Of a stretch of DNA of 64,000 bases, positions 1 through 64,000 are shown in pieces. The notes below the pieces were generated by a model. The model saw nothing but the letters and a program-made list of their open reading frames with translations. It made no database searches and was not told the origin of the DNA. A program made the position numbers and the translations under genes. The stretch spans positions 62,001-126,000 of the forward strand of contig NZ_OCMT01000005.1 in NCBI RefSeq assembly GCF_900215335.1. The letters are read 5' to 3'. Origin of the DNA: Pedobacter xixiisoli (GTDB lineage Bacteria > Bacteroidota > Bacteroidia > Sphingobacteriales > Sphingobacteriaceae). Each line of letters opens with the position of its first letter. Within the stretch, counting starts at the first letter, position 1.

Positions 1-520
1 TGAAACGGTATAATGCGCTTTTATTTTTTAGAATATCATCAAAAGGTTTTTCTTCTTTGTAAAGGATCAAATAGGAGATGCAAGCATCATCCACATCCTC
101 TGGATATTCTATTCTCTTTAAGAAAAGCTCTACGTAGTCTTTAAATGAGGTCTTAAGACTTGGCATGTTTTTCTTTAAGCTAATAATAAATTGATAAGCT
201 GCTGGGTAGAGTTTTTGGTACTTTAAAATCATTAAAGAATCAAATAGTATTTGTGCCTGGTTATAATTAAAATAGAAATTGTACTTATCTAAACGAGAGT
301 CAAAGGATTGTTGTAAATTCATTTTAAAATATTTTCTACTAATTGTATCAGTTTCTAGCATTGGCATTATTTCCTCTGTGCAGAAGGATAGATCGCACAA
401 ACTAAGCTGGAAATTATTGTGTTTTAAATAATTTGCAACTCCTTTAGTATTATTTTCCTGCGCTATACAGCTACTTATGCTTATTATAAAAATTAAGCTT
501 AGACTAATTATTGATTTCAT
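1..520 (-). CDS. secreted or lipoprotein hypothetical protein (3' end outside window)
   Basis: An open frame starts with ATG at 518-520 and runs leftward off the window edge with no stop, giving 173 visible codons. The first 21 residues form a signal peptide: Lys at position 2, a hydrophobic run, then SSCIAQ. Either signal peptidase I cleaves before Gln21 or Cys18 is a lipid anchor. The mature part is mixed polar and aromatic with no family motif I recognise. Nothing upstream on the same strand is closer than the transposase element, so it is probably transcribed alone from the AT-rich stretch at 521-620. The function is unknown. I am fairly sure it is a real gene because of the clean signal peptide and the long open frame. 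Confidence 0.6.
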   Translation of the reverse strand, partial: MKSIISLSLIFIISISSCIAQENNTKGVANYLKHNNFQLSLCDLSFCTEEIMPMLETDTISRKYFKMNLQQSFDSRLDKYNFYFNYNQAQILFDSLMILKYQKLYPAAYQFIISLKKNMPSLKTSFKDYVELFLKRIEYPEDVDDACISYLILYKEEKPFDDILKNKSALYRF

Positions 521-630
521 TTTCTTCCGAAATTATTACTGTTTTTTTTACTTTTTTACTTTTTTACTTTTATATTTTGATTTTATCTCCAATTCAAGGT
601 TATTAACGTAATCTGCAATTTCCCCCCTCT

Positions 631-660
631 GGTTTAAGTGTTCCAAAGGTCACTTAAACC
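631..660. repeat. left REP-like hairpin of the RAYT element
   Basis: A perfect 10-bp inverted repeat GGTTTAAGTG/CACTTAAACC encloses a 10-nt loop and is preceded by six C residues at 622-627. Its last base is the last base of the transposase stop codon (660-662 on the minus strand), so it may also act as the gene's terminator. Confidence 0.75.
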
Positions 661-1250
661 TATTTAGAAAACCAAGGTCTCCAGACCGGAATGCAGCACT
701 GCATAAACGATACCGGTACAAGCCCACTTTTTTCTTCGTAATAGTCTGTTGCGCTACTGTATTTGTAATACTGTGCCTCGGTAACCAAGCCACTTTCTAC
801 GGGGTTCTCATGCAGATAATTTAGCCGTTGTTCTATCATTTTATTTGTACTTAATTCTACAGGGTGGTTGTCCTGTTGCCAAAATTGGTAAATCTTGTTA
901 TTGCTGTTCTGCAACCCAGCACGTTTAAAGAGCCATAACATCCAATCTCGCCTACTCTCTTGTTGGTTGCTTTCAATACTTGAAATAATCATTTTACTTG
1001 TATATTTCTTTAAATCCCTAATAATGTTGACCAGTTCAAAGCTTTCCCTAGCAGAAGCAATGAGATGCACATGGTTGCTCATAATAACCCAGGCATGCAG
1101 ATTTAACCCCTTTTCTTTAATGCAGAATTTTAAACTGTCAACCACCAACTCCTTATAGCGTTCCCTAGTAAATACATCTATCCAGTTTACCACCGCAAAT
1201 GTTATAAAATGCGGCAAACGGTTGTCTCCAAACTTGTATTTTGTCGCCAT
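660..1250 (-). CDS. REP-associated tyrosine transposase (Y1/HUH family)
   Basis: This 196-residue protein is a Y1 (IS200-like) transposase of the REP-associated type. In the family, such enzymes nick single-stranded DNA at hairpin ends and form a covalent 5'-phosphotyrosine link. The HUH metal motif is seen as SNHVHL (His60, His62). The catalytic tyrosine is Tyr83 in DLKKYTS. The family's YLHENPV motif is at 145-151, and the N-terminal RLPHF segment is also typical. The length fits an intact enzyme with no frameshift. Matching hairpins flank it on both sides, as for RAYTs that act on REP sequences. The gene stands alone, with no TnpB or IscB partner in the window, so it is likely a domesticated or single-copy RAYT rather than a full IS605 element. 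Confidence 0.9.
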   Translation of the reverse strand: MATKYKFGDNRLPHFITFAVVNWIDVFTRERYKELVVDSLKFCIKEKGLNLHAWVIMSNHVHLIASARESFELVNIIRDLKKYTSKMIISSIESNQQESRRDWMLWLFKRAGLQNSNNKIYQFWQQDNHPVELSTNKMIEQRLNYLHENPVESGLVTEAQYYKYSSATDYYEEKSGLVPVSFMQCCIPVWRPWFSK

Positions 1251-1300
1251 ATTTTTATTTCTGCTACTATTTCCAGACTAAGTCTTCGGTTCTCATTTTA

Positions 1301-1337
1301 GGTTTAAGTGGCCGCTGAAAAAGCGAACACTTAAACT
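1301..1337. repeat. right REP-like hairpin of the RAYT element
   Basis: GGTTTAAGTG (1301-1310) pairs with CACTTAAACT (1328-1337; nine of ten bases). An inner stem CGCT/AGCG encloses a GAAAA loop, and a run of six G follows at 1339-1344. The outer stem is the same sequence as the left hairpin, in the transposase's upstream region. Confidence 0.75.
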
Positions 1338-1344
1338 AGGGGGG

Positions 1345-2013
1345 TGATTTAGCTGTTGAGTAGAACTAAGAAAACAAAGTGATTAGCACAAATAAATGAT
1401 ACGCAAAAACTACAGACTAGCGCTTTCGTTATACATAATTATTTGGAGAGGCTAAAGTCTGATGATTTAGATGTCCTTTTGAAGGCTTAATAAGTAGAGT
1501 TTTACACGGTAAAACGACTATTAACTTTAAAAATGTTAAAGTTAATTGAGATGATGATGTTGGCATAAGTTTTATTCATAGGTAAGACAAGTAAACTTAA
1601 GTATGTAAGAGCTAAAATGAAAGAAAAATGATACTCCTAATTGTACTGATTTTTCAGGGGTAAATAAAAGGCAAATACCTTTTGTTTCTACAACCGCATC
1701 GCTGAAGGAATAGCAGATTGATTAAATTTTTGGTATAATTTTTTGAGGTAAACGTTGTGTAATTTACTAATTATTAGTTGATTAGAAAGTTTTTTGGCTT
1801 TTTCCTTAACAGCTATTTGCCTACAAGCCAATGTTCTGCATTTGTAAAGCATAGGGTCATTTTGATAGGGCTTCGGGATTGTAAAGCCTGAAAAGCGAGC
1901 GGATTGCAGACAGAATAGTAAAATATAATCATCACACAATCTTTCTTACATCCTCTGGTGGTAAAATCATAAAATCTGATAAAAAATCATTCCTTTTGTG
2001 AAAAACCAGCTCT
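1345..2013. other. 669-bp spacer with no supported gene
   Basis: An 83-codon minus-strand frame (1688-1939) has no signal peptide or domain and is not called as a gene. The only notable content is an 11-codon stretch at 1796-1828 that resembles the 3' end of rlmN (separate entry). The rest is AT-rich, with no hairpin or promoter I can defend. Confidence 0.5.
1796..1828 (-). pseudogene. possible fossil of an rlmN 3' end
   Basis: Read on the minus strand, this stretch encodes ACRQIAVKEKA. The C-terminus of the intact RlmN at 4042-5091 is ACGQLAVKEKA. Nine of 11 residues match. At DNA level 24 of 33 bases match, and many of the differences are at third codon positions, which points to a once-translated copy rather than chance. 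Nothing upstream or downstream in this frame resembles the rest of RlmN. It could be a scrap of a lost paralogue, or a coincidence helped by low-complexity codons. Confidence 0.3.
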
Positions 2014-3957
2014 ATGAAAAAAATCTTAACCATAGCCTTAATTACGGCTTCTGCTAACATTTATGCTCAGCAATACCAAAGTATCAAGCTAAATGAAAAA
2101 ATACAAACACTTCATTTAGAAAGCTACACCGGAAATATCCTAACAAAGGATAAAAACACAATTTATGGCATAAGTCAATCAGAAAACAAAATCATCTGGA
2201 AAATTAATAAGCAAGAATTGGCTGATCAGTCTACACTAGAGTCTTTTAGTAAAAGTTTAGCCTCATTATCTTCTGCAGAGTTCTTAAAACAGTCTACAGG
2301 AGATGAAGATATCGAAGTTATTGCCAACTCTCCTTTTGCTAAAGTTGTTTTTGATAATAATGAGGTTATTATTAATACTGTAGATGGAAATGTTCTCTAC
2401 AATGCCGCAAAAATGAACAATAAAATATTGAGCAACCTGCTGATTCCTGATGAAAATTCGATGCTTCTTTTGATAACTAAAGATAAAAATATCTATTTTC
2501 AAAAATACAATCTCAAAACTAAGAGCATTGATTGGGAGAGCAAATTGGCATCAGTTGAAAGTTATGGTTTAAAGCTTAAAAATGCTTACAAGAGTCTGTT
2601 TGGTGATGGAAAACAAGCCTCAGTAAATGAGAATAAAGTGACTGTAAAAGATGAATATATTTACACAATCGTAAATTCTTCACTTTATCAATTAGATAGA
2701 AAAACGGGTAATATCAATTGGGGCTATGCAGATCCTATTTCCGATTTTTTTGTAAGCAATAATGGTGAAAAGGTTGCGATTATTACTAATTCTGGAGGTT
2801 TATTGTCATCTAAACAAAACCTTAATCTATTAGATAAAAAAACGGGGAATAAACTTTGGAAAGAAAATATCACCACTAAGTATTTTACTTATTTAGAAGA
2901 TTACGTAGATAAGATTTTAGTTGCGCATGCTTCAGGATTCAACTTCTATGGATATAACGATGGTAACAAGGTTTGGAAAAAAGATGCAAAAGGAGATGCC
3001 ATAAAGAAGGTGATTCCGATTGATCAGGATTACCTTTACATTGCAGATAGAGAAATGAATTTAATAGATAAAGATGGTAAAAACAAGTGGAAGAAATTTG
3101 TTGAAATTGCAGATAAAGATGATGACCAAGTGCTTTATCTAGGCAAGGTTGAAAATAATAGGGTTTTCTATCTTACAGATGTTTTTGGAAACATGGTGGA
3201 TTATAGTACAGGTGTGAAAATTTGGAAAAGGAATGTAGAGTTTGATCCAAAAAGACCTCTTGTTTATTCTTTTGATGGCACTAAGTTTCTGGTTTACAAC
3301 AATAAAAGGATCTATACCTTTAATCCAAATACTAAAGATGATCCTAAGCCAAAAGGTAAAGTGGATGTAGAGAATGATAAAACTATTTCTAGCATTGAGG
3401 CTTTCGATTGGGGAATTTGCATAGTTGGGCAAAATGACGTGATTGGATTAGACAATGATGGAAATACGATTTACCAAAAAACTTATAAAGAGCCAGGAGA
3501 AGCTAGTAGAAGATTGTTGAAAACAGGTTCTATAATAGGAAAAGGTTACTTTGGAACGGCGGCAAGTCTGCATTCCGCAATTGCCAATGCACAAGTTGTC
3601 GTAAAATATAGAGATGCTAATGGAAATCTGGTTGAAGAGACATCTGATTTATTAGATAAGCAAACCAAAGATAGATTAAATAAGAAGGCAGATAATCAAG
3701 CTGCAGTTGCATCATTTATCGATGATGCTGTATTGTCGCAGGTTAAGAATCGCTTTAACGGTTTGAAACAAAACAGAGATTTTGCTTTTATTTTGGCCCG
3801 AGGAGAAAATGGCGCTGAACTTATAAAAGTTAATAAAAGAGATGGGAAGGAATTGCAAAAAATAACTTTAGGTTCTAATAAGCCTTTATATGAAATTGAT
3901 CCCGTTACTGGAGGTATATTTTATGCTTCTGAAAATGAAATAAGAGTTTATAGATAA
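2014..3957 (+). CDS. secreted PQQ-like beta-propeller repeat protein
   Basis: This 647-residue protein has a clear signal peptide (1-18, ending NIYA before Gln19) and a body made of beta-propeller blades. Blade signatures of the type TGxxxW recur, for example RKTGNINWGY, KKTGNKLWKE, DGNKVWKKD and STGVKIWKRN. These resemble the PQQ/WD40-like repeats of outer-membrane-assembly and dehydrogenase-type propellers. No quinone- or metal-binding residues can be assigned, so enzymatic activity is not claimed. The protein probably sits in the periplasm or on the outer membrane. It is a single gene that ends just before a strong bidirectional hairpin shared with the convergent rlmN gene. The ATG at 2014 is directly followed by the signal peptide, which fixes the start. 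Confidence 0.75.
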   Translation: MKKILTIALITASANIYAQQYQSIKLNEKIQTLHLESYTGNILTKDKNTIYGISQSENKIIWKINKQELADQSTLESFSKSLASLSSAEFLKQSTGDEDIEVIANSPFAKVVFDNNEVIINTVDGNVLYNAAKMNNKILSNLLIPDENSMLLLITKDKNIYFQKYNLKTKSIDWESKLASVESYGLKLKNAYKSLFGDGKQASVNENKVTVKDEYIYTIVNSSLYQLDRKTGNINWGYADPISDFFVSNNGEKVAIITNSGGLLSSKQNLNLLDKKTGNKLWKENITTKYFTYLEDYVDKILVAHASGFNFYGYNDGNKVWKKDAKGDAIKKVIPIDQDYLYIADREMNLIDKDGKNKWKKFVEIADKDDDQVLYLGKVENNRVFYLTDVFGNMVDYSTGVKIWKRNVEFDPKRPLVYSFDGTKFLVYNNKRIYTFNPNTKDDPKPKGKVDVENDKTISSIEAFDWGICIVGQNDVIGLDNDGNTIYQKTYKEPGEASRRLLKTGSIIGKGYFGTAASLHSAIANAQVVVKYRDANGNLVEETSDLLDKQTKDRLNKKADNQAAVASFIDDAVLSQVKNRFNGLKQNRDFAFILARGENGAELIKVNKRDGKELQKITLGSNKPLYEIDPVTGGIFYASENEIRVYR

Positions 3958-3962
3958 GGATA

Positions 3963-4011
3963 AATTAGAAGAATGGTTTAGGGATTATCAATCTAAATCA
4001 TTCTTCTAATT
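3963..4011. terminator. bidirectional hairpin terminator
   Basis: Arms of 19 bp (3963-3981 and 3993-4011) pair with a single G-T wobble around an 11-nt loop. The hairpin lies between the convergent beta-propeller gene and rlmN. Its A/T-rich flanks suit intrinsic termination in both directions. Confidence 0.75.
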
Positions 4012-4041
4012 ATTAATTACCATATTCGTCTATTGAGGGGT

Positions 4042-5091
4042 TTAAGCTTTTTCCTTTACCGCCAGCTGTCCGCAAGCGGCATCAATATCTTTACCTCGGC
4101 TTCTTCTAATATTAGTAGTGATGCCCTGTTTCTTTAAGTAATTTGCGAAAGCATCTATTTTATCGCCTTCGGCATTAACGAAATCTGCAAATTGAATAGG
4201 GTTGTATTCAATTAAATTTACTTTACAAGGTACATGCTTACAGAATTTAGCTAACTCCATCGCATCCTGTATCTCATCGTTAAAGTTGTTGAAGACGATA
4301 TATTCGTAAGTAACTGGATTTTTCGTTTTTTGGAAATAGTATTTTAAAGCTTCGGCCAATGCCTTCAAGGAGTTATGCTCTGTGATTGGCATAATCTCGT
4401 GGCGTTTTTGGTCGTTAGCGGCATGAAGCGAAAGAGCTAAATTGAATTTCACACCGTCGTCACCCAGTTTCTTGATCATCTTGGCTATACCTGCAGTAGA
4501 AACAGTGATACGTTTGTAGGACATATTCAACCCATCTGGAGCAGTAATGCGTTCGATAGATTTTAACACATTGGCATAATTCAGCAATGGCTCGCCCATG
4601 CCCATATACACAATGTTGGTTAACGGGATATTGTAATTTTGCTTTGCCTGCTTGTCAATCAAAACCACTTGGTCATAAATTTCATCTGCATTTAAATTAC
4701 GTACTCTGTCCATATAGCCAGTTGCACAAAATTTGCAGGTTAAACTACAGCCTACTTGCGAGCTTACGCAAGCAGTCATTCTTTCTTCTGTCGGAATTAA
4801 AACACCCTCAACGATATTACCATCATGTAACTTAAAAGCATTTTTGATGGTATGGTCGTTGCTGAATTGTGCATTACTAATTTCAACAGTATTGATGGTG
4901 TAGCCTTCGTTCAATTTCTTGCGTAAATCTTTAGAGAGATTGCTCATCTCATCGAAATTACGAGCAGATTTTTCCCAAAGCCATTGATAGACTTGTTTGG
5001 CCCTAAATGCAGGTTCACCCATGTCTTTAAAATGTTGGGCTAATTGTTCTGGACTTAATGACCTAATGTCTATCTTTTTTGTACTTTGCAT
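4042..5091 (-). CDS. rlmN: dual-specificity rRNA/tRNA adenine C2-methyltransferase RlmN
   Basis: RlmN is a radical-SAM enzyme that methylates C2 of A2503 in 23S rRNA and A37 in some tRNAs. The 349-residue length is normal for the family. The radical-SAM cluster motif CxxxCxxC is seen as CSLTCKFC (Cys115, Cys119, Cys122). The two extra catalytic cysteines of the family are present as Cys108 (TACVSSQ) and the methyl-carrying Cys340 in AACGQLAV near the C-terminus. The YMGMGEPLLN signature is also present. A Bacteroidetes-type promoter box, TAACTTTG on the minus strand, lies just upstream at 5099-5106, which supports the ATG at 5091. The gene stands alone, convergent with the beta-propeller gene. 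Confidence 0.97.
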   Translation of the reverse strand: MQSTKKIDIRSLSPEQLAQHFKDMGEPAFRAKQVYQWLWEKSARNFDEMSNLSKDLRKKLNEGYTINTVEISNAQFSNDHTIKNAFKLHDGNIVEGVLIPTEERMTACVSSQVGCSLTCKFCATGYMDRVRNLNADEIYDQVVLIDKQAKQNYNIPLTNIVYMGMGEPLLNYANVLKSIERITAPDGLNMSYKRITVSTAGIAKMIKKLGDDGVKFNLALSLHAANDQKRHEIMPITEHNSLKALAEALKYYFQKTKNPVTYEYIVFNNFNDEIQDAMELAKFCKHVPCKVNLIEYNPIQFADFVNAEGDKIDAFANYLKKQGITTNIRRSRGKDIDAACGQLAVKEKA

Positions 5092-5098
5092 TGGGCTA

Positions 5099-5106
5099 CA
5101 AAGTTA
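5099..5106 (-). promoter_or_regulatory. -7 promoter box of rlmN
   Basis: The minus strand reads TAACTTTG, an exact match to the Bacteroidetes -7 consensus TAnnTTTG, 7 bases before the rlmN ATG. Nineteen bases further upstream is TTCG, a three-of-four match to the -33 TTTG element. The leader would be very short or absent. Confidence 0.45.
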
Positions 5107-5173
5107 CTTAAAAAGATTGAGGCTTCGAAAACCTAATTCCGAAGCCTCAAAAATGTATAAAAGCTAATTAAAA

Positions 5174-6709
5174 TTAAGCTTTAGGATTGGTGTCGTTTGC
5201 TTCAATACTTGGTGTAGCTTCAGTATCTTCTCCTTTTAAATAAGTAGGTAAGTTTAAGCCTGCCATGTTAAACAAATCGTTTAAAGGAGGCACAGTTTTC
5301 ATCATGCCCGACACAAAGTTTGCGGTAGATCCAGCACCATTTTCACCTGCTCCGTTGCCAGAATCCCAAACCGTGATTTTATCAATCTTAATGTTTTTAA
5401 CGGCTTCAACCTGTGTTTTAACCAATTCGGGTAATTTTTCAATTAATAATAATTGAAAGGCTTTGGTTGGGTCGCCACCAGCTGCGGCAACAACCTCGCG
5501 GTAACCTTCAGCCTGTTTGGTTAAAATCTCGAATAAACCTTTCGCCTCCGCTTCCATTTTTGCGAAAATCGCATCAGCTTCACCTTTTGCGTTCTCTCTG
5601 ATGGTTTCTGCATCAGCTTGTGCTTGGATGATAGCTTTTTGCTTAGCAATTTCTGCGGGAATAACAATGTTTGCAATTTGTGTTGCTCTTTCTCTGTCAG
5701 AACGAGCTTCCTCCGCCTTTTGCTCAGCTAAGTATGAGGCTTCTAAGGCTTTTGCTTGTTGAACTTTCTCTGCCGAAACTGCAATTTTTAAAGATTCTGC
5801 TTCTTTTTCTCTTCTTAACGCATCAGAGTTTGCGATGTTAATTTTAGCTTCATTTTCTCCTTTTACCGCAAGTGCATTGGCTTCCGAAGTTTTGATACGG
5901 GTATCTCTTTCTGCTTCGGCTTTACCAATGGCCTCATCTTTAAATGCCGATGCAATACTGATTTCTCTATCTTTTTGGGTAATAGCGATTTTAACATCAC
6001 GTTCACGTTGCGTTTCTGCAATTTGAACATCTTTCTCCCTATCAGCTATGGCTTTACCAGTTTCTCCGATTTTAGTTTGTTCAGCAACGCTGATGATAGC
6101 TTCGTTGATCGCTTTTGCTGCGGCTTCTTTACCTAAAGCCTCAATGTAGCCAGACTCATCTTTAATATCAGTTACGTTTACGTTGATCAATTTTAAACCG
6201 ATTTTCTTCAGCTCAGTATCTACGTTTTTAGAAATATTGTCTAAGAATTTATCACGGTCGGAGTTAATTTCTTCGATAGTCATGGTTGCGATTACCAAAC
6301 GTAACTGACCAAACAAGATGTCTTTTGATAATTCTTGGATATCAGCAGGAGCTAAGCCTAATAAACGTTCAGCAGCATTGTTCATGCTATCTGCTTCGGT
6401 AGAAATTGCAATGGTAAATCGACAAGGAACATCCACACGGATATTTTGTCTACTTAACGCATTTACCAAGTTAGCTTCAATAGAAATTGGCTTAAGGTCT
6501 AAATACGCAAAGTCTTGAATTACTGGCCAAATGAAAGCACCACCACCGTGGATACATTTAGCGGATGTGCCACCAGTTTTTCCGTAAATCACTAAAATTT
6601 TATCGGAAGGACAGCGTTTGTAACGTGCTAATAAGGCTGAGAGCGTGACGAAAATAACGACAACGGCAATTAAAATTAGGGTAATAGGTGATTGTAAGAG
6701 GTTTTCCAT
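5174..6709 (-). CDS. flotillin-like SPFH-domain membrane protein
   Basis: Flotillins scaffold ordered membrane microdomains at the inner membrane. This 511-residue protein has one N-terminal membrane segment (about 8-28), an SPFH/band-7 domain (about 30-190), and a long alanine- and glutamate-rich coiled coil (about 200-400) with repeated EAE/KAEAE-type motifs. A Gly/Ala-rich stretch and a polar tail follow. This layout is that of FloT/YqiK proteins, not of the shorter stomatin or HflK/C proteins. It starts 3 bases after the stop of the NfeD-like gene, forming the NfeD-flotillin operon common in bacteria. Both proteins are thought to act together in the membrane. Confidence 0.92.
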   Translation of the reverse strand: MENLLQSPITLILIAVVVIFVTLSALLARYKRCPSDKILVIYGKTGGTSAKCIHGGGAFIWPVIQDFAYLDLKPISIEANLVNALSRQNIRVDVPCRFTIAISTEADSMNNAAERLLGLAPADIQELSKDILFGQLRLVIATMTIEEINSDRDKFLDNISKNVDTELKKIGLKLINVNVTDIKDESGYIEALGKEAAAKAINEAIISVAEQTKIGETGKAIADREKDVQIAETQRERDVKIAITQKDREISIASAFKDEAIGKAEAERDTRIKTSEANALAVKGENEAKINIANSDALRREKEAESLKIAVSAEKVQQAKALEASYLAEQKAEEARSDRERATQIANIVIPAEIAKQKAIIQAQADAETIRENAKGEADAIFAKMEAEAKGLFEILTKQAEGYREVVAAAGGDPTKAFQLLLIEKLPELVKTQVEAVKNIKIDKITVWDSGNGAGENGAGSTANFVSGMMKTVPPLNDLFNMAGLNLPTYLKGEDTEATPSIEANDTNPKA

Positions 6710-6712
6710 ATA

Positions 6713-7279
6713 TTATATTTTTTCTACGAGTACTAAGTTGTTACTTTCAATTTTTACTATTTTTATGGTAGCGCCACTGGCAATTTGTTCTTCGTTGGTA
6801 ATGGCATCCACTTCTCTGAACGAGCCGTTTACGCTTATCTGTATTTTTCCAGTACCGCTTCTCTTTTCGGGAATACGTAGATAAACAGAACCACTTCTAT
6901 GCAATAGCGAAGTGATTTTAAATGAATTATCTTCTGCTAATTTTTGAATTTGTTTAATGATGACGAAGAAGATGAGGATAAAAGCAGCTCCTATTATTAC
7001 CGAGAGGATAATGAGTATTGCTCTATTGGTAATTAAACCGTAGAAAGAGATGCCTGTCCAGCTGAATCCTAGTAGGAAATTGATCAGGTTCCTGAAAGAG
7101 AAAAGCTGAAACGGAGCGTTACCTCCATCTAAGTCACCATCAAAATCTGCGTCGAGACCATCGCCCGAATCGGCACCGATAAAAGTCATGACCGTTTGAA
7201 TGATGAAAATAAAACTGATAGGTATTGCAAGATACCAAAAGACCCTAAGTAAAGGTTCGAGATTGTTTAGTGCGTCCAT
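6713..7279 (-). CDS. NfeD-like membrane protein with OB-fold tail
   Basis: This 188-residue protein has three predicted membrane helices (about 12-34, 60-82 and 86-110). An unusually acidic loop of repeated Asp-Gly lies between the first two (residues 37-53). The C-terminal domain (about 125-188) has the small beta-rich pattern of an NfeD OB-fold (SGSVYLRIP ... GTGKIQISV ... GATIKIVKIE). It lacks the N-terminal ClpP-like protease domain of long NfeD proteins, so it is the short NfeD1b-type partner of flotillin. It is the first gene of a two-gene operon, 3 bases ahead of the flotillin gene. The exact role is inferred from family and context. Confidence 0.85.
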   Translation of the reverse strand: MDALNNLEPLLRVFWYLAIPISFIFIIQTVMTFIGADSGDGLDADFDGDLDGGNAPFQLFSFRNLINFLLGFSWTGISFYGLITNRAILIILSVIIGAAFILIFFVIIKQIQKLAEDNSFKITSLLHRSGSVYLRIPEKRSGTGKIQISVNGSFREVDAITNEEQIASGATIKIVKIESNNLVLVEKI

Positions 7280-7415
7280 AGATTACTGTTGTGCGTTTCT
7301 CGCTAATATAATGAAATTAGACGATTTTGCCAAGAAAATCTAGGGAAATGATAAACCAAATAGTTGTTAGAATACCAGTTTTAAGTGGTATTCTAGCAAA
7401 AAAGGCTTTGCGAAG

Positions 7416-8402
7416 CTATTTTCTTTTGGGGCTACGGGTTTTTACTTTAGCCACTCCCGATTTACCGTTTGCTGGTCGAGTTGTTCTTTTATTGGGACCA
7501 TTAGATTTGAACCAATCGTTGGCGGCTGCGCTACTATTTCTTGATGCACCAGCGCCATTTCTTTTGTCTGGGTTTGCTTTGGTAGGGTCAGGTTTGCCTT
7601 TAGATTTTGCAAAACGCTGAGCGGGTTTTTCTGCTTTTTCAGCGCTAGCCTTTTTGTTTACTTGCTTCGGTGCTGCAGGCTTTTCTGAACTAGACTTTGC
7701 CACCATTTTAAAAATTTCGGCTTGTTCATTTTCATCCAGCTCACGCCAATCTCCTACGGGTAAACCTTTAAGTGTGATATTCATGATACGCACACGTTCC
7801 AGTTTAGTTACTTCGAAACCAAAATGTTCACACATACGGCGAATTTGTCGGTTAAGACCTTGAATTAATGTGATTCGGAAAGTGTTGGGTCCTTCTTGCT
7901 TTACCTTGCATTTTTTGGTCATTACACCTAAAACTGGAACACCCTTGCCCATGTTCTCCACAAAAGTTTCGTTGATAGGTTTGTTAACCGTCACTACATA
8001 TTCCTTTTCGTGGTTGTTGCCGGCACGTAGAATTTTATTAACTAAATCACCGTTGTTGGTTAAGAATATTAATCCTTGCGAATCTTTGTCTAATCTCCCG
8101 ATAGGGAAAACACGTTCGCTATGATTTACATGGTCTACAATATTGTCTTTAACGCCTGCTTCGGTAGTACTTGTAATGCCAACAGGTTTGTTGTAAGCAA
8201 TTAAAATTGAGTTTTCTGCCTGACGAGGCTCTATACTTTGACCATTTACATTCACCACATCTCCAAATAGCACTTTATCGCCTACTTTAGCTCTTTTGCC
8301 ATTGATAAATACTTGGCCAAGCTCAATATATCTATCTGCAGCTCTTCTAGAGCAAAGTCCGCTTTCGCTAATGTATTTATTTAAACGTGTGGTGTGATCC
8401 AT
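7416..8402 (-). CDS. rluF: 23S rRNA pseudouridine synthase, RluF type
   Basis: The protein converts uridine to pseudouridine in RNA. An N-terminal S4 RNA-binding domain (about 5-55, [14 protein letters not shown]) is followed by an RsuA-family catalytic domain. Its active-site motif [14 protein letters not shown] puts the catalytic Asp at residue 105. The following [14 protein letters not shown] segment is closer to RluF (U2604 of 23S rRNA) than to RluB or RluE. Residues from about 230 to 328 form a low-complexity basic tail rich in Lys, Ala, Pro and Ser that is absent from the catalytic core and may add RNA binding. It is a single gene, unrelated to the flotillin operon downstream. Confidence 0.88.
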
Positions 8403-8490
8403 GATTAGTATGAGTTAATAATTTACAAAGTAACCAATTCTAATCCGAATATCTGTTAAAAAGATGTTTTAGAAACCGTTTAAAATAAAA

Positions 8491-8586
8491 CCACATAGAC
8501 ACATAGTAAGGAGAATTTAGAGAGAAATATATCGTTATTTAGAGTTAGCTTTAAGCTTTTTAGTTTAAAACTAGGTGTCTATGTGG
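8491..8586. repeat. dispersed imperfect inverted repeat, CACATAGACAC family (copy 1)
   Basis: CCACATAGACACATAG (8491-8506) pairs with CTAGGTGTCTATGTGG (8571-8586; 15 of 16 bases) across a 64-bp AT-rich interior. Related arms occur at 27806-27861 and, more distantly, at 19290-19421. It lies between the DinB and rluF genes on the minus strand. Confidence 0.7.
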
Positions 8587-8604
8587 TGATAATATGGTGT
8601 GTAA

Positions 8605-9102
8605 TTAGAAACTTTGCTCATCTGCGCTTGGCCCATAAGAGCTAGGCACTGGTATGTTTAATAAACGAAGATAAACGCCCAACTGTGCACGATGATGTAT
8701 GATTTGACTTAACGAAACTCTGATTAAACCATACTTGGTCATTTCTGCGTGGATTTGTTCTCCAGTGCGTAAAAGCCAAGGTTTTTCTAAAAATGCTTCT
8801 TCAACTTCTGCTAAGCTTGCTAAACTTTCTGCTAAACCTTTGTCTAAAATAGCAATGAGCTGTTCATTGTTTTCCACTTTTGTTGGATTGTAAGGTGCCG
8901 TAGCGAAATCAAGTTCATCAGTTTCTACACCAAGTTTTGTCCAGCTCATTAAGTCGGCGATGTGTGTGACCAAGTCCATCATTTTCATGCTTTTTTCATG
9001 TGGTGCAAAATCTGGCTTGTCGAAAGGTACTAAGGCTAAAAATTTACGGGTAGTTGCAGCCTCTTGAGTTAGTTCGTTTTGTAATAATTTAATGATATCC
9101 AT
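8605..9102 (-). CDS. DinB-family protein
   Basis: This DinB/YfiT-type four-helix bundle protein has 165 residues from the ATG at 9102, the usual family size. Members bind a metal through three histidines. Likely ligands are the His in LVTHIADL and those in SQIIHHRAQLG near residues 125-130. Some members are thiol-dependent transferases, and the substrate here is unknown. The frame is open 16 codons further upstream, to 9150. I prefer the inner start because MDIIKLLQNEL begins the first helix, and a CAACTTTG promoter-like box lies inside the extension. It is a single gene, with repeat-rich DNA on both sides. Confidence 0.8.
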   Translation of the reverse strand: MDIIKLLQNELTQEAATTRKFLALVPFDKPDFAPHEKSMKMMDLVTHIADLMSWTKLGVETDELDFATAPYNPTKVENNEQLIAILDKGLAESLASLAEVEEAFLEKPWLLRTGEQIHAEMTKYGLIRVSLSQIIHHRAQLGVYLRLLNIPVPSSYGPSADEQSF

Positions 9103-9250
9103 AGCTTTTAAATATTTTGTTGGAACAAAGTTGATATGGACAAGTGACAACCCTATGTCAGTGCGGAAATTGATGTAAGAATTTTTTTGAATAAATTTAC
9201 TCCGTAGCTTTCCGCTTCGCTACAGGTCAGCATGACGGAGTGCCGGTTTC

Positions 9251-9346
9251 CTTTGCGTTCTTTGCGATTACTTCACAAAATCTTCGCGGTTATAGTCGCT
9301 CGTTTTTTAACACAAAGGAAATAAGAGCTACGCAAAGAAGGCAAAG
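9251..9346. repeat. dispersed inverted repeat, CTTTGCGTTCTTTGCG type
   Basis: CTTTGCGTTCTTTGCG (9251-9266) pairs with CGCAAAGAAGGCAAAG (9331-9346; 15 of 16 bases). The pattern is typical of non-coding dispersed repeats in Bacteroidetes spacers. It could fold as a long hairpin if transcribed. Confidence 0.65.
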
Positions 9347-9407
9347 CAGATAAAGTACCGTTGTTAAATAAGCCCGATTGTAGCGGAAATTGTTTTTTTC
9401 GGTGGAA

Positions 9408-9455
9408 AAACCTCATAGGTTTATTTGCATCGTGCTTATTAAACCTATGAGGTTT
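9408..9455. repeat. perfect 16-bp inverted repeat
   Basis: AAACCTCATAGGTTTA (9408-9423) and TAAACCTATGAGGTTT (9440-9455) pair perfectly around a 16-nt loop. It lies 76 bases past the 3' end of the WYL-regulator gene and could act as its terminator, or be a dispersed repeat. Each arm is itself partly palindromic (AAACCT..AGGTTT). Confidence 0.7.
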
Positions 9456-9531
9456 GTAAAGGTGGGGCAAAAAGATTGTAGCAAAAGCGGGGTTAAAATA
9501 TCCAATATTGGATGGCTTTCACTTTCTAAAA

Positions 9532-10221
9532 CTAATAATCTACAGGTAATTGTTTCATATAATCGTTAATACTGATATGCTCGGTTAGCGTAAACGGCAA
9601 TGAAGAACAGTTGAGTTGTAAAATGTTATTGACCTTAAAATCGCGGTAGGAACTGCGCAAATGGCAATAACCGATTAGATGCCATGAAAAAGCGTAAAAA
9701 ATAAGTCCGATAGGTTCTAAACGGCGCTCAGAAATTTCTTCTTTATAATTTTTGTATTTGATGGAGACGATGTTTTTATCGGCAATGGCATTTTGTAATA
9801 AGGAAAGATATTCGACATCGCTGTACAAACGCTTTGGGAGCTGAAGTCTGATATTGGCATTTAAATTTTCGAGCACTTCTCTTTGGTTGCTTTTCAGTAC
9901 ATTTTTAACTTTATCTAATGCGCTTTGGTAATGTTGTTTGATCGATTTATCGGCAAAACCTTCAATAAAACGTTCCATCATCAATAGTGCACTTGCCTCA
10001 TCAGTATTAAATGAAACTGGGGGAAGAAAATAACCTTGTACGATAAAATAACCTTTGTTGGGTTCGAAACTTAGCGGTACACCTTGTTCGGTCAATGCTT
10101 TTACATCTCGGTAAACCGTACGAACACTGATTTCGAAGCGACTGGCAATGGTTTCGGCACTTACATGCTTTTTAGATTGCAATAAAATGAGGATGCCGAA
10201 TAGCCTGTCGATTCTGTTCAT
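9532..10221 (-). CDS. YafY-type transcriptional regulator with WYL domain
   Basis: The 229-residue protein has an N-terminal winged HTH of the HTH_11/DeoR type (residues about 5-55; VSAETIASRFEISVRTVYRD holds the recognition helix). A C-terminal WYL domain follows (about 135-205; RRLEPIGLIFYAFSWHLIGYC). WYL proteins usually sense a ligand or nucleic acid and regulate nearby or stress genes. The length is at the short end for YafY proteins and lacks the extreme C-terminal WCX extension. It is divergent from the hybrid kinase, with 126 bases between starts. A full Bacteroidetes promoter directly precedes the ATG. The targets are unknown. Confidence 0.88.
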   Translation of the reverse strand: MNRIDRLFGILILLQSKKHVSAETIASRFEISVRTVYRDVKALTEQGVPLSFEPNKGYFIVQGYFLPPVSFNTDEASALLMMERFIEGFADKSIKQHYQSALDKVKNVLKSNQREVLENLNANIRLQLPKRLYSDVEYLSLLQNAIADKNIVSIKYKNYKEEISERRLEPIGLIFYAFSWHLIGYCHLRSSYRDFKVNNILQLNCSSLPFTLTEHISINDYMKQLPVDY

Positions 10222-10225
10222 GACA

Positions 10226-10256
10226 CAAAGATAAGATAGGCAAGTTGTGCCGCAAA
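10226..10256 (-). promoter_or_regulatory. promoter of the WYL regulator gene (-33 and -7)
   Basis: On the minus strand TTTG (10256-10253) is followed after exactly 19 bases by TATCTTTG (10233-10226). Both match the Bacteroidetes sigma-ABfr consensus (TTTG ... TAnnTTTG). The ATG at 10221 begins only 4 bases after the -7 box, so the transcript should be leaderless or nearly so. Confidence 0.65.
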
Positions 10257-10347
10257 TATTTGCCCTGCTTTAATGAACGGCAATTGTTACAAAATTTTGC
10301 TTTGGTTAAAACTATTTCGGTGCGTGTTTTGTGGTTATATATTAAAT

Positions 10348-12825
10348 ATGGCTATCAAATCAACAGCTCAACCTCAGAAACATTTTTTTAGGGCCACCAA
10401 AGGTAAAGTGGTGCTCGGATTTTTATTCGCAGGTTTGGCGCTGTTTTTGGCTTGGGGTGTAAGTAAGTTTGTTTTCGGAGAGATTTTAGGAACGGTGGAG
10501 AAGATATCAGCTCCCAACGATAAGTTAAGGTTGGTAAATAAGCTCTCGCACCAAATTGCTTCGTTAGACCAATTGCAAAGGGAGCCTAAAAATAATGTCA
10601 GTTTTTTCGCTGCTACCCAAAAATTACGAAGAACCTTAGATACTTTAAATACGCTTTACGTTACCGATGAAGAGCAAACTAAACGGATAAAAACGTTAAA
10701 AGATTTGCTTAAGGATAGAGACAAACAATTTCTGCTTTACCTAGAGGTGAAGGAAAATTTGGTGAATACCCAATCGTTTTCTGAAGAGGTAGAAAAGCTA
10801 AATAACCTGTTTGCGCAACGTACGAGGGAAGCAGACAGCGCTGTTTTTACTACCGAAACGTCTACTTCTACCACAACGGTAGCACCAGAAGAGGAACAGA
10901 AATCTCGTGGTTTTTTAAGCCGATTGTTCGGTAAGAAAAAAGCAGAAGTTTATAAAATCATTAACGAAGAGTATAAGGTCAAAAAAGATACGCTTAATCC
11001 GCAGGTTGAAGATAGTGTGATGCGAAATGTGGAAGCTTCGCTGAAAACGATTGAAACAGAACAACGCCAAAAAAGTAATCGCTTTTTAAAGAAGGAAGCT
11101 GAATTGGCAAACTCTAGTAGCGCATTGACCAAACAAATGCTTAATGTGCTGCGTGAGGTGGAAGCGGAAGCTTTAATGCAAATTGACCTCAACGGCGAGC
11201 AGGCTAAGAGCATGGTGAGCGAGGGCGTTTATCAGATTAAAATTATCATTATTGCTTTCTTTGTGATTACGATGGTTTTGGGTTCGCTTATTCTGGCGGA
11301 TATCACTAGGAACAACAAATATCGTTTAGCCTTGGAAAAGGCGAAGGAAGAGGCAGAGTATCATGGTAGGGCAAAACAGCGCTTTCTTTCTAACATGAGC
11401 CACGAAATCAGAACGCCTCTCCAAGCGATTTTGGGATATTCCGAATTTATCGCCAAACAGGAAAATCCCAATAAAAAGCACGTGGAAGCTATCCACCGCT
11501 CGTCGGTTCATCTATTGCAAATTGTAAATGAGGTGCTGGATTACAATAGGATTACTTCGGGCGAATTTAGCTTTAAGCAAGAGGATTTTGATTTGCAGAA
11601 GTTGTTGGAAGAGGTGCTGGATGCGGTTAAACCATTGGCGGAAAAGAAAGGCATCAGCCTGTTGGCTAATTTTAATTTAGCAGAGCAACATTGGGTAAAA
11701 GGCGATGCTTTTAGGCTGAAACAGGTGCTTTATAATTTATTGGGAAATGCAATTAAGTTTACGGTTAAAGGTTATGTAAAACTCATTGTTGATTGCAAGC
11801 AGCAAGAGCAAAACATGCACTGTTATTTTACAGTAGAAGATAGTGGGATTGGTTTTTCTGAGGAAGACCAAGAAAAGATTTTTAAGGAGTTTGAACAGGG
11901 TACTAATCCAGACCACCAATCGATGAACCAGAACGGCACTGGTTTAGGATTGGCTATTGTGAAAACTTTGATCGATGCGCAGGGCGGAAGAATTAATGCA
12001 AAAAGTAAGCTAGGGAAAGGGACTTCGTTTGTGGTTTATTTGCAGTATCAGCAAGCTGCAGCACCTATTGAGTCTAAACAGATAGAAAATAAGAAAGCGG
12101 TTACTAAAACTAAAGGTGTTTGGGTAATTGATGATGATCATCTGATTCTTAATTTGTGCGAGTTGATTTTTTCTGCCCATCAAATTCCGTATAAAACATT
12201 TAGCACAGCAGATGCCATTTTGAATGAGCCTATAGACGAAAATTTGGATTATGTTTTTGTAGATATGCGTTTGGAAGATGGGGTTACCGGCATCGAAATA
12301 CATCAACAACTTAAAAAGCGTTTACCTCATCATGTGAAATATTATGCTATTACGGCACAAGTTCTTCCCGATGAGCAACAAGCGGTATTGGACCAAGGCT
12401 TTGAAGGAGTGATTATCAAGCCTTTTAAGGCAGAAGATTTGTTGGCATTATTTGCGATTTCGCCAGTAGCCGAGGAAATCGATTTTGACGATAGCTCCTT
12501 GCGAAAAATGACCATGGGTGACCAAGAAATGATGGCGAAAATTTTGGCTAGTTTCATCCGTGACTGCGAGGAAGACGAAACGCTCTTAAAGCAGAGCATT
12601 TCTAATCAGAACCAGCCCGAAGCGAGGCTGGTAGTACACCGTTTGGCAGGAAGGATTGCACAAATTGGTGCTAAAGAGTTAGGCGCTGCTTTCAGGCAAT
12701 TGGAGCAGGAAGTTGCTGCGGTTGAGATATTGGATGAAGCTATTCGTGATCGAGTAAATGCATCATTAGCGCAATTGCAGTCGTTATTAAAAACTGTGGC
12801 GAATCGCATTCAGTCTTCGCTGTAA
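10348..12825 (+). CDS. hybrid sensor histidine kinase with REC and Hpt domains
   Basis: From the ATG at 10348 the protein has 825 residues: a membrane segment (about 21-41), a roughly 255-residue sensor region, a second membrane segment (297-319), a HisKA domain with phospho-acceptor His352 in SNMSHEIRTPLQ, an HATPase domain with DSGIGFS and GTGLGLAI motifs, a receiver domain with phospho-acceptor Asp639, and a C-terminal Hpt with His764 in VHRLAGR. It can therefore run a full His-Asp-His relay internally and needs a separate output regulator, which is not adjacent. The sensor region holds a Thr-rich low-complexity stretch and matches no family I recognise. The frame is open 25 codons further upstream, but that extension is Cys-rich and unlike a signal anchor, so the inner ATG is preferred. 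Confidence 0.93.
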   Translation: MAIKSTAQPQKHFFRATKGKVVLGFLFAGLALFLAWGVSKFVFGEILGTVEKISAPNDKLRLVNKLSHQIASLDQLQREPKNNVSFFAATQKLRRTLDTLNTLYVTDEEQTKRIKTLKDLLKDRDKQFLLYLEVKENLVNTQSFSEEVEKLNNLFAQRTREADSAVFTTETSTSTTTVAPEEEQKSRGFLSRLFGKKKAEVYKIINEEYKVKKDTLNPQVEDSVMRNVEASLKTIETEQRQKSNRFLKKEAELANSSSALTKQMLNVLREVEAEALMQIDLNGEQAKSMVSEGVYQIKIIIIAFFVITMVLGSLILADITRNNKYRLALEKAKEEAEYHGRAKQRFLSNMSHEIRTPLQAILGYSEFIAKQENPNKKHVEAIHRSSVHLLQIVNEVLDYNRITSGEFSFKQEDFDLQKLLEEVLDAVKPLAEKKGISLLANFNLAEQHWVKGDAFRLKQVLYNLLGNAIKFTVKGYVKLIVDCKQQEQNMHCYFTVEDSGIGFSEEDQEKIFKEFEQGTNPDHQSMNQNGTGLGLAIVKTLIDAQGGRINAKSKLGKGTSFVVYLQYQQAAAPIESKQIENKKAVTKTKGVWVIDDDHLILNLCELIFSAHQIPYKTFSTADAILNEPIDENLDYVFVDMRLEDGVTGIEIHQQLKKRLPHHVKYYAITAQVLPDEQQAVLDQGFEGVIIKPFKAEDLLALFAISPVAEEIDFDDSSLRKMTMGDQEMMAKILASFIRDCEEDETLLKQSISNQNQPEARLVVHRLAGRIAQIGAKELGAAFRQLEQEVAAVEILDEAIRDRVNASLAQLQSLLKTVANRIQSSL

Positions 12826-12858
12826 TTTTATTAATTAAACATTAAGAAGTTAAGGTGT

Positions 12859-12899
12859 CATTAAGAAACGGTAGGCTTGACTACCTAAATTTCTTAATG
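12859..12899. terminator. hairpin terminator after the hybrid kinase gene
   Basis: CATTAAGAAA (12859-12868) pairs perfectly with TTTCTTAATG (12890-12899), and an inner stem GGTAG/CTACC extends the fold. It lies 34 bases after the kinase stop. Confidence 0.65.
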
Positions 12900-12941
12900 T
12901 TTAAATGACTTTAGATAAATATGCCATTTAATTAATTGCTT

Positions 12942-12949
12942 TAACTTTG
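12942..12949 (+). promoter_or_regulatory. -7 promoter box of the HAD phosphatase gene
   Basis: TAACTTTG matches TAnnTTTG exactly and lies 4 bases before the ATG, implying a leaderless transcript. No TTTG is found at the expected -33 distance, so this is only half a promoter match. Confidence 0.35.
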
Positions 12950-12953
12950 TTTT

Positions 12954-13742
12954 ATGCAAAATCCTACTGTAAAAGCTGTTTTTTTCGATATAGATGGTAC
13001 ATTGTTAAGTTTCAAAACACATAAAGTTGCACAGTCTACAGAGAAAGCTATCGCTGATTTACAAGCCAAAGGCATCAAAACTATTTTATCTACTGGTCGC
13101 TCGATTAACAGTATAGACCATATTAAATATTTAAATTTTGATGGCTACATTACTTTTAATGGTGGTTATTGTACTGCGAAAGATGGCGAGTTGCTTTTTA
13201 AGCAGTGCATTGACGCTGATGATATTCGGGGGATTTTAGCTTATGCAAAAGAAAATACGTTGAGTTTCTCTTTCATGTCTGAGAAGGAAATTGGTATTCA
13301 CGATGTAACTCCCGAAATTGCTGGAATGTATGCGCATGTTAACCTTCCAGTTCCACCACTTATTGATGTAGATCATGTGGATGTTTCTTCAATTTTGCAA
13401 ACCAATATTTTCTTAGGCCCTGAGCAGGAAAGTGCTTTTATGGCTGCGGTAATGCCAAATTCTACTGCTTCAAGATGGACACCTTTATTTGCAGATGTGA
13501 ATGCAAAAAATCAAAGTAAAAAAGTAGGGATTGATGTTTTCTGCAAACACTTTGGAATTGATTTATCAGAAACTATGGCTTTTGGCGATGGCGGGAATGA
13601 TATTGAAATGCTGAAGCACGTAAATGTTGGTGTAGCTATGGGAAATGCCAATCCGGAGGTAAAGGCGATAGCAGATTACGTTACCGACGACGTGGATAGC
13701 GATGGGATTTGGAATGCGCTAAAGCATTTTGGAGTGCTTTAA
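12954..13742 (+). CDS. Cof-type HAD-superfamily hydrolase
   Basis: This 262-residue phosphatase belongs to the Cof/HAD-IIB subfamily, which dephosphorylates sugar phosphates, FMN or similar small molecules. Motif I is FFDIDGTLL, with nucleophile Asp12 and acid-base Asp14. Motif II is the Thr of LSTGRS, and motif IV is FGDGGNDIEML, which holds the magnesium ligands. A C2-type cap domain fills the middle (about 85-180). The protein is complete and of normal length. It is a single gene between two hairpins. The substrate cannot be read from the sequence. Confidence 0.9.
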   Translation: MQNPTVKAVFFDIDGTLLSFKTHKVAQSTEKAIADLQAKGIKTILSTGRSINSIDHIKYLNFDGYITFNGGYCTAKDGELLFKQCIDADDIRGILAYAKENTLSFSFMSEKEIGIHDVTPEIAGMYAHVNLPVPPLIDVDHVDVSSILQTNIFLGPEQESAFMAAVMPNSTASRWTPLFADVNAKNQSKKVGIDVFCKHFGIDLSETMAFGDGGNDIEMLKHVNVGVAMGNANPEVKAIADYVTDDVDSDGIWNALKHFGVL

Positions 13743-13751
13743 AATATTAAA

Positions 13752-13767
13752 GCGAAAAATTTTTCGC
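13752..13767. terminator. palindrome between convergent genes, possible terminator
   Basis: GCGAAAAATTTTTCGC is a perfect 16-bp palindrome. It lies 9 bases after the HAD gene and 38 bases from the end of the convergent response-regulator gene. A second symmetric T6A6 tract follows at about 13781-13792. Confidence 0.4.
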
Positions 13768-13805
13768 CCATACTATGCTTTTTTAAAAAAGAGGAGTTCT
13801 AAAAA

Positions 13806-15125
13806 CTAATCAATTCCGTAGCGCTCCATTTTAGAATAAAGCGTTTTTCTGTCAATATTAAGTAGTTTCGCTGCCTTAGATTTGTTGTATTTCACTTTAA
13901 TCAGCGCTTCTGTAATCAATGTTTTTTCGTTGCTCTCGTTTACCGCTTTTAAATCCGATGGGTTGTCCAAAGGCACTTCGTTAGCAACGGCAATCTTCAT
14001 TTCGTCTGGTAAACTATCTGCGCTTGCAATGCTGCCCGCAGTAAGTAAAACCATTCGCTTAATCACATTTCTCAACTCTCTTAGGTTTCCTGGCCAATCG
14101 TATTTAAGCAATAGGCTACGAGTTTCCTTATCTAATTCCTTTACATTTCTGTTCAATTCTTCATTAGATAGTTTGATGAAAAGTTCAATAAAAAGCTCTA
14201 AATCTACGCCTCGTTCTCTTAGTGGTGGCAACTGAATTTTAAATTCGTTGATACGATGGTAAAGATCCTCACGGAACTCGCCGTTTTTCATGCTGTTGGC
14301 TAGGTCATCGTTAGTAGCTGTGATGATACGAACATCCACTGGAATTTGTTTGTTGCTACCTAGTGGTTGTATCACTCGCTCCTGTAGTGCTCTCAGTAAC
14401 TTAACTTGTACTTCGTAGCTTAAGTTGCCTATTTCATCTAGAAAAATAGTACCTCCATTGGCAGCTTCAAAAGAACCTTTTTTATCGTTTACCGCACCTG
14501 TAAAAGCACCTTTAATGTGTCCAAAAAGTTCGCTGGCAGCTAAATCTTTAGACAAAGCGCCACAATCTATCGCGATGAATGGCTTGCTTTTACGCTTGCT
14601 TTGTTGATGTAGCGTTCTTGCGGCAAATTCTTTTCCAGTACCACTTTCGCCTTGTATCACTACAGACATATCAGTTTCTGCCACTAAATCAATATGCTGG
14701 TATAACCTATTGGCTACTTCACTTTTGCCTCTAATAAAATTGTCTTCAGTAGTTTTAGGCGTTTCTTTTTTCTGTAGTGCGTTATTAATTACCATGAGCA
14801 ACTCATCTGGATTAATGGGTTTGGTAATATAATCGCTTGCACCTAAATGGATGGCTTTAACTGCCGTACGTACGTCGTTAAAAGAGGTCATGATAATAGC
14901 TGGAACAGCCAATCCTGTTTCACGACGATGGTTCAGTACATCTATTCCAGTGCCATCAGGTAATCGGTAATCTATTAATAGCAGTTGAAAATCTTCGTGA
15001 GCAATTAATTTGAGAGCTTTGGCAACATTACTAACGGTGGTTACTTCGAAATTGTTCTTTGTTAAAAATCCTTCAATAATCTGAGCGAAAGTGCTGTCGT
15101 CTTCAATAATTAAAACAGATGCCAT
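13806..15125 (-). CDS. NtrC-type sigma-54-dependent response regulator
   Basis: This 439-residue regulator has three domains. The receiver (1-115) has phospho-acceptor Asp52 in LIDYRLPDG. The AAA+ sigma-54 activator domain (about 130-370) has Walker A GESGTGKE (159-166), the RpoN-contacting loop GAFTGA (206-211) and Walker B TIFLDEIG (226-233). A Fis-type HTH lies at the C-terminus (403-439, SKAAKLLNIDRKTLYSKM). It activates transcription by RNA polymerase carrying RpoN. No partner kinase is adjacent; the nearest is the hybrid kinase about 1 kb away on the other strand. It lies directly beyond the terminator of the upstream PepSY-like gene, which makes those genes candidate targets, but this is inference. 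Confidence 0.95.
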   Translation of the reverse strand: MASVLIIEDDSTFAQIIEGFLTKNNFEVTTVSNVAKALKLIAHEDFQLLLIDYRLPDGTGIDVLNHRRETGLAVPAIIMTSFNDVRTAVKAIHLGASDYITKPINPDELLMVINNALQKKETPKTTEDNFIRGKSEVANRLYQHIDLVAETDMSVVIQGESGTGKEFAARTLHQQSKRKSKPFIAIDCGALSKDLAASELFGHIKGAFTGAVNDKKGSFEAANGGTIFLDEIGNLSYEVQVKLLRALQERVIQPLGSNKQIPVDVRIITATNDDLANSMKNGEFREDLYHRINEFKIQLPPLRERGVDLELFIELFIKLSNEELNRNVKELDKETRSLLLKYDWPGNLRELRNVIKRMVLLTAGSIASADSLPDEMKIAVANEVPLDNPSDLKAVNESNEKTLITEALIKVKYNKSKAAKLLNIDRKTLYSKMERYGID

Positions 15126-15138
15126 ATATACAAAAATA

Positions 15139-15170
15139 GGAAAAGCCAGTATTATATAACTGGCTTTTCC
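15139..15170 (-). terminator. terminator of PepSY-like gene copy 1
   Basis: A 12-bp perfect stem (15139-15150 and 15159-15170, core AAAAGCCAGT/ACTGGCTTTT) has an 8-nt AT loop. It separates the PepSY-like gene from the response-regulator gene on the same strand. The GCCAG core recurs in the terminator of copy 2. Confidence 0.8.
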
Positions 15171-15202
15171 CTTATTTAGTTTTAAGAAATGTAGATAATT
15201 GA

Positions 15203-15778
15203 TTATTCTACTGGTTTACCTTCAGCGTCGAATTTCAATGAAGCAGTTTCTTCTTCTTTCTTAACATCAACTTGGAAGTAAGATTTATCTCCATCTTTTA
15301 CACTGAATGCTGCAGTTGGCGTCCAAGCTTTGTATGGGTCAGTTGCCAACACTGTTTTAATTGCATCTGGTAATGCCGATACTTCAATTGGAGTTTTCAC
15401 TACGCTATCCTGTACCGAAACATTTTCTTCATTGCTGATTGAAACCTGTGCTTGAGTTGCAGTAACTCCTGCAAATTCTACTGGTTTACCTTCAGCATCG
15501 AATTTCAATGAAGCAGTTTCTTCTGCTTTTTTCACATCAACTTGGAAGTAGGCTTTGTCACCATCTTTTACGCTGAACGCCGCAGTTGGAGTCCAATCTT
15601 TATATGGATCAGTTGCCAATACAGTTTTGATTGCATCTGGTAATGCTGATACTTCGATCGGCGTTTTCACCACACTGTCTTGAACTGAAACGATTTCTAT
15701 TTTATTAACTGAAGCCTGAGCTTGTGTTGCTGTGAATCCTGCGAATGCTACGATAGCTGCTACAAATAACTTTTTCAT
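15203..15778 (-). CDS. secreted PepSY-like protein, two tandem 90-residue repeats (copy 1)
   Basis: The 191-residue protein has a signal peptide (1-20) and two copies of a 90-residue unit, residues 12-101 and 102-191. Each unit carries the same core: VSVQDSVVKTP, EVSALPDAIKTVL, WTPTAAFSVKDGDK, YFQVDVKK and SLKFDAEGKPVE. The pattern fits the PepSY-like periplasmic family (DUF2874) common in Bacteroidetes, whose members have no known enzymatic activity and are expected in the periplasm. The second unit begins EFAGVTATQAQ, which copies AFAGFTATQAQ of the signal peptide, so the repeat arose by in-frame duplication of a whole small gene. A near-identical paralogue lies 596 bases upstream. The function is unknown. 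Confidence 0.85.
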   Translation of the reverse strand: MKKLFVAAIVAFAGFTATQAQASVNKIEIVSVQDSVVKTPIEVSALPDAIKTVLATDPYKDWTPTAAFSVKDGDKAYFQVDVKKAEETASLKFDAEGKPVEFAGVTATQAQVSISNEENVSVQDSVVKTPIEVSALPDAIKTVLATDPYKAWTPTAAFSVKDGDKSYFQVDVKKEEETASLKFDAEGKPVE

Positions 15779-15805
15779 AATATCTATTTTTAAGTTTAAT
15801 ACATT

Positions 15806-15843
15806 TTGTGAATTATACTAGGTAATGCTTCACAATGGTGCCA
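15806..15843 (-). promoter_or_regulatory. conserved upstream dyad of PepSY-like gene copy 1
   Basis: TTGTGAA (15806-15812) and TTCACAA (15829-15835) form a perfect 7-bp dyad with a 16-bp spacer. On the gene strand it is preceded by TGGCACCA (15843-15836), which resembles the sigma-54 -24 element. The -12 GC is two bases too far away for a standard sigma-54 promoter. The block is identical upstream of copy 2, and similarity ends at its outer edge. It may be an operator, a promoter or a leader hairpin. Confidence 0.45.
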
Positions 15844-16134
15844 ATAGAGAATTTGCACTGTGCCAAAATATTAAGTTGTTGTAAATCAATTAATTGTTTT
15901 TATTTTTCTGAAAATGACTTTGTGGAGTTTCTCTACAACTTGTTTCCAAAGGCGGCAAATATCGTAGTAGCATTATTAATGAATTAACTTGATTTAGACC
16001 TTGTAAGAATTCAATCTGTAAAAGTATGGGGTAAGTGAGGATACCCATCTATAGCTAGATGAGTCTTGTCGGTTTTGGCGCATTTGATTTATTTGTCTGT
16101 ATTTGTAGATTTTGTCGTTTTGGGTAGGCTGGTT

Positions 16135-16168
16135 GACCGTCGGTCTGCCGTTCGTCTACCGTCGGTAC
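16135..16168. repeat. paired ACCGTCGGT motifs
   Basis: GACCGTCGGTC (16135-16145) and CTACCGTCGGTAC (16156-16168) each contain ACCGTCGGT, an odd-length near-palindrome (ACCG-T-CGGT). They are GC-rich islands in an AT-rich spacer, between the two PepSY-like genes. They could be a repeat scrap or a protein-binding pair. Confidence 0.35.
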
Positions 16169-16318
16169 TACGTCAGTGATTTGAAGTTGGAGATAATAGT
16201 GATTTGAGCGCAGAGTGATGACCGAACTACCAAAATTTTGATATCAACGTTCATTCATAGTTGCTAGAAAAGCTAATTGTTGTGGTCTATTTAGCAGTTC
16301 AAGAAAAATTGCACAAAA

Positions 16319-16346
16319 AATAAGCCAGCACAAAGGCTGGCTTATT
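16319..16346 (-). terminator. terminator of PepSY-like gene copy 2
   Basis: AATAAGCCAGC (16319-16329) pairs perfectly with GCTGGCTTATT (16336-16346) around a 6-nt loop. On the gene strand the stem is followed by a run of T (complement of the A run at 16315-16320). Confidence 0.85.
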
Positions 16347-16374
16347 CAAATTATGTAGTTTTAGAATGATCTAA

Positions 16375-16944
16375 TTATTCTACTGGTTTACCTTCAGCGT
16401 CGAATTTCAACGAAGCAGTTTCTTCTTCTTTCTTCACGTCAACTTGGAAGTAAGATTTATCTCCATCTTTTACGCTGAATGCTGCAGTTGGCGTCCAAGC
16501 TTTATATGGGTCAGTTGCCAATACCGTTTTAATTGCCTCTGGTAATGCCGATACTTCAATTGGAGTTTTCACTACGCTATCCTGTACTGAAACATTTTCT
16601 TCATTGCTGATCGAAACCTGTGCCGAAGCAACTCCTGCAAATTCTACTGGTTTACCTTCTGCATCGAATTTCAATGAAGCTGTTTCTTCTGCTTTTTTCA
16701 CATCCACTTGGAAGTAGGATTTGTCACCATCTTTTACGCTGAACGCCGCAGTTGGAGTCCAATCTTTATATGGATCAGTTGCCAATACAGTTTTGATTGC
16801 ATCTGGTAATGCTGATACTTCGATCGGCGTTTTCACCACACTGTCTTGAACTGAAACGATTTCTATTTTATTAACTGAAGCCTGAGCTTGTGTTGCTGTG
16901 AATCCTGCGAATGCTACGATAGCTGCTACAAATAACTTTTTCAT
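16375..16944 (-). CDS. secreted PepSY-like protein, two tandem repeats (copy 2)
   Basis: This 189-residue paralogue of the gene at 15203-15778 has the same signal peptide and two-unit layout. The first unit differs at one residue (Ser for Ala in DGDKxYFQ). The second unit starts EFAGVASAQVS, two residues shorter where copy 1 keeps the signal-peptide fossil TATQ. The residue Glu replaces Asp in SALPEAI of the second unit. The high identity, including about 65 bases of upstream DNA, points to recent gene duplication or ongoing gene conversion. It has its own terminator and upstream dyad, so it is probably transcribed separately but under the same control. It is expected in the periplasm and its function is unknown. 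Confidence 0.85.
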   Translation of the reverse strand: MKKLFVAAIVAFAGFTATQAQASVNKIEIVSVQDSVVKTPIEVSALPDAIKTVLATDPYKDWTPTAAFSVKDGDKSYFQVDVKKAEETASLKFDAEGKPVEFAGVASAQVSISNEENVSVQDSVVKTPIEVSALPEAIKTVLATDPYKAWTPTAAFSVKDGDKSYFQVDVKKEEETASLKFDAEGKPVE

Positions 16945-16971
16945 AATATCTATTTTTAAGTTTAATACATT

Positions 16972-17009
16972 TTGTGAATTATACTAGGTAATGCTTCACA
17001 ATGGTGCCA
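16972..17009 (-). promoter_or_regulatory. conserved upstream dyad of PepSY-like gene copy 2
   Basis: The same TTGTGAA-N16-TTCACAA dyad (16972-16978 and 16995-17001) and TGGTGCCA (17002-17009) occur as upstream of copy 1, at the same distance from the start codon. Sequence similarity between the copies stops right after this block, which suggests the block marks the duplication edge or is under selection. Confidence 0.45.
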
Positions 17010-17172
17010 GAGGCGAGTATCTAAACGTACCAAAATGTAAATAGCTGTAAAACAGGTGCTTGTTTGTTTTTGATAAAAAATGAGGTTGTGGAGAAAGTCT
17101 ACAACTTGTTGCGCAACGCTGCAAAAAAGTTTTAAATTTCGAATTTAATTAGTATTCCGCTTAATTTGTAAT

Positions 17173-18336
17173 ATGCAAAGATACCTATCAGCAGAATTGA
17201 TTTACCCAGTAACCAGTGCGCCAATTGCAAATGGTGTTTTAGAAGTTTCTATAACGGGTGAAATTATATCGATATTAACTGCAGAAGAAGCAGAACAAAG
17301 AAATTTAGAGGGAATAGAGCAATTTGAAGGTGTTCTGGTTCCTGGATTTGTGAACACACATTGCCATTTAGAACTGTCGCACATGTTTGGCAAAATACCC
17401 GAGCATACAGGCTTGCCAGCTTTCGTGAGAGAAATTGTTGCACAGCGAGCAGCGGCAGATGAAATTATACTTGCTGCTATGGATGTTGCCGACAAGCAGA
17501 TGCTCGAAAATGGAATTGTAGCCGTGGGCGATATTTCAAATCAGCTGCTTTCTAAAGAAGTAAAACAGCACAGTTCTTTATATTATCACACCTTTGTGGA
17601 AGTTTTTGGCTTTAACCGGCCATCGCAGCCTATTATAGATGAAGCTGTTAAAATAAGGGATAGCTATTGGCCACTTAAAGCCTCTATTGTACCACATGCA
17701 CCGTATTCGGTAAGTGACGAGTTGTTTCAGTATATAGAAAAAAATACCCGTCCGCACGATATTTTAAGTATTCATAATCAGGAAACTGCTGCAGAAAATG
17801 AGTTTTTTGAAAGAGGAACAGGAGATTTTGAAGCCATGTATCAACGTATGGGCGTACCTAAAAGCGAAGCCCACGGAACTGGAAAAAATGCCATTCATTA
17901 TCATTTACCTCAAATGCCAAGTAATAAAACATTGTTAGTGCATAATACTTTCACCAGCAAAGCTGATATAGATTTTGCTTCGGGGCAGCATAAGGATTTA
18001 TATTGGTGCTTGTGTCCAAACGCAAACGTTTATATAGAAAATAACCTGCCGGACGTAAATCTGTTTTTTGATTCTCGAGTTATCGTAACGTTAGGGACTG
18101 ATAGTTTAGCAAGCAATCATCAGTTATCTATTTTGGCAGAGATGCAAACCCTACAACAGAAAAAAAGAGTTCCTTTTGATGAATTGTTGAAATGGGCTAC
18201 GATTAACGGTGCGGCTTTTCTAGGTATCGATAGCCAATACGGAAGCTTTGAAGCAGGAAAAACACCAGGGGTAAATTTGATTGAGTTGGGAGAAGCAAAA
18301 ATCATTAAGTCTAAAAACGTAAAGCGATTGATTTAA
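17173..18336 (+). CDS. amidohydrolase-family deaminase-like enzyme
   Basis: This 387-residue metal-dependent hydrolase is of the chlorohydrolase/deaminase branch (SsnA, MtaD and aminofutalosine-deaminase relatives). Metal ligands are visible as the HxH in VNTHCHLELSH (His63, His65), a His in VPHAPYS, a His in SIHNQE and the Asp of LGTDSLASN. The N- and C-terminal strands form the small beta-sandwich typical of the family. The substrate cannot be set from sequence; deamination of a purine-like compound is the most likely class of reaction. Its stop overlaps the start of the next gene by one base (TAATG), so the two are co-translated and probably form an operon. Confidence 0.85.
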   Translation: MQRYLSAELIYPVTSAPIANGVLEVSITGEIISILTAEEAEQRNLEGIEQFEGVLVPGFVNTHCHLELSHMFGKIPEHTGLPAFVREIVAQRAAADEIILAAMDVADKQMLENGIVAVGDISNQLLSKEVKQHSSLYYHTFVEVFGFNRPSQPIIDEAVKIRDSYWPLKASIVPHAPYSVSDELFQYIEKNTRPHDILSIHNQETAAENEFFERGTGDFEAMYQRMGVPKSEAHGTGKNAIHYHLPQMPSNKTLLVHNTFTSKADIDFASGQHKDLYWCLCPNANVYIENNLPDVNLFFDSRVIVTLGTDSLASNHQLSILAEMQTLQQKKRVPFDELLKWATINGAAFLGIDSQYGSFEAGKTPGVNLIELGEAKIIKSKNVKRLI

Positions 18337-19283
18337 TGGCGAACGTAATCACTTCCCTATTTAATATCAAATATCCAATTATTCAAGCGGGCATGGTTTG
18401 GTGCAGTGGCTGGCGTTTAGCTGCCGCGGTTTCCAATGTAGGTGGTTTGGGCATCATTGGTGCAGGTTCAATGTATCCAGAGGTGTTACGTGAGCATATT
18501 CAAAAGTGTAAGCAAGCAACTGATCATCCTTTTGCCGTAAATGTACCATTGCTTTATCCAAACATTAAGGAAATCATGGATATTTTGGTAGAACAGGATG
18601 TTAAGATTGTATTTACTTCTGCCGGTAACCCCGCCACATGGACTAGCTTTTTGAAGGAAAAAGGAATGACGGTAGTTCACGTCATTGCCAATACTAAATT
18701 TGCTTTAAAAGCAGAACAGAGTGGGGTAGACGCTATTGTAGCCGAGGGTTTTGAAGCTGGCGGTCATAACGGTAGAGAGGAAACGACCACTTTATGTTTA
18801 ATTCCGATGATTAAACAAGCAGTGAAAATTCCTGTAATTGCTGCTGGTGGTATTGCAAGTGGAAAATCGATGTTAGCCGCTTTTTCCCTAGGTGCTGATG
18901 CAGTACAAATAGGTTCTGCATTTGCTGTAGCCGAAGAATCGTCCGCACATCCAAATTTTAAAGAACGTATTATTTCATCCGCCGAAGGCGATACCAAGCT
19001 GAGGATGAAAAAACTAGTGCCTGTGCGCTTATTGAAAAATGAATTTGCCGATGCCGTTGCGCAAGCCGAAGCAAACGGAGCTAGCACCACAGAACTCGCC
19101 ACTTTATTAGGAAGAGCTAGAGCCAAATTGGGAATGTTTGAAGGCGATATAGCAGAAGGAGAGTTGGAAATCGGTCAAGTATCAGCTATGCTGAATGAGA
19201 TTAAACCTGCTGCCATTATTTTGCATGAAATATGGGAAGAGTTTTTGTCAGAAAAAGATAAGTTGAGTGCATTAAAGTTTTAA
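18336..19283 (+). CDS. nitronate monooxygenase / FabK-like flavoprotein
   Basis: This 315-residue FMN-dependent TIM-barrel enzyme belongs to the 2-nitropropane dioxygenase family. The N-terminal PIIQAGMVW and SNVGGLGIIGAGSM segments, EAGGHNGR in the middle and GADAVQIGSAF near residue 190 are the family's FMN-binding elements. The His in GGHNG is the usual catalytic base. Such proteins either oxidise nitronates or act as enoyl reductases (FabK), and the sequence alone does not separate these. The gene overlaps the amidohydrolase gene by one base and is the last gene of that pair; an inverted repeat follows it. Confidence 0.85.
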   Translation: MANVITSLFNIKYPIIQAGMVWCSGWRLAAAVSNVGGLGIIGAGSMYPEVLREHIQKCKQATDHPFAVNVPLLYPNIKEIMDILVEQDVKIVFTSAGNPATWTSFLKEKGMTVVHVIANTKFALKAEQSGVDAIVAEGFEAGGHNGREETTTLCLIPMIKQAVKIPVIAAGGIASGKSMLAAFSLGADAVQIGSAFAVAEESSAHPNFKERIISSAEGDTKLRMKKLVPVRLLKNEFADAVAQAEANGASTTELATLLGRARAKLGMFEGDIAEGELEIGQVSAMLNEIKPAAIILHEIWEEFLSEKDKLSALKF

Positions 19284-19289
19284 ATTTTA

Positions 19290-19421
19290 CCGCCTTTGAC
19301 ACCTAAGAAAACCTAAATTTTTTCTGAAGTATAATTATTTGGAAAGACTGGCTAAAAATTTATTAAACATTATATTCTTCATCGATTTATTATCTTAAAT
19401 GTGCTTAGGTGTCTAAGGTGG
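19290..19421. repeat. dispersed imperfect inverted repeat, GACACCTAAG type
   Basis: CCGCCTTTGACACCTAAG (19290-19307) pairs with CTTAGGTGTCTAAGGTGG (19404-19421; 16 of 18 bases) across about 96 bp of AT-rich DNA. The size and GACAC core resemble the arms at 8491 and 27806, so it may be a diverged member of the same family. Confidence 0.65.
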
Positions 19422-19432
19422 TTCAAATTTCT

Positions 19433-19440
19433 TACTTTTG
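19433..19440 (+). promoter_or_regulatory. possible -7 box upstream of acyP
   Basis: TACTTTTG matches TAnnTTTG and lies 56 bases before the acylphosphatase ATG. No -33 TTTG is present at the usual distance. Confidence 0.3.
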
Positions 19441-19496
19441 TCATCAAGAGGTTTCAAAAGTCTTGATACCCAATACTCATATCTCGATACTCATAA

Positions 19497-19781
19497 ATGA
19501 AGCATATCAATATAAAAGTAATAGGAAAAGTACAAGGCGTGTTCTTTAGGGCAAGCACCAAAGCCGTAGCCGACCAAATGGGCGTTAAGGGGAAAGTGAA
19601 GAATGAAAAAGATGGATCGGTAGTAATAGAAGCAGAGGCCGACCAAATTACTTTAGATATGTTTTTGGAGTGGTGTTATAAAGGACCAGAAAAAGCAGTT
19701 GTAGAAAGTGTAATTGTGGAAGACGGAGAATTGCAGAATTATACCAACTTTGTAGTGATTAAAAAGAATTTATTGTGGTAA
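19497..19781 (+). CDS. acyP: acylphosphatase
   Basis: This 94-residue cytosolic enzyme hydrolyses the carboxyl-phosphate bond of acyl phosphates. The signature GKVQGVFFRAST is present with catalytic Arg18, and the second catalytic residue is Asn36 in KGKVKNEKDGSV. The length and the closing beta-strand are normal for the family. The gene stands alone, between an inverted repeat and the flippase gene. Confidence 0.95.
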   Translation: MKHINIKVIGKVQGVFFRASTKAVADQMGVKGKVKNEKDGSVVIEAEADQITLDMFLEWCYKGPEKAVVESVIVEDGELQNYTNFVVIKKNLLW

Positions 19782-19805
19782 TATAATTTACGGTTGTAGA
19801 TTGAC

Positions 19806-19874
19806 GAATTACGATTTAGACTTTCACAATCTAATAGGTTTTAAAATAAAATTGATTTTAGAAAATCGTAATTC
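19806..19874. repeat. inverted repeat upstream of the flippase gene
   Basis: GAATTACGATTT (19806-19817) pairs perfectly with AAATCGTAATTC (19863-19874). Nearby words such as TCTAAAGTCGCAAATCTAAAATC look like the simple dispersed repeats found in spacers of this group. If transcribed, it would fold just before the TTG start. Confidence 0.5.
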
Positions 19875-19898
19875 TAAAGTCGCAAATCTAAAATCAAC

Positions 19899-21386
19899 TT
19901 GTCTGTACTAAAAAAATTCTTAGGTCAAACAATGGTTTATGGTATCAGTACCATTTTATCTCGTTTGCTTAATTTTATTTTAACGCCAATTTTTACACGC
20001 ACTTATGCTGCTGCGGTATATGGCGTTTTTACTAAAATGTATAGTTGGGCTTCCATTATTAATGCCATCTTGGCTTTTGGTATGGAAACTACCTATTTCA
20101 GGTATCTCAATAAATTCGAAGACAAAAAACAACAGGTTTATAACAATTCTTTTTTGGTGGTTGCTTTCATCGCCACCTTATTTCTAATTACCGGATTGGT
20201 ATTTACTGACCCAATTACCAGATGGTTGGTAAATAACGACACCTCGAATTTTGCAGACCAAAGAAGATATGTGCAATATTTTGTGTGGTTGCTTTTTTCT
20301 GATGCCATTTGTATTATTCCATTTGCCAAGTTGAGAGCCGATGGGAAGCCATTTAGGTATAGTCTCATCAAGTTTTTAAACATACTTACCTATGTTTGTT
20401 TGTGCCTGTTCTTCATTTATGGCATACCTGCAATCATCAAAAATGATTTACCAACCGCTAGTTTCTTTGCCAGTTGGTTCAGAGAAAAATGGGTTGGCTA
20501 TGTATTTATTGCGAATTTGGTAGCCAGCGTACTAACTTTTGTTTTCCTTTTGCCAGAGTTCCTAAAAATCCAACTGAAGTTTGATAAAGGTATGTTTGCC
20601 AAGATGCTTTCTTACAGTTGGCCAATATTGGTGGCTAATCTTTCTTTTATCGTTAACGAAAATCTAGATAAAATACTTTTAGATAAATATTCTACCGAAA
20701 CACAGGTGGGCATTTATGGCGCAGTTTGTAAAATTGCCATCTTCATGAGCATATTTAATACGGCATTCCGCTTAGGTGCCGAGCCTTTTTTCTTTAGTTA
20801 TGCGAAAGAGAAAAACGCTAGAAATACCTATGCTGATATTCTTAAGTATTTTGTAATTGCATTGGCTATTTTGTTTGTAGCCTTAGTGGCTAACATCGAA
20901 ATCTTGAAATATTTTATCAGTAGAGATAAGGCGCACGTTGCCGAATATTGGGTAGGTTTGCCTGCGGTTCCCTACTTGTTATTGGGCTATGTTTGTTTAG
21001 GCATTTATATGAACCTTTCCATCTGGTATCGCTTATCAGACCAAACCCGTTTTGGCTTGTATATATCAGTGAGTGGAGCAATTATCACGATCGTTCTAAA
21101 TATGGTTCTAATTCCTAAGTATAGTTATATGGGGTCGGCTTGGGTAAGTATGATTGCTTATTTTGTAATGATGGTTTTATCTTATGTTTTAGGTCAAAAG
21201 TATTATCCAATACCTTATAACCTGAAAAAAATATCCGCTTACTTAATAGGCTCTACGCTCATTGTATTCTCATCATTTTTTATCTTTAACAGAAATATTT
21301 ACATCGGTAATGCTTTACTCGTCGCTTTTATTGCGATTGTGCTTTACTTCGAAAAGAATGAGTTAAGAAGAGTTTTGAAACGTTAG
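19899..21386 (+). CDS. polysaccharide flippase (MOP superfamily)
   Basis: This 495-residue integral membrane protein has about 12-14 hydrophobic segments and belongs to the Wzx/MurJ-like polysaccharide biosynthesis family. Such proteins move lipid-linked oligosaccharides across the inner membrane. The N-terminal GQTMVYGISTILSRLLNFI segment is characteristic of the group. Translation starts at TTG (19899-19901); no in-frame ATG precedes the conserved first helix. No glycosyltransferase genes are nearby, so this flippase does not belong to a surface-polysaccharide cluster here, and its substrate is unknown. The dUTPase gene follows after 46 bases. Confidence 0.85.
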   Translation: MSVLKKFLGQTMVYGISTILSRLLNFILTPIFTRTYAAAVYGVFTKMYSWASIINAILAFGMETTYFRYLNKFEDKKQQVYNNSFLVVAFIATLFLITGLVFTDPITRWLVNNDTSNFADQRRYVQYFVWLLFSDAICIIPFAKLRADGKPFRYSLIKFLNILTYVCLCLFFIYGIPAIIKNDLPTASFFASWFREKWVGYVFIANLVASVLTFVFLLPEFLKIQLKFDKGMFAKMLSYSWPILVANLSFIVNENLDKILLDKYSTETQVGIYGAVCKIAIFMSIFNTAFRLGAEPFFFSYAKEKNARNTYADILKYFVIALAILFVALVANIEILKYFISRDKAHVAEYWVGLPAVPYLLLGYVCLGIYMNLSIWYRLSDQTRFGLYISVSGAIITIVLNMVLIPKYSYMGSAWVSMIAYFVMMVLSYVLGQKYYPIPYNLKKISAYLIGSTLIVFSSFFIFNRNIYIGNALLVAFIAIVLYFEKNELRRVLKR

Positions 21387-21432
21387 TGTTACATTTTGCT
21401 AATTAATCAGTCAAAATTCAGTCATTTATAAT

Positions 21433-21867
21433 ATGCAAATCAAAATCATCAATAAATCTACACACCAATTACCTGCTTACGAAACTGCTCATGCCGCCGG
21501 TATGGATTTAAGAGCTAATATCGAAGAGCAAATCATAATTAAACCATTACAGCGTTTTTTAATTCCAACAGGTTTGTTTATCGAATTGCCTATAGGCTAC
21601 GAAGCACAGATTAGACCGCGTAGTGGTTTGGCTTACAAGCATGGCGTTACCGTGTTAAATTCGCCTGGCACTATAGATGCAGATTACCGTGGAGAACTAA
21701 AAGTATTATTGGTAAATTTATCAGATACTGAGTTTGTGGTAAATAATGGCGAACGAATTGCGCAAATGGTAGTAGCAAAGCATGAAACTGTGGTATGGGA
21801 AAGCACAGAAGAATTAAGCAATACTGATAGAGGTGCTGGTGGTTACGGACATACGGGTAAGGGTTAA
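21433..21867 (+). CDS. dut: deoxyuridine 5'-triphosphate nucleotidohydrolase (dUTPase)
   Basis: This 144-residue trimeric enzyme hydrolyses dUTP to dUMP and pyrophosphate, keeping uracil out of DNA and supplying dUMP for dTMP synthesis. All five family motifs are visible: [41 protein letters not shown] and the C-terminal [12 protein letters not shown] arm that closes over the substrate. It is complete and of typical length. It lies downstream of the flippase gene and upstream of the envelope gene run, and may share transcription with the former. Confidence 0.97.
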
Positions 21868-21899
21868 TTGTTTAATTGTTGATAGGTTGGAGAAGATGT

Positions 21900-21929
21900 C
21901 TTCGGACCTCGGACTTTAACTTCGGACTA
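21900..21929 (+). repeat. short direct repeats of TTCGGAC/CTCGGAC
   Basis: Three near-copies of a TCGGACTT-like word lie between dut and the TPR gene: TTCGGAC at 21901, CTCGGACTT at 21909 and TTCGGACTA at 21921. This is a simple dispersed-repeat scrap ending right before the TPR start codon. Confidence 0.4.
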
Positions 21930-21934
21930 AAAAA

Positions 21935-23626
21935 ATGAATAAACTATTTTTTACAGTGATTTTAATAGGGTTGTGCTTTACTATACAAGCGCAACAAACA
22001 CCTGTTGCCGTAAGAGATAGTAATGCGATAAAGGAACTTTTTTTCGCTGGTTTAAAAGAAAAACTGACCGAGAACTATGTGGATGCTAGTAGTAGCTTTT
22101 CTAAAATTTTAGCTATTGACCCCAACAATAATGCCGCACATTTCGAGCTAGCAAATATACAATTGCGTCAAAATAAGTTATTGGATGCGGAGGTGTCTAT
22201 AAAAAAAGCACTAACAGTACAGCCAAATAATACCTGGTACTTAAAGTTGCAAACAGAAATTTATAAACGTAGTGGTAACATGGATGCCTTGGTGCAGGTT
22301 TTTAATCGGTTAATCAAACTAGAGCCCGAAGCAGAGAACTATTATTTTGACCGTGCAAATGCATTGTACATTTCGGGCAAGGTAGACGAATCTAAGAAAG
22401 CTTACGACTTGCTTGAAGAGAAGTTTGGGGTAACTAAATCTTCTACGGCAGCCAAACAACGTTTCAAGAGCCAAACCGAATTGACTAACGGAGATGACTT
22501 GCACAAACTGATTAAGGATAATCCAAGTGATGTTAAAAACTACCTTGATTTAAGCGGTACATTACTAGAAAAAAATCAAAATGACGAGGCTTTAGCTGTA
22601 CTGCTCAAGGCTAAAAATATGGATGCCGATAATTATGAAATAGACTTGGCATTGGCCGATGTTTATCATGCACTGAAAAAACCACAAGAGGCCTTCACAT
22701 CACTTAAATTGGCATTTTCTAGCACAGAGATGCCATTACCTACTAAAGTTAAAATTTTAAGCCAGCTGTTGCTTCGTTTTAGTAAACCCGAAGTGGTTAA
22801 AAATGCTACAGAATTAGGTTTGATCACATTGAACGGTCATAAAGACGATGCAAAAGTAGTCGTGCTTTATGGTGATATCCTATATCAGCAAGGGAACTTA
22901 AGTGGAGCAAGGGAGCAATACTTAACGGCAATTAAATTGTCGGAGCAACTGTATATCGCTTGGGAGAAATTGCTAGGTGTGCAGACGTTGATGGGCAGCT
23001 ATGCAGAAGCGATCAAGATGGGAGAGCAGGCACTGACCATTTATCCTAATCAGGCAATTTTATACTATTACCGAGCATTTGCTTTGCACAGGAACGGACA
23101 AAATGCAGAGGCTGCTTTTGAATTAAAAAATGCATTGCAGTTAGAGCCAGAAGATAATAATTTAAAAGCAATGATTTTAGCATTGCAAGCCGAAGTAATG
23201 ATTGACCAAGGTAAACTAAAAGAGGCTGATGCTGCATTTGATAAAGCAGTAGCTTTAGCCCCAAATAATTACCTAACCATGAGCAATTACGCTTATTATT
23301 TGGCATTGCGTAACCACGACTTGCCAAAGGCAGAAAAATTAGCTTCTAAAGCGGCATCGGCATTGCCACAAAACTCTTCTATCTTGGATACTTATGCTAT
23401 CGTTTTGTTTAAGTTAAATAGAATTGATGATGCACTTACGTATATACAGAAAGCCTTGCAAAACAACGATACTGATAATCCTGTTTACTTAGAGCATTAT
23501 GGTGATATTCTTTCCTTGAAGGGAGATAAAGAAAATGCTGTCGTGCAATGGCAAAAAGCCAAAACCGCAGGAAATCAGTCCGAAAAATTAAATAGAAAAA
23601 TCAATGAGAAGAAATATATTAAATAG
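21935..23626 (+). CDS. secreted tetratricopeptide-repeat protein
   Basis: This 563-residue protein has a signal peptide (1-20, ending FTIQA before Gln20) and at least ten TPR units across its length. Examples are SSFSKILAIDPNNNAAHFEL, SIKKALTVQPNNTWYLKL and AFDKAVALAPNNYLTMSNYA. TPR solenoids bind partner proteins, so this is likely a periplasmic or outer-membrane scaffold. It is the first gene of an envelope run; its 3' end overlaps the DUF4292 lipoprotein gene by 23 bases, which implies translational coupling. The partnership with that lipoprotein is inferred from the overlap. Confidence 0.85.
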   Translation: MNKLFFTVILIGLCFTIQAQQTPVAVRDSNAIKELFFAGLKEKLTENYVDASSSFSKILAIDPNNNAAHFELANIQLRQNKLLDAEVSIKKALTVQPNNTWYLKLQTEIYKRSGNMDALVQVFNRLIKLEPEAENYYFDRANALYISGKVDESKKAYDLLEEKFGVTKSSTAAKQRFKSQTELTNGDDLHKLIKDNPSDVKNYLDLSGTLLEKNQNDEALAVLLKAKNMDADNYEIDLALADVYHALKKPQEAFTSLKLAFSSTEMPLPTKVKILSQLLLRFSKPEVVKNATELGLITLNGHKDDAKVVVLYGDILYQQGNLSGAREQYLTAIKLSEQLYIAWEKLLGVQTLMGSYAEAIKMGEQALTIYPNQAILYYYRAFALHRNGQNAEAAFELKNALQLEPEDNNLKAMILALQAEVMIDQGKLKEADAAFDKAVALAPNNYLTMSNYAYYLALRNHDLPKAEKLASKAASALPQNSSILDTYAIVLFKLNRIDDALTYIQKALQNNDTDNPVYLEHYGDILSLKGDKENAVVQWQKAKTAGNQSEKLNRKINEKKYIK

Positions 23627-24398
23627 CGTTTTAATTGCAGCCTGCGCTTTGACTGTAGTTGGCTGTAGACCTAAAAAGGAAATTGTAAAAGCACCACCAG
23701 CTGCAGAAACAACTCAAGTAGCCAACAAAAAATCCGAGAATTTAGCCACTTTATTGAGCAAAGAGCTTCAATACAATACCTTGTCTTTAAAAGGAAAAAC
23801 AGACTTAGATATTGATGGCGATGTGAAAAATGTAACACTTAACATTCGCATTAAGAAAGATGAAAAGATTTGGTTCAGTATCACTGCTTTGGGCGGAGCA
23901 ATAGAAGCTGCCCGCGGAATGATTACACCAGATAGCTTGCTTTTGATGACTCGAATTCCAGATAAAACAATCCTCAGAAAACCATTGTCTTACATTCAAA
24001 ATTACACGAATAAACAGGTAAGCTTCGGGTGGTTGCAATCTATCTTAACTGGAAATACAATTAAGGCTTTGATGACAGAAAAGTCTGACTTGAGCCAAGA
24101 AAATGGTGTTTGGGCCTTAAGTGGAACAGAGCAAGGCTTGGCTTATAAGGTTTTATTCAATACTTTATTGAAATCTACCGAACTTACGCTGAATGATGCC
24201 CAAGCTGCTCAGGGACTTAAGGTGGTTTATGATAAGTATACGCCAATAAATAATGGCCTCTTCCCATCCAGCTTAAAAATAAACTCTGCAGTAGGCAATA
24301 AAAAAATAAATATCGCCGTTGAGTTTGTAAAAATCGATGCTAATGTAGCTGTAGAGTTCCCTTTTTCGGTTCCGAAGAACTACGAGGTAATCAATTAA
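23604..24398 (+). CDS. DUF4292 outer-membrane lipoprotein
   Basis: This 264-residue protein has a lipoprotein signal peptide with lipobox VVGC (Cys21). It belongs to DUF4292, whose fold is thought to resemble LolA/LolB-type lipid-binding beta barrels. Seen features are LKGKTDLDIDGDVKNVTLNI and the block ISITALGGAIEAARGMITPDS typical of the family. It is probably anchored in the outer membrane on the periplasmic side. It starts 23 bases inside the end of the TPR gene, in a different frame, and is followed 19 bases later by the degenerate LytM gene. A lipoprotein-carrier role is a family-level guess. Confidence 0.85.
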   Translation: MRRNILNSVLIAACALTVVGCRPKKEIVKAPPAAETTQVANKKSENLATLLSKELQYNTLSLKGKTDLDIDGDVKNVTLNIRIKKDEKIWFSITALGGAIEAARGMITPDSLLLMTRIPDKTILRKPLSYIQNYTNKQVSFGWLQSILTGNTIKALMTEKSDLSQENGVWALSGTEQGLAYKVLFNTLLKSTELTLNDAQAAQGLKVVYDKYTPINNGLFPSSLKINSAVGNKKINIAVEFVKIDANVAVEFPFSVPKNYEVIN

Positions 24399-24405
24399 TT
24401 TTTTA

Positions 24406-24413
24406 TACTTTTG
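24406..24413 (+). promoter_or_regulatory. possible internal -7 box before the LytM-like gene
   Basis: TACTTTTG matches TAnnTTTG, 4 bases before the ATG at 24418. The -33 element is lacking. If active, it would give a leaderless transcript inside the operon. Confidence 0.25.
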
Positions 24414-24417
24414 GTTA

Positions 24418-25695
24418 ATGAAGTTAAATAAAGCCCTACTTTTAATTGTTGCATTGTGCCTTTGCGCCAATGCTTTTGCGCAATCGAGTAAAGAATTAAA
24501 ACGTAAAAAAGAAGCTTTACAAAGAGAGATAGAGCTGGCTCAGAAAAATTTGAATAAAGCGGCCAGCGGTAAAAAGCTAACGCTAGGACAAATCAATGCC
24601 ATAAAAGCGCAAATTAGATTAAGGCAAGATAAAATTTCTACCATCAACTCGGAGATGAAAAATCTCGACCATCAGATTCATGAAAATACCAACAAGGTTC
24701 AAAACCTTAAAGGTCGTTTAGCTGATTTGAAAAAGGAGTATGCTGGGATGATTCGCTTTGCGCAACGTAACAGAAATTCGTATGATAAAATGATGTTCAT
24801 TTTTGCTGCGAACGACTTTAACCAAGCTTATAAACGTATCAAATATTTACAGCAATTTGGTCAATACCGTAAAAAGCAAGCGGCTTATATTCAGGGTACT
24901 GAGAAACAGTTGAGCAATCAGATTGTGGTTCTTGATAAGAACTTGAAAAGCAAAAGTACGCTATTAAAAGAAGAACAGAACGAGAAAACTAAGCTTGATA
25001 AAAACAGGAGCGAGCAAACAGTCGTATTAAATAAGCTAAGTAAGCAAGAAAAGCAATTTCAGCAAGATATTAAGAAAAAAAGACAGCAACAGGCTGCCGT
25101 AGATAGACAAATTCAGGCTGCCATTGCTAGAGAAATAGCTGCTGCTCGTAAAAAAGCAGAAGAAGAGGCGAGAGAGAGAGAAAGAATTGCAGCCGCAAAA
25201 GCTAAAGCAGAAAATAAGCCTACGCCAACCACCACCGCCACTACCAAGCCTAAATCAGCTAACGAAGCTTTAAGGTCTACTCCAGAAGCAGCCAAGCTCT
25301 CTGATGCTTTTGAAGCTAACAGAGGCAGTTTGCCTTCGCCGGTGGCAACAGGTTATATTACTGGTAGGTTTGGTGCTTATAAGGTAGACCAAGCAACAGC
25401 AATGCGTAACGGTGTAGTTTTTCAAACGAGTGAAGGTGCTGCTGTTAGAGCTGTTTTTAATGGTACGGTGAGTACTGTTTTCCAGCAATATGGACGTTAC
25501 TATGTAATGATTATTCACGGAGAATATTTTACAGTTTACGAAGGTTTGCAGAGTGTAAGTGTAAGTAAGGGAGATAAAGTTACAACTAAACAGACTATTG
25601 GAGCTGCGGGAACTTCAGACGGGGTTCCAGAATTAGGTTTTCAGATACACAGAGGTGCTGTAGCGCAAAATCCTGAAAGCTGGTTAGCACGTTAA
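24418..25695 (+). CDS. EnvC-like coiled-coil protein with degenerate LytM/M23 domain
   Basis: This 425-residue protein has a signal peptide (1-21), two long coiled-coil stretches (about 22-115 and 150-260, rich in Lys, Gln and Ala), and a C-terminal LytM/M23 domain (about 305-425). The fold markers are present (GRFGAYKV, GAAVRAVFNGTVS, YVMIIHG, VSKGDKVTTKQTIG). The zinc ligands are not: the first His-x3-Asp is replaced by RNGVVF, and the HxH segment reads ELGFQIH. This is the pattern of EnvC and related activators, which switch on cell-wall amidases during division instead of cutting peptidoglycan. It sits in an envelope run between the lipoprotein and tatA genes. The amidase partner is not in the window. 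Confidence 0.85.
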   Translation: MKLNKALLLIVALCLCANAFAQSSKELKRKKEALQREIELAQKNLNKAASGKKLTLGQINAIKAQIRLRQDKISTINSEMKNLDHQIHENTNKVQNLKGRLADLKKEYAGMIRFAQRNRNSYDKMMFIFAANDFNQAYKRIKYLQQFGQYRKKQAAYIQGTEKQLSNQIVVLDKNLKSKSTLLKEEQNEKTKLDKNRSEQTVVLNKLSKQEKQFQQDIKKKRQQQAAVDRQIQAAIAREIAAARKKAEEEARERERIAAAKAKAENKPTPTTTATTKPKSANEALRSTPEAAKLSDAFEANRGSLPSPVATGYITGRFGAYKVDQATAMRNGVVFQTSEGAAVRAVFNGTVSTVFQQYGRYYVMIIHGEYFTVYEGLQSVSVSKGDKVTTKQTIGAAGTSDGVPELGFQIHRGAVAQNPESWLAR

Positions 25696-25719
25696 CCGCA
25701 ATTTTGCTTAAATAAAAGC

Positions 25720-25727
25720 TATATTTG
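25720..25727 (+). promoter_or_regulatory. -7 promoter box upstream of tatA
   Basis: TATATTTG matches the TAnnTTTG consensus and lies 17 bases before the tatA ATG. No TTTG occurs at the standard -33 distance (one occurs 13 bases upstream), so strength is uncertain. Confidence 0.35.
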
Positions 25728-25744
25728 TATAAAACGAGTTTAAA

Positions 25745-26110
25745 ATGTACAATACGCCATTATTAGAGTTCTTGAACATTGGAGGGAGCGAGATGATTCT
25801 CATCGTAATTGCGATACTTTTGTTATTTGGAGGTAAAAAATTACCAGAATTAGCAAAGGGATTGGGCAAAGGCATAAGAGAGTTTAAAGATGCTTCTGAA
25901 GGTGTAAAGAGAGAAATTCATCGCAATATCAATTCTTTTGATACAGATGAAGAAGACAGAAAGGCTGATGAAAATCGCAAGTATCGTGAACCAGAAGTAG
26001 ACAACTCGCACTCTATTCACGATGAACCTACTGCTGCTGCGGAAAACCAAAACGAAGCACAGCCCGTAGATACTAAAGAAGAAGAAAAGGAACCTAAAAG
26101 TTCTGTTTAA
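25745..26110 (+). CDS. tatA: TatA/TatE-family Sec-independent translocase subunit (121 aa)
   Basis: This small Tat translocon subunit helps export folded proteins with twin-arginine signals. It has an N-terminal membrane helix ([13 protein letters not shown], about 18-30), the FGGKKLPELAKGLGKGIREFK amphipathic-helix signature, and a long acidic-basic charged tail (about 50-121). It is longer than the second TatA-like protein directly downstream, and the tail length is more like TatB, but the sequence signature is TatA. TatC is not in the window. It is translated separately from the next gene, with a 26-base spacer. Confidence 0.9.
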   Translation: MYNTPLLEFLNIGGSEMILIVIAILLLFGGKKLPELAKGLGKGIREFKDASEGVKREIHRNINSFDTDEEDRKADENRKYREPEVDNSHSIHDEPTAAAENQNEAQPVDTKEEEKEPKSSV

Positions 26111-26136
26111 GAAATTGAATACATAAAACAACAGTC

Positions 26137-26331
26137 ATGTTACAAACACCAATGCTAGCTGCGCTAGGCACAACCGAAATCATCTTAATCATTGTAGCAA
26201 TTTTATTGCTTTTTGGAGGTAAAAAAATTCCAGAATTAATGCGTGGTTTAGGTAAAGGGATGAAGGAATTTAAAGATGGTAAGGATGGAGTTGACTCAAC
26301 TACTACTGATCACACCAACAAACCTCAATAA
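26137..26331 (+). CDS. tatA: TatA/TatE-family Sec-independent translocase subunit (64 aa)
   Basis: This 64-residue protein has one membrane helix ([14 protein letters not shown]) followed by the [20 protein letters not shown] amphipathic helix, the minimal TatA layout. It is a tandem paralogue of the gene just upstream, sharing the LLFGGKK..PEL..GLGKG core, with a much shorter tail. Two adjacent TatA-like genes suggest division of labour between TatA-like and TatB-like roles, as no separate TatB is seen. It is followed 30 bases later by gatA. Confidence 0.9.
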
Positions 26332-26361
26332 TCCGCATTTATAAACGCTTTTTTTAAGATT

Positions 26362-27813
26362 TTGAAGAAATACAGCTCTTTAACAGAGATACAGGGAGAA
26401 CTTGCGCAAAAGCAGCTAACTTTAAAAGAACTTATTGCATACTATTTCGACCAAATAGAAAAGCATCAACACCTCAATGCATTCAATGAGGTGTTTTTTA
26501 ATTCTGCGAAGAAACAAGCTGAAGAAATACAAGCTAAACTTGAAAAAGGTTCGGCAGGTAAATTAGCGGGTATGGTTATCGGTATTAAAGATAACATCTG
26601 CTACGAAGGCCATGTGGTTAGTGCTTCTTCTAAAATGCTAGAGAATTTTGTTTCTCCGTATTCTTCAACTGTAGTTAAAAGGTTGTTAACGGAAGATGCC
26701 ATTATTATTGGTCGTTTAAATTGCGATGAGTTTGCAATGGGCGGTTCCAATGAGACTTCGTACTTCGGAACAGTTAAAAACGCTGCCGATGAAGAGCGTG
26801 TTGCTGGTGGCTCTTCTGGCGGTTCGGCAGTTGCAGTACAGGCCGATATGTGTTTGGCTGCACTTGGTACCGATACCGGTGGTTCTGTTCGTCAACCAGC
26901 TGCTTTTTGTGGTAATATTGGTTTTAAACCAACTTACGGACGCATTTCTCGTTACGGTGTCATTGCTTATGCCTCTTCATTCGACCAAGTAGGAACACTT
27001 ACTTCATCAGTTTCTGATGCCGCTTTGTTGTTAGAAGTTTTAGCAGGTGCTGATGAAAACGACAGTACCGTTTCTTCGTTGCCAGTTCCTAAATATTCAG
27101 AAGTATTATCTTCCACAGCAAAAAAGAAAATTGCCGTTTTAAAAGAAACGATAGAAAGCGATGCATTGGATGTAGAAACCAAAGAAGCGATTCTTGCAGC
27201 TATCGAAAAATTTAAAGAAGATGGACACGAGGTTAGTTATGTGTCTTTCGATTTGTTGGCATACTTGGTGCCTACTTACTATATTCTAACTACAGCAGAA
27301 GCTTCTTCTAATTTATCGCGTTACGATGGTGTACATTACGGTTATCGTAATACGCAGGCACAAAGCTTAAACCAATTATACAAAAGCTCAAGGGCAGAAG
27401 GTTTTGGAGAAGAAGTTAAGCGTCGTATCATGCTAGGTGCTTTTGTTTTAAGTGCTGGATATTACGATGCGTATTATCAAAAGGCTCAAAAAGTACGTCG
27501 TTTAATTAGAGAAAAAATTGAGGTGCTATTGCAATCTCACGATGTGCTGGTTAGTCCAGTTGCGCCTACGCCGGCGTTTAAAATTGGCGAAAATGTACAA
27601 GATCCTTTGGTGATGTATATGGCAGATATTTACACGGTATTGGCATCCTTAGCAGGAATTCCGGCGGTTGCATTGCCTTTGGGTAATAATAAAGCAGGTT
27701 TGCCGTTAAGTATCCAGTTAATGACCAAGCATTTTAATGAGCAAGCTTTGCTCTCGTTATCACATAGTTTTTTAGAGAAGGCGAATTCATCGCATAAAAA
27801 TAATAACACATAG
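26362..27813 (+). CDS. gatA: aspartyl/glutamyl-tRNA amidotransferase subunit A
   Basis: GatA hydrolyses glutamine and passes the ammonia to GatB for transamidation of Glu-tRNA(Gln), or Asp-tRNA(Asn). The amidase-signature triad is visible as Lys76 (GIKDN), cis-Ser151 (AGGSSGGSAV) and nucleophile Ser175 (DTGGSVRQPA), with the 24-residue spacing typical of GatA. The 483-residue length is normal. Translation starts at TTG (26362-26364), since the protein's N-terminal helix begins there and no ATG is nearby. GatB and GatC are elsewhere. The stop codon TAG (27811-27813) lies within a dispersed inverted repeat, so the last residues come from the repeat. Confidence 0.96.
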   Translation: MKKYSSLTEIQGELAQKQLTLKELIAYYFDQIEKHQHLNAFNEVFFNSAKKQAEEIQAKLEKGSAGKLAGMVIGIKDNICYEGHVVSASSKMLENFVSPYSSTVVKRLLTEDAIIIGRLNCDEFAMGGSNETSYFGTVKNAADEERVAGGSSGGSAVAVQADMCLAALGTDTGGSVRQPAAFCGNIGFKPTYGRISRYGVIAYASSFDQVGTLTSSVSDAALLLEVLAGADENDSTVSSLPVPKYSEVLSSTAKKKIAVLKETIESDALDVETKEAILAAIEKFKEDGHEVSYVSFDLLAYLVPTYYILTTAEASSNLSRYDGVHYGYRNTQAQSLNQLYKSSRAEGFGEEVKRRIMLGAFVLSAGYYDAYYQKAQKVRRLIREKIEVLLQSHDVLVSPVAPTPAFKIGENVQDPLVMYMADIYTVLASLAGIPAVALPLGNNKAGLPLSIQLMTKHFNEQALLSLSHSFLEKANSSHKNNNT

Positions 27814-27861
27814 ACACATAGAAAATACAAGTTTAGGTAAGTTATCTATGTTTCTGTGTGG
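27806..27861. repeat. dispersed imperfect inverted repeat, CACATAGACAC family (copy 2)
   Basis: ACACATAGACACATAGA (27806-27822) pairs imperfectly with TCTATGTTTCTGTGTGG (27845-27861) across a short AT-rich loop. The left arm contains the gatA stop codon. The sequence is closely related to the repeat at 8491-8586. Confidence 0.65.
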
Positions 27862-27875
27862 TTAAAAAACGGCTT

Positions 27876-29276
27876 ATGAGAAAATTGATACTTACTATTT
27901 TGAGTTTTGTAGTTATTTTAAGCGCTCAAGCTCAAATTCCTGTTAAAGTAATACAAAGCGATACCATTTTAAAAAGGTTAACCACCGCTCTACCCTCAGA
28001 TACTGTTGCAATGCCCGTAATAGAACAGCCCTTGCTTTTCGGGCAAAGTTTGTTGTATAAATTACGGTTAGATTCCATCAAACAAACCGTTCCATTAGAT
28101 TATAACGAATACGTACAAAGCTATATTGATATTTATACTAAACGTAAAAGTATGTATGGCGATATGCTGGGGCTATCTTCGTATTACTTCCCAATTTTCG
28201 AGAAAGCGCTAAAGAGCTATAACATTCCCACCGAAATTAAGTACTTAGCGATTGTAGAATCTTCTTTAAATCCACATGCGGTTTCTAGGGTTGGCGCTAC
28301 GGGTATCTGGCAGTTTATGTTTGGCACCGCAAAAGCCTACGGTTTAAATATGGATAACTTTGTTGATGAACGCAAAGACCCTATACAAGCAAGCTATGCG
28401 GCGGCGGCATATTTTAGAGATGCTTATGAAGAGCTTGGCGACTGGTTGTTGGCCATTGCGGCTTACAATTGTGGCAAAGGAAATGTAAATAGGGCAATTG
28501 ATAAAGCTGGTTCTCGTGATTTTTGGGAAATCAGAAAGTTTTTGCCTAAAGAGACCAGTAATTATGTACCTGCATTTATTGCTGCGGTTTACGTGATGAA
28601 GTATGCCAAAAACCATCAAATTACTATCAAACCAAACAACTTTGCTTTTAAAACGGACACAGTTTTGGTTAAAAATTTTGTGGCTTTAAATGATGTTGCA
28701 CTTGCGATAAATCATAAAGAAGAAACTTTATTAGCATTAAACCCTAGTTATAAGAAAAAGATAGTGAATGGAACAGATTTGCTACCCAAACGCATCGTTA
28801 TTCCCAAACCAGAATTGCAGTTTTACGAACCACTTTTTGAGGTTTTAAATAATGATGTAGAAATGGATAAGCAGATTTTCTTGGCGTCTACCGATGATGT
28901 AAGGGATTTAAGGAAAAAGATGCTGCCAAAAAAACAAGCTGCTTCAAAAATTTTATTGCATAAGGTTTTGCCTGGTCAAAGCCTAAATGCTATTGCCAAT
29001 AAATACGGAGTAGAAGTGCAAGATTTAAAAGTTTGGAATGAACTCAAAGTTTCTACTATCGTTCCTGGACAAAGGTTGAAGGTATATAGAGACACTGTTG
29101 TCGCTAAGTTTACACCGAAAGCTAAAGTTAGCTTTGCAAATTACAAAGTAAAGCAAGGCGATACTTTATCTAGCATCGCTGAAAAATTTGACGGCATTAC
29201 CGTAGCAAGTTTAAAAGCCGCTAACGGTTTAAAGTCTGCTAAAATTACTGAGGGAATGGTGTTGAAAGTGATGTAA
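27876..29276 (+). CDS. mltD: MltD-like lytic transglycosylase with SLT and LysM domains
   Basis: From ATG 27876 the protein has 466 residues: a signal peptide ending SAQA, an SLT goose-lysozyme-like domain, and two C-terminal LysM peptidoglycan-binding repeats (KVLPGQSLNAIANKYGVEV and KVKQGDTLSSIAEKF). The catalytic Glu lies in the VESSLNPHAVS block, followed by GATGIWQFM. It cleaves the glycan strand of peptidoglycan to anhydro-muropeptides. A GTG six codons upstream (27858) is in frame but lies in the repeat at 27806-27861, so the inner ATG directly before the signal peptide is preferred. It belongs to the envelope-remodelling run and may work with the EnvC-like protein. Confidence 0.92.
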   Translation: MRKLILTILSFVVILSAQAQIPVKVIQSDTILKRLTTALPSDTVAMPVIEQPLLFGQSLLYKLRLDSIKQTVPLDYNEYVQSYIDIYTKRKSMYGDMLGLSSYYFPIFEKALKSYNIPTEIKYLAIVESSLNPHAVSRVGATGIWQFMFGTAKAYGLNMDNFVDERKDPIQASYAAAAYFRDAYEELGDWLLAIAAYNCGKGNVNRAIDKAGSRDFWEIRKFLPKETSNYVPAFIAAVYVMKYAKNHQITIKPNNFAFKTDTVLVKNFVALNDVALAINHKEETLLALNPSYKKKIVNGTDLLPKRIVIPKPELQFYEPLFEVLNNDVEMDKQIFLASTDDVRDLRKKMLPKKQAASKILLHKVLPGQSLNAIANKYGVEVQDLKVWNELKVSTIVPGQRLKVYRDTVVAKFTPKAKVSFANYKVKQGDTLSSIAEKFDGITVASLKAANGLKSAKITEGMVLKVM

Positions 29277-29289
29277 GCTCAATGATGTT

Positions 29290-29691
29290 ATGAGAGCCAT
29301 TATCATATCCAAGAAAATATTTGCAATTAAATTGGTAATTTGCTTATTATCTTGTGACACCCCAAGACTTTATATGCTAAATAACTCGCTGAATGATAAA
29401 TTAACATGCGATGGAAATAATTTTGAACTTTTCTTTTCAAAATCACTTGTAAATACGAGCGAAGCAATAACGATAAAAAACCTTGGAGACGATAACTTGA
29501 AAGTAACCAAATTAGAGTTGAATGGAAAAGCATTGGAATTTGAAATTAATAAGCAGGATAATGTAGCTCGTATTGGGGTGCATAGTCAGAGATTTGCAGA
29601 AAAGGACAAAATACATCTTGTTTTTTCAATAAATCAATGCCGATACGACAAGACCTATGCCATAGGACGAGTAGTAAAAGTTTCGAAATAA
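29290..29691 (+). CDS. putative lipoprotein, 133 aa, unknown function
   Basis: The N-terminus (residues 1-22) is hydrophobic with basic residues at 2, 8 and 9, and ends LLSC, a plausible lipobox with Cys22. The mature part looks beta-rich with alternating hydrophobic residues (AITIKNLGDDNLKVTKLELNG), as in small immunoglobulin-like folds. I recognise no family. It starts 13 bases after the transglycosylase stop and could be co-transcribed. A short protein with a good signal is likely real, but the function is unknown. Confidence 0.6.
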   Translation: MRAIIISKKIFAIKLVICLLSCDTPRLYMLNNSLNDKLTCDGNNFELFFSKSLVNTSEAITIKNLGDDNLKVTKLELNGKALEFEINKQDNVARIGVHSQRFAEKDKIHLVFSINQCRYDKTYAIGRVVKVSK

Positions 29692-29780
29692 TGCATGCGC
29701 TTATTCTATTTGTTAGACTAATTTATCAGTACACGCCACGTGAGTGTGGTAGCGGCGAAGAAAATTTATAGTAGCATGTT

Positions 29781-29810
29781 AGATTTCTCCTCGTACCTCG
29801 TCGAAATGAC
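29781..29810. repeat. half-copy of the TCGAAATGAC dispersed repeat
   Basis: GATTTCTCCTCGTACCTCG followed by TCGAAATGAC is the right half of the element that appears as a full inverted repeat at 59433-59552. No matching left arm is seen within 200 bases, so this is a decayed or half copy. Confidence 0.45.
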
Positions 29811-30067
29811 GTGCATGTGGGAATGCTTTAGCTCTCTAAACCCTATTGAGGCGGCAGCCCACAGCGAGCTTCAGCGAGCGAGGACTACAGCCGAAAGAGG
29901 GGCTTCCCATAAATAGTAGCTAGCATTAGCTTTTCTTAAAATTAGACAATCGCATTAAATTTATCGGTCCTTTCGCTTATTTACAGAGACTATTTTAAAT
30001 GCCGCTACAATTGGTTACCCTTCAGCGTTGATTCACAAAAAACAAGCTGTATCCTCAAAAAAGATTG

Positions 30068-30075
30068 TAACTTTG
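30068..30075 (+). promoter_or_regulatory. -7 promoter box of the malic enzyme gene
   Basis: TAACTTTG, an exact TAnnTTTG match, lies 22 bases before the ATG at 30098. A -33 TTTG is not found at the expected distance. Confidence 0.35.
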
Positions 30076-30097
30076 ACGGCTATAAATTCATTAAAAG

Positions 30098-32407
30098 ATG
30101 AGCAAGATTAACAGAAAACAAGATGCTTTAGATTATCACTCGCAGGGAAGACCTGGGAAAATCCAAGTAATACCAACTAAACCATACTCTTCGCAAAGAG
30201 ATTTAACGTTGGCTTACTCACCAGGTGTGGCAGAGCCTTGTTTAAAAATTGCAGAGAACAAAGAAGACGTATATAAATACACCGCGAAAGGAAACTTGGT
30301 AGCCGTAATTAGTAACGGTACTGCAGTTTTAGGATTAGGGGATATTGGCGCAGAAGCTGGTAAACCGGTAATGGAAGGTAAAGGCCTTTTATTTAAGATT
30401 TTTGCTGATATCGATGTTTTTGACCTTGAGTTAGACACTAAAAATGTAGACGATTTTGTGAAAATCGTAAAAGCATTGGAGCCAACTTTTGGTGGTGTAA
30501 ACTTAGAAGATATCAAAGCCCCAGAATGTTTCGAAATTGAGCGTAGACTTAAAGAAGAAATGAACATTCCGGTAATGCATGATGACCAACATGGTACGGC
30601 AATTATCTCTGCGGCAGCATTAATTAATGCTTGTGAGCTACAGAAAAAGAAACTAGATAAAATCAAGATTGTTGTAAATGGAGCGGGTGCTGCGGCTATT
30701 TCATGTTCGAGACTTTACGAAGCTATTGGTGCTAAGAAAGAGAACATCGTGATGTGTGACAGAAGCGGTGTAATTCGTGCTGACCGTGAAAAATTAGATC
30801 CAATTAAGGCAGAATTTGCTACCACTCGCGACTTACATACCTTAGAAGAAGCAATGAAAGAGTCTGATGTTTTCATCGGTCTTTCATCTGCAGATTGCGT
30901 TTCGGTAGATATGCTAAAATCGATGGCGAAAAACCCTATCGTAATGGCAATGGCTAACCCTAACCCAGAAATTGCTTACGATTTAGCTATCAATTCTCGT
31001 AAGGATATCATTATGGCAACTGGACGTTCTGATTATCCTAACCAGGTGAACAATGTGTTGGGTTTCCCTTACATTTTTAGAGGAGCTTTAGACGTAAGAG
31101 CTACGGCAATTAACGAAGAGATGAAAATTGCTGCGGTTCGTGCTATTGCAGAGCTGACTAAAAAGCCTGTTCCGGAAGCGGTAAACATGGCTTATAATGC
31201 TAAAAATATCAAATTCGGTAAAGATTATATCATTCCAAAACCAATGGATTTCCGTTTGATGACCAACGTTTCTATGGCGGTGGCAAAAGCGGCAATTGAA
31301 AGTGGTGTGGCTCGTAAAGTTATTACCGACTGGGATGCTTATGCAGAAGAATTAAGAAAACGTTTGGGTACAGATGATGCGATTATGCGTGCCATCACCA
31401 ACAAGGCAAAATCAGATCCTAAGCGTGTGGTTTTCGCAGAGGCGGATAACTATAAGATCTTAAAAGCTGCCCAAATTGTTAAGGATGACAATATCGCTAT
31501 TCCAATTTTATTGGGTAACAAAGAGAAAATCCAAGCAATTATTGAAGAAAGTGCACTAGAATTAGAAGGTGTTCAAATTATCGACCCTGCATTAGAGCCA
31601 GAAAGAACTCAGAAGTATGCAAAGTCGTTATACGAAAAAAGACAAAGAAGAGGCGTTACTTCATTAGCTGAAGCGGCGAAAATGATGCGTGACAGGAACT
31701 ACTTCGGTTCTTCGATGGTAGAGTTTGGCGAAGCTGATGCCATGATTTCTGGTTTGACTAAAAACTACGCCACTACGATTAAGCCTGCTTTACAGGTAAT
31801 TGGTACAGAAGAAGGTGTGAAACGTGTGGCTGGTATGTACATGATGATGACCGAAAAAGGTCCAGTTTTCTTTGGTGATACCACAGTAAATGTTGACCCA
31901 ACTGCAGAAGAATTGGTGGATTTGACCTTGCTATTGGAGAAATCGGTAAGAAGATTCAACATTACACCTCGTATTGCTATGCTTTCTTACTCTAATTTTG
32001 GTTCTAACGACGGTGTGGTTCCAGAAAAAACTAGAAAAGCGGTTAAAATTCTTCACGAAAAATATCCTGAAGTTATTGTTGATGGAGAGATGCAAGGAAA
32101 CTTTGCGATTAACAATGCGATGTTACAAGATAATTTCCCTTTCAGTAGGTTAGCAGATGCACCGGCAAATACGTTGGTTTTTCCTAATCTAGAGTCTGGA
32201 AACATTGCTTACAAACTTTTACAAGAGCTTGGTGGTGCAGAAGCAGTAGGTCCAATTTTGTTAGGACTTAAAAAGCCAGTTCACATTGTACAATTGGGTA
32301 GCTCGGTAAGAGAGATTGTGAACATGGTGACCATTGCAGTGCTTGATGTACAAGCAAAAGAAGAAGAAGCTGAACCAAAAAAGAAAGGTTTATTCAAAAA
32401 GAAATAG
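30098..32407 (+). CDS. maeB: NADP-dependent malic enzyme fused to a phosphotransacetylase-like domain
   Basis: This 769-residue MaeB-type enzyme decarboxylates malate to pyruvate, making NADPH. The N-terminal malic-enzyme domain (about 1-430) shows the YSPGVAEPC substrate motif, the HDDQHGTA metal motif and a dinucleotide-binding [12 protein letters not shown] segment. The C-terminal domain (about 435-755) is homologous to phosphotransacetylase but is usually catalytically silent in this family and mediates regulation and oligomerisation by acetyl-CoA. It ends in a Lys-rich tail (KKKGLFKKK). It is a single gene with its own promoter box, followed by a hairpin and ruvA. Confidence 0.95.
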
Positions 32408-32447
32408 TTTAACACTTTTACGTGTTGAATTTCTGAGTCTAAGAAAG

Positions 32448-32484
32448 TTAAAAAGCTAATTGTTTACTACCTTTAGCTTTTTAA
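32448..32484 (+). terminator. hairpin between maeB and ruvA
   Basis: TTAAAAAGCTAA (32448-32459) pairs perfectly with TTAGCTTTTTAA (32473-32484) around a 13-nt loop. A smaller dyad, AACAC/GTGTT, lies just after the maeB stop (32411-32426). Probably a terminator of maeB, 15 bases before ruvA. Confidence 0.6.
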
Positions 32485-32499
32485 TTTTAACTTAGAACT

Positions 32500-33084
32500 A
32501 TGTACGCATATATTGATGGTAAGCTCACGTTTAAATGTCCAACCTTTATTGTTGTCGAAGCAGGCGGTGTTGGTTATCACATCAATATATCTTTAAACAC
32601 TTACGCTGCCCTAGGTAGCGCAGAGCGATGTAAAATTTATACTTGGTTGCATGTAAAAGAAGATGCACACACGTTATATGGTTTTGCAGATGAAGGCGAA
32701 CGAAAGTTGTTTCTTCATTTAATTTCAGTTTCGGGCATTGGCCCAACCACCTGCAGAATGATGCTCTCGTCTATCACTCCAGCAGAAATACAACAAGCTA
32801 TTGTTAATGCCGATGTGGCATTGATACAAAAAATAAAAGGAATAGGTGCCAAATCTGCACAACGTATTGTGCTAGAGCTACAAGATAAATTGAAAAAGGA
32901 GGGTATAGAGTCATTAATTTCTATGCCGATCCACAATACAATTAAAGATGAAGCGTTATCAGCTTTGATCATGCTTGGCTTTGGTAAACAAGTGGCAGAT
33001 AAAGCATTAGAAAATGTGATTAAAAGAGCTGATAGTGAGTTAACTGTCGAGCAAATGATCAAACAAGCTTTGAAGAATTTATAA
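32500..33084 (+). CDS. ruvA: Holliday junction branch-migration protein RuvA
   Basis: RuvA binds four-way DNA junctions as a tetramer and guides the RuvB motor. The 194-residue length is standard. Domain I is an N-terminal OB-fold (1-65, with YHINISLNTY). Domain II has two helix-hairpin-helix motifs: SVSGIGPTTCRMML and IKGIGAKSAQRIVLEL. Domain III, which contacts RuvB, is the C-terminal helix bundle (about 148-194, DEALSALIMLGFGKQ). RuvB and RuvC are not in the window. It is followed by sprA after only 10 bases, so the two are co-transcribed. Confidence 0.96.
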   Translation: MYAYIDGKLTFKCPTFIVVEAGGVGYHINISLNTYAALGSAERCKIYTWLHVKEDAHTLYGFADEGERKLFLHLISVSGIGPTTCRMMLSSITPAEIQQAIVNADVALIQKIKGIGAKSAQRIVLELQDKLKKEGIESLISMPIHNTIKDEALSALIMLGFGKQVADKALENVIKRADSELTVEQMIKQALKNL

Positions 33085-33094
33085 ATAAACCAGA

Positions 33095-36000
33095 TTGACA
33101 AACAAACTTACCTATTTTGTTTTATTGGTAGGCCTATGCGTGGGCCAAAAATCGTTCTCACAGGTAAATAGTGCAGGATCTAGAATAGACTCTGCAAAAA
33201 ACACATTTAACCTAAAAGAAAAACAATGGATGGGCTTACGTAACTATAGCAATCCATTTTTTAAACTTCCCGAAAATATTAAACGGGAAGTAGAGTACGA
33301 CGCCAACAACAACCGTTACATCATTACAGAACGTATTGGTGACAAACTTTATACGCCTCCGCAATACCTAACGGTAGAGCAATATCTGCGCTTGGTTAAT
33401 AGTGATATTAAGCGTGAAAACTGGCGTTTATTCTCTAATCAAGAGATAGATGATATCCGTAAAACTGGAATTATTCCGGAGGTAAAAATCAATAGCCGTG
33501 TTTTTGAAAAGATTTTTGGTGGAACTACCATTGATATTCAACCAAGCGGAGAGGCAGAGCTTACCTTCTTGGGACGTATTAACAAAAACGAAAATCCGCT
33601 TTTTAACGAACGTCAAAGAGTTCAGAGTAATTTCGATTTCACGCAACGTATCCAAATGGATGTGGTAGGTAACATCGGTACCAAGATGAAAATCAAAATG
33701 AACTACAATACCGAAGCGCAGTTCGATTTTGAAAACCAGATTAAATTAGACTACACTGGCGGACCAGATGATATCATTAGAAAGATTGAAGCGGGTAACG
33801 TAAGTTTGCCATTAAATACTTCTTTAATTACGGGTACGCAGGCTTTATTCGGTATTAAAACACAACTGCAGTTCGGTAAATTAGGTTTAACTACTGTTTT
33901 CACGCAGCAAAAATCTCAATCTAAACAAATAGAAATAAGCAATGGTGCGCAGCAGAGCGACTACCGTGTTAGTGGTAGCGAGTACGAAGCCAACAAGCAT
34001 TATTTCTTAGCGCAATACTTTAGAGACCAGTATAATAAAGCCCAACGAACAGCACCAGTAATTCGTTCTGGTGTAAATATCACGAAGATAGAGGTTTGGG
34101 TAACTAATAAGACAGGAAATACCACGGATTCTAGAGATGTGGTAGGTTTTATGGATTTAGGGGAATACGCACCTTACAATAGTAATTTTGTGCGTACCAG
34201 ACCAGTAGACAGTTTACCTTCGGCATTTGATAATCCAAATTTTCCTAGCTGGTCTAACGATTTATTAAGTAAAATACCAGCTAATGCTAGATTATCTACT
34301 GATCCGGCTTTAGCAAATTTCTTTGCGAGCTCAGGCGCTACAGATAACTATGCTAAAATTACTTATGCTCGTAAACTCACCGATAGGGAATTTACCCTAC
34401 ATCCGCAGTTGGGTTATGTCTCTTTAAATATACAGCTAAACACAGATGAATTATTGGCAGTAGCTTATCGTTATACTGAGAAAGGTACAGAGTATCAGGT
34501 GGGAGAGTTTTCAACTGATGTGCCTTTTAATCAAGCTGCGCCTAATGTATTATTTGCTAAGTTGTTAAAAAATGAAACGACTAAGCCTAATTTGCCAATT
34601 TGGAATTTGATGATGAAGAACATCTATAACATAGGTGGGTATCAAATCAGTAATCAAAATTTTAGATTAGATGTACTTAGAGTCGATGAAACTGCAGGTG
34701 TAGAGCGTGCGGTAATAACCGAAGGAGCTAATACACTCAATAGAATTTGGCTTCAAGCATTGGGCTTGGACCGTTTAAATCCTCAAAAAGAACCAAAACC
34801 AGATGGAGTTTTTGATTTTGAGGCACAAAGTAGTCCATTTGCTTCTTCACAAAGCAACATCGGTACCACAAACAACCCAACTTTTGGAACGGGTACTTCG
34901 GCAACATCTTTAACCAATACCGTTAGTGGCTATATTACTATAGATCCACAAAATGGACGTATTATTTTTCCAGTAATAGAGCCATTTGGTAAAGATTTAG
35001 CGGCTCAATTTCAACCAGGTGAAACAAACTTAATCGATAAATATACTTACCCTCAATTATATAGCGACACAAAAGTTGATGCGCAACAGTTATTTCCTGG
35101 TAAAGATAGGTATATCATCAAAGGTCATTATCAGTCAGAGATATCCTCAGAGTTTAGCTTAAATGCAATCAACGTACCAGAAGGTTCGGTAAAAGTATTT
35201 ATGGGAAGCATTCCTTTAATGGAAGGAAATGACTATACGGTTGATTACATGAGTGGGCGTGTGAAGATTTTGAATACCGCATTACTAAGTTCTGGACAGT
35301 CTATCCGTATTTCTACTGAAAACAATGAACTCTTTGGTCTGCAGCAGCGCTCTTTATTTGGTGTTCGTGGAGATTATCGGGTAAACAATAAATTAAATAT
35401 CGGAGGTACGTTTATGAACCTCACCGAACGTCCAATTACACCGAAAGTTAATTTCGGAGAAGAGCCAATATCCAACTCTATTTGGGGAATGGATGTGAAC
35501 TATACTTCTTCGTCTAGATTTTTAACTAAGATGGTGGATAAGTTGCCATTTATATCCACTAAGGAAAAATCTAATATTACCTTTTATGGTGAGTTTGCGC
35601 AGTTAATTCCAGGTCATCCTTCGGCATTAAATATGGGAGGTAGTAGAGGTGGCTCTAGTTATATCGATGATTTTGAGGCTTCACGTTCTGTAATAGATTT
35701 GAAAAGTGCTATTGCTTGGCAAATTTCTGGAACACCACAAATGTTTCCAGAATATCAGTTTAGTGATGACTTAGCTTATGGTTACAACCGTGCTAAAGTA
35801 GCTTTTTATAATATTGACCCTATTTTTTACGGTAGAGGTGGACAGGGACAGTTGCCAAGTAATTTGACTAATAATAAAAATGAACTTTCTAATCACTATG
35901 TGAGAGAGGTTTTGGAGACAGAAGTGTTTCCATTTAAGCAAATTAGTACAGGACAGGCAATCACCTTACAAACGTTAGACTTGGCTTATTACCCAACGTT

Positions 36001-39000
36001 AAGAGGTCCGTACAATTTTACACCTACTGGCTTCAACCCAGATGGAACGCTACAAAATCCAAGAAGTAGATGGGGTGGTTTAATGCGCAGGGTAGATGTG
36101 AATGATTTTGAAGCTCAAAATATCGAGTACATTGAGATGTGGTTGTTAGATCCTTTCATGTACAAGCCAGGCTCACAAGGTGGGGATTTATACTTTAATA
36201 TTGGAAATATCTCAGAAGATATTTTAAAGGATGGTCGTAAATCTATTGAAAATGGAATGCCTGGTAATGGTGATCCATCAAAATATGAAGAAAAGACTTG
36301 GGGGAGAGTGGCTAGATTGCAGCCTGTAATTCAGTCTTTCGATAATGACCCAAATGCAAGGAGAACGCAAGATGTTGGTTTAGATGGACTTTCTAGTGCC
36401 GATGAGCGCACTTATCAATTTTTTGCACCCAATATAGCTCAAATTAAGGCAATACTAAATCCGAGTGCAGCAGCAGCTTTTGACAATGACCCTGCATCAG
36501 ATGATTACTCGTATTTTAGAGGTAGTGATTTGGATCAGGCTAATGCCGGTATCTTGAAGCGTTACATGAATTTTAACGGATTGGAGGGCAATTCAAAAAC
36601 TTCGCAACAATCTCAACAAGAGCTGGGATTAGAAAATTCTGCCTCTACTTCTTTGCCAGACGGAGAAGACATTAACCGTGATAATAACATGACCCAGTCT
36701 GATGAGTATTTTCAGTACAAAATATCTATGCGTCCTGGAGATTTAGAAGTGGGACGTGGTTTTGTAACGGATAAGGTGGTTTCGGCGGTTAAGTTAGCCA
36801 ATGGACAAACGCAAAATGCTACTTGGTATCAAATCAGGGTTCCTTTAGCTCAACACGATGGATCGCCTAGAGGAGGCATCCAAGATTTTAAATCTATTCG
36901 TTTTGTAAGAATGTTTATGACGGACTTTGCAGATACTACGGTATTGAGGTTCGCAAAAATACAGTTTGTAAGAGGCGAGTGGAGACAATATAATGCTAAA
37001 AACGAGAGCAACAAAGTTATCGCCGACCTTGATTTAGGATTGGCGCCGCCGGCGGATAATTCGGTGTTGGAATTGGGAACTGTAAATATTGAAGAAAATG
37101 GTAGGAGAGTTCCTATTCCTTACGTAGTACCTCCAGGTATTGAAAGAGAACGTGATTTTAGTAATTATAGAGGAGATACCCGCCAAAATGAGCAATCGCT
37201 TTCCTTAATTGTTAAAGGCTTAAAAGATGGTTATGGAAGGGCGGCCTTTAAAACTGCCATTAACGATTTTAGGTCATATAAAAAGTTAGAAATGTATGTC
37301 CATTTAGAGGCATTAGAAAATCTTCCTTTAGAGAATAATGAACTAAATGCCTTTTTAAGGATTGGAACAGATAATAACGATAACTATTACGAATATAACC
37401 AACCTCTAAGAGTAACCAACGTGGGTACAAGCGACCCTTATGCAATTTGGCCAGAAGAGAACAAGATGGTGATAGAACTAGAGTTGTTCCAAAAAGCAAA
37501 AATTGCCCGTAACAATGCCCGTAGAGGTGCTGGGCCATGGCCTATTAATGAACCTTTTAGATATAGCGATGGCGTAAACACCATCATTGTAAAAGGTCAG
37601 CCTGATATGAGTAAGGTTAGGGTTTACATGTTGGGTTTAAAAAATCCATTAAAAGGCGCATTAGGCTCGCCAGCAAATGATGATGGTGCCGAAAAATCTG
37701 CACAAGCATGGTTTAACGAGTTACGTCTAACTGAGTTTGACGAACGTGGAGGTTGGGCAGCAACTGGAAGGGTGAGCATGAAATTGGCTGATTTTGCAGA
37801 TGTAAATGTTTCAGGAACCAAATCAACCATAGGTTTTGGATCTATTGATAGTAAAGTAAGTGAACGTAGCAGAGCTGATAATGTGGCTTTCGATATTTCT
37901 TCGAACATGGAACTAGGTAAGTTTTTACCTCAAAAAAGTGGTGTTAAAATTCCAATGTTTGTAAGTTACTCTAAGCAAGTTGCTACACCTCAATTTGACC
38001 CACGTACTCCAGATATCGAGCTGTCAAAAGCTTTGGATAATTCTACAAAAGCACAAAGAGACTCTATCCTTAATTTTGCGCAAGATTATACCACTCGTAG
38101 TAGCTTAGCTTTTACAAATGTGCGTAAAGACCGCGTAAAAGAAGATGCAAAAGTGAGGCTTTGGGATATTGAAAACTTTAATGTTTCTTATGCGCAAAGT
38201 AAGTTATCGCACCGCGATTTTATTAACGAGGTAACTATACAAAATACTTACAAAGCTTCCTTAGCTTATAATTATAGCTATAATTCGAAAAGCTATCAGC
38301 CATTTGAAAAGATAATTAAGTCGAATACTTTGAAGCTATTGAAAGATTTCAATTTTTCTTTGTTACCTAATTCCATCAACTTTAGAATAGACTTTGATCG
38401 TTTTTATGCGGAGAATACATTGAGGAATAATGACCCTCAGAATGCGATTCCAATTAATACTACATTCAATAAGAATTTTCAGGTAACCAGAGTTTATGGC
38501 ATTGCATGGGATTTGACCAAGTCGTTAAGCTTAGATTTTGATGCTACCAACTACTCTATTATTGACGAACCTGAAGGGAAAATAGAAGGAATCAAAAGAG
38601 AGATTTTATGGAATAACTTGAAAAGCTTGGGACGTACAACTGATTATAACCACAGTCTTAATGTGAGGTATAATTGGCCAATCGGTAAAATACCTGGAAT
38701 GGATTGGGTAACCTTAGCCACTACTTACGGTACTACCTTTACTTGGCAAACAGAGCCGTTGGCAACCTTACAAAGCTCAGAAATTGATCTAGGAAATACC
38801 ATCCAAAACTCTAAAACAGTTCAGATAAATCCTACCTTAAACATGGCCTCGTTGTACAACAAGTTTGGATTTGTAAGAAGAAAACTTAATAATAGAGATA
38901 CTACTTTTAAATTTTCTAATTTCGCAGTTGGTTTGTTAACGAGTATCAAGAATATCAATGTAGCGTTTACACAAACTAAAGGTACTTTCTTGCCAGGGTA

Positions 39001-40267
39001 TTTGCCTAAAACCAAGTTTTTTGGTATAGATGGACTTACAGGTGCGCCAGGTCTTGGTTTCGTGTTCGGTAGTCAACGAGATATTAGGTTAATGGCAGTT
39101 AATAACGGCTGGATTACTGTAGACGAAGAACAGATGCAGTTGTATGTAAATACACTTAGAGAAGACTTCCAGCTAACCAGTACGATAGAGCCAATTAAGG
39201 ATTTGAAGGTAACCTTAACTGCTAATAAAAACCGTACGTTAAATTACTCTACAAACTTTAAGTACGATACACCTACTGGAGGATTTACTAATTTAAGCCC
39301 TAACACAACAGGAGATTACAGTATTTCTACCATCACTTTTGGTACAGCGTTTAGAGACAAAAGCGGTAGCACTTTATCAAGCGTTTTTACTGAGTTTATG
39401 AGCAATAGAGCGGTAATTTCTCGTCGTTTGGGAGCATTAAATCCTAACTCTGGTGGAGTTGTTGGTGGTTATGCTGCAGGGTATGATAAAAGCTCACAAG
39501 ATGTTGCAGTATTGGCATTCCTTGCAGCTTATACTGGTAAAGATGCTAATTCATCGAGCCTAAACAGTATGCCTAAAATACCTTTGCCAAACTGGCGTTT
39601 AACCTATTCTGGATTAACCAAATATCCTTTTATTGCTGATCGTTTTTCAGAATTGAGTGTTAGACATGGTTATCGTTCTACTTATAGCATTAACGGATTT
39701 AACAGTTTGTTGAAATATGAAGAAAGAAATGGTGCTGCGTATAGTAAAGATGTAAACGGGAATTTCTTGCCATTGTATCAATTTGGTCAAGTGAGTATCG
39801 CCGAGCAGTTTGCACCATTGATTGGTGTAGATACTCGCTTGAAAAATAACATGACGCTTAACTTCGAAATCAATAAGACGAGATTGCTTGGTTTAAGTTT
39901 AGCCAATAGTCAACTGGCTCACCTTTCTGAAAACAATGTGGTGTTTGGTTTGGGTTATCGAACTACAAAATTCAGGTTCCCTTTTGGTTTGTTTAAGCAA
40001 ATGAAAATGGATAATAATATGGACTTTAAGTTAGATGTATCGGTTAGAGATAATAAAACGGTAATCTACAGAGCAGACATTACTGAAGCAGAGGTTTCTT
40101 CTGGCGCTAAAAACATCACTTTGCGACCTAGTGTAGATTATGTGCTTAACCAACGCTTTAATGTGCGTTTGTTCTACGATTCAAATATCACTAAACCATA
40201 TACGTCGCAGTCATTTAATACGTCGTTCAGTAACTTCGGATTCAGCTTAAGAGCAACGTTAAACTAA
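33095..40267 (+). CDS. sprA: T9SS outer-membrane translocon protein SprA
   Basis: This 2390-residue protein is SprA (Sov), the very large outer-membrane beta-barrel through which type IX secretion cargo leaves the cell; in gliding relatives it also exports adhesins. The signal peptide is visible at the TTG start (residues 1-23, ending KSFSQ). Recurring blocks include QRIQMDVVGNIGTKMKIKMN, an SYIDDFEASRS segment and a C-terminal barrel region rich in alternating aromatic residues, closing with GFSLRATLN. The length matches the family (about 2300-2500). The frame is intact throughout. Its neighbours ruvA and gcvH are the ones I recall beside sprA in other Bacteroidetes. T9SS cargo in this window is the BspA-like protein at 51156-57272; other T9SS core genes are not here. 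Confidence 0.97.
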   Translation: MTNKLTYFVLLVGLCVGQKSFSQVNSAGSRIDSAKNTFNLKEKQWMGLRNYSNPFFKLPENIKREVEYDANNNRYIITERIGDKLYTPPQYLTVEQYLRLVNSDIKRENWRLFSNQEIDDIRKTGIIPEVKINSRVFEKIFGGTTIDIQPSGEAELTFLGRINKNENPLFNERQRVQSNFDFTQRIQMDVVGNIGTKMKIKMNYNTEAQFDFENQIKLDYTGGPDDIIRKIEAGNVSLPLNTSLITGTQALFGIKTQLQFGKLGLTTVFTQQKSQSKQIEISNGAQQSDYRVSGSEYEANKHYFLAQYFRDQYNKAQRTAPVIRSGVNITKIEVWVTNKTGNTTDSRDVVGFMDLGEYAPYNSNFVRTRPVDSLPSAFDNPNFPSWSNDLLSKIPANARLSTDPALANFFASSGATDNYAKITYARKLTDREFTLHPQLGYVSLNIQLNTDELLAVAYRYTEKGTEYQVGEFSTDVPFNQAAPNVLFAKLLKNETTKPNLPIWNLMMKNIYNIGGYQISNQNFRLDVLRVDETAGVERAVITEGANTLNRIWLQALGLDRLNPQKEPKPDGVFDFEAQSSPFASSQSNIGTTNNPTFGTGTSATSLTNTVSGYITIDPQNGRIIFPVIEPFGKDLAAQFQPGETNLIDKYTYPQLYSDTKVDAQQLFPGKDRYIIKGHYQSEISSEFSLNAINVPEGSVKVFMGSIPLMEGNDYTVDYMSGRVKILNTALLSSGQSIRISTENNELFGLQQRSLFGVRGDYRVNNKLNIGGTFMNLTERPITPKVNFGEEPISNSIWGMDVNYTSSSRFLTKMVDKLPFISTKEKSNITFYGEFAQLIPGHPSALNMGGSRGGSSYIDDFEASRSVIDLKSAIAWQISGTPQMFPEYQFSDDLAYGYNRAKVAFYNIDPIFYGRGGQGQLPSNLTNNKNELSNHYVREVLETEVFPFKQISTGQAITLQTLDLAYYPTLRGPYNFTPTGFNPDGTLQNPRSRWGGLMRRVDVNDFEAQNIEYIEMWLLDPFMYKPGSQGGDLYFNIGNISEDILKDGRKSIENGMPGNGDPSKYEEKTWGRVARLQPVIQSFDNDPNARRTQDVGLDGLSSADERTYQFFAPNIAQIKAILNPSAAAAFDNDPASDDYSYFRGSDLDQANAGILKRYMNFNGLEGNSKTSQQSQQELGLENSASTSLPDGEDINRDNNMTQSDEYFQYKISMRPGDLEVGRGFVTDKVVSAVKLANGQTQNATWYQIRVPLAQHDGSPRGGIQDFKSIRFVRMFMTDFADTTVLRFAKIQFVRGEWRQYNAKNESNKVIADLDLGLAPPADNSVLELGTVNIEENGRRVPIPYVVPPGIERERDFSNYRGDTRQNEQSLSLIVKGLKDGYGRAAFKTAINDFRSYKKLEMYVHLEALENLPLENNELNAFLRIGTDNNDNYYEYNQPLRVTNVGTSDPYAIWPEENKMVIELELFQKAKIARNNARRGAGPWPINEPFRYSDGVNTIIVKGQPDMSKVRVYMLGLKNPLKGALGSPANDDGAEKSAQAWFNELRLTEFDERGGWAATGRVSMKLADFADVNVSGTKSTIGFGSIDSKVSERSRADNVAFDISSNMELGKFLPQKSGVKIPMFVSYSKQVATPQFDPRTPDIELSKALDNSTKAQRDSILNFAQDYTTRSSLAFTNVRKDRVKEDAKVRLWDIENFNVSYAQSKLSHRDFINEVTIQNTYKASLAYNYSYNSKSYQPFEKIIKSNTLKLLKDFNFSLLPNSINFRIDFDRFYAENTLRNNDPQNAIPINTTFNKNFQVTRVYGIAWDLTKSLSLDFDATNYSIIDEPEGKIEGIKREILWNNLKSLGRTTDYNHSLNVRYNWPIGKIPGMDWVTLATTYGTTFTWQTEPLATLQSSEIDLGNTIQNSKTVQINPTLNMASLYNKFGFVRRKLNNRDTTFKFSNFAVGLLTSIKNINVAFTQTKGTFLPGYLPKTKFFGIDGLTGAPGLGFVFGSQRDIRLMAVNNGWITVDEEQMQLYVNTLREDFQLTSTIEPIKDLKVTLTANKNRTLNYSTNFKYDTPTGGFTNLSPNTTGDYSISTITFGTAFRDKSGSTLSSVFTEFMSNRAVISRRLGALNPNSGGVVGGYAAGYDKSSQDVAVLAFLAAYTGKDANSSSLNSMPKIPLPNWRLTYSGLTKYPFIADRFSELSVRHGYRSTYSINGFNSLLKYEERNGAAYSKDVNGNFLPLYQFGQVSIAEQFAPLIGVDTRLKNNMTLNFEINKTRLLGLSLANSQLAHLSENNVVFGLGYRTTKFRFPFGLFKQMKMDNNMDFKLDVSVRDNKTVIYRADITEAEVSSGAKNITLRPSVDYVLNQRFNVRLFYDSNITKPYTSQSFNTSFSNFGFSLRATLN

Positions 40268-40273
40268 TTTTAA

Positions 40274-40299
40274 TACGGGCGAAAAATAATTCGCCCGTA
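40274..40299 (+). terminator. terminator of sprA
   Basis: TACGGGCGAA (40274-40283) pairs perfectly with TTCGCCCGTA (40290-40299) around a 6-nt loop, 6 bases after the sprA stop. A T-rich stretch follows. Confidence 0.75.
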
Positions 40300-40327
40300 C
40301 AAAATTTTCCGCCCCAACAAAAATCAT

Positions 40328-40335
40328 TAACTTTG
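40328..40335 (+). promoter_or_regulatory. -7 promoter box of gcvH
   Basis: TAACTTTG, an exact TAnnTTTG match, lies 43 bases before the gcvH ATG. The -33 position holds TTTT, 3 of 4 of TTTG, with the standard 19-base gap. Confidence 0.4.
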
Positions 40336-40378
40336 ACTTTGCAATTCATCAACAACAAAAAAACTTAATTATATAAAA

Positions 40379-40759
40379 ATGAATTTTCCATCAGAATTGA
40401 AGTACACAAAAGATCACGAATGGGTATCGGTATCAGGTAATGAGGCCACTATCGGTATTACTGATTTTGCACAAAGAGAACTAGGAGATATTGTTTATAT
40501 CGACATCAACACTGTAGGTTCTGAAGTTGCTGCTGAAGAAGTGTTTGGTACTGTAGAAGCGGTAAAAACAGTTTCAGATCTTTTCATGCCCGTTGCAGGT
40601 ACTGTAAGCGAATTTAATTCGGCTTTAAACGATAACCCAGAATTGGTAAACTCTGATCCTTATGGAGAAGGATGGATGGTTAAAGTTACTTTAGCTAACG
40701 CTGCAGACGTAGATGCGCTATTAAGTGCAGACGATTACAAAGCTTTAATAGGCGCATAA
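40379..40759 (+). CDS. gcvH: glycine cleavage system H protein
   Basis: This 126-residue lipoyl carrier shuttles the aminomethyl group between the P, T and L proteins of glycine cleavage. The lipoylated lysine is Lys63 in VEAVKTVSD, within the hybrid-fold lipoyl domain; FGTVE and the [11 protein letters not shown] segment are family hallmarks. Its P and T partners are not in the window. It follows the sprA terminator, carries its own promoter box, and is followed by vanZ after one base, so gcvH-vanZ and the tiny lipoprotein gene probably form one transcript. Confidence 0.97.
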
Positions 40760-40760
40760 T

Positions 40761-41171
40761 ATGGCCCAGTTCAAAGCACTAAAATACCAAGGTTGGGCCA
40801 TATTATGGACGATAATTACTTTAGTGCTTTGCAATATAGATTTATCCAGTGCTAGCGAAAGTAGTGCTGGATTTTTCTTTAATGGCTTTGATAAACTTGC
40901 TCATTTAGGTTTTTTCTACGTACTTACTATTTTACTTTTTTACGGAAAAATCAAATATCAACACAATTATAGTTTTCGCTCTCTTACGATCTTTAAGGTC
41001 ATCATGATTTCGGTAGTTGTTGGCGGAGGTATAGAACTTTTGCAATGGAAGGTGTTTACCTATCGTTCTGCAGAGTGGTGGGATTTCGCTTGCGACATGA
41101 TTGGATGTTTAATGGCAGTATTTAGTTATATCCTTTTACACTTATCAAACTACAATGAAACTAAGGTTTAA
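40761..41171 (+). CDS. VanZ-family membrane protein
   Basis: This 136-residue VanZ-like protein has four hydrophobic helices (about 12-28, 49-64, 77-95 and 110-130). The first loop carries GFDKLAHLGFFYVL and the third helix GGGIELLQ, the conserved VanZ polar signatures within the membrane. In vancomycin-resistance plasmids VanZ gives teicoplanin tolerance, but chromosomal members like this have no proven role. It starts one base after the gcvH stop. Its 3' end overlaps the 40-codon lipoprotein gene by 17 bases. Confidence 0.85.
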   Translation: MAQFKALKYQGWAILWTIITLVLCNIDLSSASESSAGFFFNGFDKLAHLGFFYVLTILLFYGKIKYQHNYSFRSLTIFKVIMISVVVGGGIELLQWKVFTYRSAEWWDFACDMIGCLMAVFSYILLHLSNYNETKV

Positions 41172-41277
41172 TTTAATATTGATTTTTTTTCTTCTTTTTA
41201 TGCTGCAATCTTGTAGCATATTTAAACCTAGCTGCAAATGCCCCAAAGTCTCTTATTCTAGCTATAAGAGCAGATAA
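41155..41277 (+). CDS. 40-residue lipoprotein (small gene)
   Basis: ATG at 41155-41157 opens a 40-codon frame ending TAA at 41275-41277, overlapping the end of vanZ by 17 bases in another frame. The product has a basic start (MKLR), a hydrophobic core, and lipobox LQSC at Cys20. The 21-residue mature part is rich in Cys, Lys, Ser and Tyr (SIFKPSCKCPK). The intact lipoprotein signal in a frame tightly coupled to vanZ makes a real gene likely despite its size. It would be an outer- or inner-membrane-anchored micropeptide. I know no function. Confidence 0.55.
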   Translation: MKLRFNLILIFFLLFMLQSCSIFKPSCKCPKVSYSSYKSR

Positions 41278-41437
41278 TCACGTTTTCAATCTCAAAATTA
41301 ACTTTTAATCAATAAAGCTTTGTAACGACAAAGTTAGTTGTATTTAAAATGTTACCACGCTTTTGCTCGTATCTAACAAACCTTTATAGCTTTTTGAAGT
41401 CTGATAGTTAATTCAAAAAAATATTTTAAAACATCGA

Positions 41438-44230
41438 ATGAACAAACATTTACAAAGAATTTTATTGTTGGCCATGTTTTGCATAGCCAATGTTGCTTTT
41501 GTGCAAGCGCAGGGAACTGTAAGCGGAAAAGTATTGAGTCAAAAAGATAAACAACCTATAGATTACGCTTCTATTGCTATTAAAAAATTAACTGCAGACT
41601 CGAGCGTAGCCGGTGCTACTTCGAGCAATGCAAGTGGCGCTTTCTCTGTTAACAATATTCCAGTAGGTAAATACAGGCTATATGTAGTTTACTTAGGTTT
41701 GAAAACTGTTAACAAAGATTTCGAATTAACTGCCGCTAAGCCTAGCATTAACTTTGGTGAACTTTTAATGGAGGATACTGGAGTAACGCTTAAAGGGGTG
41801 GAGATTAAAGGTGAAACTCCGCCAGTAGTTGTTAAAAAAGATACCTTGGAAATCAACGCAGCTACTTTGAAAGTTAAAGAAAACTCGGTAGTTGAAGATC
41901 TTTTGAAAAAAGTACCTGGTGTAGAAGTTTCTAAAGATGGTACAGTAACCACACAAGGCGAAACCATCAAAAGAGTGAGGGTAGATGGCAAAGATTTTAT
42001 GGGTAACGACCCTTTGTTGGCTACCAGAAATTTGCCAGCTGATATGGTAGATAAAATCCAGATCATCGACGACATGTCTGAGCAATCAAAATTCTCGGGA
42101 GTTGATGATGGCAACCGTGAGAAGATTTTGAATATCGTAACAAAGAATGGAGTAAAAAATAAAGGCTATGTGGGAAATAGTACCTTTGGCTATGGTACTG
42201 ATGAACGTCATGATGTAAATATCAATGTAAATCGTTTTGATGGTTCCCAAAGGATTTCACTTTTAGGGCAGTTTAATAACGTTAACAAGCAAAACTTTGG
42301 TGGCGGAGTTGGCGGCGGTGGCGGTGGTCGTGGTCAGATGTTTGGTGGTGCTGGTGGCGGACAACAGCAACAAGGTATCACCACCACTGGTGCTGCCGGT
42401 ATTGATTTTGCAGATACTTTTGATGATGGCATGCAGTTTAACGGAAGTTATTTCTTTAACAAGACCTCGTTGTTTAATACAGGTACTACAAATTCACAAA
42501 GCTTTATTGGTAATGATGTTGCGAGCAGTTTTGATAATACTGAAAGTACTACCAAGCGCTTAAATCATCGCTTAAACTTCATGATTGATACAAAGTTGGA
42601 TTCTGCAACATCAATTAGAATTCAACCGAATATTTCATACACTGATAATTCTGCAAACAGTTTAAAAGAATATGAGCAAAACACTGTAGCTGGAAAGGAA
42701 GTAGGATATCAGCGTTCTATTACAGGTTCTACGGCTCCTTCAATTAGTAATAACTTATTGCTTAGAAGAAAGTTTTTACGTAGAGGGCGTACTTTATCTT
42801 TAAATGTTAATACAAATATTAATGATAGTGATGCCAATAACTTCAATAGAAACCCATGGACTCTAACTAGGCCTACAGGTGTTACTACTGAAGATTTAGA
42901 TCAGCTAAATGATAATAACGTAAATTCATTTAGTAATACAGCAAGGCTGGTTTACACAGAGCCTCTTTCTAAAACTTTGAGCTTGGAGTTGAACTATCAA
43001 AATGGTTATGCAAAAGATAATAGGAAGCGTTTTGTTTATGATTTCAATACCCTAACACAGCAATATGATGTTGTTGATTTAGATTATAGTAACGAATTTG
43101 AAAACACAACGTTAACTAATTCAGTAGGCTTTAGTTTCAACAAAAATGAGAAGAAATATAATTGGAATGTAGGTGTAGCGGGACAACTTACCAATCGTAA
43201 AAACGATAATCTTACTACTGGCAAGCTGTTGAAACAAGAGTTTGTAAACATTACTCCCTCTGCACAGTTTAGGTATAACTTTAGTAACACCAAACGTTTA
43301 AATATTCGTTACGATGGTAGAACAAATCAGCCGAGTATAGATCAAATTCAACCAGTAAGAGATAATACAAATACTAGGAGTATTCCATTGGGTAATCCAG
43401 ATTTGAAGCCGTCTTTCTCTAATAATTTGAGGATTTTCTATAATAATTTTGATTTTGCGAGTTACCGTACTTTATTCTTAGGCGCATTCATTACCCAAAC
43501 TTTCAACGATTTTGGAAACACACAACGAGTAATCACAGACGCAGCATCAGACGATTTTGGTAAGATTGAAAATGGTTTTATTAATGTGAAAGGGAATTAC
43601 AACGCTAACCTGTTTGGTAATTTAGGGTTGCCAATTATTAAAGGCAATAAACTAAATCTTCAAATTGATGGGGGTGTGAACGTAAGTAAAGGCACTAACA
43701 TTACTGCAGGTATAGAAAATGTAACAAAGAACTTTGGTGTGAGAAATGGTTATAAATTGGTTTCTAACATGGATAAACTAGATTTAATCGCTGGTGTTTC
43801 TGGAAGATGGGATCATGGAACATATACAGTTGGCCAAGAAACTAACTTCTATACGATATCACCAAATATTGATATTAGTTACATGTTTCCAGGAAATATC
43901 CGTTTGCAAACAGATGTTACTTACAACAGCCTAACAGGCAGAGGAACAGCTAACGCAGACTATACACAAGTAAACGCTTACATAAGCCGTCAGTTCTTTA
44001 AAAATAAGGGTACATTCAAATTGTCTGTAAACGACTTGTTTAATGAAAATACTGGTGTTTTACGTACGGCGACAGCTAACGAGATCGTAGATAAAAACTT
44101 CAACGTGTTGAAACGTTACTTTATGTTCTCGTTCACTTACTCATTAAGTACTATTGCAGGTATGAGCCCGCAGCAGCAACAAGGAAGAGGCCCAGGCAAT
44201 TTTAGAATGGGCGGTCCAGGAAGAATGTAA
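41438..44230 (+). CDS. outer-membrane beta-barrel protein with CarboxypepD_reg domain (TonB-receptor-like)
   Basis: This 930-residue protein starts with a signal peptide (1-24, ending VQAQ). A CarboxypepD_reg-like beta-sandwich (about 26-110; GTVSGKVLSQKDKQPIDYAS) follows. A plug-like domain (about 125-235; LLKKVPGVEV, RVRVDGKDFMGNDP) and a long C-terminal beta-barrel complete the Bacteroidetes outer-membrane receptor layout. A Gly-rich low-complexity loop at about 288-310 lies early in the barrel region. No SusD partner gene follows, so it is not a canonical SusC. A strong terminator follows the gene. The substrate is unknown; the feoA-feoB genes downstream allow but do not show a role in metal uptake. 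Confidence 0.85.
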   Translation: MNKHLQRILLLAMFCIANVAFVQAQGTVSGKVLSQKDKQPIDYASIAIKKLTADSSVAGATSSNASGAFSVNNIPVGKYRLYVVYLGLKTVNKDFELTAAKPSINFGELLMEDTGVTLKGVEIKGETPPVVVKKDTLEINAATLKVKENSVVEDLLKKVPGVEVSKDGTVTTQGETIKRVRVDGKDFMGNDPLLATRNLPADMVDKIQIIDDMSEQSKFSGVDDGNREKILNIVTKNGVKNKGYVGNSTFGYGTDERHDVNINVNRFDGSQRISLLGQFNNVNKQNFGGGVGGGGGGRGQMFGGAGGGQQQQGITTTGAAGIDFADTFDDGMQFNGSYFFNKTSLFNTGTTNSQSFIGNDVASSFDNTESTTKRLNHRLNFMIDTKLDSATSIRIQPNISYTDNSANSLKEYEQNTVAGKEVGYQRSITGSTAPSISNNLLLRRKFLRRGRTLSLNVNTNINDSDANNFNRNPWTLTRPTGVTTEDLDQLNDNNVNSFSNTARLVYTEPLSKTLSLELNYQNGYAKDNRKRFVYDFNTLTQQYDVVDLDYSNEFENTTLTNSVGFSFNKNEKKYNWNVGVAGQLTNRKNDNLTTGKLLKQEFVNITPSAQFRYNFSNTKRLNIRYDGRTNQPSIDQIQPVRDNTNTRSIPLGNPDLKPSFSNNLRIFYNNFDFASYRTLFLGAFITQTFNDFGNTQRVITDAASDDFGKIENGFINVKGNYNANLFGNLGLPIIKGNKLNLQIDGGVNVSKGTNITAGIENVTKNFGVRNGYKLVSNMDKLDLIAGVSGRWDHGTYTVGQETNFYTISPNIDISYMFPGNIRLQTDVTYNSLTGRGTANADYTQVNAYISRQFFKNKGTFKLSVNDLFNENTGVLRTATANEIVDKNFNVLKRYFMFSFTYSLSTIAGMSPQQQQGRGPGNFRMGGPGRM

Positions 44231-44248
44231 GAGTTTAATCAGTAGAAA

Positions 44249-44276
44249 TAAAAAAGGAACCGATTGGTTCCTTTTT
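44249..44276 (+). terminator. terminator of the outer-membrane barrel gene
   Basis: AAAAAAGGAACC (44249-44260) pairs perfectly with GGTTCCTTTTTT (44265-44276) around a GATT tetraloop. It is a textbook intrinsic terminator, 18 bases past the stop. Confidence 0.93.
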
Positions 44277-44383
44277 TATGCCTAAATATTTGCCTGAACT
44301 CATATATCTCTAATTTTTATTGCTTAAAAATAAGCTTCTGGCTATCTTTTCGAATTATCCTTTTACCTTTTTGTTACACTATC

Positions 44384-44406
44384 TTATTTGTATTTAATAT
44401 AAATAA
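44384..44406. promoter_or_regulatory. AT-rich 23-bp near-palindrome upstream of feoA
   Basis: The 23 bases pair as two 11-bp arms around a central base with one mismatched pair (arms TTATTTGTATT and AATATAAATAA). It lies about 70 bases upstream of the feoA ATG, where an iron-responsive repressor (Fur- or DtxR-like) could bind. It is AT-rich, so a chance origin is possible, and it does not match a consensus I can name. Confidence 0.3.
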
Positions 44407-44476
44407 GGCCTAACTTGCAATCGTTTTAAGGGGCATGCAAATCGTTGTTTTTAACCCTTAAATAAAAGATTTTTGT

Positions 44477-44692
44477 ATGACACTTTCTGAATTAAATCCT
44501 GGTCAAAAAGGCACAATCGTTTCATTTACTGATCCAGAAATGGCGGTGAAATTAATGGAGATGGGTTGTCTTCCTGGCGAAGTGGTAGAAGTAGAAAGAT
44601 GTGCGCCGCTTGGAGATCCAATCGCTATTCGTGTAGCTGGATATCAACTTTGTTTACGTAAAACCGAAGCGGCGGTAATTATAATTCAATAG
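44477..44692 (+). CDS. feoA: ferrous iron transport protein A
   Basis: This 71-residue cytosolic SH3-like protein helps FeoB-mediated ferrous iron uptake. The family pattern LNPGQKGTIVSF, KLMEMGCLPGEVVEV and GDPIAIRVAGYQLCLRKTEA covers the whole sequence. It starts at ATG and ends 4 bases before the TTG start of feoB, forming a tight feoAB operon. FeoC is absent, as is usual in Bacteroidetes. Confidence 0.95.
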   Translation: MTLSELNPGQKGTIVSFTDPEMAVKLMEMGCLPGEVVEVERCAPLGDPIAIRVAGYQLCLRKTEAAVIIIQ

Positions 44693-44696
44693 TATT

Positions 44697-46820
44697 TTGG
44701 CTGATTTAAAAGTAGCATTAGTTGGGAATCCGAATACCGGAAAATCTACCCTGTTTAACCTCCTAACCGGATTAAATCAAAAAATCGGGAACTTTCCAGG
44801 GATTACCGTAGATAAGAAAACAGGTTATAGCAAATTGCCAACAGGTAAAACTGCCGAAATTATCGACCTTCCGGGAACTTACAGTCTTTACCCAAAAAGT
44901 AAAGATGAAAGTATTGTTTTTCAGGTTTTGGCCGATGAAAGCAATGCCAGTCATCCAGATATGATTGTGTTGGTAGCAGATTCTACCAATTTACGTCGTA
45001 ATTTATTGTTGTTCTCACAAGTTGCCGATTTAGGTATTCCGATGCTATTGGTGCTTAACATGGCCGATATGGCTAAGAAAGAAGGCATCAATATCGATAC
45101 AAATAAATTAGCAGAACGTTTAGGTGTACAAGTGGTAAATATCTCTGCTAGAAAAGGCGAGGGATTAAGCGAATTGAAACAAGCCATTGCCCAGACTACC
45201 ACTATTGCGACCCAAACTACCAGTATTTCTGCTAAAGATTTAGCTCCAACGGCTGTTGATGCCGTTAAACAAAAAATAGGTACAGATAATGATTACTATG
45301 CTTTGCAAGTTTTGCACCAGCATGAGCATTTGGCATTCTTTTCCGAAAAAGAGCAAGAAGAAATTGAAGCCATAGAAATAGGAAATGGATTTGATACCGT
45401 AAAGCTGCAAGGTGAGGAAACTGTTGCTAGATATAAGCATTTGAGCAAGGTTTTAACCGATGTAGTTACAGATACGGGAGCTGAAAAGAAATTTACATTA
45501 ACAGATAAATTAGATTCGATACTAACCCACAAAGTCTGGGGTTTTATCATCTTTATCTTCATTTTATTTTTCATTTTCAATGCAATTTTCTCTTGGTCTT
45601 CTATGCCAATGGATTTGATTGAAGGTTCGTTTGCAACATTAACCGAATGGGGACATGAATATTTGCCAGCTGGCGTACTTACCGATTTATTGTTAGACGG
45701 TGTGGTTGCTGGTTTGGGAGGAATTGTGATTTTTATTCCGCAGATTGCTATTCTATTTGCACTGATTTCCATTTTGGAAGATACGGGCTACATGGCACGT
45801 GTTACTTTCATGATGGATAAAATCATGCGTAAGTTTGGCTTAAGTGGTAAATCTGTAGTGCCAATGATTGGCGGTATTGCTTGTGCGGTGCCTTCTATCA
45901 TGAGTGCCAGAAATATTGAAAGCTGGAAAGATCGTATCATCACTATTATGGTAACGCCTTTGGTAAGTTGTTCGGCAAGGCTTCCTGTGTACACTTTGTT
46001 AATTTCTTTGGTTGTACCAGATGAAAAAGTTTTGGGCTTCTTCAGTCTTCAAGGTTTAACTTTGATGGCGATGTATTTGATCAGTATTATTGCCGCTGTG
46101 TTGGTAGCCTTGGTTTTCAAGTTCATCATTAAAGCAAAAGAGCGTTCATATTTTATCATGGAACTGCCTGTGTATCGTATGCCGCGTTGGAAAAACGTAT
46201 TATACACGATGTACGAGAAATCTAAGACCTTCGTTATTGAAGCTGGTAAGGTGATTATCGCCATTTCCATCATTTTATGGGTAATGTCTACTTATGGCCC
46301 AAGCTCTCGTTTCGAAGCCATTGATAAGAAATATGACACAATAGAAGCTACCTCTACTGATACAGTTCAGCTGGCTTCTTTGGAGCGAGACAGGTCGGCA
46401 GAGAAGTTAGAAAACTCTTATGCTGGTATTATCGGAAAAACAATAGAGCCGGTTATTAAGCCGTTGGGTTACGACTGGAAAATAGGTATTGCATTAATCA
46501 CTTCGTTTGCGGCTCGTGAAGCTTTTGTTGGTACCATGGCAACTATTTACAGTGTAGAAGGTGTAGATGATGAAAATGGAGAATTGCGATTGAGAGATAA
46601 GATTGCTGCTGCCAAAGACCCAGAAACGGGGTTGCCTATATTTACTTTTGCAGCTGCATTCTCCTTAATGCTATTTTACGCTTTTGCGATGCAGTGTATG
46701 AGTACGGTCGCTATTGTTTACAGGGAAACCAAATCATGGAAATGGCCGGTAATACAATTGGTATACATGACCGTAATGGCCTATGTTGCTGCGTTAATTG
46801 CTTATCAGTTTTTAAAGTAA
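44697..46820 (+). CDS. feoB: ferrous iron transporter FeoB
   Basis: FeoB imports ferrous iron across the inner membrane. The 707-residue protein has an N-terminal GTPase domain (G1 GNPNTGKST at 10-18, G3 DLPG, G4 as NMAD), a helical insertion that slows nucleotide release, and a C-terminal membrane domain of about nine helices. The Gate motifs are recognisable, with conserved Cys in IACAVPSIMSARN and VSCSARLPVY. Translation starts at TTG (44697-44699), where the MADLKVALVGNP beta-strand begins. It is directly downstream of feoA and co-transcribed with it. Confidence 0.97.
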   Translation: MADLKVALVGNPNTGKSTLFNLLTGLNQKIGNFPGITVDKKTGYSKLPTGKTAEIIDLPGTYSLYPKSKDESIVFQVLADESNASHPDMIVLVADSTNLRRNLLLFSQVADLGIPMLLVLNMADMAKKEGINIDTNKLAERLGVQVVNISARKGEGLSELKQAIAQTTTIATQTTSISAKDLAPTAVDAVKQKIGTDNDYYALQVLHQHEHLAFFSEKEQEEIEAIEIGNGFDTVKLQGEETVARYKHLSKVLTDVVTDTGAEKKFTLTDKLDSILTHKVWGFIIFIFILFFIFNAIFSWSSMPMDLIEGSFATLTEWGHEYLPAGVLTDLLLDGVVAGLGGIVIFIPQIAILFALISILEDTGYMARVTFMMDKIMRKFGLSGKSVVPMIGGIACAVPSIMSARNIESWKDRIITIMVTPLVSCSARLPVYTLLISLVVPDEKVLGFFSLQGLTLMAMYLISIIAAVLVALVFKFIIKAKERSYFIMELPVYRMPRWKNVLYTMYEKSKTFVIEAGKVIIAISIILWVMSTYGPSSRFEAIDKKYDTIEATSTDTVQLASLERDRSAEKLENSYAGIIGKTIEPVIKPLGYDWKIGIALITSFAAREAFVGTMATIYSVEGVDDENGELRLRDKIAAAKDPETGLPIFTFAAAFSLMLFYAFAMQCMSTVAIVYRETKSWKWPVIQLVYMTVMAYVAALIAYQFLK

Positions 46821-46889
46821 ATTGCTATATTGCTTTATTATTGTTGAATTGCTTAAAGGATATTCAATCATTTAAAACTTATTCATTCA

Positions 46890-47492
46890 TTGGACAAGAA
46901 AGAAGTACTGGCACAATATATGCCTCCATTGGCAGCTCCTATTATTGCTAAATGGATAGATTACTTTCAGTGTGAGTTTAAGATTTCGAAAAATAGGAGC
47001 ACTAAACTTGGAGATTATCGACATCCATTTAAGGAAAAAGGACACAAAATTTCGGTTAATAACGACTTAAATCCTTATGCCTTTTTAGTGACTACTGTGC
47101 ATGAATTTGCACATCTGCTAACTTGGAATGACCATAAAAATAAGGTGAAACCTCATGGTGCTGAATGGAAAATTAATTTCAAGCGGATGATGAAGCCTTT
47201 CTTCGATTTAGAAGTTTTCCCTCCGGATGTAAATCAAAGCATTACTGCTTATTTAAATAACCCTGCGGCCTCTAGCTGTACAGATTTACATTTGGCCAGA
47301 GCATTAAAGAAATACGATCAGCAGGAAGAAACCGTACACGTAGAGCAATTACCGTTAAATGCTATATTCACTTTAAAAGATGGAAGGAAATTTCAAAAAG
47401 GGGAGAGGATTAGAAAGCGTTATCGTTGTGCTTGCTTAGATAACGGGAAAATTTACCTATTTAATCCACTGGCCGAAGTTCATGCCGAGTGA
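46890..47492 (+). CDS. SprT-like zinc metalloprotein
   Basis: This 200-residue SprT-like protein has the zincin motif HEFAH (His71, Glu72, His75) and a likely third ligand at His89 in KPHGAEW. The C-terminal part (about 145-200) carries RKRYRCACLDNG, a zinc-finger-like remnant of the SprT beta-ribbon with only part of the usual four cysteines. Eukaryotic relatives (Spartan) cut DNA-protein crosslinks; bacterial members are mostly uncharacterised. Translation starts at TTG (46890-46892). Its 3' end overlaps that of the convergent XRE regulator by 13 bases. Confidence 0.82.
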   Translation: MDKKEVLAQYMPPLAAPIIAKWIDYFQCEFKISKNRSTKLGDYRHPFKEKGHKISVNNDLNPYAFLVTTVHEFAHLLTWNDHKNKVKPHGAEWKINFKRMMKPFFDLEVFPPDVNQSITAYLNNPAASSCTDLHLARALKKYDQQEETVHVEQLPLNAIFTLKDGRKFQKGERIRKRYRCACLDNGKIYLFNPLAEVHAE

Positions 47493-47776
47493 GCTTCCTG
47501 TTTTTCAAATAGTGCTTCTTTCTCTTTTTGAGCTTTGATTAACCTAAGGGTAGTGGCATTATTTACGTATTGGTCGTACTCCATACACAGAATAAGATAG
47601 TGTAACTCAAAGCCGTAGAAAACCGCAATCAGTTTAGCCGTATCAAGTCGTAACATAGTTTTGTCTTTTTCTAACTTGGCGTAACTGGTTCGTTCCAAAT
47701 TTAAAAAAGTAGCAATGTTTTCCTGTGTAACTCCCTTTAATTTTCGAAGCTTCCTTAAGATTTTACCAACATTCAT
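47480..47776 (-). CDS. XRE-family HTH transcriptional regulator
   Basis: This 98-residue cytosolic protein has an N-terminal helix-turn-helix of the Cro/cI type (VGKILRKLRKLKGVTQENIATFL, with ERTSYAKLEKDKTMLRLDT). A short helical tail follows (about 60-98). The ATG at 47776 is preferred over one eight codons upstream (47800) because the domain begins there. It is convergent with the SprT-like gene with a 13-base overlap of the ends. It is probably a single-gene transcript with unknown targets. Confidence 0.8.
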   Translation of the reverse strand: MNVGKILRKLRKLKGVTQENIATFLNLERTSYAKLEKDKTMLRLDTAKLIAVFYGFELHYLILCMEYDQYVNNATTLRLIKAQKEKEALFEKQEAHSA

Positions 47777-48045
47777 AAAAGCGTTTTTGTAGTAAATCAA
47801 CTAAAGATACAACTTCATTAATAGAGAAAATGGGAAAAAAAGTCACATTTTCTCGTTAAACACTGTAAATGAATAATTTTGCCCTAACAATTAAGGTCCG
47901 TCATTTAAATAAACGCTCGTAGGCGCTCTCACGCTTAAATTTTAAAGCCCCATCATTTGATTAGCGCTCTCTGTATTCAAATGTTGCGGGCTTGGCGGGC
48001 CTACATTCTCCCAAAAAGAATATTATTTGATTCAAAAAAATACGC

Positions 48046-50022
48046 TTAATAAGCTAACAACTTGTTGATGCTTTCTTCCAATCTGGCCTTTGCTAAAAAA
48101 TCATCTTCTAAAGCCTTATTCATTGGAATGGCCGTGTCTAAACTAGCACATCGCATTACTGGAGCATCTAAAAATTCAAAGCAATTTTCGTTGATCCAAG
48201 CAGAAATTTCAGAACCAAAACCTCCTGTCAACGTATCCTCATGTAATAACAAAACCCTTCCAGTAGCTTTTACTGCAGCTTTCACCGTTGCTTTATCCCA
48301 AGGCTGTAAGCTCACCAAATCTACTAAGGTAGCAGAAATTTCTGGATGTATTTTTAGATAGTTTAGTGCCCAGTGTACGCCTAAACCATAGGTGATGATT
48401 GTAATTTGCTCACCGTGCTGTAGGGTATTTGCTTTGCCAATTTCGATCGTATAGAAACCTTCAGGCACCAAGCCAGATAAGCTGCGATACAGGTATTTGT
48501 GTTCAAAATAAATTATAGGGTTAGGGTCTTCAATTGCAGCTAACAACAAACCTTTAGCATCATAAGAAAAAGCGGGATAAACTATTTTTAGCCCCGGAGT
48601 TTTAGTAAACCAGGCCTCGTTACTTTGAGAGTGAAAAGGTCCTGCACCAGTTCCTGCTCCCGTTGGCATTCGTACTACCACATCTGCTTTTTCGCCCCAA
48701 CGATAATGTGTTTTGGCTAAATTATTCACAATTTGATTAAAGCCTACACTTACAAAATCCGCAAACTGCATTTCGACTACAGATTTGTAGCCGTTAATAG
48801 AAAGACCTAAACCAGCGCCAACAATAGCCGATTCGCAAATAGGTGTATTACGAATTCTATCCTTACCAAACTCCGCAACAAAACCCTCGGTTATTTTAAA
48901 GGCACCACCATATTCGGCAATATCTTGTCCCATCAGTACCAAGTTCTGATGACGTTGCATGGCTAGCCTCAAGCCATCTGTAATCGCATCTAAATATCTT
49001 TTTTCGCTAGCAGCAGCAGTTGGAGCAATTGGAGCAACATCATAAGGATAATACATATCATTCAGTTCTTGCTCGGCATTTGCTTGGGGTTCTGGTTCTA
49101 AAAAAGCTGCTTCAATTTCACTGTCAATCTGTTTTTTGAAACTAATCCTGATTTCGGAAATGAGCTGCTCGGTTAAGACAGCTTCATCTAAAAGATAATC
49201 TTCAAAGTTTTTTACTGGATCTTTTTGCGACCACTCGTCAAATAACTGTTGAGGAACATATTTGGTGCCCGAAGCTTCCTCGTGGCCACGCATCCGAAAG
49301 GTCAAACATTCTACTAATATTGGTCTAGGATTTTTGCGAATATCTCCTATAAGCTCGTTTAGTTTATCGTAAACATCTAAGATGTTGTTGCCATCTAATT
49401 GAACACCTTCTATGCCATAACCAATAGCTCTATCGACTAAATGCTTACATTTAAATTGCTCATTGATGGGAGTAGAAAGGCCGTAGCCATTGTTTTCAAT
49501 TAAGAAAATCACTGGCAAATTCCAAACTGAGGCAACGTTAATTGCTTCGTGAAAATCGCCTTCACTGGTAGCGCCTTCTCCAGTAAAAACTAAGGTTGCT
49601 TTTGGTTTTTCGGCAATGATATCCGCTAATGCAATTCCATCGGCCAATGCCATTTGAGGACCTAAATGGGAAATCATTCCGATGATTTTATATTCTTGCG
49701 TACCAAAATGAAAAGACCTATCCCGGCCCTTGGTGAAGCCTGTTAACTTGCCTTGCCATTGTGCCATTAGCTTTTTAAGTGGAATGTCTCGTGTAGTAAA
49801 AACACCGAGGTTTCGATGCATTGGTAAGATGTATTCATCGCTTTGCATTGCTAATGTACTACCAACAGCAATAGCTTCTTGGCCAATTCCCGAAAACCAT
49901 TTGCCAATTCGACCCTGTCGTAGTAAAATCAGCATTTTTTCTTCTACCAAACGTGGGAAAAGTAAACGCTTATAGATATCCAATAACTCTGAATCGCTTT
50001 TTTGCTTACGGTCGAACTGCAT
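48046..50022 (-). CDS. fused branched-chain 2-oxoacid dehydrogenase E1 (alpha and beta)
   Basis: This 658-residue protein joins the alpha (about 1-315) and beta (about 340-658) subunits of the E1 component of the 2-oxoisovalerate dehydrogenase complex. E1 uses thiamine diphosphate to decarboxylate branched-chain 2-oxo acids and starts branched-chain fatty-acid precursor synthesis. The ThDP motif is seen as TGEGATSEGDFHEAINVASV in the alpha part. The beta part starts MGQDIAEYGGAFKITEGF and continues with PFHSQSNEAWF. The fused form is known in Bacteroidetes. The E2 and E3 genes are elsewhere. A TATCTTTA promoter-like box lies at 50044-50051 on the minus strand. Confidence 0.92.
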   Translation of the reverse strand: MQFDRKQKSDSELLDIYKRLLFPRLVEEKMLILLRQGRIGKWFSGIGQEAIAVGSTLAMQSDEYILPMHRNLGVFTTRDIPLKKLMAQWQGKLTGFTKGRDRSFHFGTQEYKIIGMISHLGPQMALADGIALADIIAEKPKATLVFTGEGATSEGDFHEAINVASVWNLPVIFLIENNGYGLSTPINEQFKCKHLVDRAIGYGIEGVQLDGNNILDVYDKLNELIGDIRKNPRPILVECLTFRMRGHEEASGTKYVPQQLFDEWSQKDPVKNFEDYLLDEAVLTEQLISEIRISFKKQIDSEIEAAFLEPEPQANAEQELNDMYYPYDVAPIAPTAAASEKRYLDAITDGLRLAMQRHQNLVLMGQDIAEYGGAFKITEGFVAEFGKDRIRNTPICESAIVGAGLGLSINGYKSVVEMQFADFVSVGFNQIVNNLAKTHYRWGEKADVVVRMPTGAGTGAGPFHSQSNEAWFTKTPGLKIVYPAFSYDAKGLLLAAIEDPNPIIYFEHKYLYRSLSGLVPEGFYTIEIGKANTLQHGEQITIITYGLGVHWALNYLKIHPEISATLVDLVSLQPWDKATVKAAVKATGRVLLLHEDTLTGGFGSEISAWINENCFEFLDAPVMRCASLDTAIPMNKALEDDFLAKARLEESINKLLAY

Positions 50023-50091
50023 GGGCTTAATATTGGTTTACAGTAAAGATAGTAATTAAGTAATCAGTCGTTGGGAATCAGTGGTCAGTTT

Positions 50092-50871
50092 TTATTTTGC
50101 ACCTTTAGACCTATTTAGGCTTAACCCTCCATCTATAATTTGAGTGCTTCCTGTAATATACTTAGCTTGCGGTGAACATAGAAAAACGGCCATGTTTGCT
50201 ACATCTTTAGGTAGGCCAGCATATTGTAGGGGAATTCGTTTTTCTTGTTCAATGCGATAATCAGAATTGTTCATTGCTTTTTCATTCATTGGCGTTAAAA
50301 TCATGCCTGGCGCAATACAGTTAACGGTGATGCCTTTCTCAGCTAGTTCTAAAGAAAGCGCTTTACTAAAACCCTTAACTCCAAATTTAGAAGCGCAATA
50401 ATCCGTTTTGCCTGCACTTACCACATCTTGATGTATGGAGGTGATATTGATGATACGACCATCCATCATATGTTCTTCTTGGTTGATGAAATATTTGGAG
50501 CACAGAAACACACCAAAGAGATTAGTTTCTACAGTGTTTTTAAACTTAGCAAAAGAGAGTTCAATAAGTGGCTTGTCATAACTCCTAATGCCAGCACTAT
50601 TGATGAGAAAGTCTATTTTCCCAAATATATTTCTTGCCTGCCTAAATAGATTGATAACTGAAGTTTCATCTCGAACATCACAATTGACCATTAAATTTTG
50701 AAGCCCATTTTTGTTCAGCTGGTCTAAAACTTTTTCAGCTAATTCATACTTTTTAAAGTAGGCGATGATAATGTTGCAGCCAAGATGGGCCAATTCCGTA
50801 GCTATGCTAGCTCCAATCCCAGATTCTCCGCCAGTAATAAGCGCAACTTTTCCTTTAAAATCGAAAGTCAT
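50092..50871 (-). CDS. short-chain dehydrogenase/reductase
   Basis: This 259-residue NAD(P)-dependent oxidoreductase of the classical SDR family has the cofactor motif TGGESGIG (residues 13-20), the NSAGI structural motif, and the catalytic Tyr-x3-Lys in DYCASKFG. The family PGMILTPM loop follows. The similarity to 3-oxoacyl-ACP reductase and glucose dehydrogenase is generic, so the substrate cannot be named. The gene is upstream of the E1 gene on the same strand with a 69-base gap and may be co-transcribed. Confidence 0.9.
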   Translation of the reverse strand: MTFDFKGKVALITGGESGIGASIATELAHLGCNIIIAYFKKYELAEKVLDQLNKNGLQNLMVNCDVRDETSVINLFRQARNIFGKIDFLINSAGIRSYDKPLIELSFAKFKNTVETNLFGVFLCSKYFINQEEHMMDGRIINITSIHQDVVSAGKTDYCASKFGVKGFSKALSLELAEKGITVNCIAPGMILTPMNEKAMNNSDYRIEQEKRIPLQYAGLPKDVANMAVFLCSPQAKYITGSTQIIDGGLSLNRSKGAK

Positions 50872-51083
50872 TATTTGATGATATCAGTTATAGTTACAAA
50901 ATAATAATTGTGGTTGGAATTAGCTAGTATGAACTTTTGTTTTTTGAAAAATGCATTACAATCCACGGTTGGATAAATCGGGATTGCAAATCTCAACGAA
51001 CAGAATCTACCATAATTTTGAAAGATTTTGTAGTTCTGCTTTAACTGCTTTCAAATTCAGGTAGTTAATGCTAATGTATAAAA

Positions 51084-51126
51084 AAAACGCCGAGTTAGCT
51101 GGATACCAGCATAAACTCGGCGTTTT
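51084..51126 (-). terminator. terminator of the BspA-like T9SS cargo gene
   Basis: AAAACGCCGAGTT (51084-51096) pairs perfectly with AACTCGGCGTTTT (51114-51126). An inner CTGG/CCAG stem (51099-51102 and 51106-51109) extends the fold. It lies 29 bases past the gene's stop. Confidence 0.9.
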
Positions 51127-51155
51127 GTAATGGAAGAGTTTGTCTTCTTAATTAA

Positions 51156-54100
51156 CTATTTTGCAATAAGTTTAATTGTTTGTGCTAACCCTTTTCCATT
51201 TACCCTTAAGATATATTGTCCTGGGTTTAAAGCTTTAATTAAATTTAGTCTGTAATCACTTTGTGCAGCATTTATTTTCAAATCTTCCTGATGCACCACC
51301 TGTCCTAAGATATTGGTGATTACTACTTTGGTATTGATGTCCCCATATCCAGAAAACACTAAGTTGATTGTTTCAGAAACTGGATTAGGATACAATGTTA
51401 CTGTTAGTTGCTTATCTAAGCTGAAACGAAGTTCTCTAGTTTCCAATAAGGTAGCTTTACCATCTAAATCTACCTGCTTTAAGCGATAGTAATTTACGCC
51501 ATTTATTGGCGTCAAATCGTATGTGCTATATCTGCTGGTTTGGTTGGTAGTACCTTTTCCATTAACCTTAGCAATACTAATGAAATTAACCCCATCTGTG
51601 GTTCTTTCTATTTCAAAGTAGTTATTGTTTAGTTCAGCATTGGTAGACCACTGTAGCAGGGCTTTGTTAGTTTGTGCTGTAGCCGTAAAGCTCACCAAAT
51701 TAACCGACAACACCGATTCTGCTTCTAGTGTTTTGGTAGCAATGTTGCTATAAATATCGCCGTCGAAAGCTTCAAAGCTAACTGTTTTTGTAGTTGTACC
51801 GCTTGCTGCCCTAAAAGTTACCGAACGTAATGCCGCTTGCCACTCTGCCAAGGTTGCAGTAACACCTACCGAGCTGAGTGTTAATACACCTGTAGTACTG
51901 TTGTAAGCTGAGGTAATATTGCCATAAGCGGCACCATCAGTAAATGTCAAGACATCTCCGGCAACAAAATTGTTGGTAATACTCACTTTGGCGCTGGCTA
52001 GTGAGATATTGTCTGCATCTGTAACTGTTACTGTGTTGTCTATGATTACATCAACAGTTGCATTATAAGTTGTGCTTCCTGCGCTAGTTGTTACTATAGG
52101 ACTAGCCACGTTATCACAATTAGCTCCGCTACTGCCTGCATCTGTAATTGTCCAACCCTTGCCGCCACTGCCCGTAGCAGTAGTTAAAGTAGTGCGAGCT
52201 ACATCTGCGTTGGTACCATATTTGATGCCTGTAGCACCAAGTGTACGTCCTGTTACCGATAGGCTGCTCCATCCAATTAATGTTTTGGAGTAGTTGGTGC
52301 AAGACATGCCTGAGTTATTTAACATATTTGTTAAGTTAACAGTTGCTGCTAATTGCAAGTTTCCAAGGTTTTGGTTAAATGCTGTAGCCCCGTTCAACAT
52401 GTTAGCCATATTGGTTGCGGCGACAGTATTCCAGTTCCCTATATTCTGGTTAAATGCTGTAGCGCCGGCAAACATACTGGATATGTTAGTTGCGCTAGCG
52501 GTATTCCAGTTTCCAATGTTCTGGTTAAAGGCTATAGCCCCATTAAACATATTTCCCATATCGGTTACGCTGGCCGTATTCCAGTTACCAATGTTCTGGT
52601 TAAATACAACAGCGGTTTGAAACATGTTAGCCATATTGGTTGCACTAGAGGTATTCCAGTTTCCAATGTTTTGATTGAATGCTCTGGCGTTACGAAACAT
52701 TAGGTTCATTAAAACTACTTTCGATACATCCCAGGTATTAAGGTTTTGATTAAATGCAATTGCTCCGTAAAACATGCCGGTCATGTTGGTCACATTAGCG
52801 GTATTCCAATTTCCGATATTCTGGTTAAAGACTGTAGCCCCATTGAACATATTGGCCATAGTGGTTGCGCTAGTAGTAATCCAGTTACCAATGTCCTGGT
52901 TAAATGCAGTAGCCCCGGCAAACATGCTGGATATATTGGTAGCACTAGCCGTATTCCAATTACCAATATTTTCATTAAATGCAGTAGCTCCATTGAACAT
53001 ATTTCCCATATCGGTTACATTAGCAGTATTCCAGTTTCCTATGTTCTGATTAAAGGCAACAGCATTCTGAAACATGTTAGCCATATTAGTTACGCTGATA
53101 GTATTCCAGTTCCCAATGTTTTGGTTAAATGCGGAAGCATTACGAAACATTAGGTTCATCAAACTAACATTGGAAACATTCCAGTTATTGAGACTTTGGT
53201 TGAATACCGTTGCTCCGTAAAACATACCGGACATATCGCTTACATTAGCGGTATTCCAAGAATTAATATTACTTGGGCTGTTTAAACTGGTACAATTTTG
53301 GAACATATTGGCCATTGATGCCACTTTTGCTAAGTTAGGAACATCGGTAGCAGTTATATTCAAGTTGTTAGCCCCTAGAAATGCACGAGACAGGTTTGTC
53401 CAGCTACCGCCTCCCCATGCTTTTACATCTGTGATAAGCGTTCTATCAGCTCCATTGTCTATGGTAAACGCTTTGAGATTACCCGGCTCAATGCTTAGCT
53501 CTATCACCCAATCTGCTGGTAAGTTTGGGATAGTAACAAGCGCATTGTTTACATCTGGAATTGTGCCGCTACCACTAATAGCTGCAGGTACGGTATTCCA
53601 GGTATAGTTTGCGCCTCCTCCTGTTACCGTAGCTTTAAATCTAATTTTGTTAGTTCCTGTGGTGCCTTTGCCCAAATCCCAAGTGGTTACAAAAGCTGGA
53701 ATTGTGATTGTTTTATTAGCAACCACACTGTAAGCATTGCCATCATATACCTCGAAGTTAATAGTATTTATATTTGCAGGGCTCGTGGTACTAAAAACAA
53801 TTGAGCGTAATGCGGCTTCCCATTGTGCTAAGGTAGCAGTGGCACCGGTAGAAGTAAGTGCTAAGACGCCAGTAGCATTGTTGTAAGTTGAGCTAATGTT
53901 GCCATAAGTAGAGCTAGGGGTGAATGCCAAAGTATTTTCCGTCGTAGGGTTGTTGGAAATTTTTACTGTAGCACTTGCTAGAGTAGTATTATCAGCGTCT
54001 GTGATCACCAAGGCATTGTCTACCACAATACCGGCAGTATTGTTATAGGTAGTGTTGCCAGCACTAGTAGTTATTACAGGAATTGCGTTGTCGCAATTAG

Positions 54101-57100
54101 AGCCGCTGGTACCTGCATCGCTGATTGTCCAGCCTTTACCACCACTACCAATAGGCGTTGTTAAAGTGGTATGCGAAGTAGTCGCATTCGTACCATATCT
54201 TAGTCCTACAGCACCTAAGTTACGTCCAGTTACTGATAGATTACTCCATGCAATGAGCGTTTTAGAGTAGTTACTACATGATATGCCTGCGTTGTTTAGC
54301 GTATTAATTAAATTTACATTTGGATTTAATGCCCAGTTACCTAGATCCATATTGAATTGGGTAGCTCCATTAAACATATATCCCATTTCTGTTACCGAAG
54401 CGATATTCCAGTTTTTAATATTTTGGTTGAATGCTAGGGCACTACGGAACATAGAACTCGTATTCGTTACATTGCCGATATTCCAATTTGAAATGTTTTG
54501 GTTAAAGGCTGCGGCATTATAGAACGTACCATTCATAGTGGTTACATTGGACGTATTCCAAGCACCGATGTTGGCTGGTCCGTTTAGATTGGTACAATCT
54601 CTAAACATATTATCCATTGATGTTACTCCAGTTAAATTAGGAACATCTGTGGCGGTAATAGTTAAGTTACTAGCTCCGTAAAATGCATCTTGCATGCTTA
54701 TCCAGTTTCCAGTTCCCCATGCTTTTACATCGATAAGACGTCGTCTGTCGCTACCATTAGCTATTGCAAAAGTTTTGAAGTTGTTAGGCTCAATGCTCAG
54801 TTCGATGATAGCGCCTGCAGGCAAGCCGCTAATAATGCTAGCAGCAGCGGTTCCATCCGGAATGGTACCACTGCCGCTAGCGCCAGCAGGTATCGTGGTC
54901 CAAGTATAGTTTGCACCTCCTCCTGTTACTGTCGAATTAAATCGAATTTGAGTAGGGCTATTACCTGCTTTACTTAAGTCCCAAGTGGTAATAAAGTATG
55001 AATGTATATCTATAATCTTTGAGGCAGCAGGGCCATAGATGTCACCGTCAGAAGCAGTAAAGCTAATGGTTCTGTTGTTGTTGGTATTGCTTGTGCTTTT
55101 TTGAAAAGTCACGGAGCGTAAAGCTGCTTGCCATTCGGCTAGGGTTGCTGTAGCATTTACAGAGTTAAGTGTTAATACGCCAGTAGTAGTATTGTAATTG
55201 GCAGTAATATTGCCATACGCAGCATCAGCAGTAAATGCCAAAACATCTCCTGTTGTGTGGTTATTGGCTATGCTTATCTTGGCGCTAGCCAAAGTAGCAT
55301 GGTCTGCATCTGTGAGTGTGAGTGTATTATCTATCACTACTGCATTGGATATGTAAGCGGTGTGATCCGTACCGGTAGTTACGATAGGGGAGCTATTAGG
55401 GCAGTTGAAACTGCTGACAACGTCGTCTGTAATGGTCCATCCTTTACCGCCATCAATAACAGGTGTAGTTAATATGTTACGAGCTGCTGTTGCGTTAAGA
55501 CCATATTTTAAGCCTGCAGCACCAAGAGCTCTCCCTGTTGCCGAACCTTGGCTCCAGCCAACTAATGTACTCGAATAATTGACGCAGTCTAAGCCAGAAT
55601 TGACTAATGTGCCAGATAGATTTACGCCGGCATTTAGGTTCCAAGAGCCTAAATTTTGGTTAAAAGAGCTAGCGTTAGTAAATGTATTGTCCAAACTAGT
55701 CACGTTGGATACATTCCATGAGCTAATGTTATGATTGAAAAGTGTAGCGCCTCTAAATGCATATCCAAGATTGGTTAAGTTTGAGGTATTCCAAGCACTT
55801 AGATCACTGTCTTCCCCAGTAAAACTAGTACAGTCTGTAAAAGCATACAGAAAACTAGGGTTTCCTGTTAAAACAGGGGCATCTTTAGCTGTCAGATTAA
55901 AGTTTGGAGCCTGATAGGCTACTCCACTTAAGTTTGTCCACGGTGCAGACCCCCATGCCTTAATGTCTATAAATCTTGCTTTGTCTCGCTGACCTGCATT
56001 GACGCCATCTCTTATAGAAAAGCCTCGTATGCTTCCACCGTCAAAACTTAATTGGATGATGGCATCTTTAGGAAAGGAGTTGGTAATTGTTTTGGTTGCT
56101 AAGCTACTGCTGACTGTAATGTTTCCGCTTCCACTAAAAGAACTCGCAGGTATGGTAGTCCAGGTAAAACCTACTGTACTCGAGCCCGCGAGTCTAAAAC
56201 TAATCTCGTTTGCCGGACTACCAGGTTTGCTCATGTCCCAAACGGTGATAAAGTCTAAAGTTGATTTAACAGATTTAGTGGCCGTGGCGGTGCCATTAAT
56301 TTTAAAAGTAAGAGTTCTTACTGCACCATTGGTTGCCGCAATAAATTTAACTGAGCGCAGTGCAGCTTGCCATTGTGCTACAGTAGCGGTATTACCTGCA
56401 GAGCTCAATGTTAATTCACCTGAGGTGCTATTATAATTAGAGGTAATATTTCCGTAAGCGGCATCAGCAATGAAGGCTAATACATCTGCAGCATTACGAT
56501 TGGCGGTAATGCTTACCGTTGCGGTAGTTACGCCTGTACTGTTTGCGTTTGTGATGGAGACCATGTCATCTGCCACAACACCCCCAGCCATATAAGGGGT
56601 ACTGCCTCTAGAAGTTAGTAAAGCTGGAATGTCAATTGTTTTTGTGACTGTAGCACTGCTGAGGGTGCCATCGGAAATTACAAAACTAACGTCTCTGGTA
56701 TTACCGTTGCTTGTTGCGCTGAGTCTTATGTTGCGCAGTAAGGCTTGCCAGTTGGCCATGGTGGCGGTGGCGCCAGCAGAAGTAAGCGTTAATACGCCTG
56801 TCGTAGGGTCATAAGCAGAGGTTATATTGCCATACGAAACTGCAAATGGAGAGAATAAAAGTACATCTCCAGGAGAGAAGCCATTGGTAATACTTATGGT
56901 AGCAGAAGCTAAAGTCGTATTATCTGCATCTGTTGACGTAAGCCCCCCATCTATTGCAACGCTTCCAAGCGTATAGGTGGTGTTGCCAGCCGAGAGGGTT
57001 AACACTGGAGCCGTGTTGCGATAGGCTGTAGTGCCAGAACTTCTATTGGTAAGAAACCAGCCTTTATCCGTACTGCTATTTGTGTTGTGTAGTACATCAG

Positions 57101-57272
57101 GCCAGCCATCGTTTACTGAACCTCTAGTTGTATTAGAGCTAGTCTTTTTGTCTAGGCTACTGGTCTTTTTAGTATGCAAAGAAGATGTAGGGTTTGCCGC
57201 TAAGCTTATTTTTATAATACATGAAAATAGTAGCGGAATAAGTAGAAGTTTAATTTTCATAATGTTTTTCAT
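51156..57272 (-). CDS. giant BspA-like repeat surface protein with T9SS sorting domain
   Basis: This 2038-residue secreted protein has a signal peptide (1-25, ending ISLA). Five copies of a roughly 110-residue beta-rich repeat are seen (IDxxLTxTDADxxTLASAxxSI ... GVLTLxSxxATATLAEWQAALRS). Three blocks of Mycoplasma/BspA-type repeats (DUF285, PF03382) hold 25-residue units of the form MFxGATAFNQNIGNWNTxxV; the last block has at least 12 units. The C-terminus (about 1950-2038) starts VTLYPNPVSETINL and ends in a T9SS type A sorting domain, so it is exported through SprA and attached or released at the cell surface. BspA proteins of other genera act in adhesion. A TATATTTG promoter box precedes the gene and a strong terminator follows it. 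Confidence 0.93.
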   Translation of the reverse strand: MKNIMKIKLLLIPLLFSCIIKISLAANPTSSLHTKKTSSLDKKTSSNTTRGSVNDGWPDVLHNTNSSTDKGWFLTNRSSGTTAYRNTAPVLTLSAGNTTYTLGSVAIDGGLTSTDADNTTLASATISITNGFSPGDVLLFSPFAVSYGNITSAYDPTTGVLTLTSAGATATMANWQALLRNIRLSATSNGNTRDVSFVISDGTLSSATVTKTIDIPALLTSRGSTPYMAGGVVADDMVSITNANSTGVTTATVSITANRNAADVLAFIADAAYGNITSNYNSTSGELTLSSAGNTATVAQWQAALRSVKFIAATNGAVRTLTFKINGTATATKSVKSTLDFITVWDMSKPGSPANEISFRLAGSSTVGFTWTTIPASSFSGSGNITVSSSLATKTITNSFPKDAIIQLSFDGGSIRGFSIRDGVNAGQRDKARFIDIKAWGSAPWTNLSGVAYQAPNFNLTAKDAPVLTGNPSFLYAFTDCTSFTGEDSDLSAWNTSNLTNLGYAFRGATLFNHNISSWNVSNVTSLDNTFTNASSFNQNLGSWNLNAGVNLSGTLVNSGLDCVNYSSTLVGWSQGSATGRALGAAGLKYGLNATAARNILTTPVIDGGKGWTITDDVVSSFNCPNSSPIVTTGTDHTAYISNAVVIDNTLTLTDADHATLASAKISIANNHTTGDVLAFTADAAYGNITANYNTTTGVLTLNSVNATATLAEWQAALRSVTFQKSTSNTNNNRTISFTASDGDIYGPAASKIIDIHSYFITTWDLSKAGNSPTQIRFNSTVTGGGANYTWTTIPAGASGSGTIPDGTAAASIISGLPAGAIIELSIEPNNFKTFAIANGSDRRRLIDVKAWGTGNWISMQDAFYGASNLTITATDVPNLTGVTSMDNMFRDCTNLNGPANIGAWNTSNVTTMNGTFYNAAAFNQNISNWNIGNVTNTSSMFRSALAFNQNIKNWNIASVTEMGYMFNGATQFNMDLGNWALNPNVNLINTLNNAGISCSNYSKTLIAWSNLSVTGRNLGAVGLRYGTNATTSHTTLTTPIGSGGKGWTISDAGTSGSNCDNAIPVITTSAGNTTYNNTAGIVVDNALVITDADNTTLASATVKISNNPTTENTLAFTPSSTYGNISSTYNNATGVLALTSTGATATLAQWEAALRSIVFSTTSPANINTINFEVYDGNAYSVVANKTITIPAFVTTWDLGKGTTGTNKIRFKATVTGGGANYTWNTVPAAISGSGTIPDVNNALVTIPNLPADWVIELSIEPGNLKAFTIDNGADRTLITDVKAWGGGSWTNLSRAFLGANNLNITATDVPNLAKVASMANMFQNCTSLNSPSNINSWNTANVSDMSGMFYGATVFNQSLNNWNVSNVSLMNLMFRNASAFNQNIGNWNTISVTNMANMFQNAVAFNQNIGNWNTANVTDMGNMFNGATAFNENIGNWNTASATNISSMFAGATAFNQDIGNWITTSATTMANMFNGATVFNQNIGNWNTANVTNMTGMFYGAIAFNQNLNTWDVSKVVLMNLMFRNARAFNQNIGNWNTSSATNMANMFQTAVVFNQNIGNWNTASVTDMGNMFNGAIAFNQNIGNWNTASATNISSMFAGATAFNQNIGNWNTVAATNMANMLNGATAFNQNLGNLQLAATVNLTNMLNNSGMSCTNYSKTLIGWSSLSVTGRTLGATGIKYGTNADVARTTLTTATGSGGKGWTITDAGSSGANCDNVASPIVTTSAGSTTYNATVDVIIDNTVTVTDADNISLASAKVSITNNFVAGDVLTFTDGAAYGNITSAYNSTTGVLTLSSVGVTATLAEWQAALRSVTFRAASGTTTKTVSFEAFDGDIYSNIATKTLEAESVLSVNLVSFTATAQTNKALLQWSTNAELNNNYFEIERTTDGVNFISIAKVNGKGTTNQTSRYSTYDLTPINGVNYYRLKQVDLDGKATLLETRELRFSLDKQLTVTLYPNPVSETINLVFSGYGDINTKVVITNILGQVVHQEDLKINAAQSDYRLNLIKALNPGQYILRVNGKGLAQTIKLIAK
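52332..53231 (-). repeat. higher-order tandem repeat in the BspA array (two 450-bp units)
   Basis: Twelve 75-bp units fall into two sets of six in the same order. Unit starts read MFYGA, MFRNA, MFQ, MFNGA, MFAGA, then MFNGA or MLNGA. Set A is 52782-53231 and set B 52332-52781. The order is preserved at every position, which shows a single duplication of a six-unit block after the array formed. Confidence 0.85.
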
Positions 57273-57871
57273 TTGATTATAAGATGCAAATATACTTCTG
57301 TGATTGTTAATAATTGTCTTGTTATGAGTATGTTGCGTAAAAAAGAAAGAGCTTTTAGTTGTGAATATGTTTGCGGCGTACTATTGCTTAAACTTCTTTT
57401 TAACTATGGATCTGATAAAGGAAAATCATTTATTTAATGGGAGAAAAGCCATAGCTAATCATGTTAAAAAGTCATTTTACGCCACAATATTCCCCATGGA
57501 AGAGAGCCATAAGTTCTTAATAAAATGACTAGATTTTTATAGTTGTTTTACTGAATTATTTTTAGAGCTTATTGGAATAATACATCTTTTTGTAGAGGCA
57601 TTAATTTGATGAAAAATATTGCTTTTGGATGTAAATATTTACGGCAAAATGGAGTGAAGGAAAAATTCTCTAATTTTTTAAAAAAAATACCGAGTTAGAA
57701 GGGGTTGTAAGAAACCTCGAGGTCTTGTTATTGTAGAACCACTTTTATTTTTGATAAACCATTTTGAAGTAAGCTCTAATCGTTTACATTAGTCTTTGTC
57801 ATTTATTAAAATGATGTGATATAAGTTGATATCTTAACGAGTAACGAAACCAGTTAGGTCAAGCCCTTAGT
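57273..57871. other. 599-bp spacer, no supported gene
   Basis: Apart from the promoter box at 57287-57294, I see no hairpin, RNA gene or conserved frame. A 29-codon frame opening with MKNIAFG (about 57610-57699) exists on the plus strand but has no supporting feature. Confidence 0.5.
57287..57294 (-). promoter_or_regulatory. -7 promoter box of the BspA-like gene
   Basis: The minus strand reads TATATTTG, an exact TAnnTTTG match, 14 bases before the ATG. No -33 TTTG lies at the standard spacing. Confidence 0.4.
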
Positions 57872-59260
57872 CTAATCTATCTCTTTTTTCTTTTGGTGTT
57901 CTTCCCAGCGTTTAGCGAAAGATTTAGGTGCTACTTCGGGCATTTCGCGGTATTTGCCCCAGCCTTTTTTAAAGAAGGTTTTTAGAAAGAAGTTTTTCAT
58001 TTTTCCGCCAAAAAAATCCATCATTGAGCGTTTTTTCATTCCTTTTTTCCAAAGATTCCAACCAATGTTTTCAGTAGCTGTATTTTCGTTTGCAGTAGCC
58101 GCATCTCTACGGTTTAACAGCAGCATTTTGTGGATGTCAATTTTTACAGGACATACTTCAGAACATTTTCCGCAAAGGCTAGAAGCATAGCTCAAATGTT
58201 TGAAATCTTTCATCCCTTTAAAATGAGGAGTAATGATAGAACCAATTGGACCGCTGTAAGTCGTGCTGTAGGTATGTCCGCCGATGTTTTTGTAAACAGG
58301 ACAAGCATTTAAACAAGCTCCACAACGAATACAATATAGTGCTTGGCGTTGGTCTTTCTGAGCCAATAAGTTCGTACGTCCGTTATCAAGTAAGATCACG
58401 TACATTTCTTCTGGTCCATCTGTTTCGTGTGCTTGGCGTGGACCGCTCAAAATAGTATTGTAAACTGTTAGATTTTGTCCCGTTCCGTGACTAGAAAGCA
58501 AAGGCCAAAATAAATCTAAATCGGTAATAGAAGGAATTAACTTTTCTATGCCAACAATAGCAATATGGATTTTCGGGAAAGTAGTGGTTAACCTAGCGTT
58601 GCCTTCGTTTTCGGTAAGTGCAATGCTTCCGCTATCGGCAATCAAGAAATTTCCGCCGGTGATTCCGATATCTGCTTTTAAATATTTATCACGAAGCAAT
58701 TCTCTAGCTTTTTGAGTCAACTGCTCAGGAGTAGCATCTATCGGTGTACCGAACTTCTCATTAAAAAGCTTGGCGATATCTTCTTTGCTTAGGTGCATGG
58801 CAGGTGTAACAATATGGTAGGGAGCTTGCCCTAACAACTGCACAATGTACTCGCCCAAATCACTTTCTAAAGATTCGATGCCGTTTTTTTCTAGAAACTC
58901 ATTTAAATGAATCTCTTCGGTAGTCATTGATTTAGATTTGATGACGCTTTTGCCTTCTGCTCGTTGAATAATTTGCAGAATTTCCTTCTGAGCTTCGGCA
59001 GCATCATTTGCCCAAATTACCTTACCACCACGTTTTTGGAAATTAGATTCGAACTCTGGTAAGAGCTTGTCTAAGTTTTCCATCACACGCCACTTAACCA
59101 CGTGTGCTTTGCGTTTAGAAGCCTCCAAGTTTTCAAATTTCGACAAGCCACGCTCAACCGCTACATTATACTTACCAATATTGTGGTTAATAATATTACG
59201 ATGTGGCATATCGAAAGCCTTTTCATCGGCTTTTACTAAGAAATCTTCGGCAACGGTCAT
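57872..59260 (-). CDS. lutB: LutB-like iron-sulfur protein (lactate utilisation)
   Basis: LutB is part of the LutABC complex that oxidises L-lactate to pyruvate. The 462-residue protein has an N-terminal LUD/YkgG-type domain (about 50-290) and two 4Fe-4S binding motifs: the first with Cys310, Cys313, Cys316 and Cys320 (CIRCGACLNAC), the second with Cys363, Cys366 and Cys370 (CGKCSEVC). The basic C-terminal tail (about 400-462) is common in the family. LutA and LutC are not adjacent in this window: thrC lies upstream and no gene follows within 599 bases. They may be elsewhere. A TATATTTG box is at 59270-59277 on the minus strand. Confidence 0.9.
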   Translation of the reverse strand: MTVAEDFLVKADEKAFDMPHRNIINHNIGKYNVAVERGLSKFENLEASKRKAHVVKWRVMENLDKLLPEFESNFQKRGGKVIWANDAAEAQKEILQIIQRAEGKSVIKSKSMTTEEIHLNEFLEKNGIESLESDLGEYIVQLLGQAPYHIVTPAMHLSKEDIAKLFNEKFGTPIDATPEQLTQKARELLRDKYLKADIGITGGNFLIADSGSIALTENEGNARLTTTFPKIHIAIVGIEKLIPSITDLDLFWPLLSSHGTGQNLTVYNTILSGPRQAHETDGPEEMYVILLDNGRTNLLAQKDQRQALYCIRCGACLNACPVYKNIGGHTYSTTYSGPIGSIITPHFKGMKDFKHLSYASSLCGKCSEVCPVKIDIHKMLLLNRRDAATANENTATENIGWNLWKKGMKKRSMMDFFGGKMKNFFLKTFFKKGWGKYREMPEVAPKSFAKRWEEHQKKKEID

Positions 59261-59269
59261 ATATCGTCC

Positions 59270-59277
59270 AAATATAG
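59270..59277 (-). promoter_or_regulatory. -7 promoter box of the lutB-like gene
   Basis: The minus strand reads TATATTTG (TAnnTTTG), 9 bases before the ATG at 59260. No -33 TTTG is found at the expected distance. Confidence 0.35.
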
Positions 59278-59432
59278 GTAAATAGGCTAGGGCTTTAAAA
59301 TTTAACGGCCAGATGTTGATATAATTGCCATACTATTTACTTCGCTGACATTTCTAAACGAATAACTAAGGTTACTTCTATGGGCTGTATTTGTAACGAG
59401 AGTGAAGGAGAGAGGTAATAGTTTTATAAAAT

Positions 59433-59552
59433 TAGTCCGTCATTTCCACTGTAGTTGAGAATTGAAAATCATTGAAGCTAAATCTTTGAACTCCATAATA
59501 CATTTTCAAAGATTTCTCCATTCCACTGCGTTCCAGTCGAAATGACGGACTA
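59433..59552. repeat. dispersed inverted repeat, CCGTCATTTC type
   Basis: TAGTCCGTCATTTCCACTG (59433-59451) pairs with CAGTCGAAATGACGGACTA (59534-59552; 18 of 19 bases). The interior carries CAAAGATTTCTCCATTCCACTGCG. A half-copy lies at 29781-29810. The 311-bp spacer between lutB and thrC that holds it has no gene. Confidence 0.75.
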
Positions 59553-59571
59553 TTTATGTTGGTGAGTGTAA

Positions 59572-60879
59572 TTAGTTCTTTTCCTCCAACCAGCTTTTAA
59601 AGCCTTCAAAATCTACACCTAATTCGTCAGCTTGTTTAGCTCTGCCTTCCAATTCTTTTACCGAAGCTGGAATTTCAATTTTAGCAGCTAATTCGGCAGG
59701 GAAAATATCAGGAAATTTACAGGCATGTGCAGTTGATAAAAATACGGCAGCACCATTATAGCCAGTTTCATTTCTGTATTTTTCTACGGCTAAATAGGCA
59801 ATTGCTGTATGTGGACAAGCGATGTAATCAAAATCTGCATCAATTTTCTTAATACCAGCAAAAGTTTCTTCATCTGTAAAACGAGCAGCGCTTACTTTTT
59901 CTTTCAACGCATCTGCATCGCCTGAAAACAAATCCATGATGCGAACCCAGTTACTTGGCGCACCAACATCCATCGCGTTAGCATAAGTTTGGACTGAAGG
60001 CTTAGTTTCGTAAACACCAGTTTCCAAGAAGCGAGGAACGGTATCATTCACATTTGTTGCGGCGATAAATTGTTTCACTGGCAAGCCCATTTTGTAAGCC
60101 AACAAACCAGCACCAATATTGCCGAAATTTCCGCTAGGTACAGAAAAAACCACTTCTTTAAAACCTTTTCTTTTCAATTGTGCATAAGCATTGAAGTAGT
60201 AAAAAGTCTGCGGAATTAAACGTGAAATATTGATGGAGTTAGCCGAGGTTAGACGGAACTTTTTGTTCAGTTCTTCATCAGCAAATGCTTGTTTCACTAG
60301 GGCTTGACAATCGTCAAAAGTGCCATCAATTTCTATAGCTCTAATGGTTTGTCCTAAAGTGGTCAATTGTTGTTCCTGTATTGGGCTCACTTTCCCTTTC
60401 GGATAAAGAATAGTTACTCTGGTATTAGCTACACCTAGGAAACCTAAAGCTACAGCACCACCAGTATCACCGGAAGTTGCTACCAAAACATCCAGTAATT
60501 GCTCGCCATCTTTAAGGTAATAACCCATCACACGGCTCATGAAACGAGCACCAAAATCTTTAAATGCTAACGATGGTCCGTGGAAAAGTTCCAAAACGAA
60601 AGTATTTTCGTTCAAAGGAACAACAGGTGCATCAAAATTCGCCGCTTCTTCTACCAAAGCTTTCAAATCTTCGGCAGGGATTTCATCTTTTAGTAAAGCT
60701 GATGCTACTTCATAAGCAATCTCCGTTAGGGAATACTTTTCAATATTATTGATAAAATCAGCAGGTAATTGAGGGATTTCCTCAGGCATGTACAGTCCTT
60801 TATCTAAAGGCATGCTATTAAAAACGGCTTCTTTAAAGGAAACACGTAAATCTTTATTGTTGGTTGAATAGAATTGCAT
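59572..60879 (-). CDS. thrC: threonine synthase
   Basis: ThrC converts O-phospho-L-homoserine to L-threonine with pyridoxal phosphate. The 435-residue protein shows the PLP-lysine motif as Lys107 in SLAFKDFG, the glycine-rich phosphate-binding VATSGDTGGAVA, and the SVPSGNFGNI segment of fold-type II enzymes. The N-terminal FYSTNNKD(L)RVSFKEAV block is typical of the class I threonine synthases. It is the last gene of the thrA-thrB-thrC operon, 85 bases after thrB. That gap holds a small inverted repeat. Confidence 0.96.
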   Translation of the reverse strand: MQFYSTNNKDLRVSFKEAVFNSMPLDKGLYMPEEIPQLPADFINNIEKYSLTEIAYEVASALLKDEIPAEDLKALVEEAANFDAPVVPLNENTFVLELFHGPSLAFKDFGARFMSRVMGYYLKDGEQLLDVLVATSGDTGGAVALGFLGVANTRVTILYPKGKVSPIQEQQLTTLGQTIRAIEIDGTFDDCQALVKQAFADEELNKKFRLTSANSINISRLIPQTFYYFNAYAQLKRKGFKEVVFSVPSGNFGNIGAGLLAYKMGLPVKQFIAATNVNDTVPRFLETGVYETKPSVQTYANAMDVGAPSNWVRIMDLFSGDADALKEKVSAARFTDEETFAGIKKIDADFDYIACPHTAIAYLAVEKYRNETGYNGAAVFLSTAHACKFPDIFPAELAAKIEIPASVKELEGRAKQADELGVDFEGFKSWLEEKN

Positions 60880-60902
60880 TGGGTTTGGGTTATGGGTTAT
60901 GT

Positions 60903-60953
60903 GTTGCGAGTTACAGGTTTAGATATCTAGTCCCGTAACATTCAACTCGCAAC
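60903..60953. repeat. inverted repeat between thrB and thrC
   Basis: GTTGCGAGTT (60903-60912) pairs perfectly with AACTCGCAAC (60944-60953). The surrounding words (GTTATGGGTTATG, AACTCGTAAC) look like a dispersed simple repeat. It could tune thrC relative to thrB by hairpin formation, but a neutral repeat is more likely. Confidence 0.5.
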
Positions 60954-60964
60954 TCGTAACAATT

Positions 60965-61939
60965 TTACAACGTTCTCGGTCCTTCAGTATTTACCTCAGA
61001 AACGTAAGCTTGACTATTGATATTAATTTGATGCAAGTGCATTTGCTGTGCTTTGGTGATTTTTTTGGCACTTTCCTCATCCTTTGTTAAGGCAAAAACC
61101 GATGGGCCAGAACCTGAAATTCCAAAACCAACTGCGCCATTTTCCATCGCTAGTTTACGTAGCACTTCAAAATCTGGAATAAGGATAGAACGAGTTGGCT
61201 CTACCAAGACATCTTTCATGCTTCGACCTACCAAATCCATGTCATTTAAGAACAGGCCGCTCACTAAGCCAGCTACATTTCCCCATTGGGTAACGGCATC
61301 TTTTAAAGCTACTTTGGCACGTATCATTTGGCGTGCATCTTTAGTAGGGACATCTACCTCTGGATAAACAATTGCCGCAAACATGCCATCAGGAACGGGA
61401 AGCGAAATCACATCTAAAGGCTCGTAACTACGGACTAATACAAAGCCGCCCATAATAGCCGGAGCCACATTGTCTGCATGACCGTAACCACAAGCAATTT
61501 CTTCGCCTTTCATGGCAAAAGGAACCAATTCTTTAGCAGTCAGTAAATTTCCCATCAGTTGGTTAATGGCGTACAAACCTGCCACCGTACTTGCTGAGCT
61601 AGAGCCTAAACCACTGCCAATTGGCATTTTCTTATGCAGTTCAATTTCTACTCCAACCTCCTCACGTTTGATATGGCTTAGGTAATGCTTTACCGAAGCA
61701 CTTACGGTGTTTTTATCGCTATTTAAGGGAAGTTTGCCATCATCGCCAGTGATTTTTAGCAAGCGAACACCAGGCTCTTCAACCAAGCGCATCACCACCT
61801 CGTCCCCTGGAGCGTTTACTGCAAAGCCGAGCACGTCGAAACCGCATACTACGTTGGCAACAGTTGCTGGTGCAAAGACTTTGATTTCCTTTAAAGCCAC
61901 TTTTTTAGGTTCTACAAGTGTATTTGTATTGTTTGACAT
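60965..61939 (-). CDS. thrB: homoserine kinase
   Basis: ThrB phosphorylates homoserine at its hydroxyl with ATP. The 324-residue GHMP-family kinase has the N-terminal FAPATVANVVCGFDVLGFA substrate segment, the ATP-binding motif PIGSGLGSSSAS (106-117) and the C-terminal GAVGFGISGSGPSVFAL loop. The length is normal with a slightly extended N-terminus. It lies 29 bases after the thrA stop and is co-transcribed with thrA and thrC. Confidence 0.96.
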   Translation of the reverse strand: MSNNTNTLVEPKKVALKEIKVFAPATVANVVCGFDVLGFAVNAPGDEVVMRLVEEPGVRLLKITGDDGKLPLNSDKNTVSASVKHYLSHIKREEVGVEIELHKKMPIGSGLGSSSASTVAGLYAINQLMGNLLTAKELVPFAMKGEEIACGYGHADNVAPAIMGGFVLVRSYEPLDVISLPVPDGMFAAIVYPEVDVPTKDARQMIRAKVALKDAVTQWGNVAGLVSGLFLNDMDLVGRSMKDVLVEPTRSILIPDFEVLRKLAMENGAVGFGISGSGPSVFALTKDEESAKKITKAQQMHLHQININSQAYVSEVNTEGPRTL

Positions 61940-61968
61940 TTTGTTTTCTTTTAATAGTCACAGGTTGG

Positions 61969-64000
61969 TTAAGGAGTAGCTACATTAATAATATCTGCAA
62001 ACACACCTGCTGCGGTAACTTCTGCGCCAGCACCTGGGCCTTTCACTACCATTGGGCGGAATTTATACCTGTCAGTTACGAAAGAGATGATATTATCAGC
62101 GCCAGAAAGTGCATAGAAAGGATGGTCTTCGCCAACCATTTCCAAAGTGATTTCTACCTTGCCAGCTTCTAGTTTTCCAATGTAACGAAGTACTTTTTTA
62201 TCGTTTGCCGCTGTGTTTTTCAAATTCTCGAAATAAGCAGAATTGTTTTTCAGCTCTGCATAAAATTCTTCCACACTTGCGGCTTTCAAACAAGCATCTG
62301 GCAAAATATTGTCAATCTTCACATCCGACGCTTCCAAAGGATAACCTGCATCTCTAGCTAAAATCAACATTTTACGCATAAAATCTTTGCCATTTAAGTC
62401 GTCACGAGGGTCTGGCTCTGTATAACCTAAATCTTGTGCTTCTTTTACAATGTCGTAAAACTCTTTATCGCCTTTAAAACTATTGAAGATGAATGAAATT
62501 GTTCCTGATAAGATGGCTTCAATCCTATCAATTCTGTCGCCGCTCATCATCAGATTTTTTAATGTACCGATGATTGGTAAACCTGCACCTACGTTAGTCT
62601 CGTAATAGAAATCTACACCGTGTTTTTTAGCGGTATCCTTAAATAAATTATATTGTTCAAACTCGGCAGAATTACCTTTTTTGTTACAAGCAACAATGGA
62701 AACACTGCTCTCGAAAACTTGCTTATAGAAAGGAATTGGAGCCTCACTTGCTGTATTGTCTACAAAAACGCTGTTTGCTAGATTTAATGTATTCATCTTG
62801 CCAACAAACTCAGATAAATTGGCTTGCTCGCCTTTTTCTTCTAAAGTACTTTCCCAAGTATCTAAATCAATTCCATTGGCATCAAAAACCATTTTGCGTG
62901 TATTGGCAATACCAACAACTTTTACTTGTAGGTCGTTTTTCTCTGCCAAGAATTGTGTTTGTTCTTTGATCTGCTTGAACATCGTTTTGCCGATGTTTCC
63001 AGTGCCTAAACAATACACGTTCAAAGTACGTTTTAAATCCGTATAGAAGGCGTCGTGCACCGCATTTAGCGATTTTGCTAAATCATCTTTGCCGATAATT
63101 ACCGAGATATTATATTCTGAAGAACCTTGCGCAATAGCTCTAACGTTGATACCATTTCTGCCTAAAGCGTTGAACAGACGACCACTCATGCCTGGGGTAC
63201 GTTTCATGTTTTCACCAACGATAGCTAATACTGCCAAATCACCTTCCACTTCTGGGTAAGCTAATTTTCCGGCTGCTAGTTCTAGTTCAAATTCTTTGTT
63301 GATGATGGTTACCGCTCTCGCTGCATCCGATGGATTAACCGCAAAAGTGATACTATGTTCAGAGGATGATTGAGTAATTAAAATGATGTTGATTTGCTCT
63401 CTTGAAAGTAAAGAAAACAACCTTCCGCTAAAACCTGCTTTACCAACCATACCACTGCCGCTCAAATTAATGATGCTGATTTGATTGATTGATGAAATGC
63501 CTTTGATAGGTAATTCTGATGGTTTGATATTGCTGCGGATGAAAGTTCCCGCAAACTCTGGTTCAAAAGTGTTTTTGATTACCAATGGTATTTTCTTCGC
63601 AAAAGCGGGAACCATGGTTGGCGGATAAATTACTTTTGCCCCGAAGTAACTCAATTCCATTGCCTCGATGTAACTTAATTCATCTAACGAAAAAGCCTTT
63701 TTAACGATGCGAGGGTCGGCAGTCATCATCCCATTTACGTCAGTCCAAATTTCGATTTCTTCTACATCTAAAGCTGCGCCCCAAATAGCTGCAGTATAAT
63801 CAGAACCGCCACGACCAAGCGTAGTGATTTGGTTTGCTGCATTGCTTGCAATGTAACCTGTAACGAACAAAACTTTGTCGCTGTTTTCTTCGTGAAACTC
63901 TTTGATTAAAGCATCCGTCAACTCAAAATCTACACGAGCATTGCCGAATTCGCTGTCGGTTTTGATTAATTTAGAACCATCAACATATAATGAGTTATCG
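61969..64000 (-). CDS. thrA: bifunctional aspartokinase/homoserine dehydrogenase I (5' end outside window)
   Basis: ThrA catalyses the first and third steps of the threonine pathway from aspartate. The visible 677 codons have no in-window start: the frame stays open to base 64000, and the aspartokinase part begins upstream. Seen are GRGGSDYTAAIWGAA of the aspartokinase catalytic domain, two ACT-domain regions (ISIINLSGSGMVGKAGF and AVLAIVGENMKRTPGM), the NAD(P)-binding CLGTGNIGKTMF of the dehydrogenase, and its catalytic DLNGKDFMRKMLILAR region. It is the first gene of the thrABC operon. End-product inhibition through the ACT domains is known for the family. Confidence 0.96.
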   Translation of the reverse strand, partial: DNSLYVDGSKLIKTDSEFGNARVDFELTDALIKEFHEENSDKVLFVTGYIASNAANQITTLGRGGSDYTAAIWGAALDVEEIEIWTDVNGMMTADPRIVKKAFSLDELSYIEAMELSYFGAKVIYPPTMVPAFAKKIPLVIKNTFEPEFAGTFIRSNIKPSELPIKGISSINQISIINLSGSGMVGKAGFSGRLFSLLSREQINIILITQSSSEHSITFAVNPSDAARAVTIINKEFELELAAGKLAYPEVEGDLAVLAIVGENMKRTPGMSGRLFNALGRNGINVRAIAQGSSEYNISVIIGKDDLAKSLNAVHDAFYTDLKRTLNVYCLGTGNIGKTMFKQIKEQTQFLAEKNDLQVKVVGIANTRKMVFDANGIDLDTWESTLEEKGEQANLSEFVGKMNTLNLANSVFVDNTASEAPIPFYKQVFESSVSIVACNKKGNSAEFEQYNLFKDTAKKHGVDFYYETNVGAGLPIIGTLKNLMMSGDRIDRIEAILSGTISFIFNSFKGDKEFYDIVKEAQDLGYTEPDPRDDLNGKDFMRKMLILARDAGYPLEASDVKIDNILPDACLKAASVEEFYAELKNNSAYFENLKNTAANDKKVLRYIGKLEAGKVEITLEMVGEDHPFYALSGADNIISFVTDRYKFRPMVVKGPGAGAEVTAAGVFADIINVATP

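Follow-up and report, generated by a model that had tools for sequence, protein, structure and literature searches.

A signal-peptide remnant in the linker of a two-unit secreted protein and the history of its gene pair in Pedobacter xixiisoli

How did a secreted protein built from two closely similar halves come to be encoded twice, side by side, in Pedobacter xixiisoli? The two genes lie in a 64,000-nucleotide stretch of DNA, here called the window; its genome is denoted W, the gene in the upstream position W_1 (16375-16944) and the gene in the downstream position W_2 (15203-15778). Both open reading frames are present on the minus strand, and the initial annotation gave their span, 15203-16944, exactly. 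It had also seen two repeats per protein, and these are real at the DNA level: each gene encodes a signal peptide and two 72-residue units, with a linker of 16-18 residues between them (Table 1). The coding sequences of W_1 and W_2 are identical at 551 of 567 nucleotides (97%). The two N-terminal units differ at 4 of 216 nucleotides and the two C-terminal units at 9 of 216, while N and C units differ at 26-30 of 216, which corresponds to 86-88% identity in the window; within the two-unit genes compared, the range is 79-92%. A 300-nt direct-repeat family has four copies in the window, with 76-100% identity to the reference copy. The spacer between the two genes is 596 bp long, as compared to 428-487 bp in helvus, ASV17 and chitinilyticus (for A84, the printed 425 bp includes some coding sequence), and contains short repeats of the CCGACGGT kind at 16120-16180.

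Table 1. Positions of the two genes, their parts and the neighbouring elements in the window.
Feature	Position	Strand	Basis or remark
W_2, two-unit secreted protein gene, downstream position	15203..15778	-	ORF, 191 aa; two-unit matches in relatives
W_1, two-unit secreted protein gene, upstream position	16375..16944	-	ORF, 189 aa
W_2 signal peptide, residues 1-22	15713..15778	-	cleavage site placed by eye
W_2 N unit, VSVQDS...GKPVE, 72 residues	15476..15691	-	
W_2 linker, fossil signal peptide, FAGVTATQAQVSISNEEN	15422..15475	-	31/39 nt vs own signal peptide
W_2 C unit, 72 residues	15206..15421	-	
W_1 N unit	16642..16857	-	
W_1 linker, fossil signal peptide, FAGVASAQVSISNEEN, 6 nt shorter	16594..16641	-	23/39 nt vs own signal peptide
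W_1 C unit	16378..16593	-	
Terminator-like hairpin after W_2, downstream-position type	15140..15169	-	sequence; UTR comparison
Terminator-like hairpin after W_1, upstream-position type	16320..16346	-	similar in helvus, A84, ASV17/chitinilyticus upstream copies
Promoter-proximal element of W_2, TGGCACCATTGTGAAGC...TAGTAT	15815..15843	-	exact pattern
Same promoter-proximal element, upstream of W_1	16981..17009	-	exact pattern
Palindrome TTGTRGAGNNNCTCYACAA, 19 bp, candidate operator	15920..15938	.	0 mismatches
Palindrome TTGTRGAGNNNCTCYACAA, 19 bp, candidate operator	17086..17104	.	1 mismatch
NtrC-type response regulator, conserved neighbour	13806..15125	-	Response_reg, Sigma54_activat, HTH_8; 13/16 loci
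Hybrid histidine kinase	10273..12825	+	HisKA, HATPase_c, receiver, Hpt

Neither protein reaches the PF11396 cut-off or has a match to this Pfam model at an E-value of up to 1, and no Pfam PepSY model is matched. Two of 18 aligned family members match PF11396 (best E-value 0.001), and a profile of 18 sequences matches 3u1w_A with an E-value of 1.6e-5. The model of a single unit, with pLDDT values of 90 or more at 58 of 101 residues and a pTM of 0.58, contains a helix and four antiparallel strands (E36-41, H48-54, E63-72, E75-84, E87-93), as in a BLIP-like repeat. The first 12 rows of the Foldseek search (eight entries: 3u1w, 4k61, 4ipb, 4hbr, 4fr9, 3db7, 3due and 3elg) are DUF2874, BLIP-like or similarly annotated periplasmic chains, with a best E-value of 7.8e-4 and TM scores by query of 0.48-0.59. 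From the profile and fold searches, the unit is predicted to have the PepSY_like/DUF2874 (PF11396) fold, so that the term "PepSY-like" in the initial annotation finds its support there, although not in Pfam. For the two-unit model, the best match is again 3u1w (E-value 3.0e-8), at an rmsd of 9 and with a pTM of 0.37, and the packing of the two halves is therefore not fixed by the model. Other candidates were set aside. The weak Pfam matches, three for W_2, the first protein, and seven for the second (for example Neisseria_TspB, DUF4412 and DUF4426), are all under their cut-offs, the NCBIfam match to the Shiga toxin B subunit has a score of 16 bits, where the cut-off is 201, and covers residues 1-31 only, which is the signal-peptide region, and the AB5 B subunits are weak Foldseek matches with E-values above 2.

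As a protein, it appears to be an unremarkable member of a family already described. The PF11396 domain is described as present in one to four copies in different sequences, as tandem repeats, and the inhibitory or partner-binding activity of the family is presented as a proposal (PMC2954215). Like the window proteins, BVU2987 (PDB 3due) and BDI_1975 (3u1w) are secreted and share the helix plus four-strand repeat. However, the two repeats of BVU2987 are reported to be 22% identical over 54 residues and to form one eight-stranded sheet, with a loop similar in length to the roughly 10-residue loop of BLIP (PMC2954215), whereas the window units are 86-88% identical at the DNA level and joined by a tether that is predicted to be disordered.

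In W_2, the sequence GKPV is followed by EFAGVTATQAQ, which the initial annotation had taken for a copy of the end of the signal peptide, and in W_1 it is followed by EFAGVASAQ, so that the loss of two residues, likewise suggested there, is a derived deletion located in 16375-16944. The signal peptide of W_2 reads GTA GCA TTC GCA GGA TTC ACA GCA ACA CAA GCT CAG in codon register with the linker, which reads GTA GAA TTT GCA GGA GTT ACT GCA ACT CAA GCA CAG. Over the 39-nt register VAFAGFTATQAQA, the linker of W_2 matches its own signal peptide at 31 of 39 nucleotides. No codon shuffle out of 10,000 gave so high a value, and elsewhere in the gene, from nucleotide 90 on and in any frame, the best window matches at 18 of 39. 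Over the same register, W_1 matches at 23 of 39 (codon shuffle, p 0.0009). The reading of the linker as a signal-peptide remnant would have been weakened by relatives with two-domain proteins and no signal-like linker, but a signal-like linker is present in all nine two-unit genes examined, with 22-31 matches of 39 (codon-shuffle p 0.0001-0.0084). Small residues might resemble each other by chance or convergence, and five of the nine linkers indeed match at only 22-23 of 39 (p 0.0009-0.0084); against this, two reach 30-31, every linker exceeds every other window tested in its own gene (best 18-20 of 39), and the codon register and the joint are identical in all nine. Chance or convergence is practically excluded.

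The linker might instead be a selected feature, such as a protease site at which the two units are cut apart, and small residues and AxA-like triplets do recur in several linkers, as judged by eye. However, the linker is the fastest-changing part of the protein: over seven genomes its mean amino acid identity is 44%, as compared to 89% for the N unit and 92% for the signal peptide plus leader, and to 92% for the C unit over six genomes (A84, where it is interrupted, excluded). Its length is 16 or 18 residues in the two-unit genes, and no hydrophobic core is left, the maximal 12-residue hydropathy being 0.28-1.23 as compared to 2.66 for the signal peptide of W_2. A protease site is without support from linker identity, hydropathy and length, and we consider it very improbable. 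Residues 102-124 have pLDDT values under 50 in the two-unit model of W_2, and the linker reads as a fast-evolving, nearly neutral tether that is predicted to be disordered.

The letters at the joint also suggest how the fusion may have occurred. The joint has the same position in all nine two-unit genes, where GAA or GAT precedes TTT or CTT, and the genes typically end in GTA GAA TAA, while the signal region contains GTA GCA TTC. Recombination would have linked the final GTA GAA of one copy, which directly precedes the stop codon, to a point midway in the signal-peptide coding region, and a crossover within the shared GTAG-AT letters would yield GTA GAA TTT, in frame and with the stop codon lost. 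The in-frame fusion proposed in the initial annotation is supported in this respect. The cut would have left nothing of the charged start and little of the hydrophobic core, and the remnant should for this reason not act as a second signal. A single joining event probably took place in the ancestor of the seven sampled genomes. Titles and the first parts of abstracts in the open-licence literature gave no earlier description of a signal-peptide remnant as a linker between fused duplicates. The bivalent spider toxin Hc1a, an unrelated protein, offers a parallel, as it is described as a two-domain protein from a one-domain ancestor with a linker from the ancestor's end (PMC13172734).

Relatives with a single unit were sought, as the initial annotation had proposed, and sister lineages proved to have them at the syntenic position. 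Matches to the gene were identified in at least 136 of 145 genomes in the genus and at least 96 of 301 in the family, with up to at least six in one genome over several contigs (G099). Two-unit matches in the genus, among the matches listed, where a two-unit gene is expected to rank high, come from G000, G036, G118, G124, G139 and G144, which is six of 145 with W included; the match in G124 stops at residue 180. In G012 and G129, the match covers residues 1-175/176 with stops inside, which represents neighbouring single units. A scan of the collection gave 16 loci, of which L032-L036 contain two-unit genes and L034 adds a seventh two-unit genome. The record title of L034 is Flavobacteriaceae bacterium PS02338, but its neighbouring genes are 86-94% identical to those of the window at the protein level, and the name looks wrong. 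An amidohydrolase and the NtrC-type regulator flank the gene in 13 of the 16 loci (L032-L044), while none of the conserved neighbours was seen in L045-L047 in this comparison of neighbourhoods. In many loci of the genus, single-unit genes stand in tandem.

To place these genes, we inferred a species tree from five neighbouring genes in 15 genomes chosen from the loci at hand, out of 145 in the genus, with one of the five genes missing in ureilyticus and another in four outgroups. The seven two-unit genomes group together with an ultrafast bootstrap support of 83, and the six without Nubsella with a support of 100. The grouping with Nubsella has a support of only 83, from five neighbouring genes of a locus with recombination between species. 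The single-unit lineages ASV17, chitinilyticus and nanyangensis, and then ASV28, are placed outside the two-unit group, and the single-unit form is therefore ancestral and one fusion suffices. The one-domain ancestral gene of the initial annotation is thus upheld: it is shown or strongly supported that the ancestor in the Pedobacter lineage encoded a secreted protein, about 101 residues long, with a single unit of the PepSY_like/DUF2874 fold, between the amidohydrolase and the NtrC-type regulator. In A84 (G124), the upstream gene has two units and contains an assembly gap, while the downstream gene has one unit; this array is either an intermediate or a contraction. The array of chitinilyticus (L039) has a 100-N gap, and because of such gaps inside both arrays the copy counts in A84 and chitinilyticus are unsafe.

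The phylogeny of the units tells of a less simple history. The tree contained 27 units, without the unit of UBA1951, missed by the search pattern, and the upstream C unit of A84, which is interrupted by an N run; ASV17_2S was left out of both topology tests and A84_2S out of the second. A topology with one clade of N units and one of C units was rejected (p-AU 0.00012), so that the units must have been homogenised, while one clade of all units from two-unit genes was not rejected (p-AU 0.087 and 0.056). The clustering predicted in the initial annotation consequently holds in the window, where N is closest to N and C to C, but not beyond this genome. In PS02338, the N and C units encode the same residues except the last and differ at 18 of 216 nucleotides, the N units of ureilyticus and G118 are placed among the C units with weak support (36-67), and the N unit of A84 differs from its single-unit neighbour at 10 of 216 nucleotides. 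The two genes of one genome show the same pattern, since coding paralogues are 97% identical in W and 99% in helvus, while the orthologues of W and helvus are 88-89% identical. Far upstream of the upstream position the trend is the opposite, with 83-90% identity between orthologues and 68-78% between paralogues. The 97% identity of the coding sequences in W thus reflects homogenisation; in ASV17, with 89% identity between its two genes, this is not evident. That the units within genes, and the genes within genomes, were made alike after the fusion by either gene conversion or unequal crossing-over is strongly supported. As in the long-lasting concerted evolution described for prokaryotic paralogues (PMC6053082), paralogues of the same genome are closer than orthologues, with the difference from that description that the process here also acts between the two halves of one gene.

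The age of the gene pair was judged from the flanks. Over the 75 nucleotides after the stop codon, the 3' UTRs of the upstream genes of W, helvus and A84 match each other with 48-76 bits, and match the downstream UTRs of those genomes with 17-35 bits. For W, comparison of the upstream-position UTR gives 76 bits for A84, 49 for helvus and 46 for the upstream copies of ASV17 and chitinilyticus, as compared to 20 bits with the downstream UTR of W itself and 17-26 with the rest. A blastn comparison of the spacers agrees. The pair is thus older than the divergence of W, helvus and A84, whose common ancestor already had both gene positions. Judged in the same way, the pair may even predate the fusion. 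The two 3' UTRs of ASV17 count against a pair that came first, as they match each other with 73 bits, above the 46 bits between W and ASV17. The two 3' UTRs of W are 86% identical over 49 of 71 gappy columns, and neither the region from -170 to -76 nor the far upstream of the downstream position separates orthologues from paralogues. A promoter tree of 12 of the 16 upstream regions (the search pattern missed the helvus upstream copy, Nubsella, nanyangensis and ASV28, and for chitinilyticus the upstream region used was the part that precedes the N run) groups ASV17_2 with chitinilyticus_2 (98) and ASV17_1 with the chitinilyticus upstream copy (99), and gives no date for the pair. Unlike its promoter, the 3' UTR of the chitinilyticus downstream gene matches W_2 with 123 bits and ASV17_2 with 53, which makes recombination between species likely; such recombination at the locus limits every tree presented here.

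The initial annotation had read a clear two-step history from the locus, in which a one-domain gene was duplicated and fused and the fused gene was then duplicated as a whole. The observation behind it is confirmed and the history is real, but less simple. That the domain was doubled in place within one gene, with a later whole-gene duplication and nothing else, agrees with the pairing of N with N (4/216) and C with C (9/216) in the window and with the single clade of two-unit units that was not rejected. As a complete account it is refuted by the topology test, in which independent N and C lineages were rejected, and overall we hold it to be unlikely: the upstream-position 3' UTR common to W, helvus and A84 means that the pair is not a window-specific duplication, and A84 combines a two-unit and a single-unit gene, albeit with an assembly gap. 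The proposed order, with the whole-gene duplication after the fusion, is not borne out by the same shared UTR, by its weaker match to the single-unit upstream gene of ASV17 and chitinilyticus, or by the array of A84.

The one-unit ancestor and the in-frame join stand, but a duplicated and fused gene is not separable from a fusion of two neighbouring paralogues that had already diverged, the ancestral type upstream and the derived type downstream, by deletion of the spacer. Such a fusion has close to an even chance in our estimate. The gene of Nubsella leans towards it, with an N unit of the ancestral motif TPIKVEELPEA and a C unit of the derived TPIELTALPEA, and in ASV17 two single-unit genes follow each other in this order (KLEELPEA, then ELSALPDA); the tandem single-unit genes in many loci of the genus also speak for it. 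However, the downstream gene of ASV17 is a mosaic, of the derived type in the first 80 nucleotides or so and of the ancestral type after, so that its derived piece may come from a two-unit relative, and doubling in place was not rejected by the topology test.

Taken as a whole, the best explanation, which we regard as probable, is a single fusion through a signal-peptide scar followed by homogenisation, with a gene pair at least as old as the fusion and a product tied to the adjacent kinase/NtrC system. The second gene would then have become two-unit by conversion or unequal exchange. A more detailed version, which we put forward tentatively and would not yet favour over its negation, is that the positions are older than the fusion, that two diverged neighbouring paralogues fused via the scar, that the fused form spread to the other position and between the halves by gene conversion, and that A84 is an intermediate. 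If true, a new protein architecture spread and was kept by concerted evolution in a small tandem array. By the time a domain doubling is inferred, its traces have usually long vanished, while the joint is still readable here, as the end of one copy, a microhomology and a signal-peptide remnant, with living one-unit relatives at the same place. The locus also illustrates that the 97% identity of neighbouring genes can mislead, since by its flanks the pair is older than one would conclude from the coding sequence. It is a tidy evolutionary record of modest novelty, in a family already known.

The neighbourhood offers a hint about function. Of the 13 loci L032-L044, 12 contain the hybrid kinase gene, and the sequence of L035 stops short of its expected place. 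The genome of W encodes sigma-54 (PF04552 match), and the neighbouring regulator is an activator that carries the interaction domain (PF00158). The placement of PepSY proteins next to two-component genes is described as widespread, and DbfQ of the DbfQRS system in Vibrio cholerae, a small secreted PepSY-type protein beside a histidine kinase and a response regulator, as acting through its kinase (PMC12714742). On these grounds, the most likely role for the product of W_1 and W_2 is that it modulates the adjacent two-component system or is one of its outputs, although we give this slightly less than even odds. The arrangement in the window resembles DbfQRS in that a small secreted gene of PepSY type, here PF11396-like, lies within a few genes of a kinase and a regulator, but it differs in that the proteins lack a Pfam PepSY match, the regulator is of the NtrC type and the kinase gene is on the opposite strand. 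The doubling would raise the dose or valency of the secreted protein. No paper on Pedobacter with PepSY was found in the open-licence literature.

The TGGCACCATTGTGAAGC...TAGTAT element at the two promoters of W_1 and W_2 gives the only exact matches to this pattern in the genome; the pattern with TTATG has no match in the genome, the window having TTGTG. A TGGCAY element is located near -65 upstream of many relatives but is absent from, for example, L013, L018, L019 and L021. It does not fit the classic sigma-54 -24/-12 spacing, and the consensus TGGCA-N6/7-TTGC was not present in the 300 nucleotides upstream of the genes scanned (L008 on, and the upstream regions of W by eye). Rfam gave no match in 13500-18500. 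The palindrome is placed about 160 nucleotides upstream of each gene, and these are its only sites in the genome at 0-1 mismatches; at two mismatches there are eight more, as compared to one in all for the reversed control. In the window, two matches at up to three mismatches were reached by 13 of 100 shuffles, which is not striking alone. Among the relatives, it has 0-4 mismatches before the first gene of an array (seven where an N run intervenes) and 5-7 before later members of operon-like arrays, while ASV17_2, chitinilyticus_2 and A84_2, which have their own promoter regions, have it at 1-2 mismatches. The palindrome is a candidate site for the adjacent NtrC-type regulator. L025 and L027 contain four single-unit genes in a row at steps of about 390 bp, with TGGCAY and the palindrome before the first gene only. 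In a relative from Bacteroides mediterraneensis with 35-40% identity (L047:3886-4189), a TTTGGCATCATAG element is located at a similar upstream distance.
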